Shown here one piece after another: positions 1 to 22,484 of a DNA stretch of 22,484 nt. How positions within the stretch are numbered: position 1 is the stretch's first letter; each line of letters starts with the position of its first letter. This DNA comes from a virus, in IMG/VR virus record IMGVR_UViG_3300046001_002412, positions 1 through 22,484 of that record; one strand, given 5' to 3'. Below the pieces are notes generated by a model. It searched no databases. It was not told the DNA's origin and saw only the letters and a program-made list of their open reading frames with translations. Both the position numbers and the translations under genes were made by a program.

Positions 1-69
1 AACCCTAACACAGATATAAATACTCCTTCATGTAGGCATTTTTGGAAACAAAACGTAATCTTTAAATAA
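1..69 (+). CDS. C-terminal end of an upstream phage gene (partial)
   Basis: The frame starting at base 1 is open for 22 codons and stops with TAA at 67-69, one base before the next start codon at 71. This tight junction matches the spacing of the genes that follow, so it is probably the tail of a real upstream gene in the morphogenesis block. The visible residues end with SCRHFWKQNVIFK. The fragment is too short to assign a function. Confidence 0.6.
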   Translation, partial: NPNTDINTPSCRHFWKQNVIFK

Positions 70-70
70 A

Positions 71-613
71 ATGAGTACAGCATTATTAATAAACGCATAT
101 AATCTTAAACAACTTTCTTTGATTCATGGAAATGTTGAAGATAGTATATTAACCCCCACTATTAAGATAGTACAAGACACAATGATAGAACCTATTATAG
201 GGACTTCTTTGTATACTAGAATACTAGAAGGTATTGACCTAGATAATCTTAACGCTGATGAGGTTATTTTAATGGATAAGTATATTATTCCCGTAGTTGC
301 TATGGGTTGTAATTTAGAATCCGTTGTAATGACTACATACCAAATTAGAAACAAAGCTACAGGAATAACAAACGACGAGTTTCTAAGGGGTGCAAGTGAA
401 AGCGAAATAAATAGATTGCAGGATTCATTTAGAAGTAAATTTGAACACTATAGACAAAAGTTGATACAATATTTAAAATACAATTCTGTTCTATATCCTG
501 AATACTACCAATACTTTTCTAATCCTGATTCTTTTTATAGTTGTTTAACGGATGGCGGTGAAGGAATTAAACCAGACTTAGGTAAAACTAGAAGTAATAT
601 CTATTTTAAATGA
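71..613 (+). CDS. Head-tail connector-like protein (DUF6712-like)
   Basis: This 180-residue protein resembles the small helical connector (gp6-like) proteins of Bacteroidota phages that sit between the portal ring and the tail. It has the usual opening of that group: a short N-terminal strand (MSTALLINAYNLKQ), then helices with a conserved-looking stretch around residues 35-50 (DTMIEPIIGTSLYTRI), where such proteins say that the N-terminal helices contact a neighbouring subunit. A second helical region around 105-140 is followed by Tyr-rich residues (YPEYYQYFSNPDS). Length fits the family. The stop overlaps the next ATG by four bases (610-613), which implies coupled translation with the next connector gene. 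The assignment rests on pattern memory and on position before tail genes, so the family name is likely but not proven. Confidence 0.6.
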   Translation: MSTALLINAYNLKQLSLIHGNVEDSILTPTIKIVQDTMIEPIIGTSLYTRILEGIDLDNLNADEVILMDKYIIPVVAMGCNLESVVMTTYQIRNKATGITNDEFLRGASESEINRLQDSFRSKFEHYRQKLIQYLKYNSVLYPEYYQYFSNPDSFYSCLTDGGEGIKPDLGKTRSNIYFK

Positions 614-1239
614 AGAAAACTTTAAATAATCTTAATACAGAACTACAAGCAATTGCAGACGCACACCTTCAGGTTAATACTTACTATTGGGGTGACTTTC
701 TAAATGCTATAAACCAAGACAAGGCGGTTACATACCCTTTAATGTGCTGTTTTGTTACGGGTAATAGTTTAGATAAAGTTACTATTCCTGTTACTATTAA
801 TATAATTGTAGCTGATAAGTTTTTTAAAAATGGTCGACAAGGCAATTTAAACGATACTGAAAGCGATACTTTACAAGTTGTACGTGATGTTTATGAAGTT
901 ATTAGTAAAAGCCCTAGATGGCAAAACATTGGTAAGATAACGGGCGCAACGGCAAGTAAATTTCTAGAAAAAGGTGCAGATGAAAGTGCTGGATGGATTT
1001 TAGCAATATCATTTACAATATACGACAATCAAAGTATTTGTAATTTACCTATGATGGGTTACGACTTTGAAACGTCTGCCAATATACAAATGTGTGAGGA
1101 CGTTATTATAATAAATTCGGACGGTTCATTTACCCATACGGCTGCAAGTGGTGACGTTTATACATTACCAGATACTACATACAATGTTTATGTAAATAGT
1201 AACTTAAATAGTACGTTCACTATTCCAACATTAAGCTAA
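610..1239 (+). CDS. Putative neck / tail-completion protein
   Basis: The 209-residue product has no motif I can name with certainty. It has an N-terminal helix (about 1-22), then alternating short strands and a helix (about 90-103, TLQVVRDVYEVISKS). This resembles the alpha/beta layout of minor tail or neck proteins that follow a gp6-like connector. The last 45 residues are rich in Asn, Ser, Thr and Asp and look like a beta-rich surface extension. It starts inside the stop of the connector gene (ATGA, 610-613) and its TAA shares one base with the next ATG at 1239, so it belongs to the same structural operon. The tail-completion role is inferred from context only. Confidence 0.4.
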   Translation: MKKTLNNLNTELQAIADAHLQVNTYYWGDFLNAINQDKAVTYPLMCCFVTGNSLDKVTIPVTINIIVADKFFKNGRQGNLNDTESDTLQVVRDVYEVISKSPRWQNIGKITGATASKFLEKGADESAGWILAISFTIYDNQSICNLPMMGYDFETSANIQMCEDVIIINSDGSFTHTAASGDVYTLPDTTYNVYVNSNLNSTFTIPTLS

Positions 1240-1829
1240 TGAAAAACTTTATAACCGACTTAGCATTTACAGAACAACTTACAACGCTTGCAAGTGATGA
1301 CACTATACTAGTAAGACAAACTAGCCAAAGTAAAAAGAATACAGAGATAAGTGTAAGCAATTTCTTTGAGTCGAATATAACTCCACATATAGCTTTATTA
1401 GACACAACTATTCAAACTATTGCAGTTGCAAACACTCCACAAGTAATTACATTCAATACTTTAGATTTTGCAGATAAAATAACACAAACTTCTAGTTCTA
1501 GATTTACAGTTTTAGAAGGTGGGAATTTTATAGCTAATATTTCAGCACAAACAGAACTTTCTAGCGGTGCTAATAAATTACTAGATATTTGGATAAAAGT
1601 AAACGGAACTAATTTAGCTAACTCGAATAGTAAAATTAGAATTGCAAATGGTAACGACCAGAAAAGGCTAACTATTTCAATACCATTTACTTTAAACGCT
1701 AATGATTATGTTGAACTTTGGATGAGTGGCAACGATGTACATTTACGATTATTAGCAACGGGAGTAGAAACAACACCTGATAGACCCGCAACACCAAGTA
1801 TTTTTTTAACAATAGATAAATTACCTTAA
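1239..1829 (+). CDS. Beta-rich virion surface protein, jelly-roll-like C-terminus
   Basis: This is a 196-residue structural candidate. Residues 1-55 look like an attachment segment with a helix near NFFESNITPHIALLD. Residues 60-196 alternate short hydrophobic strands with polar turns: FTVLEGGNFIANISAQTEL, then LDIWIKVNGTNLANS, then an FTLNANDYVELWMSG stretch and a final FLTIDKLP strand. That order (a strand ending in a Gly-rich turn, a central IWIKVNG strand, a VELWMS strand) is what I would expect from C1q/TNF-like jelly rolls used in phage receptor-binding and tail-spike tips. It overlaps the previous stop by one base and is followed by a 30-base AT-rich gap before the fibre gene. The fold is an inference; no catalytic motif is visible. 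Confidence 0.45.
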   Translation: MKNFITDLAFTEQLTTLASDDTILVRQTSQSKKNTEISVSNFFESNITPHIALLDTTIQTIAVANTPQVITFNTLDFADKITQTSSSRFTVLEGGNFIANISAQTELSSGANKLLDIWIKVNGTNLANSNSKIRIANGNDQKRLTISIPFTLNANDYVELWMSGNDVHLRLLATGVETTPDRPATPSIFLTIDKLP

Positions 1830-1859
1830 AAATTAAATAATTATTAATATCTTTATACT

Positions 1860-3113
1860 ATGGCGAATAACATTAATATAACATTTAGCAAGGCGGATAT
1901 GGGTCTTGAAAATGTGGATAACACTTCTGATTTAAACAAACCAATATCTACAGCTACACAAACGGCATTAGATAATAAGGTTGACAAAGAAGCTGGAAGC
2001 CGTTTAATAACTAGTGCTGAAGCTACATTGTTGGGTAATACTAGTGGAACGAATACAGGCGACCAAGACCTTCAAAGCGTTGTAACTGCTGGTAATACTA
2101 CAGATACAGATATTCAATTTGGGGACGGTGTTGGTGTGTTACTAAATAATACTTCAAGACTTCGAGAGGGTACAATTGACTCAGGCGCTGGCGGTGGTGT
2201 AGCTCAAATTTGCGCTGTAGGTTACGAGTTGAAATGGGAAGCTGGTAGTCAATATGTAATGGATGGTAACGGTCTTTTAATACGAGAAGTTAACCATAAA
2301 TTTACAAGTATTCCAGATGCAAATAATGATAACACACAAGGATTTTATGCTGGGTCACGTTGGATATTAGATAATGGAGATTTATATATTTGCACAGATG
2401 CGACAACCGCAACTGCTGTTTGGGAATTACAAACTATTGACACCGTGCCAACTGATGGAAGTGTTAAAGCTGTAGAATCTAACGGAGTGTTTGACGCTTT
2501 ATCAGATAAAGTTGATAAGGTTGCAGGGGAAAGACTTATAACAAGTGCAGAAAGTACATTACTAGGCAATACTTCAGGAACTAATACGGGAGACCAAGAC
2601 TTGAGCGGTTTAGCTCCATTAGCGTCCCCAACATTTACGGGAACGGTTGTACTACCAAGTGATACATCAATAGGCACTGTTTCATCTACTGAATTAGGGT
2701 ACTTGGACGGGGTTGCTAGTAGCGTTCAAAATCAATTAAACGCGAAAGTTAATCTTAACACTTTAATAACTCCCGCTAGTGGAAACAAAGTATCTGTGGA
2801 TGCCAAAGGTTTGGTTTTAACTATCACAGACGAATACGCAACTTCAACAACTGGGAGCGTTATATCATTTTCAAGTCCTAAAGTTTGGAATACATTTAGC
2901 TCACCATCAACAGCAAATTTAACAGACGACTTAACGGGTGCGAAAATTGGAGCTATTCAAAAGATATACTCAAATAAAGCGGTTGCGCCAACCGTTCCAG
3001 CTGGATGGGTTTTAATAGGTACAGGAACTTACACAACATCTACTTTAAATATTATATTTGCTGAGTGGGTGAGTGGAACTCGCATCGAATATTGGGTCAC
3101 TAAACCAGCATAA
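1860..3113 (+). CDS. Tail fibre protein with internal repeats
   Basis: The 417-residue protein has typical phage fibre features. It opens with the GLENVDNTSDLNKPIS motif (residues 15-30) found in collar or shaft segments of many fibres. It contains two copies of a 32-residue module, at 40-71 and 217-248, that share 29 residues. Between them lies a module (about 120-190: GYELKWEAG, YVMDGNGLLIR, GSRWILDNGDLYICTD) of the kind seen in fibre proteins of Bacteroidota phages. After the second repeat comes the LAPLASPTFTGTV motif (251-263), also a fibre signature, then a beta-rich C-terminus (about 310-417) that probably forms the distal tip. It starts 30 bases after the preceding stop and ends three bases before the next start. 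Role: host recognition at the tail. Confidence 0.75.
   Translation: MANNINITFSKADMGLENVDNTSDLNKPISTATQTALDNKVDKEAGSRLITSAEATLLGNTSGTNTGDQDLQSVVTAGNTTDTDIQFGDGVGVLLNNTSRLREGTIDSGAGGGVAQICAVGYELKWEAGSQYVMDGNGLLIREVNHKFTSIPDANNDNTQGFYAGSRWILDNGDLYICTDATTATAVWELQTIDTVPTDGSVKAVESNGVFDALSDKVDKVAGERLITSAESTLLGNTSGTNTGDQDLSGLAPLASPTFTGTVVLPSDTSIGTVSSTELGYLDGVASSVQNQLNAKVNLNTLITPASGNKVSVDAKGLVLTITDEYATSTTGSVISFSSPKVWNTFSSPSTANLTDDLTGAKIGAIQKIYSNKAVAPTVPAGWVLIGTGTYTTSTLNIIFAEWVSGTRIEYWVTKPA
1977..2072 (+). repeat. Fibre module repeat, copy 1
   Basis: This is the first of two in-frame 96-bp modules in the fibre gene; the second is at 2508-2603. The encoded 32 residues match copy 2 at 29 positions, yet only 12 of 32 codons are identical. 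Confidence 0.9.
2508..2603 (+). repeat. Fibre module repeat, copy 2
   Basis: This is the second in-frame 96-bp module in the fibre gene. Compared with 1977-2072, 17 of the 29 shared residues use a different codon and three residues differ. Confidence 0.9.
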
Positions 3114-3116
3114 CTT

Positions 3117-3911
3117 ATGAGTTACTACCATCATTTAATTAAGAGTGCAGTAGTGCCAGCATACGGTGCATTAACCACCGCATGGATAACTGCAACTGGA
3201 GAAACTGACCCAACTATTATAAGTGCTTTAAACACCTTAGAAACTGATTTAACTACTTATGGATTGACCGCTAAGATAAAAGCGTTATATCCAATGGTTG
3301 GAGGAACTGCGGCGAAACATAAATTTAACTTTATGGACGCAAGGGATTTAGACGCTGCTTATAGATTAACGTTTAATGGAGGTTGGACTCATGCAAGTAC
3401 AGGAGCTTTGCCTAATGGGACTAATGCTTATGCTAATACTTATATGGCAACAACGGTAATAGATAAAAATTCAACGAACAACGTATATTTAAGGACAAAC
3501 AGCAATGGTTTAAATACAGATATGAGTATATTAAGTTCTGGGAATACAATGTTATTAATGCCGAGATTTAATGATGTTCTATACGCTGATTACCCTTATA
3601 CAAGAGACACTGTTGCTAATACAGATTCAAGAGGTAATTACACTATTGTAAACGCTTCAGGTATAGGAAAAAAAGTTTATAAAAATGCAACGTCATTGAT
3701 TTCTACTACTTTTTATAATGAATTTTTTGGAGGCACTGTAGTACCAGGTACTAATTTCATATTTAGCGCGTGGGGTTTCTCTACTATCTCAAGGTATTCT
3801 AATAGAGAGATAGCCTCCGCATTGTTGGGAAATGCTTTTACAGCCACAGAAATAGTTAATTACAATACAGCTATACAAACATTCCAAACTTCACTTTCTA
3901 GAAACGTATAA
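3117..3911 (+). CDS. Fibre-associated structural protein, possible lectin-like fold
   Basis: This 264-residue product begins with a short helical region (1-60) and contains the stretch LYPMVGGTAAKHKFNFMDARD (about 58-78, quoted with its first part only as a guide), which I associate with Bacteroidota phage tail proteins whose remainder folds as a concanavalin-like sandwich. The rest (80-240) is a series of short polar strands rich in Asn, Thr and Tyr, with no Cys, and ends in a helix (EIVNYNTAIQTFQTSL) that could mediate oligomerisation. It starts three bases after the fibre stop and overlaps the next gene by one base, so it is co-translated with the fibre. A receptor-binding or fibre-tip role is inferred; no enzyme motif is seen. 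Confidence 0.5.
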   Translation: MSYYHHLIKSAVVPAYGALTTAWITATGETDPTIISALNTLETDLTTYGLTAKIKALYPMVGGTAAKHKFNFMDARDLDAAYRLTFNGGWTHASTGALPNGTNAYANTYMATTVIDKNSTNNVYLRTNSNGLNTDMSILSSGNTMLLMPRFNDVLYADYPYTRDTVANTDSRGNYTIVNASGIGKKVYKNATSLISTTFYNEFFGGTVVPGTNFIFSAWGFSTISRYSNREIASALLGNAFTATEIVNYNTAIQTFQTSLSRNV

Positions 3912-4159
3912 TGAAACTAACAGACATAACAACAGCAGAATGGACTACATATGTAGGTCTATTGACTATTGAACAAAAAACATTAATACATGGTAATCAA
4001 TATACTACGGATTCTTATTTCAATCCTATTCAGGATTTAAATGACAACTGGGTGATTTCCATAGAGGAAATGAATTATTGCACAAACGTAGATTACCTTT
4101 GGGTAAAGAATTTAGATTTAATTATATACGAGCCAAAGGTTCAGGTAAACCCTTTTTAA
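3911..4159 (+). CDS. Small conserved-looking protein of the fibre block
   Basis: This 82-residue protein is of unknown function. It is soluble by appearance, with an N-terminal helix (MKLTDITTAEWTTYVGLLT), a Tyr/Asn-rich centre (YTTDSYFNPIQDLNDNWVIS, residues 31-50) and a C-terminal WVKNLDLIIYEPK segment. I have the impression that short proteins with the DSYFNPIQD and WVK-L-LI-YEPK patterns regularly follow fibre genes in flavobacterial phages, which would suggest a fibre assembly factor or small virion component. That is memory, not evidence from this window. Its ATG shares one base with the preceding TAA. Confidence 0.55.
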   Translation: MKLTDITTAEWTTYVGLLTIEQKTLIHGNQYTTDSYFNPIQDLNDNWVISIEEMNYCTNVDYLWVKNLDLIIYEPKVQVNPF

Positions 4160-4162
4160 GAA

Positions 4163-4381
4163 ATGAGAGAATTCGTAGAGATAACAAAAAAGTATGGAGT
4201 GACAGGAGTATTAGCTTGTTGGCTATGGATGACAAACTCACGAGTGCAAGCATTGGAGGCTAAATTAGAACATTGTTACGAGTTAAGAATGGCAAACGGA
4301 AATTTAAAAGCTAATAGAATGTATAGTAAATCAATTAATTTTGCTATCTTACCAGATAAATTTAAAATAAAAAAAGGATGA
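4163..4381 (+). CDS. Small membrane-anchored protein of the lysis block
   Basis: The 72-residue product has one short hydrophobic segment at about residues 11-23 (YGVTGVLACWLWM), followed by a charged amphipathic helix (27-45, VQALEAKLEHCYELR) that could form a coiled coil. This layout of one N-terminal membrane span and a short coiled coil resembles holin-like or spanin-like accessory proteins (for example XhlA-type) but is not diagnostic. It sits directly before the holin candidate, with which it shares an ATGA overlap (4378-4381), so a part in lysis is likely from position. The ORF in another frame at 4078-4263 is a shadow. Confidence 0.6.
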   Translation: MREFVEITKKYGVTGVLACWLWMTNSRVQALEAKLEHCYELRMANGNLKANRMYSKSINFAILPDKFKIKKG

Positions 4382-4575
4382 GAAATTTAAAAGAAGTAAA
4401 AAAGAGATGGAACGCGGAAACACCGATGTTTTTTAAGAAGTTAATCCACGTAGGAATAGTAATAGGATTAGTTGGTGGTGCGTTAATTACGTTGCCTGCG
4501 ACTGCTTCAGTAGGTGCGGTTCTAGTTACAATCGGAACGACTGCAGCAACGGTTTCAAAGTTTGCTAAAATATGA
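4378..4575 (+). CDS. Putative holin
   Basis: The 65-residue protein has a positively charged N-terminus (MRNLKEVKKRW) and two hydrophobic segments, about 23-38 (IHVGIVIGLVGGALIT) and 44-61 (SVGAVLVTIGTTAATVSK), separated by a LPATA turn. It ends with a short basic tail. Size, two spans, Gly/Ala/Val-rich helices and the position immediately before two cell-wall hydrolase genes all fit a small phage holin that permeabilises the inner membrane to release endolysin. It overlaps both neighbours by four bases (4378-4381 and 4572-4575), so its dosage is probably coupled to that of the endolysins. Assignment is by topology and context. Confidence 0.65.
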   Translation: MRNLKEVKKRWNAETPMFFKKLIHVGIVIGLVGGALITLPATASVGAVLVTIGTTAATVSKFAKI

Positions 4576-5027
4576 TAACAACAGCTGAATGTATTAAAAG
4601 ATACGGAAAGCCAAACGAGGGCGGGGTCGGTTATTTAGAAAGTATTACTTTACCTTATCCAATGGTTTATGACGGCAAGCCTGTTAAGAAAATGAGATGC
4701 CATAGGCTTGTTAAACAAAACTTTTTAGACGTGTTTAATGAGTTACTAAGTGTTTATACATATCCTGAAATAGTACGTTTAGGGATAGATAAGTTTGGCG
4801 GTTGTTTCAACTACAGAAAAATGCGAGGGGGTACAGAATTTAGCCGCCATTCATGGGGCATAGCAATTGATTTAGATGCTCAAAGAAACCAATTAAAGGA
4901 AACTAATAAGACTGCTAGATTTGCACGTCCTGAGTACGCTAAAATGATTGACATATTCTATAAACATGGATTTGTTTCTTTAGGTAGAGAAAAGAACTAC
5001 GATTGGATGCACTTTCAGATAAAATAA
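4572..5027 (+). CDS. M15-family peptidase endolysin
   Basis: This 151-residue protein matches the zinc peptidases of the M15 family (VanY/CwlK/Ply500 type), which cut peptide cross-links or stems of peptidoglycan. The signature S-x-H-x-x-G-x-A-x-D is at residues 91-100 (SRHSWGIAID), giving the zinc ligands His93 and Asp100. The third ligand is His147 in DWMHFQ, with Asp144 three residues before as the likely catalytic acid. A preceding Tyr/Arg-rich part (FNYRKMRGGTEF) fits the family. No signal peptide is seen, so export would depend on the holin just upstream, whose stop overlaps this start. It is followed eight bases later by a lysozyme gene, so this phage carries two different wall hydrolases. 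Confidence 0.85.
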   Translation: MITTAECIKRYGKPNEGGVGYLESITLPYPMVYDGKPVKKMRCHRLVKQNFLDVFNELLSVYTYPEIVRLGIDKFGGCFNYRKMRGGTEFSRHSWGIAIDLDAQRNQLKETNKTARFARPEYAKMIDIFYKHGFVSLGREKNYDWMHFQIK

Positions 5028-5035
5028 AATAAAAT

Positions 5036-5473
5036 ATGAAAACGAGCCAAAAAGGTATTGAATTAATAAAACAATTTGAAGGGTGCAAGCTGAAAAGTTA
5101 TAAGTGTCCGGCAAATGTTTGGACAATTGGCTACGGCAACACGTTCTATTTAGATGGCAGCAAGGTTCTAATGGGTCAAAAGATTAGCCAAATAGAAGCG
5201 GATATGTTAATGTTAAAGTTGCTACCTAAATACGAAGCTACAGTAATCAAAAATATTAAGGTTGCTTTAAATCAAAATCAATTTGATGCCCTTGTATCGT
5301 TTTGTTGGAACTGTGGAAGCTCACAAACTTTATTCAGATTAGTAAATCAAAAAGCTACGGATGAGGTTATCTATGATTGGTGGATTAATCATTATGTTAC
5401 AGGAGGTGGTAAGTTACTACAAGGCTTAATTAACAGAAGACGTAAAGAAGCTGATTTGTTTATTAAGAAATAA
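5036..5473 (+). CDS. GH24 phage lysozyme (endolysin)
   Basis: The 145-residue product is a T4/lambdoid-type lysozyme (glycoside hydrolase 24) that cuts the MurNAc-GlcNAc bond of peptidoglycan. The catalytic triad spacing E-8-x-5-T is clear: Glu15 (QFEGC), Cys24 (KCPANVW) and Thr30 (WTIGYGNT). Position 24 is Cys where T4 lysozyme has Asp20; this E-8-D/C-5-T variation is known in the family. Further family motifs are NQNQFDALVSFCWNCG (residues 79-94) and the C-terminal GLINRRRKEADLF (about 130-142). Length is typical. There is no N-terminal signal-anchor, so it should be holin-dependent. It is the last gene before the terminator at 5530. Confidence 0.9.
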   Translation: MKTSQKGIELIKQFEGCKLKSYKCPANVWTIGYGNTFYLDGSKVLMGQKISQIEADMLMLKLLPKYEATVIKNIKVALNQNQFDALVSFCWNCGSSQTLFRLVNQKATDEVIYDWWINHYVTGGGKLLQGLINRRRKEADLFIKK

Positions 5474-5485
5474 AGGTTATATTTG
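5455..5485 (+). promoter_or_regulatory. Bacteroidota-type promoter at the end of the lysozyme gene
   Basis: TTTG (5455-5458) and TATATTTG (5478-5485) are separated by 19 bases, a good match to the TTTG-N(17-23)-TAnnTTTG promoter of Bacteroidota. The only thing between this promoter and the terminator at 5530 is about 45 non-coding bases, so it would drive a very short RNA. Confidence 0.55.
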
Positions 5486-5489
5486 TATG

Positions 5490-5566
5490 GGTTTTTCATA
5501 ATTTCCCATGTGTTTGGTTAGGTCAAATTAACGCTATAGGCTCCACGCTTATAGCGTTTCTTATTT
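5490..5566 (+). ncRNA. Possible short promoter-to-terminator transcript
   Basis: A start 5-8 bases past the -7 box at 5478-5485 and an end in the T-rich tail of the terminator would give an RNA of about 75 bases. Small pairs inside it include TTTG (5513-5516) with CAAA (5524-5527). No ORF of useful size is present. The region could equally be read-through from the lysis operon with a chance promoter match. Confidence 0.3.
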
Positions 5567-5568
5567 AG
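5530..5568 (+). terminator. Rho-independent terminator after the lysis genes
   Basis: AACGCTATA (5530-5538) pairs perfectly with TATAGCGTT (5550-5558) across an 11-base loop, followed by a T-rich tail (TTCTTATTT). It ends the structural and lysis unit and insulates it from the early promoter at 5603. Confidence 0.8.
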
Positions 5569-5602
5569 ATTCAATATAAATAGTAATTATTTTATAATAA
5601 AG

Positions 5603-5633
5603 TTTGTAATAGTCAATATTATAGTTATCTTTG
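5603..5633 (+). promoter_or_regulatory. Strong early-operon promoter
   Basis: TTTG (5603-5606), a 19-base spacer and TATCTTTG (5626-5633) give one of the best promoter matches in the window. It lies 40 bases before the ATG at 5673, just after a terminator, so it should start the early operon. Confidence 0.75.
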
Positions 5634-5672
5634 CTATGTCAATAAGACGTAACAATAATAAAAACACAAATT

Positions 5673-6113
5673 ATGGAAGCTTTAGACTTTATTAAATCAG
5701 AATTATTACAGAAATTTTCTAATCAATTCCCCACTCAAAAAACTGAAATTACTTTTGGTGATTTAACTTATTCATTTATGCATAAAGATGGTTATACGTT
5801 GGAGTGTGTTTTTGAGGAAGGTATCCGTTTTTTAAATGGAAAAAGTTATAATGGTAAAGGTATTAGCGTTCAATTTATTTGCGCTGAAAAAACTCCAAAA
5901 GGTTATATTTCAAGTAAAAAAATAAATGTTAATATTAATGATAAAAATGACGTTACGATAAGCGAGGTGGCAGAATTATTAAAATTTAATACAGATGCTA
6001 TTAAAAATACATTTAACCCATTTTACGCTGAACATAAAGCTAAAAGCAGAAACGCAGCGGCTTGGAACTTTATAGCATCAAATTATATTACAGACCCATA
6101 CTGCACAAAATAA
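5673..6113 (+). CDS. First early-operon protein, unknown function
   Basis: I do not recognise this 146-residue protein. It begins with an amphipathic helix (ALDFIKSELLQKF), continues with a beta-like region (residues 22-80) containing ITFGDLTYSFMHKDGYTLEC, and ends with a helical part whose last stretch, SRNAAAWNFIASNYI (residues 124-138), looks conserved. There are no membrane segments and no cysteine pair. It is the first gene after the strong promoter at 5603-5633 and is followed by about 54 non-coding bases. First-in-operon early phage genes are often host-takeover factors, but nothing in the sequence shows this here. Confidence 0.7.
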   Translation: MEALDFIKSELLQKFSNQFPTQKTEITFGDLTYSFMHKDGYTLECVFEEGIRFLNGKSYNGKGISVQFICAEKTPKGYISSKKINVNINDKNDVTISEVAELLKFNTDAIKNTFNPFYAEHKAKSRNAAAWNFIASNYITDPYCTK

Positions 6114-6167
6114 TTAATAAAATGACAGCACGGAAAGACGGCATTTTTTAAACTAATAATAAAAATT

Positions 6168-6308
6168 ATGAAAAACGAAAACATTTACATTGCACCCCCA
6201 TTAGGAATCTGTATTAAATGGTGGAAATCAAAAGGACAAGCAGAAGCTACAACGGGAAGCTTCAATTATGAATTATATTTACAGTATTTAAAAGCAATAA
6301 ACAAATAA
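6168..6308 (+). CDS. 46-residue small protein, unknown function
   Basis: The frame runs from ATG at 6168 to TAA at 6306-6308, directly followed by the next ATG at 6312. Codon use is like that of neighbours, and the ATG is preceded by the A-rich stretch usual in this phage. Residues include APPLGICIKWWKSKGQAEA and a Tyr-rich end (YELYLQYLKAINK). Without it there would be a gap of almost 200 bases in an otherwise packed operon, which supports that it is real. No function can be given. Confidence 0.55.
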   Translation: MKNENIYIAPPLGICIKWWKSKGQAEATTGSFNYELYLQYLKAINK

Positions 6309-6311
6309 ATT

Positions 6312-6581
6312 ATGAGAAACACAATTAAAACACTAGAAGAATGTATCGCGGATTTAAAGAAATTAATCCCTAGTCACAAAAACACAAGGTTTGTTAATTT
6401 CATGGATATTGATTTAGAAGTTGAATATCTAGATACTTATGATAATAGATTCCCTGAGGATGGTCAACACATCTACATAAATAATGTATATATCGCAGGA
6501 ATTAACGTAACGGTATTATTCCAATCGAATGATATGCAAGAAGAATTAATTGATATTTATTTAAAAGAACAAGGACAATGA
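6312..6581 (+). CDS. Unknown early protein
   Basis: This 89-residue acidic protein is of unknown function. It starts with a helix (TIKTLEECIADLKKLIPS), then has short strands with several Asp/Tyr residues (VNFMDIDLEVEYLDTYDNRF) and a final helix (EELIDIYLKEQGQ). It starts three bases after the 46-residue gene and overlaps the ERF gene by four bases (ATGA, 6578-6581). The overlap with a recombinase gene suggests it belongs to the recombination/replication unit, but no specific role is visible. Confidence 0.65.
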   Translation: MRNTIKTLEECIADLKKLIPSHKNTRFVNFMDIDLEVEYLDTYDNRFPEDGQHIYINNVYIAGINVTVLFQSNDMQEELIDIYLKEQGQ

Positions 6582-7090
6582 AAATATACGCAAAAATACA
6601 CGCAGCAAAACAAGAGATAGGAGTAGTTAAAAAGAACGCTAAGAATCCACATTTTAAAAACACGTATGCCGATTTAAACGCATTAATCGAAGCGGTTGAG
6701 CCGATACTACTATCGAAAGGTTTAATACTCTTACAACCTATTAAAGACGGTAAAGTGTTCACACAAGTAATAGATACTGAAACTTTTGAGATGGTCGAAA
6801 GTAGTATTGATTTAAGCCCTAATTTAACGGCGCAAGCTTTGGGTAGTCAGATTACATATTATAGACGTTACACTTTACAAAGTTTAATGAGTTTACAAGC
6901 TGATGACGATGACGGTCAAAAAGCAAGTGCGCCACAAGCAATAACTAAACCAATTTGTTCTGCATCATTATTTGAGAAAGCAATAACTAGATATGAAGGA
7001 TTAGAGTTAGATGTATTTGACAAGCTTAAAACAGCATATACATTGACAGCACAACAACAATTAGAAATTAACGAAATAACTAAAAGATGA
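6578..7090 (+). CDS. erf: ERF-family single-strand annealing recombinase
   Basis: The 170-residue product has the ERF superfamily signature. Residues 4-33 (YAKIHAAKQEIG, then NPHFKNTYADLNAL) form the N-terminal block, and residues 89-112 contain GSQITYYRRYTLQSLMSL followed by the acidic DDDDG run that ends the conserved core. ERF proteins anneal complementary single strands, promoting phage recombination, circularisation and recombination-dependent replication. The C-terminal 55 residues are variable, as in the family. The length (170) is at the short end of known members. Its start overlaps the previous stop and its end overlaps the next gene by four bases each, so it is translationally coupled within the early operon. 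Confidence 0.9.
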   Translation: MKIYAKIHAAKQEIGVVKKNAKNPHFKNTYADLNALIEAVEPILLSKGLILLQPIKDGKVFTQVIDTETFEMVESSIDLSPNLTAQALGSQITYYRRYTLQSLMSLQADDDDGQKASAPQAITKPICSASLFEKAITRYEGLELDVFDKLKTAYTLTAQQQLEINEITKR

Positions 7091-7536
7091 ATAATTTAGA
7101 AAGACAACAAAGAGAAAGCGTTATTGACATCACACCAACTACGCTACAAGATTACTTCGGAATATTAATCGAAGCTGTTAGAAACGGGGAATTAAACGCT
7201 TTAGAGCTATTCGGTAAAGCAAAAGAGATTGAAGAGTTAGCGCAAAAGGTTAAAATTGAAATACAAATACTAGCAATTGATGAAGCTGAAAAACGTACTG
7301 AGAAAACTTTTAATTTTGGTAACTTTAAATTTACGAAAGTAGAAGGACGTAGAATGATTGACTATTCAGGAATTGAAGAATATCAGATTGCTAAAGCTAA
7401 TTTAAAAGAGATTGAGGACAAATATAAGCAAGTTGCTTTAAGTAGTTTAGCAAGCTTAGATGAAAGCACTGGAGAGATACTTAAACGTCCGATCGTAACA
7501 TTTAGTAAAAGTTCAATTTCAGTAAAAAATATTTAA
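7087..7536 (+). CDS. Helical protein of the recombination block, unknown function
   Basis: The 149-residue protein is mainly helical. Residues 16-70 contain an amphipathic stretch (YFGILIEAVRNGELNALELF, then KAKEIEELAQKVKIEIQ), followed by a small beta-like KTFNFGNFKFTKVEGRR region (94-110) and another helix (111-145). A helix bundle followed by a K-x-FGxFKxT strand is somewhat like the Gp157 or related accessory families found beside ERF/RecT recombinases, but the match is weak. The motif NGELNALELFGKAKEIEEL is echoed by NGTLHTKELISQAKEMEKQ in the 68-residue protein at 7830, so the two may share an ancestral helix pair. It overlaps the ERF stop (7087-7090). Confidence 0.65.
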   Translation: MNNLERQQRESVIDITPTTLQDYFGILIEAVRNGELNALELFGKAKEIEELAQKVKIEIQILAIDEAEKRTEKTFNFGNFKFTKVEGRRMIDYSGIEEYQIAKANLKEIEDKYKQVALSSLASLDESTGEILKRPIVTFSKSSISVKNI

Positions 7537-7537
7537 T

Positions 7538-7663
7538 ATGAGAGAATTTCAAGACGACGAGAATATAAAAGAGATGAGGTTCCTATTAAAATTATTCTTA
7601 ACGATAATAGGATTAGTAGGAATAATGATAGGATTAACAGTTTACGAAATACTTACAAAATGA
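7538..7663 (+). CDS. 41-residue single-span membrane protein
   Basis: ATG at 7538 follows the preceding TAA by one base, and the TGA at 7661-7663 overlaps the next ATG at 7660. Residues 1-14 are charged (MREFQDDENIKEMR) and residues 15-36 form one strongly hydrophobic span (LFLTIIGLVGIMIGLTVY). Perfect packing between neighbours supports it as a real gene. The role is unknown; small early membrane proteins of phages can affect host physiology or exclusion, but this is not shown. Confidence 0.6.
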   Translation: MREFQDDENIKEMRFLLKLFLTIIGLVGIMIGLTVYEILTK

Positions 7664-7833
7664 AAAGACAACTTAAAAAGAATATAATAGATTTTAGCGA
7701 TATAGACCTTACTAATATCTTAATGATTACAGAAAATAACGGTTTAAAAGACGATGCTAACAGCCTTGTTAAATTAGCCTTTGAATTAATTAATAGATTA
7801 GTAGAAGCAGACCTTAAAATATTAAAACCATGA
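7660..7833 (+). CDS. 57-residue small protein, unknown function
   Basis: The frame runs from the ATG at 7660 (overlapping the previous TGA) to the TGA at 7831-7833 (overlapping the next ATG at 7830). The product has a basic N-terminus (MKRQLKKN), an acidic segment (IDFSDIDLTN) and a C-terminal amphipathic helix (SLVKLAFELINRLVEADLKI). ATGA overlaps on both sides argue that it is translated. I cannot assign a function. The minus-strand frame over this position is a shadow. Confidence 0.6.
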   Translation: MKRQLKKNIIDFSDIDLTNILMITENNGLKDDANSLVKLAFELINRLVEADLKILKP

Positions 7834-8036
7834 AACAGACAGCAGTAGAATGGCTTGTTGAGCAAATTACAAACGGCACATTACACACGAAAGAATTGAT
7901 TAGCCAAGCTAAAGAAATGGAGAAACAACAGATTATAGAAGCTCACGGAAATAAACTAAGGAAATCTAGGGGAACAATTAATTGCGAAGAATGGGTAGGT
8001 GGTATTGATTATTATAACGAAACTTTTAAATCATGA
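7830..8036 (+). CDS. Short phage protein with MKQTAVEWL start
   Basis: This 68-residue protein begins MKQTAVEWLVEQI and continues with NGTLHTKELISQAKEMEKQQ, a helical pattern I recall from many small uncharacterised proteins of Bacteroidota phages and prophages. The second half (residues 40-68) is polar, with RKSRGTINCEEWVGG. Function is unknown. It resembles residues 30-55 of the protein at 7087. The start overlaps the preceding stop by four bases. A gap of 56 bases without visible signals follows. Confidence 0.7.
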   Translation: MKQTAVEWLVEQITNGTLHTKELISQAKEMEKQQIIEAHGNKLRKSRGTINCEEWVGGIDYYNETFKS

Positions 8037-8092
8037 AATGTTATATTTTTATACAATAACCGAAAAAAAACCGATTATATACAAGATAAACC

Positions 8093-8419
8093 ATGAAACT
8101 AGAAGAAGCTATAAACCTTTTAAAAATACACCAAGAGTGGAGGTTAGGAGGTGATACAGAAATGATATACCCTAAGGAGTTAACACAAGCAATTGATATA
8201 GTAATAAACGAATTTACATTAATAAAAAAAGAGATGACAGCTAAGGAAAAATCAGAACACTTGATAAGACAAATGACAGTAGATTTTAACATAGAGTACG
8301 CACAAAGCAAGTTATGCGCTTTGATATGTTGTGATGAGGTACTAGACCACCTACAACTTCACGACATCGTAATGATAGATTACTGGGATAGAGTAAAATT
8401 GGAACTTGAAAAGCTATGA
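8093..8419 (+). CDS. Unknown early protein with EWRLGG / AID motif
   Basis: The 108-residue product begins with MKLEEAINLLKIHQEWRLGGD and PKELTQAIDIVINEF. The pattern of a first helix, an H-x-x-W-R-x-G turn and an AID-hh helix is common in short uncharacterised phage proteins. The middle is a basic helix (LIKKEMTAKEKSEHLIRQ) and the end is acidic. There are no membrane spans. It shares an ATGA overlap (8416-8419) with the next gene. No function can be derived from the sequence. Confidence 0.65.
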   Translation: MKLEEAINLLKIHQEWRLGGDTEMIYPKELTQAIDIVINEFTLIKKEMTAKEKSEHLIRQMTVDFNIEYAQSKLCALICCDEVLDHLQLHDIVMIDYWDRVKLELEKL

Positions 8420-8676
8420 TAACAGAATATTGTTTAGTAGGGTGCAAAGAAACACACCACCACACAAACTGCAGCGAGTACACAACAGGAATAGATTACG
8501 TTAAGCCAAACTTCTTAGAAGCTAAACAAGTTATTGCACGCGCTGGATACGCTAATTTGATAAGTACATTGAACATTTACACAATCATAGAAACTTATAA
8601 GCAGCAGTACAGAATCCAATGCGACAACGGTAAAGTACATAATTTATCAAAGAAATTATTTTACAGTAAAATTTAA
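8416..8676 (+). CDS. Small Cys/His-containing protein, unknown
   Basis: This 86-residue protein carries a compact set of possible metal ligands at its N-terminus: Cys6, Cys10, His14-His16 and Cys19 (YCLVGCKETHHHTNCSE). A small zinc site there is conceivable but not proven. The remainder has a helix (LEAKQVIARAGYANLIS) and a strand-rich end (TYKQQYRIQCDNGKVHNLSK). It starts within the previous stop (8416-8419) and is followed four bases later by the next gene. Unknown function. Confidence 0.6.
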   Translation: MITEYCLVGCKETHHHTNCSEYTTGIDYVKPNFLEAKQVIARAGYANLISTLNIYTIIETYKQQYRIQCDNGKVHNLSKKLFYSKI

Positions 8677-8680
8677 AGAC

Positions 8681-8860
8681 ATGGACAAAGAAATAGCATA
8701 CGCAAAATGGCTAAAAAGGTTTAAACGTACTAGATTAATGCCACTAACTAGAGAACACAACGGGGGCATTTTAAGAAACAAATATGAGCGTAAAGATAAG
8801 ATAGCATTTAACAAGTGTTTAAGTGGCTTAGAATGGTTTAAAAACAACGAATATGAATAA
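8681..8860 (+). CDS. 59-residue basic small protein
   Basis: The frame from ATG 8681 to TAA 8858-8860 fills the gap between its neighbours and overlaps the next gene by eight bases. The product is strongly basic (AKWLKRFKRTRLM, then LRNKYERKDK) with a Trp-containing end (SGLEWFKNNEYE). A nucleic-acid contact is possible from charge alone. No family is recognised. Support comes from packing and from codon use like that of neighbours. Confidence 0.55.
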   Translation: MDKEIAYAKWLKRFKRTRLMPLTREHNGGILRNKYERKDKIAFNKCLSGLEWFKNNEYE

Positions 8861-9146
8861 GAAAATTAAAGCACAAGAGCGAAAGTTGAAGTTAATCAAC
8901 AATCAGATGCACTACAATAAGCTAATAGCTGAAACAATGACAATGCAACCGCTATTTTTAGAAAACTTTGAAGAACTTAACGAAGTATTGCCAGAGTTTT
9001 TTACTACGGACTTACTTAAGAAGTTAGAGATGTTTAGCAATAGTCTGTACTATAAGCAATCAGATGAGGACTTGTCTGGACTTGCAGACGAGCAAATACA
9101 AAATACTAAGGAACTTCGTAATTTTTTTAACGAATCATTTAAATAA
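8853..9146 (+). CDS. Helical protein whose 3' end is duplicated by the HNH insertion
   Basis: This 97-residue, helix-rich protein is of unknown function: a basic helix (1-25), a central region (LFLENFEELNEVLPEFF) and an acidic linker (SDEDLSGLADEQIQ). Its last 15 residues, QNTKELRNFFNESFK (83-97), reappear with few changes as the last residues of the HNH endonuclease encoded at 9263-9778, with 17 identical bases (9097-9113 and 9726-9742). I infer that the gene originally continued into the downstream copy and overlapped the gene at 9775, and that the insertion supplied a replacement C-terminus. The gene is therefore probably intact in function. It overlaps its upstream neighbour by eight bases. 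Confidence 0.65.
   Translation: MNKKIKAQERKLKLINNQMHYNKLIAETMTMQPLFLENFEELNEVLPEFFTTDLLKKLEMFSNSLYYKQSDEDLSGLADEQIQNTKELRNFFNESFK
9097..9113 (+). repeat. 17-bp direct repeat, left copy
   Basis: TACAAAATACTAAGGAA is identical to 9726-9742. It lies in the same codon phase of two different genes and marks the left edge of the inferred insertion. Confidence 0.85.
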
Positions 9147-9152
9147 TTTTTG

Positions 9153-9160
9153 TATATTTG
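9153..9160 (+). promoter_or_regulatory. -7 box for RNA element 1 and the HNH gene
   Basis: TATATTTG lies seven bases after the preceding stop codon and ten bases before the first stem of the pseudoknot. No clear -33 TTTG is seen at the expected distance, so the promoter could be weak or activator-dependent. Confidence 0.5.
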
Positions 9161-9164
9161 CACT

Positions 9165-9249
9165 ATGAAGCGTAGGAACTTCTAAAAATATTTATCAAAA
9201 ACTCTATTAATTAAGGTTATCCTACGCACCTTTTTTAATGGAGTTTTTT
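9165..9249 (+). ncRNA. Pseudoknot leader/small RNA, copy 1
   Basis: Two interleaved stems are visible. Stem 1 is GCGTAGGA (9170-9177) with TCCTACGC (9220-9227), 8 perfect pairs. Stem 2 is AAAAACTCTATTAA (9197-9210) with TTAATGGAGTTTTT (9235-9248), 14 pairs including one G-U. The 5' half of stem 2 is inside the loop of stem 1, so together they form an H-type pseudoknot with loops of 19, 9 and 7 bases. A T6 run (9231-9236) follows stem 1 and another (9244-9249) ends stem 2, so either stem could act as a terminator. The HNH gene starts 13 bases later. The same architecture recurs at 10576-10660. Confidence 0.65.
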
Positions 9250-9262
9250 ATTTAATTATATT

Positions 9263-9778
9263 ATGATTGAAGAATGGGTAAAAGCAAAAGGGTTTGAAGA
9301 AAATTATCAAATTTCTAATTTTGGGTTAGTTAAAAGCAATTGGAATAATAATTCTAAAATTTTAAAACCTGCAATTAATGGAGTTGGATATTATCATGTA
9401 ATATTATGTAAAAATTTAAAACAATATACTGTTAGAGTACATCAGTTAGTAGCTACTTCTTTTTTAAATCACAATAAAGAAAGCGGTTTAATAGTTGACC
9501 ATATAGACAACAATCCTTTAAATAATAGATTAGATAATTTACAGATAATAACTAGAAGAGAAAATAATTCTAAAGATAGAAAAAATAAAAGTTCAAAATA
9601 TACTGGTGTAAGTTGGTGTAAAAAAAATAGTAAATGGAGAGCTGGCATTAAAACAAATGGTAAATCTACTAATTTAGGTAATTTTACAAATGAAGAAGAA
9701 GCAAGTAACGCATATCAAAATGCATTACAAAATACTAAGGAATTAAGGGAATTTTTTAATAAAAGTTTTGAGTTATGA
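9263..9778 (+). CDS. HNH homing endonuclease (NUMOD4-HNH-AP2)
   Basis: The 171-residue protein has three modules. Residues 3-50 are NUMOD4-like (EEWVKAKGFEENYQISNFG), a short DNA-binding module. Residues 58-101 are an HNH_3 nuclease core (RVHQLVATSF, then VDHIDNNPLNNRLDNLQ) with His80 and the Asn residues expected at the metal site. Residues 112-155 are AP2-like (KYTGVSWCKKNSKWRAGI, then FTNEEEASNAYQNAL). Such free-standing homing endonucleases cut intron-less or gene-less alleles and spread their own gene. Beyond the AP2 domain the protein carries QNTKELREFFNKSFEL, a copy of the end of the upstream 97-residue protein, so its C-terminus is made from target-gene sequence. Its stop overlaps the next ATG by four bases. 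Confidence 0.9.
   Translation: MIEEWVKAKGFEENYQISNFGLVKSNWNNNSKILKPAINGVGYYHVILCKNLKQYTVRVHQLVATSFLNHNKESGLIVDHIDNNPLNNRLDNLQIITRRENNSKDRKNKSSKYTGVSWCKKNSKWRAGIKTNGKSTNLGNFTNEEEASNAYQNALQNTKELREFFNKSFEL
9726..9742 (+). repeat. 17-bp direct repeat, right copy
   Basis: Identical to 9097-9113 and 629 bases away. It lies near the 3' end of the HNH gene; the sequence after it probably represents the native 3' end of the interrupted gene. Confidence 0.85.
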
Positions 9779-10086
9779 GTGGTGGAGCATTTGATTACAA
9801 TCAATATAAAATAAGACAGATTTTAGAGATTATTCAGCATGAACTAGATAAACAAGGTAAAGAGAAAGATTTTTCACCTTGGCAAAAAGAATACTTTGAG
9901 AAATACCCTGAGGCAAGGTATGAAGAAATTTATAGAGAAGATGTACAGCAAATATTTAAAGATGGTATTGAAGCATTAAAGAAAGCTGAAGTCTATGCTC
10001 AAAGGATTGACTGGTTTCTTTCAGGAGATGATGGAGAAGATAGTTTAGTTTCAAGACTGAAATCTGATTTGGAGAAGTTAACATAG
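9775..10086 (+). CDS. MSGGAFDY-type conserved phage protein
   Basis: This 103-residue soluble protein opens with MSGGAFDYNQYKIRQILEII, an N-terminus I recall from a widespread family of uncharacterised short proteins in phages and bacteria. It continues as a helical, strongly charged chain (ELDKQGKEKDFSPWQKEYFE) and ends with RIDWFLSGDDGEDSLVSRL. Members usually keep the GGAFDY start, a central acidic helix and a W-x-x-SGD-(D/E) turn, all present here. Function is unknown. It is the last gene of the early operon before the 595-base non-coding region. Its ATG overlaps the TGA of the HNH gene, and before the inferred insertion would have overlapped the 97-residue gene. Confidence 0.75.
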   Translation: MSGGAFDYNQYKIRQILEIIQHELDKQGKEKDFSPWQKEYFEKYPEARYEEIYREDVQQIFKDGIEALKKAEVYAQRIDWFLSGDDGEDSLVSRLKSDLEKLT

Positions 10087-10118
10087 CTGCTTAATGCGTA
10101 TTGTTCGGTTAAGCAACT

Positions 10119-10171
10119 GAATAGGGGGAGTAAAATAAATGCAATTATTTTGTCTAAAGCTCTCCTTATTC
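10119..10171 (+). other. Two-tier hairpin in the non-coding region
   Basis: GAATAGGGGGAG (10119-10130) pairs with CTCTCCTTATTC (10160-10171), 12 pairs with two G-U. Inside it AAAATAA (10132-10138) pairs with TTATTTT (10145-10151). The G-U pairs suggest function as RNA rather than as a DNA cruciform. No T run follows, so it is not an ordinary terminator. Confidence 0.6.
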
Positions 10172-10180
10172 TTACTTTGG

Positions 10181-10194
10181 CACTATTTAGAATT
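10181..10194 (+). repeat. 14-bp direct repeat, copy 1
   Basis: CACTATTTAGAATT is repeated exactly at 10253-10266, 72 bases downstream. A related ATAGAAT segment lies between them near 10222. It could be an operator for a DNA-binding protein. Confidence 0.7.
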
Positions 10195-10237
10195 TACTTC
10201 CAAAACACAAATACACCATAAATAGAATCATTTGCCG

Positions 10238-10245
10238 TATATTTG
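10238..10245 (+). promoter_or_regulatory. -7 box of a short transcription unit
   Basis: TATATTTG is followed eight bases later by copy 2 of the 14-bp repeat, so that repeat would lie at or just after the RNA start. No -33 TTTG is seen at the usual spacing. The unit would end at the terminator 10302-10334 after about 80 bases. Confidence 0.4.
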
Positions 10246-10252
10246 TGCAAAA

Positions 10253-10266
10253 CACTATTTAGAATT
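10253..10266 (+). repeat. 14-bp direct repeat, copy 2
   Basis: An exact copy of 10181-10194, placed over the expected transcription start of the -7 box at 10238-10245. Confidence 0.7.
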
Positions 10267-10301
10267 AATATAAATAAGAGTAAAAAGATTATAATTAAAT
10301 G

Positions 10302-10334
10302 ATCCTGCTATTAATTTAGCGGGATTTTTTGTTT
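10302..10334 (+). terminator. Rho-independent terminator
   Basis: ATCCTGCTA (10302-10310) pairs with TAGCGGGAT (10317-10325), nine pairs with one G-U, across the loop TTAATT. A TTTTTTGTTTT tail follows. It separates the early operon and the short unit at 10238 from the origin-like motifs and the primase promoter. Confidence 0.85.
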
Positions 10335-10338
10335 TATG

Positions 10339-10487
10339 CCACATATTCCACATATCTCTTATATACCACCTGTTGAGTAAAAATAAAAACAAGGGGGTAT
10401 CCCTAAAAAAAACGTTTTGTGGTGGCGTATGTGGTAGTAAGTTGATTTTTAATTACTTATATATTGTTTATGTGGCAGTTTATGTGG
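10339..10487. other. Iteron-like motif cluster, candidate replication origin
   Basis: The heptamer CCACATA occurs at 10339-10345 and 10348-10354, and its reverse complement TATGTGG at 10428-10434, 10469-10475 and 10481-10487. CCACC (10366-10370) and GTGGTGG (10419-10425) form an inner inverted pair. The arrangement is two motifs in one orientation and three in the other around an AT-rich centre, directly before the primase-helicase gene and after a terminator. That fits initiator-binding iterons of an origin. An alternative is an operator array for the downstream promoter. Confidence 0.45.
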
Positions 10488-10562
10488 TGTTTATTTAATT
10501 ACTTGGTTTTCAATTAGTTAAATTTATTTTTATATTTATGTTATTTATATTGATATTAATAG

Positions 10563-10570
10563 TATATTTG
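10563..10570 (+). promoter_or_regulatory. -7 box for RNA element 2 and the replication operon
   Basis: TATATTTG lies 11 bases before the first stem of pseudoknot copy 2, nearly the same distance as for copy 1 (10 bases). The -33 region is AT-rich without a clear TTTG. Confidence 0.55.
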
Positions 10571-10575
10571 TAATA

Positions 10576-10660
10576 GGTAAGCGTGGAAACTTCCAAAGAT
10601 TTTATTTAAAAAACCCATTTGTTAAAAGTCATTCCACGCGCTTTTTTCAAATGGGTTTTA
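10576..10660 (+). ncRNA. Pseudoknot leader/small RNA, copy 2
   Basis: Stem 1 is GCGTGGAA (10581-10588) with TTCCACGC (10632-10639), 8 perfect pairs. Stem 2 is AAAACCCATTTG (10610-10621) with CAAATGGGTTTT (10648-10659), 12 perfect pairs. Loops are 21, 10 and 8 bases, and a T6 run (10642-10647) follows stem 1, as in copy 1. The first loop keeps ACTTC-AAA-AT from copy 1. Stem positions that differ between the copies are mostly compensated (A-T for G-C twice in stem 1; T-A for C-G in stem 2). The primase-helicase gene begins 22 bases after the element, so this is its leader or a separate small RNA. Confidence 0.65.
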
Positions 10661-10681
10661 ACGTTTAAAAACAGTTGAACT

Positions 10682-13042
10682 ATGAATGAACCTTTTAATG
10701 CAAAAATTTCAATATTTAAAAATTTATTTAACTCCAAAGAAACTCCATTTAGTTTAACAGTAACAGACGTTTATGAAAGGATTAAAATTGGTAATCCTAT
10801 ATTAATTGATAAGATTAATACTATTAGAACAACTCCAGATAAAGAGTTAAGAAATAGCACTAAAAATAGTTTGCTAGCTATTTTATTTAATGGTGTTTTT
10901 ATTGAAAGAACTGATAACTCATTAGAGGAACATTCAGGATGTTGTATTTTAGATTTTGATAAGTACCCTTCTTTAGAAATAATGAATGAAGAACGTAAAA
11001 GATTAATAAGCAATAAGCACGTTTTAATGGTGTTTACTTCTCCAAGTGGTAATGGTTTAAAGGCTTTAATTCGTATTCCAAAAAGTAATAAGTTAGAACA
11101 TAAAAGAAGGTTTAACGCATTTAGAAAGTATTTTAAAAGTGATTATTTTGATGAAAAAAATTGCAACGTATCAAGAGTTTGTTTTGAAAGTTATGATCCT
11201 GAAATTTATCTAAATCAATTTTGCGAGGAGTTTACAGAAATAGAAGAAGAAAAAGGATTTACTTATGCTGAAAAAGTACCTTCAATTATTTTAAGAGATG
11301 AAAGAAAAATAATTGAAAGAATAATGAAATTTGATTTTAAAGGTGGTTTTGAAGAAGGCAATCGAAATAACTACATTTTAAAGTTAGCTATGTCATTTTC
11401 TGAATATGGAATAAGTCAAGACACAGCAGAAGGATATATTTTTAACAATGTTGTTATTGGTGATTTTTCAGAAACAGAAACTGTAAATACAATTCGTTCA
11501 GCTTACAGGAAAACAACTTTTGATAGTAAATATTTTGAAGATTTTTTAACTATTAAAACCATTGAAAATAAAATAAAAAGTGGTATTAATTTAGATGATA
11601 TTCAAAAACAACTTAATGTAGATAAAGAAGTAATTAACGAAATAAAATTTCAATTAGTTGAGTCGGAGGATATATTTTGGAATATTCAAGTTAATAAAAA
11701 CGGAGGAGAAACAATAACAATAGAGCCATTTAAGTATGCTTCATTTTTAGTAAAGAATGGATTTAACAAATACTATCCTGAAACTTCAGAAAATCCTACT
11801 TTTGTAAGAGTGAAAGAAAATAAAGTTAACCTTTCTTCAGTTGCTCAAATAAAAGATTTTGTTTTAAATTATTTACTAGAAAGAGGTTTAATAAACGTGT
11901 GGAACTATTGTTCAAAAAGCCCTTATTTATTTACTGAAAGTCATTTAAATATGATTGATAGTATTTTCTTAAAAATGTTAGCAGATGAAAAGAACACTGC
12001 TTATATTCCTTTTAAAAATGGAGTTGTTAAAGTTACAGCAGATAATACGGAGCTTCTTAATTTTATTGATGTTGATGGTTATATTTGGGAAAATCAAATA
12101 ATAAATAGAGAATTTAAAAAAGTAACAGATTTTACAAATGACTTTCAAGATTTTATAAAAAAAGTAAGCGCAAATGATAAGGAAAGGACAAAGTCATTAG
12201 AGCTAACATTAGGTTATTTAATTCATACTTACAAAGATAAAACAGACCAGAAAGCTGTTATATTTAATGATCAAGAAATTGATGATAACCCTAACGGAGG
12301 TAGTGGAAAAAGTTTAGTTTTAACTTCATTATCAAATTTTAGAAAGTTAATAAAAATAGATGGTAAAGCTTTTGATCCTAAAAAATCAGATTTTGTTTAT
12401 CAACGTGTAAATCTAGATACTCAAATATTATCATTTGACGATGTTAAAAAGAATTTTAATTTTGAACAATTATTTTCTTTAATTACTGAAGGAATAACAG
12501 TTAATAGAAAAAATAAAGATGAGATATTTATTCCGTTTGAACGTTCTCCAAAAATTATTATAACAACAAACTATGTGATAAATGGAATTGGAAGCTCACA
12601 CGAAAGAAGGCGACACGAAATAGAGTTTTTTCAGTATTTTAATAATAAAAGAAGTCCACTTTCTGAATATGGTAGATTACTTTTTGATAGTTGGAATGTA
12701 AACGATTGGAATAAATTTGATAATTATTTTATCAATAATTTACAAATGTTTTTAAGTGAAGGATTAGCAAAAACGGTTTCAATAAATGGTAATGCAAAAA
12801 GATTTATTCAAGGTTCAACAAAAGATTTTTTCGACTGGACAGAAGAGGGTAACTTGCAAGTAAATAAAAGAATTTATACAGTTGAAGTTGTGGCTTTATT
12901 TCTTCAGGAATATAAAAACTATAAAGAATTAAGCCCACGTGATTTTATGAAATGGGTAAGAGAATATTGCGATTATAAAGGTTATGATTTTGAAAAAAAT
13001 AGAGATCAACAAGGAAGATATTTTGAAATAAAAACTAATTAA
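10682..13042 (+). CDS. Primase-helicase (BT4734-like primase plus SF3-type helicase)
   Basis: This 786-residue protein is the likely replication initiator. Residues 60-180 resemble the BT4734-like/VirE-N primase group of the archaeo-eukaryotic primase superfamily: a D-x-D motif at 91-93 (CCILDFDKYP), TSPSGNGLKALI at 119-130 and NVSRVCFESYDPEIYL at 162-177. A helical region (190-330) follows. The C-terminal half is a helicase/NTPase of the phage DUF5906/SF3 kind: Walker A GGSGKS at 539-544 with Lys543, Walker B ILSFDD at 582-587, and a sensor-like KIIITTNY near 625. A basic arginine-finger-like SSHERRRH follows. Primase and helicase in one chain would open the origin and lay primers. It lies just after the candidate origin and pseudoknot leader and nine bases before a second helicase gene. 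Confidence 0.85.
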   Translation: MNEPFNAKISIFKNLFNSKETPFSLTVTDVYERIKIGNPILIDKINTIRTTPDKELRNSTKNSLLAILFNGVFIERTDNSLEEHSGCCILDFDKYPSLEIMNEERKRLISNKHVLMVFTSPSGNGLKALIRIPKSNKLEHKRRFNAFRKYFKSDYFDEKNCNVSRVCFESYDPEIYLNQFCEEFTEIEEEKGFTYAEKVPSIILRDERKIIERIMKFDFKGGFEEGNRNNYILKLAMSFSEYGISQDTAEGYIFNNVVIGDFSETETVNTIRSAYRKTTFDSKYFEDFLTIKTIENKIKSGINLDDIQKQLNVDKEVINEIKFQLVESEDIFWNIQVNKNGGETITIEPFKYASFLVKNGFNKYYPETSENPTFVRVKENKVNLSSVAQIKDFVLNYLLERGLINVWNYCSKSPYLFTESHLNMIDSIFLKMLADEKNTAYIPFKNGVVKVTADNTELLNFIDVDGYIWENQIINREFKKVTDFTNDFQDFIKKVSANDKERTKSLELTLGYLIHTYKDKTDQKAVIFNDQEIDDNPNGGSGKSLVLTSLSNFRKLIKIDGKAFDPKKSDFVYQRVNLDTQILSFDDVKKNFNFEQLFSLITEGITVNRKNKDEIFIPFERSPKIIITTNYVINGIGSSHERRRHEIEFFQYFNNKRSPLSEYGRLLFDSWNVNDWNKFDNYFINNLQMFLSEGLAKTVSINGNAKRFIQGSTKDFFDWTEEGNLQVNKRIYTVEVVALFLQEYKNYKELSPRDFMKWVREYCDYKGYDFEKNRDQQGRYFEIKTN

Positions 13043-13050
13043 AATAAAAA

Positions 13051-14646
13051 ATGTTAAACCAAGAACAACAAGAATTGCAAAATCAATTAATATATTTTAT
13101 AAACGGTAGTGAAAATGGTTTTTTTGGTGTAGTTGGAGCTGGAGGTACAGGAAAAACTTTTGCAATAGCTCAATCAATAGATGTTTCACAAGCTATTTTT
13201 TTAGGCGCAACCAATAAAGTAGTAGGAAATTTAAAGGCATCCTTAAAAAAAGCTGGGGAAGAAAATTTTAAAGCAAAGACAATAGATAGTTTTTTAGGTT
13301 TTAGAATGATTAAAGACCACAATAACAGAACAATAACTAAAAGAAAGTTACCAAAGCTAGAGGACATTCCAAAAATTATTGTAATTGATGAAATATCTTT
13401 AATTAACAATGAATGTTTTGATTTGTTAATGAAATTAAAAAACAAAAGAAAGTTTATTTTAATTGGTGATAATAGACAGATACCACCTATAGAGGATGAG
13501 TTTGAAAGAGATAGTCAAGGATTTAAAGTTAGTAAAATTTTTAATAAATTTGATTATTGTATAGAGTTAACTATTCAGCAAAGACAAAAAGAAGGTACAG
13601 ATTTAAAAGATTTAATTAAAAAATTTAGAGAAAATATGCATCTAGAAATTAACTTTGAAAAAATGGCTAATAAATTTAGAAACAATAATGATATACTTTT
13701 TTACAATAATAATTCAAAGGAACTAAAACAAATAATCAAAGGTCAAAACCCAATAGCAGTATGTTTTAAAAATTTAACTTGCCTTTCTTTTAATTGGTTA
13801 ATTGGATCAACAAAATCAAATAATTTAGGATATAAAGTAAATGAATTAAATGAAGGGGATTTAGTATTCTTTGATAGTTTCTATTTAAGAGATGATGAAA
13901 GATTTTATACTTCAGAAACAGTTAAAATTATGAAAATTGAAAATTTCGTAGAAGAAGAAAAAGAAATATACATTGGTGAGGTTGCTAAATTTAATTATAA
14001 GAAAATATTAGTTAAAAAAGAAAGTGGTGTTCAAGTTATTATTTACGTTGGAAATGGCTATAAAGAAACACTATACCCTATTAAATACAGAATTGACAAA
14101 GTGGTTGGTAAAATAAAAAAAGAGATTGAAAAACTAAACGCTGGTAATAAATATAAATTTGTATTACAGAAAAAAATAGCAGAATTAAATACAAAGTATA
14201 ATGATTTAAAATTAGGATTTGCAACACTTAAAAAACCTTTTGCTATTACTTCACACAAAAGTCAAGGAAGTACGTTTAACGATGTTATAATTCCAATTTA
14301 TGACTATGCAAATAAATATCCTCAAGATGTTAATCAATTAATGTATGTAGCAATGTCAAGAGCTGAAGGAAGAATAATATTTGTAAATAAAAATTCTAAT
14401 TTTAAAGACAATTCAAATAGATATTCTTTTTCAGAAATGGAACGTTCAGCTATTGCTTCAAGTCAATCTTATAATTGCAACATTTGTGAAATACAATTAA
14501 ATGATAATAGAGAATTTGATGTGGACCACATTATTCCTATTGCAAATGGAGGTAAGAATACAGTTGATAATTTACAAGCTATTTGCAAGGTTTGTCATTC
14601 TGAAAAAACAAAAGTAGAAAAATATGGGATAATTGAAACTGTATAA
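13051..14646 (+). CDS. RecD/Dda-like SF1 helicase fused to an HNH nuclease domain
   Basis: The 531-residue protein has an SF1B helicase body: Walker A GAGGTGKT at 29-36 (Lys35), Walker B VIDEIS at 111-116, motif III GDNRQIPP at 139-146, the UvrD_C_2-like ITSHKSQGSTFNDV at 399-412 and motif VI YVAMSRAEGR at 432-441. These resemble T4 Dda and RecD2, which move 5'-3' on DNA. Residues 470-525 are a separate HNH domain: CNIC (476-479), VDHIIPIANGGKN (491-503), NLQAICKVC (507-515) and His516. They carry the zinc-binding Cys pairs and a catalytic His493. Fusion of this helicase type to an HNH nuclease is unusual and suggests coupled unwinding and cutting in replication or recombination. It follows the primase-helicase gene by nine bases. 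Confidence 0.85.
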   Translation: MLNQEQQELQNQLIYFINGSENGFFGVVGAGGTGKTFAIAQSIDVSQAIFLGATNKVVGNLKASLKKAGEENFKAKTIDSFLGFRMIKDHNNRTITKRKLPKLEDIPKIIVIDEISLINNECFDLLMKLKNKRKFILIGDNRQIPPIEDEFERDSQGFKVSKIFNKFDYCIELTIQQRQKEGTDLKDLIKKFRENMHLEINFEKMANKFRNNNDILFYNNNSKELKQIIKGQNPIAVCFKNLTCLSFNWLIGSTKSNNLGYKVNELNEGDLVFFDSFYLRDDERFYTSETVKIMKIENFVEEEKEIYIGEVAKFNYKKILVKKESGVQVIIYVGNGYKETLYPIKYRIDKVVGKIKKEIEKLNAGNKYKFVLQKKIAELNTKYNDLKLGFATLKKPFAITSHKSQGSTFNDVIIPIYDYANKYPQDVNQLMYVAMSRAEGRIIFVNKNSNFKDNSNRYSFSEMERSAIASSQSYNCNICEIQLNDNREFDVDHIIPIANGGKNTVDNLQAICKVCHSEKTKVEKYGIIETV

Positions 14647-14664
14647 AAAAAATAGGTATATTTA
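14633..14664 (+). promoter_or_regulatory. Weak promoter candidate before the ssDNA-binding gene
   Basis: TTG (14633-14635) and TATATTTA (14657-14664) are 21 bases apart. The last base of the -7 box differs from TAnnTTTG. It would boost expression of the abundant protein encoded at 14687. Confidence 0.35.
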
Positions 14665-14686
14665 CGGAAAATAAAATTTAAAAATT

Positions 14687-14962
14687 ATGAAGGTTACAGG
14701 AACATTAAAAGTAAAGAAAGATACTCAGGTAGTATCAGAGCAATTCTCAAAACGTGAATTTGTATTAACAGTTGTTGATGGTGCATTCTCAAATGACATC
14801 TTAATTCAGTTAACAAAAGACAAGTGTAATTTATTAAACGCTTTCAACATTGGTGACTTGTTAGAAGTTGATATTAATTTGTCAGGAAAATGTTGGTTAA
14901 ACCCTCAAGGTGAAGAAAAATACTTTAACTCACTTAACGGTTGGAAAATAACAAAGATGTAA
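14687..14962 (+). CDS. DUF3127-like OB-fold protein, probable ssDNA-binding protein
   Basis: The 91-residue product has the pattern of DUF3127, a Bacteroidota family thought to adopt an OB fold like single-strand DNA-binding proteins. It starts with MKVTGTLKVKK, has the strand SKREFVLTV at 21-29, a GDLLEVDINLSGKCW block at 56-70 and ends with the N-GWKI strand at 84-88. All these sit in family order at the expected spacing. Its position after primase and helicase genes and its own weak promoter fit the role of coating single strands at the fork and loading recombination proteins such as ERF. DNA binding is inferred from family and context. Confidence 0.75.
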   Translation: MKVTGTLKVKKDTQVVSEQFSKREFVLTVVDGAFSNDILIQLTKDKCNLLNAFNIGDLLEVDINLSGKCWLNPQGEEKYFNSLNGWKITKM

Positions 14963-14965
14963 AAT

Positions 14966-15169
14966 ATGGCAGACATAACGATGTGCAGCGGCACTAACTG
15001 CCCTAAAAAAGAAGAGTGCTACAGATTTACATCATACGCAAATGAACACCGACAAAGCTGGTTTAATGAGCCGCCATTTAAGATAGTGGAAGATAAGTTC
15101 ACGTGCGATATGTTTTGGGGTGACAGGAACGAGAGAGTTATAAACCAATTAAAAAATATAATGAAATGA
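14966..15169 (+). CDS. Small four-cysteine protein, probable zinc binder
   Basis: The 67-residue protein has a Cys pattern C7-x4-C12-x5-C18-x28-C47 (MCSGTNCPKKEECYRFTSYA, then FTCDMFW), which could bind one zinc ion. Similar short proteins with CP-x3-x-CYR-(F/Y)T are common in Bacteroidota phage replication regions as far as I recall, but have no known role. It follows the OB-fold gene by three bases and overlaps the next by four (15166-15169). Confidence 0.7.
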   Translation: MADITMCSGTNCPKKEECYRFTSYANEHRQSWFNEPPFKIVEDKFTCDMFWGDRNERVINQLKNIMK

Positions 15170-15408
15170 ACGAGCTAGATGTATTAGTTGAGAGATTAAA
15201 GAAAATAGGTATTGATATTCAGTTGACTGGAAACATACCTTGGATTTATTTAAGAAGTGTAAACGGTAATGTAATTAAACAAGAGGATTGCAAAAACGCA
15301 AATTACGGTCATTGTATTGCATGGTATCCTTCGTTTAATTATGATACTTATCATATTAATTGGCATGATATTAAGTATACATTTGAGTTAATTAGAAAAT
15401 ATAAATAA
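15166..15408 (+). CDS. Small phage protein with TGNIPWIYL motif
   Basis: This 80-residue protein is of unknown function. It begins with a helix (ELDVLVERLKKIGIDIQ), followed by LTGNIPWIYLRSVNG (residues 21-35) and a Tyr/His-rich second half (HCIAWYPSFNYDTYHINW). The N-terminal pattern is familiar from small proteins of flavobacterial phages and some wider phage groups. The start overlaps the preceding stop (ATGA). It is one of four or five small unknown genes between the replication genes and the phosphoesterase. Confidence 0.65.
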   Translation: MNELDVLVERLKKIGIDIQLTGNIPWIYLRSVNGNVIKQEDCKNANYGHCIAWYPSFNYDTYHINWHDIKYTFELIRKYK

Positions 15409-15409
15409 T

Positions 15410-15616
15410 ATGTATAAAATAACAAGAACAGTGATAGATTTATCTTCTATCCCATTAGAATTAAGATATCATGCTTTAATACCTACAATTAAGCATTCAT
15501 ATGCTGAGTTTCACTATAGTAAAGAAGGAGAGGATGATTCTTTAACAACTTATTTAATTAAGACATATCCTAGTCTTAGACGTAAAACAGCATTTTTAAT
15601 TTATATAGATATATAA
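15410..15616 (+). CDS. Small unknown protein
   Basis: The 68-residue product (MYKITRTVIDLSSIPLELRY onward) contains a strand-like start, a helix with His/Tyr residues (YHALIPTIKHSYAEFHYSK) and a hydrophobic C-terminus (KTAFLIYIDI) that is too short for a membrane span. It starts one base after the preceding stop and ends one base before the next ATG. Function is unknown. Confidence 0.6.
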   Translation: MYKITRTVIDLSSIPLELRYHALIPTIKHSYAEFHYSKEGEDDSLTTYLIKTYPSLRRKTAFLIYIDI

Positions 15617-15617
15617 G

Positions 15618-15815
15618 ATGAGTACAAAATTTGGAGTAAAGATACCTAGCACTGGTGAAGTTATACCAATAGCAAGGAGATGGAACGGACAAATAGAATT
15701 TACTAACCCTTTAGCAGAATTATTAAAAGATAAAACTAAAGTGATAGCAATGAATAACAGCCCTCAAGGGGTTTACACAATTAAAGATTTAAAAGATGGG
15801 CAAAGTAATAATTGA
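15618..15815 (+). CDS. Small unknown protein
   Basis: This 65-residue basic protein (MSTKFGVKIPSTGEVIPIAR) has two predicted strand pairs at the start, including FGVKIPSTGEVIPIARRW, and a helix at LAELLKDKTK. It overlaps the next gene by 20 bases (15796-15815) in another frame, a longer overlap than usual for this phage. No family is assigned. Confidence 0.6.
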   Translation: MSTKFGVKIPSTGEVIPIARRWNGQIEFTNPLAELLKDKTKVIAMNNSPQGVYTIKDLKDGQSNN

Positions 15816-16032
15816 GTTCGATTCAGTAGAAGAACAGGACGATATAAACATGGCTTTAAATGGATATAAGTATAGTATTATTCTGCATCAGTTAGATAAT
15901 GATTTAAGAAGCATAACTAAGCATGGAGTTTACAAAAATAGAGAAGCTACATCAGAAGAAATAGAATTAGCACAGGAATTAAGAGATAGCATACAATCGT
16001 ATTTATCAGAATTTAACTTATCATTATTGTAA
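15796..16032 (+). CDS. Conserved-type small phage protein (EFD...ALNGYKY)
   Basis: The 78-residue product starts MGKVIIEFDSVEEQDDINMA and continues LNGYKYSIILHQLDNDLRS. The pattern of an EFD strand, an E/D-rich turn and an ALNG-(Y/W)-K-h-x-x-h-h-x-x-L-D-x-x-LR helix is widespread in small phage proteins of unknown function. A long acidic C-terminal helix (TSEEIELAQELRDSIQSYL) follows. The start at 15796 lies 20 bases inside the previous gene. The conserved pattern begins near the first residue, which supports this start. Confidence 0.7.
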   Translation: MGKVIIEFDSVEEQDDINMALNGYKYSIILHQLDNDLRSITKHGVYKNREATSEEIELAQELRDSIQSYLSEFNLSLL

Positions 16033-16062
16033 GTATTTAAAAAACTTGTTTACCTTTATCAA

Positions 16063-17181
16063 ATGGTTGAAAACATTGAGCGAATAATGGAGTTGTTTAA
16101 CTCTGGAATAGGGAAGACAAACGTAGCGAGGCAAATATGTGAAGAGCAAGGAATTGAATTCGACCACAACCATAGGAGGAGCGTAGGTAAGTTAATAAAT
16201 CGTAGGTTAAATAATGGTATAAATCAGGAGTGTGAAGCCGTAGGGATAGATATAGAAAAGGTTAAACACTATTGGTATAAAGGTGAACACTATTCTATAA
16301 ATGTTAAAGGTCAAGATAATACGTTTAACTATCATGAATTTAAGCAGGATTTTATAGATACAGTTGAAAGGATTAAACCTAACCATATTAAAATTGAACG
16401 TTCCGAACTCATCGAGGACTCGCACGCTTTACTTATAGACCCAGCCGACATTCATATAAATAAACTTTGTTCTGCATTTGAAACGGGTGAAGAATATAAC
16501 TCACAGATTGCAGTTCAAAGGGTTAAGCAAGGCGTATATTCAATACTAAAGAAAAGTAAATATTTCAACATTGATAAGATTATTTTAATAGTTGGTAACG
16601 ATGTTTTAAATACCGACAATGCTAAGAGCCAAACGACAAAAGGCACACAACAGGACACGCACTTAAAATGGTTCGATGCTTTCATAATGGCTAAACAATT
16701 ATACATTGACATCATAGAAACATTGGTACAAATTGCAGACGTAGAAGTAATTTACAACGTATCTAATCATGACGAGATGAGCGGCTTCTTTCTAATGGAT
16801 TCTTTGTACAGTTGGTATAACACGCATGAAAATATAGAATTTAATCGTTCACCTTCACATAGAAAATACACAACCTACGGTAAAAACCTAATTGGAACTA
16901 CTCACGGGGACGGAGCAAAGCAAAACGATTTACCATTATTAATGTGTCATGAAGCTTCAAATTATTGGCACGATTGTAAACATAGATATTGGTTTACTCA
17001 CCACGTTCACCACAAAACAAGCAAGGATATTATGAGCGTTCAGATTGAGTCATTACGTTCACCAAGTCCAGCGGACAGTTGGCATCATAAAAGCGGTTAT
17101 CAACATTCACCTTTAGCAATTGAGGGGTTTATATTTCATAAGGAGTTCGGGCAAGTCGCACGTTTAACAACTTTGTTTTAA
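16063..17181 (+). CDS. Metallophosphoesterase with N-terminal DNA-binding-like region
   Basis: This 372-residue protein has a calcineurin-like phosphoesterase core. The metal-binding motifs are D-x-H at 129-131 (DPADIHINK), GND at 178-180 (VGNDVL), NHD at 235-237 (SNHDEM), GTTHGD at 278-283 and H-x-H-type THHVHH at 312-317. This set is that of SbcD/Mre11-like nucleases and related phosphodiesterases. Residues 5-50 look like a helix-turn-helix (RIMELFNSGIGKTNVARQI, then basic NHRRSVGKLINRRL), suggesting DNA binding. No partner ATPase (SbcC) gene is nearby, so its substrate is uncertain. It is the last gene before the operator-like gap at 17182 and probably acts in DNA processing before packaging. 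Confidence 0.8.
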   Translation: MVENIERIMELFNSGIGKTNVARQICEEQGIEFDHNHRRSVGKLINRRLNNGINQECEAVGIDIEKVKHYWYKGEHYSINVKGQDNTFNYHEFKQDFIDTVERIKPNHIKIERSELIEDSHALLIDPADIHINKLCSAFETGEEYNSQIAVQRVKQGVYSILKKSKYFNIDKIILIVGNDVLNTDNAKSQTTKGTQQDTHLKWFDAFIMAKQLYIDIIETLVQIADVEVIYNVSNHDEMSGFFLMDSLYSWYNTHENIEFNRSPSHRKYTTYGKNLIGTTHGDGAKQNDLPLLMCHEASNYWHDCKHRYWFTHHVHHKTSKDIMSVQIESLRSPSPADSWHHKSGYQHSPLAIEGFIFHKEFGQVARLTTLF

Positions 17182-17229
17182 GGTTATATCCTTAAAATAA
17201 ATAATAAATTTAAGGTTATATACTTAAAA
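17176..17229. promoter_or_regulatory. Pair of operator-like inverted repeats
   Basis: TTTTAAGG (17176-17183) and CCTTAAAA (17190-17197) form a perfect 8-bp dyad around TTATAT. A second copy of the 20-mer starting TTAAGGTTATAT lies at 17210-17229 with one change (A for C), 32 bases downstream, about three helical turns. The second copy overlaps the place where the -33 box of the promoter at 17235 should be. The first overlaps the phosphoesterase stop codon. This fits a dimeric regulator of the late operon. Confidence 0.5.
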
Positions 17230-17234
17230 ATGGA

Positions 17235-17242
17235 TATATTTG
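17235..17242 (+). promoter_or_regulatory. -7 box adjacent to the operator pair
   Basis: TATATTTG follows the second dyad by five bases. There is no TTTG at the usual -33 distance; the dyad lies there instead, as expected for a promoter that needs an activator or is blocked by a repressor. Confidence 0.4.
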
Positions 17243-17276
17243 AAACTAAAATACTACTTTTACATTTTAACTATCA

Positions 17277-17304
17277 TTGTAGAGCGAAAAAAAACGTATC
17301 TTTG
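17277..17304 (+). promoter_or_regulatory. Late/packaging operon promoter
   Basis: TTG (17277-17279), a 17-base spacer and TATCTTTG (17297-17304) match the Bacteroidota promoter. The first gene begins at 17334. It is the best candidate for driving the packaging genes. Confidence 0.65.
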
Positions 17305-17333
17305 TCAATGATATTCACTTATTATTTAAACTA

Positions 17334-17573
17334 ATGTACACTATAATAATATCACTATTCATTGCTATACTACTACTAAGGGAATGGTCATTATCTAGCA
17401 GAGCGAAATCTTTGCTAGGTATAGACCCTTTCAAATTTGTTAAAGTATTAGATTGTTTTCCATGCTTTACTTTTTGGACTTCAGTAATAGTTGTAATTTG
17501 CACGCACGAAAATATAATTTATTCACTAGCTACTTTTGTAGTGGCTTCAATAATCGACAAGTTATGGAATTAA
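17334..17573 (+). CDS. Small membrane protein with CxxC (DUF1360-like)
   Basis: The 79-residue protein has hydrophobic segments at about 3-15 (TIIISLFIAILLL), 47-57 (FWTSVIVVICT) and 62-74 (IYSLATFVVASII), with a polar loop between the first two. The loop ends in VLDCFPCFTFW (residues 38-48), a C-x-x-C-x-x-(F/W) arrangement that reminds me of the small membrane family DUF1360. It is the first gene after the promoter at 17277-17304 and overlaps the next gene by ten bases. The role is unknown. A holin is possible by size, but the lysis genes lie elsewhere (4163-5473). Confidence 0.6.
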   Translation: MYTIIISLFIAILLLREWSLSSRAKSLLGIDPFKFVKVLDCFPCFTFWTSVIVVICTHENIIYSLATFVVASIIDKLWN

Positions 17574-17923
17574 ACATACAAGGACGTATATCTTTAGATA
17601 TATTAAGAAACAAAATAATAGCTAATAATAATAAGTGGGACTTTGACGAGAAAATACATATTCAAACAATATACCAGGCAATAACAAAAAAGACGTTGTC
17701 ATTAAATTGTTCAGGTTGTTGGATTAATGCGGTTAACATAATTAATAACTTTATTAGATTTCACGAAACAGCACCGTTAACGATAGTTTTAGACACTGAA
17801 GTAATAAGTGGTAAGTTTGAAATAATGAGTTTTAAAGAGATGAAAGCATTACTGAAAGAGAAAGGTATTAAAATACCACGTAACGCTACAAGGGAAATAC
17901 TAAACAAATTAATCAATGGCTAA
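17564..17923 (+). CDS. Unknown protein with HeH/SAP-like C-terminus, before terminase
   Basis: I take ATG 17564, giving 119 residues, instead of an upstream in-frame start at 17453 whose extra 37 codons lie wholly inside the preceding membrane-protein gene and look like noise (MFSMLYFLDFSNSCN). From 17564 the product starts MELNIQGRISLDILRNKI, has a Cys pair in LNCSGCWINAV (residues 47-57) and ends with FKEMKALLKEKGIKIPRNAT and a final helix (90-119). That last part resembles the HeH/LEM/SAP helix-extended-loop-helix module, which binds DNA in some phage and bacterial proteins. Position before the small terminase gene, which it overlaps by eight bases, suggests a packaging-related role. Confidence 0.55.
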   Translation: MELNIQGRISLDILRNKIIANNNKWDFDEKIHIQTIYQAITKKTLSLNCSGCWINAVNIINNFIRFHETAPLTIVLDTEVISGKFEIMSFKEMKALLKEKGIKIPRNATREILNKLING

Positions 17924-18320
17924 TAAGCATAGAGAAATTGACGTTGAAAAGCTTGTAGAGTTAGCTTACTTATATTGTGATGAATGTATTGAGTCAACAA
18001 AAGAAGTAGCTACAGGAAGCGGTAAAATAGTAGAAGTGAAAGAAAGACACTTGCCTACTATTAGTTATTTTCTATTGCATTGGTTAAGAAGGAATCAATT
18101 TGATTTTTATAAGAGGGCTAATTTTTATGTTATATTAAATAGTGATAACCATCCATTATTAGACACTATAAAAAGTATAGACGAACATTTTAAGTCATTA
18201 GCAACCGATATAGTAGCCAATGAAGGTAAAGGTATATTCTATGCTAAGAACCGCTTAGGAATGCATGACAAACAACATATTGAAACTAAAACCGTAGAAG
18301 GATTCGACTTTGATAATTAA
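17916..18320 (+). CDS. terS: Terminase small subunit
   Basis: The 134-residue protein is the probable small terminase subunit that recognises phage DNA for packaging. It is helical and contains ISYFLLHWLRRNQFDFYKRA (about residues 49-68), a DNA-recognition-like helix pair, and IDEHFKSLATDIVANEGKG with IFYAKNRLGMHDKQ (88-120). The second block is like the C-terminal part of Gp3/Nu1-type small terminases of Bacteroidota phages, which end in F-x-x-KN-x-x-G-(W/M)-x-D-K. The gene directly precedes and overlaps the large terminase gene (18310-18320), the usual order. The two subunits are thus translationally coupled. Confidence 0.8.
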   Translation: MANKHREIDVEKLVELAYLYCDECIESTKEVATGSGKIVEVKERHLPTISYFLLHWLRRNQFDFYKRANFYVILNSDNHPLLDTIKSIDEHFKSLATDIVANEGKGIFYAKNRLGMHDKQHIETKTVEGFDFDN

Positions 18321-19512
18321 AGGATATAGACCGCACGATAAGCAAAAGGAAATACATCACAGTATAAACCATGAGCCGTATAAGTATTATATTTTAAATA
18401 TCGGTAGGCAGTTTGGTAAAACTATGCTAGGCATTAATCAATTGCTTTATTGGTCGATGAATGACAAAGGTTGTAATATTGCATGGGTTACACCTATCTA
18501 TAAGCAATCAAAAAAGGTATTTGATGAAATGGAAAAGGTTTGTCAAAGAAGTGGATTCTTTCAATTCAATAGGTCAGATTTAACTATCAAAGGTTTTGGT
18601 TCTACTATTCAATTCTTTTCTGGTGAACGTCCTGACAATATAAGGGGTAATACATTTGACTATCTTATAATGGATGAGATAGCATTTAGCAGAGAGCAAC
18701 TATGGAGTGAGGTATTAAGTGCGACCGTATTAGTTAAGGGTAAAAAGATACTGTTTATTTCAACTCCAAAAGGTAAAAACCATTTTTATAAACTTTCATT
18801 ACAACACAACTACGACAATCGTTATAAGTACTTTCATTTTTCTAGTTATGACAATCCAATGATTAGCGTTGAAGACTTAGAAGAACGTAGACGTAATTTG
18901 CCAGACCATATCTTTAGACAAGAATACTTAGCTGAATTTCTAGATAATGCTAGTGGATTATTTAAGAATATAAAAGATTGTGTTAATGAATTTCCTGTAT
19001 CAACTCCATTAATGTTTGGCGGTTTAGATATTGGACGAGCAGACGATTATACTGTACTCACTATTATTAATCGTGATAATCAAATGATACACGTTGAACG
19101 ATGGAGACAGGACGATTGGACTAATATAATAAACAAGGTTGCTGAAGTAATAAATAGATTCAGAGCAAAGATATATGTAGAGGTTAACAATCAAGGAGAT
19201 GTATTCTATGAGATGCTGCATAAACAATGCCGTACATTTATAGAGCCATACGTTACTTCTAGTAAAACTAAGCCCGTTATGATTGAAGACTTAGCATTAC
19301 TATTTGAGCAAAAGAATATATCTATACTTAATGAAGAGTGGCTAATAAACGAACTAGAAGCCTTTACTTATATTTATGATACAAAGACTAGAGGCGTTAA
19401 GTATTCAGCGCCTCAAGGTGTACATGATGACGGGGTAATATCTTTGGCCTTAGCAATACAATCTAGAAAAGACTTAATTAAAAAAGGTCATTATATTGGT
19501 ACTCATGCCTAA
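18310..19512 (+). CDS. terL: Terminase large subunit
   Basis: The 400-residue product is the packaging ATPase-nuclease. The ATPase half has an N-terminal adenine-binding-like Q (DKQKEIHHS), Walker A GRQFGKT (32-38, Lys37), Walker B YLIMDEIA (118-125, Asp122/Glu123) and motif III STPKG (151-155). The nuclease half has an RNase H-type site: Asp240 in GGLDIGRADDYT, Glu291 in YVEVNNQGD and Asp373/374 in GVHDDGVISLAL. The length is usual for short terminases. The start is read as TTG at 18310, overlapping the small-subunit gene by 11 bases; the first in-frame ATG (residue 39) lies inside Walker A and cannot be the start. A near upstream ATG in frame is not seen. Confidence 0.95.
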   Translation: MIIKGYRPHDKQKEIHHSINHEPYKYYILNIGRQFGKTMLGINQLLYWSMNDKGCNIAWVTPIYKQSKKVFDEMEKVCQRSGFFQFNRSDLTIKGFGSTIQFFSGERPDNIRGNTFDYLIMDEIAFSREQLWSEVLSATVLVKGKKILFISTPKGKNHFYKLSLQHNYDNRYKYFHFSSYDNPMISVEDLEERRRNLPDHIFRQEYLAEFLDNASGLFKNIKDCVNEFPVSTPLMFGGLDIGRADDYTVLTIINRDNQMIHVERWRQDDWTNIINKVAEVINRFRAKIYVEVNNQGDVFYEMLHKQCRTFIEPYVTSSKTKPVMIEDLALLFEQKNISILNEEWLINELEAFTYIYDTKTRGVKYSAPQGVHDDGVISLALAIQSRKDLIKKGHYIGTHA

Positions 19513-19553
19513 TAATTAATATTAAAGTATAGTATATTGGTTAAATAAAATGT

Positions 19554-19561
19554 TATATTTG
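19554..19561 (+). promoter_or_regulatory. -7 box before the glycosyltransferase cassette
   Basis: TATATTTG lies six bases before the ATG at 19567. A TTG at 19537 is only 14 bases away, closer than usual. If used, the transcript would have almost no leader. Confidence 0.45.
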
Positions 19562-19566
19562 CAAGC

Positions 19567-19776
19567 ATGAAGAACAATATCTTTAAAAATATGGTATTGA
19601 GAGAGATACCAGAAGCTGAGTTTATTAATAATATTCTTATTAGTCCTTTGCCTAAGATAAAGATAAACGGTATATTCAGAGAGGGTAACGATATAATACT
19701 ATTAGCTATTTCAAAGTTTAGTTATTCATCTGTAATCGAAGCTATGAAGAATCAAAAGATAATCATAATGTTATGA
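19567..19776 (+). CDS. Small unknown protein
   Basis: The 69-residue product (MKNNIFKNMVLREIPEAEFI onward) is a mixed alpha/beta protein with ISPLPKIKINGIFREG in the centre and a basic C-terminus (NQKIIIML). There is no membrane span of full length. It is the first gene after the -7 box at 19554 and is followed by a very short membrane-peptide frame that overlaps its stop (19773-19776). Function is unknown. Confidence 0.6.
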   Translation: MKNNIFKNMVLREIPEAEFINNILISPLPKIKINGIFREGNDIILLAISKFSYSSVIEAMKNQKIIIML

Positions 19777-19847
19777 GAAAATCATTTATAATTGTAATAA
19801 TAATTTCAGTAATACTATGGTATATAATTATAAAGTCCTTAATTTAA
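19773..19847 (+). CDS. Possible 24-residue membrane peptide
   Basis: ATG 19773 overlaps the preceding TGA by four bases and the frame ends with TAA at 19845-19847, inside the start of the glycosyltransferase gene (31-base overlap). The peptide is a single hydrophobic span (FIIVIIISVILWYIII) with a basic start (MRKS). It may be real, or only a coupling frame between its neighbours. Confidence 0.35.
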   Translation: MRKSFIIVIIISVILWYIIIKSLI

Positions 19848-20725
19848 GTAGTAATGACTATGCTAACATGGCGCATAATAACGCAAACGCTTTAAGGTCG
19901 ATAGGTGTTATATGTGAAGACTTAACATTGAATAGCCACGTGTTTGGGTACACTGAAGAGAGCAAGGTTGTAGATAGGCAGTATATTATAAACCATGTTA
20001 ACAACTACGATGTTGTACAGATATTCCATAGTTGCCCCGTTATACTTTCACTTATTGAGATAGCTAAATTCAAAGGTCGATTAATTGTTTACCATTCAGG
20101 GAGTAGATATAGAAATGAACCGTTTTTTTATAACAACATATTCAATCCAATTGTTTACCGTTGCATTACAGACCAAACAGAGTTTATGGAATTAGGAGCG
20201 AAGGACATTGAATACTTAGCACCGCACACCGATTTAAAGCCCGTAGACAAACGCAAAGAAGGTAAGCTTATTATCGGTCACTATCCTAGTAATGCTATCG
20301 TAAAAGGCACGAAAGAGATTAGGAAAATGCTAGAGCCGTTTAAAGATAAATTTGAGATTAGAATCGACGAAACGATTATACCACATGACGAAAACTTAAA
20401 ACGTATTGCAGAGTGCCATATCTACATTGAACTATTTAAACCAGAATTAAATGGTAAACCTTACGGATGCTTTGGAGTTACTGCATTTGAAGCTACAGCT
20501 TTGGGTTGCTTAGTTGTTACGAATGATTTAAACAAAGAAGTTTACGAGAATGTTTTTACTAGACATGATTTTTTAATAGCAAATGATAAAGAAACTTTTA
20601 GACAAGTTATGGGGGTAATATCTATGTTAAAAACAGAAACCTTTAACGATAGATTTCATAAAGACTTTCATAGTAAACATTCAATAGAGGCAACAGGACA
20701 ACGAATACTAGACTTAATAAAATGA
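19817..20725 (+). CDS. GT-B glycosyltransferase (family 4-like)
   Basis: The 302-residue protein looks like a compact GT-B glycosyltransferase. The N-terminal Rossmann half has NLSSNDYANMAHNNANALRS (9-28) and a YDVVQIFHSCP strand (64-74) with GRLIVYHSGS (87-96). The C-terminal half has LIIGHYPSNAIVKGT (151-165), PHDENLKRIAECHIYIE (189-205) and FGVTAFEATALGCLVVTND (219-237). The last is the donor-nucleotide region (E-x7-E type, here FG-x-x-x-FEA-x-A-x-G) of GT4 enzymes. It would transfer a sugar from a nucleotide donor; the acceptor is unknown. It overlaps the methyltransferase gene by four bases. The start at 19817 is supported by the motif beginning within the first ten residues. Confidence 0.8.
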   Translation: MVYNYKVLNLSSNDYANMAHNNANALRSIGVICEDLTLNSHVFGYTEESKVVDRQYIINHVNNYDVVQIFHSCPVILSLIEIAKFKGRLIVYHSGSRYRNEPFFYNNIFNPIVYRCITDQTEFMELGAKDIEYLAPHTDLKPVDKRKEGKLIIGHYPSNAIVKGTKEIRKMLEPFKDKFEIRIDETIIPHDENLKRIAECHIYIELFKPELNGKPYGCFGVTAFEATALGCLVVTNDLNKEVYENVFTRHDFLIANDKETFRQVMGVISMLKTETFNDRFHKDFHSKHSIEATGQRILDLIK

Positions 20726-21252
20726 AAGCAACTAAAAAAGCGTGGAAAAGCGCAACTAATAACCTACGTACAAGGCAACAGAAAGCACAACATACGGACG
20801 ATAACAGAACAGCCCCAAACATTTTAAGAGACTATGAAACACATTTAAACAAGTGCGGTTACGGTAATAGTATTTTAGACGTTGGATGCGGTGGTCAATT
20901 CCTTAAAACTTGTATTCCTGAAGATGTTGAGTATATCGGTTTAGATGCTTTTCCAATTGAAGGAGTGCCAACATTGAAAGGTTCGATTGAAACTATTGAG
21001 GGCATAGAAGTTGATACGGTTTGCTGCATGGCGGTTTTAGATAACTGTTTAGATTTTGATAAGGCAATAGACAACATTAAAAAGATAGCGCAAAAGAATG
21101 TTATTATCTTAACAGGTATCGATATTGAAATAGACCAATACCATACTTTTAAATTACAGTTGTCCGACTTTGAAAGAATGTTTAAAGATATGAAGCTAAC
21201 TTATATGGAACTATTACAACCTAAAGTATATCTAATATGCTACAGCCACTAG
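20722..21252 (+). CDS. Class I SAM-dependent methyltransferase
   Basis: The 176-residue protein has a clear SAM-binding motif I, ILDVGCGG, at 51-58, followed by motif II YIGLDAFP (71-78, Asp75) and the motif IV region CCMAVLDNCLDFDKA (101-115). There is no DPPY/NPPY or Cys motif of DNA methylases, so the substrate is more likely a sugar, lipid, small molecule or protein. Basic residues at the N-terminus (KATKKAWKSATNNLRTRQQK) precede the core. It sits between two glycosyltransferase genes with overlaps of four and 16 bases, so it probably methylates a sugar added by its neighbours or the same acceptor. That link is inferred from position. Confidence 0.85.
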   Translation: MKATKKAWKSATNNLRTRQQKAQHTDDNRTAPNILRDYETHLNKCGYGNSILDVGCGGQFLKTCIPEDVEYIGLDAFPIEGVPTLKGSIETIEGIEVDTVCCMAVLDNCLDFDKAIDNIKKIAQKNVIILTGIDIEIDQYHTFKLQLSDFERMFKDMKLTYMELLQPKVYLICYSH

Positions 21253-22466
21253 TAAGTATTATAATCCCTTACTCAATTGATAGGGGTTATCTTAGTCAAG
21301 CAATTGAAAGCGTTAAAAAACAAACGTATTCCAATATTGAGTTATTAATACAGAATGATAATGTTAACGTTTCAACAAATATAAACAACGGTATTAAACG
21401 CGCGAAAGGTTTATATATTAAATATCTATGTGAAGACGATTATCTAACCCCTAACTCAATTACAGATAGTGTTGAAGCTATGCAAGGTTTTGACTTTATT
21501 CATGGGGTTGCTAACAATGTACACACAAATAGCGTGCAAGTTCAACACCCTAGATTTAAACATCCTACTTTTAATGACATGATATACAACAATGTTATTC
21601 ACGGTGGTACACTAATGTTTAAAAAGGACATTTTAGACGCTGTAAACGGCTTTGATGAGTCATTAACTTGTGCTGAAGAGTATGATTTAAATCTTAGATT
21701 GTTAGATGCTGGTTATAAATTAGGTTATACAGATAAGATTCTATACAATTACCGTAGACATGACGCTCAAAAGAGCTTAGGTAAAGGAATAAACCAAGGT
21801 GAACGAGCGCAAAAGATACAAGCAATTAGAGATAAATTTACTAGAACACCTATAATTGTAGGAATAGCAACTTTTAAAGGGCGTGAATTGTTATTGCAAA
21901 GGACTATAGACTCTTTAATAGGTCAAGTTGATAAGATAATAGTTTACAATAATGAACTAAATACCGACTTAACCGATAATGGAAAGTTTTACGGGTTAAA
22001 TTATGTGACTAAACCGTCTTACTATTTCAGTTGTGACGATGATATAATTTACCCTAGCGACTATGTACAGAAAACAATACAAGCAATAGACAAACATAAT
22101 TGTATAGTAACTTACCACGGTCGTAGATTGAAAGGCATAGGAGTGGAATACTATAGAGGTCATGATTCTTATAGCGCATTTAAGACCGTTAATAATGGAA
22201 TGTATTTAGATGTATGTGGAACGGGAGTAACTGCATTTAAAACAGATTATTTTAACCCGACAAGCTTACTAGATTCTGAACACAAAAAAATGAGTGATGT
22301 TATATTCTCACTTAAAGCAATGAAGGATAAAAAGAAAATGTTTATGTTACCACATTCCCAAGGTTGGATTATAGAACAAAGAACAATAGTAAATATACAT
22401 ACTGAACAAATTAAAAACTCACAAATACAAACAACACTATGCGACGAAATAATGAATTTGAAATAA
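21237..22466 (+). CDS. Double-domain GT-A glycosyltransferase
   Basis: The 409-residue protein seems to hold two GT-A domains. Residues 1-200 are a family 2 enzyme: PLVSIIIPYSIDRGYLSQAI at 4-23, the metal/donor motif LCEDDYLTP at 64-72, GFDESLTCAEEYDLNLRL at 138-155 and RRHDAQKS at 173-180. Residues 203-409 form a second domain: PIIVGIATFKGRELLLQRTI at 205-224, a second acidic site FSCDDDIIYPSDYV at 264-277 and a conserved-looking GTGVTAFKTDYF region further on. Each domain could transfer one sugar, as in bifunctional polymerising enzymes. The gene overlaps the methyltransferase gene by 16 bases. The acceptor is unknown: capsid, tail, DNA or host surface are all open. Confidence 0.8.
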   Translation: MLQPLVSIIIPYSIDRGYLSQAIESVKKQTYSNIELLIQNDNVNVSTNINNGIKRAKGLYIKYLCEDDYLTPNSITDSVEAMQGFDFIHGVANNVHTNSVQVQHPRFKHPTFNDMIYNNVIHGGTLMFKKDILDAVNGFDESLTCAEEYDLNLRLLDAGYKLGYTDKILYNYRRHDAQKSLGKGINQGERAQKIQAIRDKFTRTPIIVGIATFKGRELLLQRTIDSLIGQVDKIIVYNNELNTDLTDNGKFYGLNYVTKPSYYFSCDDDIIYPSDYVQKTIQAIDKHNCIVTYHGRRLKGIGVEYYRGHDSYSAFKTVNNGMYLDVCGTGVTAFKTDYFNPTSLLDSEHKKMSDVIFSLKAMKDKKKMFMLPHSQGWIIEQRTIVNIHTEQIKNSQIQTTLCDEIMNLK

Positions 22467-22484
22467 AACTACCTAAGTTCTATC
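22439..22484 (+). CDS. Start of the next gene (partial)
   Basis: ATG at 22439 opens a frame that reads MRRNNEFEIKLPKFY and stays open to the window end. It overlaps the glycosyltransferase gene by 28 bases, longer than most overlaps here. Fifteen residues are not enough for a call. By gene order in related phages a portal or other head gene would be expected near here. Confidence 0.4.
   Translation, partial: MRRNNEFEIKLPKFY

Follow-up and report, generated by a model that had tools for sequence, protein, structure and literature searches.

In the dfn leader of Bacillus velezensis, LoaP binds a small UNCG hairpin, and an intrinsic terminator follows (PMC12691694). The UpxY leaders of Bacteroides, which the RNA described here resembles, also have a leader hairpin and then an intrinsic terminator in front of a long operon. 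In the immunity leader of phage P4, processing yields the CI RNA, which pairs with two separate sites, seqA and seqC (PMC4825925). Other structured phage RNAs are found close to early promoters or replication genes. The put RNA of HK022 is phage-encoded and lies right behind an early promoter, and the 5′ UTR of the T4 gene 32 mRNA, which encodes a DNA-replication protein, contains an H-type pseudoknot. For Bacteroidota phages little gene regulation is known. We have analysed a 22,484-nt stretch of DNA (the window; IMG/VR record IMGVR_UViG_3300046001_002412) with two copies, both on the plus strand, of an RNA located at the entrance to the replication operon. This RNA likely represents an undescribed and apparently common class of structured RNA in Bacteroidota phages.

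The initial annotation, made from the sequence alone, had proposed two structured RNA copies, each between a −7 box and a gene. This was confirmed, and the sequence at 9153–9263 and 10563–10682 is as described there (Table 1). The claimed 8-bp first stem, P1, was recovered as a perfect helix in both copies by an inverted-repeat search. The interleaved second stem also held but was incomplete, as in both copies the same search showed that it extends inward past a 2×2 mismatch as a further helix, P3, with long inverted-repeat arms at 9194–9217/9228–9251 (copy 1) and 10610–10628/10641–10659 (copy 2). The 3′ strand of P1 is therefore the loop of a single long P2+P3 hairpin, with two bases between it and the 5′ strand of P3 and none before the 3′ strand of P3. 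Owing to P3, what had been read as the second and third loops is mostly paired. The H-type topology was right but incomplete, with P3 and a small 5′ hairpin, P0, overlooked. The distance to the start codon, given as 13–22 bases past each copy, is corrected to 14 and 22 bases, counted from the last P2 pair (start codons at 9263 and 10682). The extent of the class is far larger than the two copies that had been noted.

Table 1. Positions of the RNA elements and of the genes behind them in the window.
Feature	Copy	Position	Strand	Basis and remarks
−7 box TATATTTG	1	9153..9160	+	Sequence; the box is upstream of nearly all homologues, shortly before the element
P0, 5′ hairpin GAAG/CTTC	1	9167..9182	+	Predicted MFE fold; loop holds most of P1
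P0 arms	1	GAAG 9167–9170 with CTTC 9179–9182	+	Flanks of the 5′ P1 strand can pair
P1 5′ strand GCGTAGGA	1	9170..9177	+	Inverted-repeat search, covariation
P2 5′ strand	1	9197..9210	+	Inverted repeat, covariation, folding
P3 5′ strand AAGGT	1	9213..9217	+	Inverted repeat, covariation, folding
P1 3′ strand TCCTACGC	1	9220..9227	+	Inverted-repeat search, covariation; apical loop of the P2/P3 hairpin
P3 3′ strand ACCTT	1	9228..9232	+	Inverted repeat, covariation
P2 3′ strand and U-tract (GTTTTTT)	1	9235..9249 (P2 pairing 9235–9248)	+	Inverted repeat, T counts
NUMOD4/HNH endonuclease gene	1	9263..9778	+	Pfam; AP2-like domain, free-standing homing endonuclease type
−7 box TATATTTG	2	10563..10570	+	Sequence
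Weak P0 (AAG/CTT)	2	10579..10592	+	Folding
P1 5′ strand GCGTGGAA	2	10581..10588	+	Inverted-repeat search, covariation
P2 5′ strand	2	10610..10621	+	Inverted repeat, folding
P3 5′ strand AAAAGT	2	10624..10629	+	Folding
P1 3′ strand TTCCACGC	2	10632..10639	+	Inverted-repeat search, covariation
P3 3′ strand GCTTTT	2	10640..10645	+	Folding
P2 3′ strand, weak U-tract (TTTTAAC)	2	10648..10659	+	Sequence, folding
Primase gene	2	10682..13042	+	Pfam; BT4734-like N-terminal domain, PriCT_1; first of replication operon

Folding of the 86-nt RNAs gave z-scores of −4.4 for copy 1 and −4.2 for copy 2, with none of 200 shuffles equally stable, and the hairpins by themselves reached −7.6 and −7.2. In copy 2 a local alternative, UGGA/UCCA (10584–10587 with 10592–10595), is predicted in place of P0. 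Between promoter and start codon copy 1 has a stem followed by a U-tract (GTTTTTTATTT), and the tract of copy 2 is weak. A terminator scanner flagged neither copy, and its loop limit of 8 excludes both. At 10238–10332 there is a further TATATTTG, followed about 55 nt on by a terminator-like hairpin (GATCCTGCTA TTAATT TAGCGGGATT and a T run), the loop of which matches, as its complement, an AATTAA that lies upstream between ATTTA and TAAAT. This may be a small RNA or a third element made up of A and T only, and it could also be due to chance.

Homologues of the window copies, which we call type A, were found by scanning IMG/VR with four patterns, one of which was anchored on the 3′ half only. 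Their order of elements is −7 box, GAAGCGTNNRA(A)ACTYC, an A/T-rich linker, P2, P3, P1′, P3′, P2′ and ATG. A covariance model (R1) trained on eight members from other phages, and on the P2/P3 pairs only, recovers 66 loci, among them both window copies (E-values 2.8e-13 and 4.5e-11). Among 43 distinct sequences, 97.7% of the cells are paired, as compared to 84.5% after shuffling and 41–49% after sliding, and double changes are found in 16 of the 25 pairs. P1 is Watson–Crick in all 43 (43/43), and its three variable pairs change on both sides only, never on one (AGGA, GAGA, GGAA, CGGA). The constancy of GCGT/ACGC in P1 is partly a product of the search patterns, and later matches free of this bias (L264, L345) have GGGT and GCCT, each with a partner strand that fits. 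The initial annotation had set the absence of compensated changes in further homologues as grounds for its own refutation; such changes were sought, and the test was strongly passed.

The GAAG/CTTC P0 of type A is nearly invariant, with 84.3% pairing and no double changes. An ACTCCG subfamily breaks one of its pairs and could extend the hairpin as TCGAAG/CTCCGA with one A–C mismatch. As the main 5′ structure of type A, the GAAG/CTTC hairpin thus has no support from covariation. A short uORF across P1 of copy 1 (MKRRNF and a stop) was rejected, as its ATG is absent from many members, and so were two pattern matches in Bacteroidota genomes (L261, L262) that the covariance model does not match.

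Elements of unrelated sequence with the same layout, type B, were obtained from loci fetched by protein homology to the Toprim primase-helicase and to DUF6291. These were scanned with a structural descriptor made up of the −7 box, P2, P3 and an 8-nt P1 that finds its complement; neither P0 nor any fixed sequence was required. It returned many elements at the equivalent place with unrelated P1 strands, such as GGTCTCAC, GAGTCTCA, CTTCTCAC and CATCCGAC. In most of them P1 lies within the loop of a 5′ hairpin P0, for example GTTAC..GTAAC, AGTTC..GAACT, GTGTTA..TAACAC, ATATGC..GCATAT or GCGTT..AACGC. When P0 was required, the descriptor gave 81 matches in real sequence versus 15 in reversed sequence, and 77 versus 6 in the higher-score bins. 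In matches found without requiring P0, its score was 12.3 versus 9.0 in shuffles, and a score of 11 was reached by 77% of the real versus 25% of the shuffled sequences. From a plain MAFFT alignment of 23 type B sequences RNAalifold predicted, unprompted, exactly P0 and P2, with compensatory changes in 14 of the 15 pairs. P1 of type B is 95.6% paired, which in those 23 sequences is partly by construction. However, a model without the P1 pairs (R2) gave six further matches, and all six (6/6) have complementary P1/P1′ strands at the expected offset, with lengths of 8, 8, 8, 7, 6 and 6 bp. One opposite-strand match (L188) was treated as a false positive. Because the type B layout adds a covarying 5′ hairpin, it is a loop–loop pseudoknot. 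In both types the interleaved helices are backed by covariation, as is needed of an H-type pseudoknot or loop–loop RNA.

The elements lie a short way behind a Bacteroidota −7 box and end close to a start codon. In about 95 distinct elements the distance from the end of P2 to the first ATG is 4–48 nt (type A) or about 0–49 nt (type B). The first ATG is thus too close for a second leadered promoter, which favours action in cis. In the 8 nt past the stem, 22 of 40 type B elements have 7–8 T, and 30 of 47 type A elements have at least 6 T past theirs. Several type B stems carry a U7 tract without an A-tract opposite (L276, L370). Many type A tails are just T4–T5 and paired with an opposite A-tract, and one element is nearly without a tail (L025). 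For the class as a whole, a stem and U-tract between promoter and start codon provide the anatomy of an attenuator with an intrinsic terminator. A conserved motif like GTTACTGGTNATCTTAAAACCTTTATT lies between RNA and ATG in a subset of both types (L237, L227, L205, L192, L276, L427).

Behind the element there is mostly a replication operon or a homing endonuclease. The first downstream genes encode primase/helicases, primosomal proteins, DnaD-like loaders, DnaB-like helicases, replication-initiation proteins and DUF6291 proteins, and others encode free-standing HNH/GIY-YIG endonucleases. In the window, a 51-nt direct repeat (73%) is present at 9097–9147 and 9726–9776. The ORF at 8853–9146 (..NTKELRNFFNESFK) and the HNH gene (..NTKELREFFNKSFEL) share it at their 3′ ends. 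In view of this repeat, leader and HNH gene look like an inserted cassette that copies the 3′ end of its target. A single ORF at 13051–14646 combines a SF1/PIF1-like helicase with a C-terminal HNH domain (residues 476–521). The replication module at 10501–15000 has a G+C content of 0.25–0.26, as compared to about 0.31–0.37 in most of the remainder, and this drop suggests that it was acquired separately. The right end of the window has a glycosyltransferase-like gene (21237–22466; phrog_8858).

The sequences of the two types are interchangeable between related phages. In the clearest pair, a type A and a type B locus (L225 and L274), only the RNA varies: the 300 nt upstream are 87–97% identical, the last 40 nt before the RNA 93%, the RNA 45% and the next 900 nt 95–100%, and the breaks in identity fall at the start of the RNA and at the U-tract. 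Two further pairs (L237/L335 and L264/L357) have the upstream flank in common, with a different RNA and different sequence beyond, and in another (L189/L198, GGAA/GAGA) the upstream region and the first downstream codons are shared. Assembly chimaeras are an unlikely cause of several independent swap pairs, although they are not formally excluded. Because identical elements had been collapsed, a tally of flank-matched pairs by whether they agree in P1 is biased and was not used as a ratio. P1 differs in each contig with at least two elements; two type A pairs are informative on this point, AGGA/GGAA in the window and AGGA/GAGA in L240. A swap of same-shaped RNAs of unrelated sequence between near-identical genomes is unusual and calls for an explanation by specificity or conflict.

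The statement that the RNA belongs to no named class held. At the curated gathering cut-off, Rfam 15 gave 0 matches for the window and for 15 type B loci, and a permissive scan of the window region gave chance matches only. The exclusion of preQ1 and SAM-II also held, as the region matches neither of these families even at an E-value of 10. Nothing matching a phage RNA of this kind was found in the open-access literature searched. When the two copies and two typical members were compared to the INPHARED phages by blastn, only short chance matches were obtained. Type A is known here from uncultivated phages only, and its pattern found no member in 397 Flavobacteriaceae or 395 Bacteroidota genomes. 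A promoter and P1 pattern gave 18 matches in 85k GTDB genomes; 0 passed the structural screen, and those inspected had no partner strand. With the type B model no member was found in 61 Flavobacterium genomes, which is a weak negative in view of the strict filters. Type B does occur in isolates, namely Flavobacterium phage 11b (AJ842011, near 33644; modest descriptor score and P0 read by eye), Tenacibaculum phage JQ (MT002873, near 35969) and Cellulophaga phage phi10:1 (KC821618, 10259), each time in the gap before replication genes. The occurrence of the class in cultured phages makes it directly testable.

We favour, with only modest preference and in the absence of expression data, a function as a cis-acting 5′ leader RNA of about 80–100 nt, most likely a transcription attenuator. 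The promoter–RNA–ATG layout, the pairing of P1, P2 and P3, the P0 of type B, the U-tract, the genomic place and the interchange of versions between the same flanks are established by the comparisons above. Promoter, structured RNA with a terminator-like end and ATG, without room for a second promoter, make up the anatomy of an attenuated leader. Function is inferred. Transcription would start at the host-type (−33/−7) promoter, with the RNA 5′ end at or just before P0/P1. The 5′ strand of P1, in or beside the small P0, would pair with the apical loop of the long P2/P3 hairpin. With the U-tract that most members have just before the first start codon, P2/P3 would act as a conditional terminator upstream of the homing endonuclease or replication operon, and the P1 lock and the closure of P2/P3 would jointly set polymerase read-through. 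If P1 forms before P3 and P2, it may delay closure of the hairpin and promote read-through, or stabilise the hairpin and promote termination. The inferred parts are the transcription start, co-transcription, termination, the signal and the direction in which P1 acts, and sensing and trans-action are untested. Apart from P1, no competing antiterminator helix was seen, and the anatomy therefore does not by itself reveal how the switch would work. The poor U-tract of copy 2 and the weak, paired tails of many type A elements argue against an attenuator, and a pure role in mRNA stability or translation remains possible, being equally compatible with the layout.

Such a role, which we regard as rather less likely, would amount to capture of the 5′ end, in which the pseudoknot protects the mRNA against decay or controls how ribosomes reach the ATG, without termination. 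A possible variant, by analogy to T4 gene 32 mRNA, is autoregulation by a single-strand-binding protein of the phage. The position of P1 at the predicted 5′ end, the end of P2 where the 30S footprint would begin, an SSB-like protein (phrog_4932) encoded downstream in the window and the weak U-tracts in part of type A would be in agreement with this. However, it leaves the type B U-tract beyond the paired stem without a role, and a generic shield would not be expected to show precise RNA swapping between near-identical phages. The initial annotation had proposed a phage regulatory RNA, either a cis attenuator or translation switch or a small RNA. This is supported, and a cis leader is favoured over an sRNA gene of its own because of the fixed short gap to the start codon and the lack of room for a second promoter. 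An independent sRNA with other host or phage targets, the next ORF being merely nearby, could explain a promoter and a terminator-like end about 90 nt apart. It is nevertheless very improbable, as about 95 distinct elements show a constant, short gap to the ATG that contains no further promoter, and the swapped RNAs, without common sequence, would have no common target site. An element acting at the DNA level, a replication origin or recombination hot spot, is no more credible. The usual single strong copy per 30–40 kb record before replication genes, and the exchange of cassettes, would fit. Orientation and spacing to promoter and ATG are invariant, however, the element also precedes homing endonuclease genes, and several records have at least two copies. 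The window contains no GC-skew switch, although an origin is not excluded.

Action in trans is unlikely. A prematurely terminated RNA of about 95 nt would use P1/P1′ to pair with the leader being transcribed from another copy, and would control termination there, as immunity or dosage control by analogy to the P4 CI RNA, with P1 alleles as specificity groups. Unrelated RNA cassettes between flanks that are 93–100% identical (L225/L274), the many different P1 8-mers, the different P1 of two type A copies in one phage and the position before the replication operon, as in P4, speak for it. Against it, P1 is strictly self-complementary within each RNA and pairing in cis suffices as explanation; these phages have not been shown to be temperate; and no resident copies were found in 397 Flavobacteriaceae and 395 Bacteroidota genomes (type A patterns) or 61 Flavobacterium genomes (type B, strict filters). 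The trans model is kept alive because the swaps hint at specificity. A bolder and equally doubtful reading is that of exchangeable RNA lock cassettes, in which a leader responds to no RNA other than that of the same P1 allele. If true, RNA would serve to exclude superinfecting phages or to control the copy number through the replication operon, and diversifying selection would exchange the RNA of about 95 nt but leave promoter and genes unchanged.

A comparison with the described systems places the preferred cis-acting leader as follows. The preQ1 and SAM-II riboswitches are alike in topology but differ in sequence, size and gene context. The T4 gene 32 pseudoknot is much smaller and binds gp32, and its distance to the start codon downstream is larger. 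The put RNA differs in having two hairpins of conserved sequence that act on RNA polymerase, without a close terminator and ATG. With the P4 CI leader the phage RNA shares a short untranslated structured leader and, by inference, premature termination before phage replication genes. Unlike in P4, both pairing partners are loops of one compact RNA, and there is neither a common sequence nor an Rfam match. For the hairpin of the dfn leader no pairing with the terminator loop is known, and for the phage RNA no NusG-like partner has been identified. Yet dfn remains the closest described layout, as it also has an RNA hairpin and then an intrinsic terminator before a long operon (PMC12691694).
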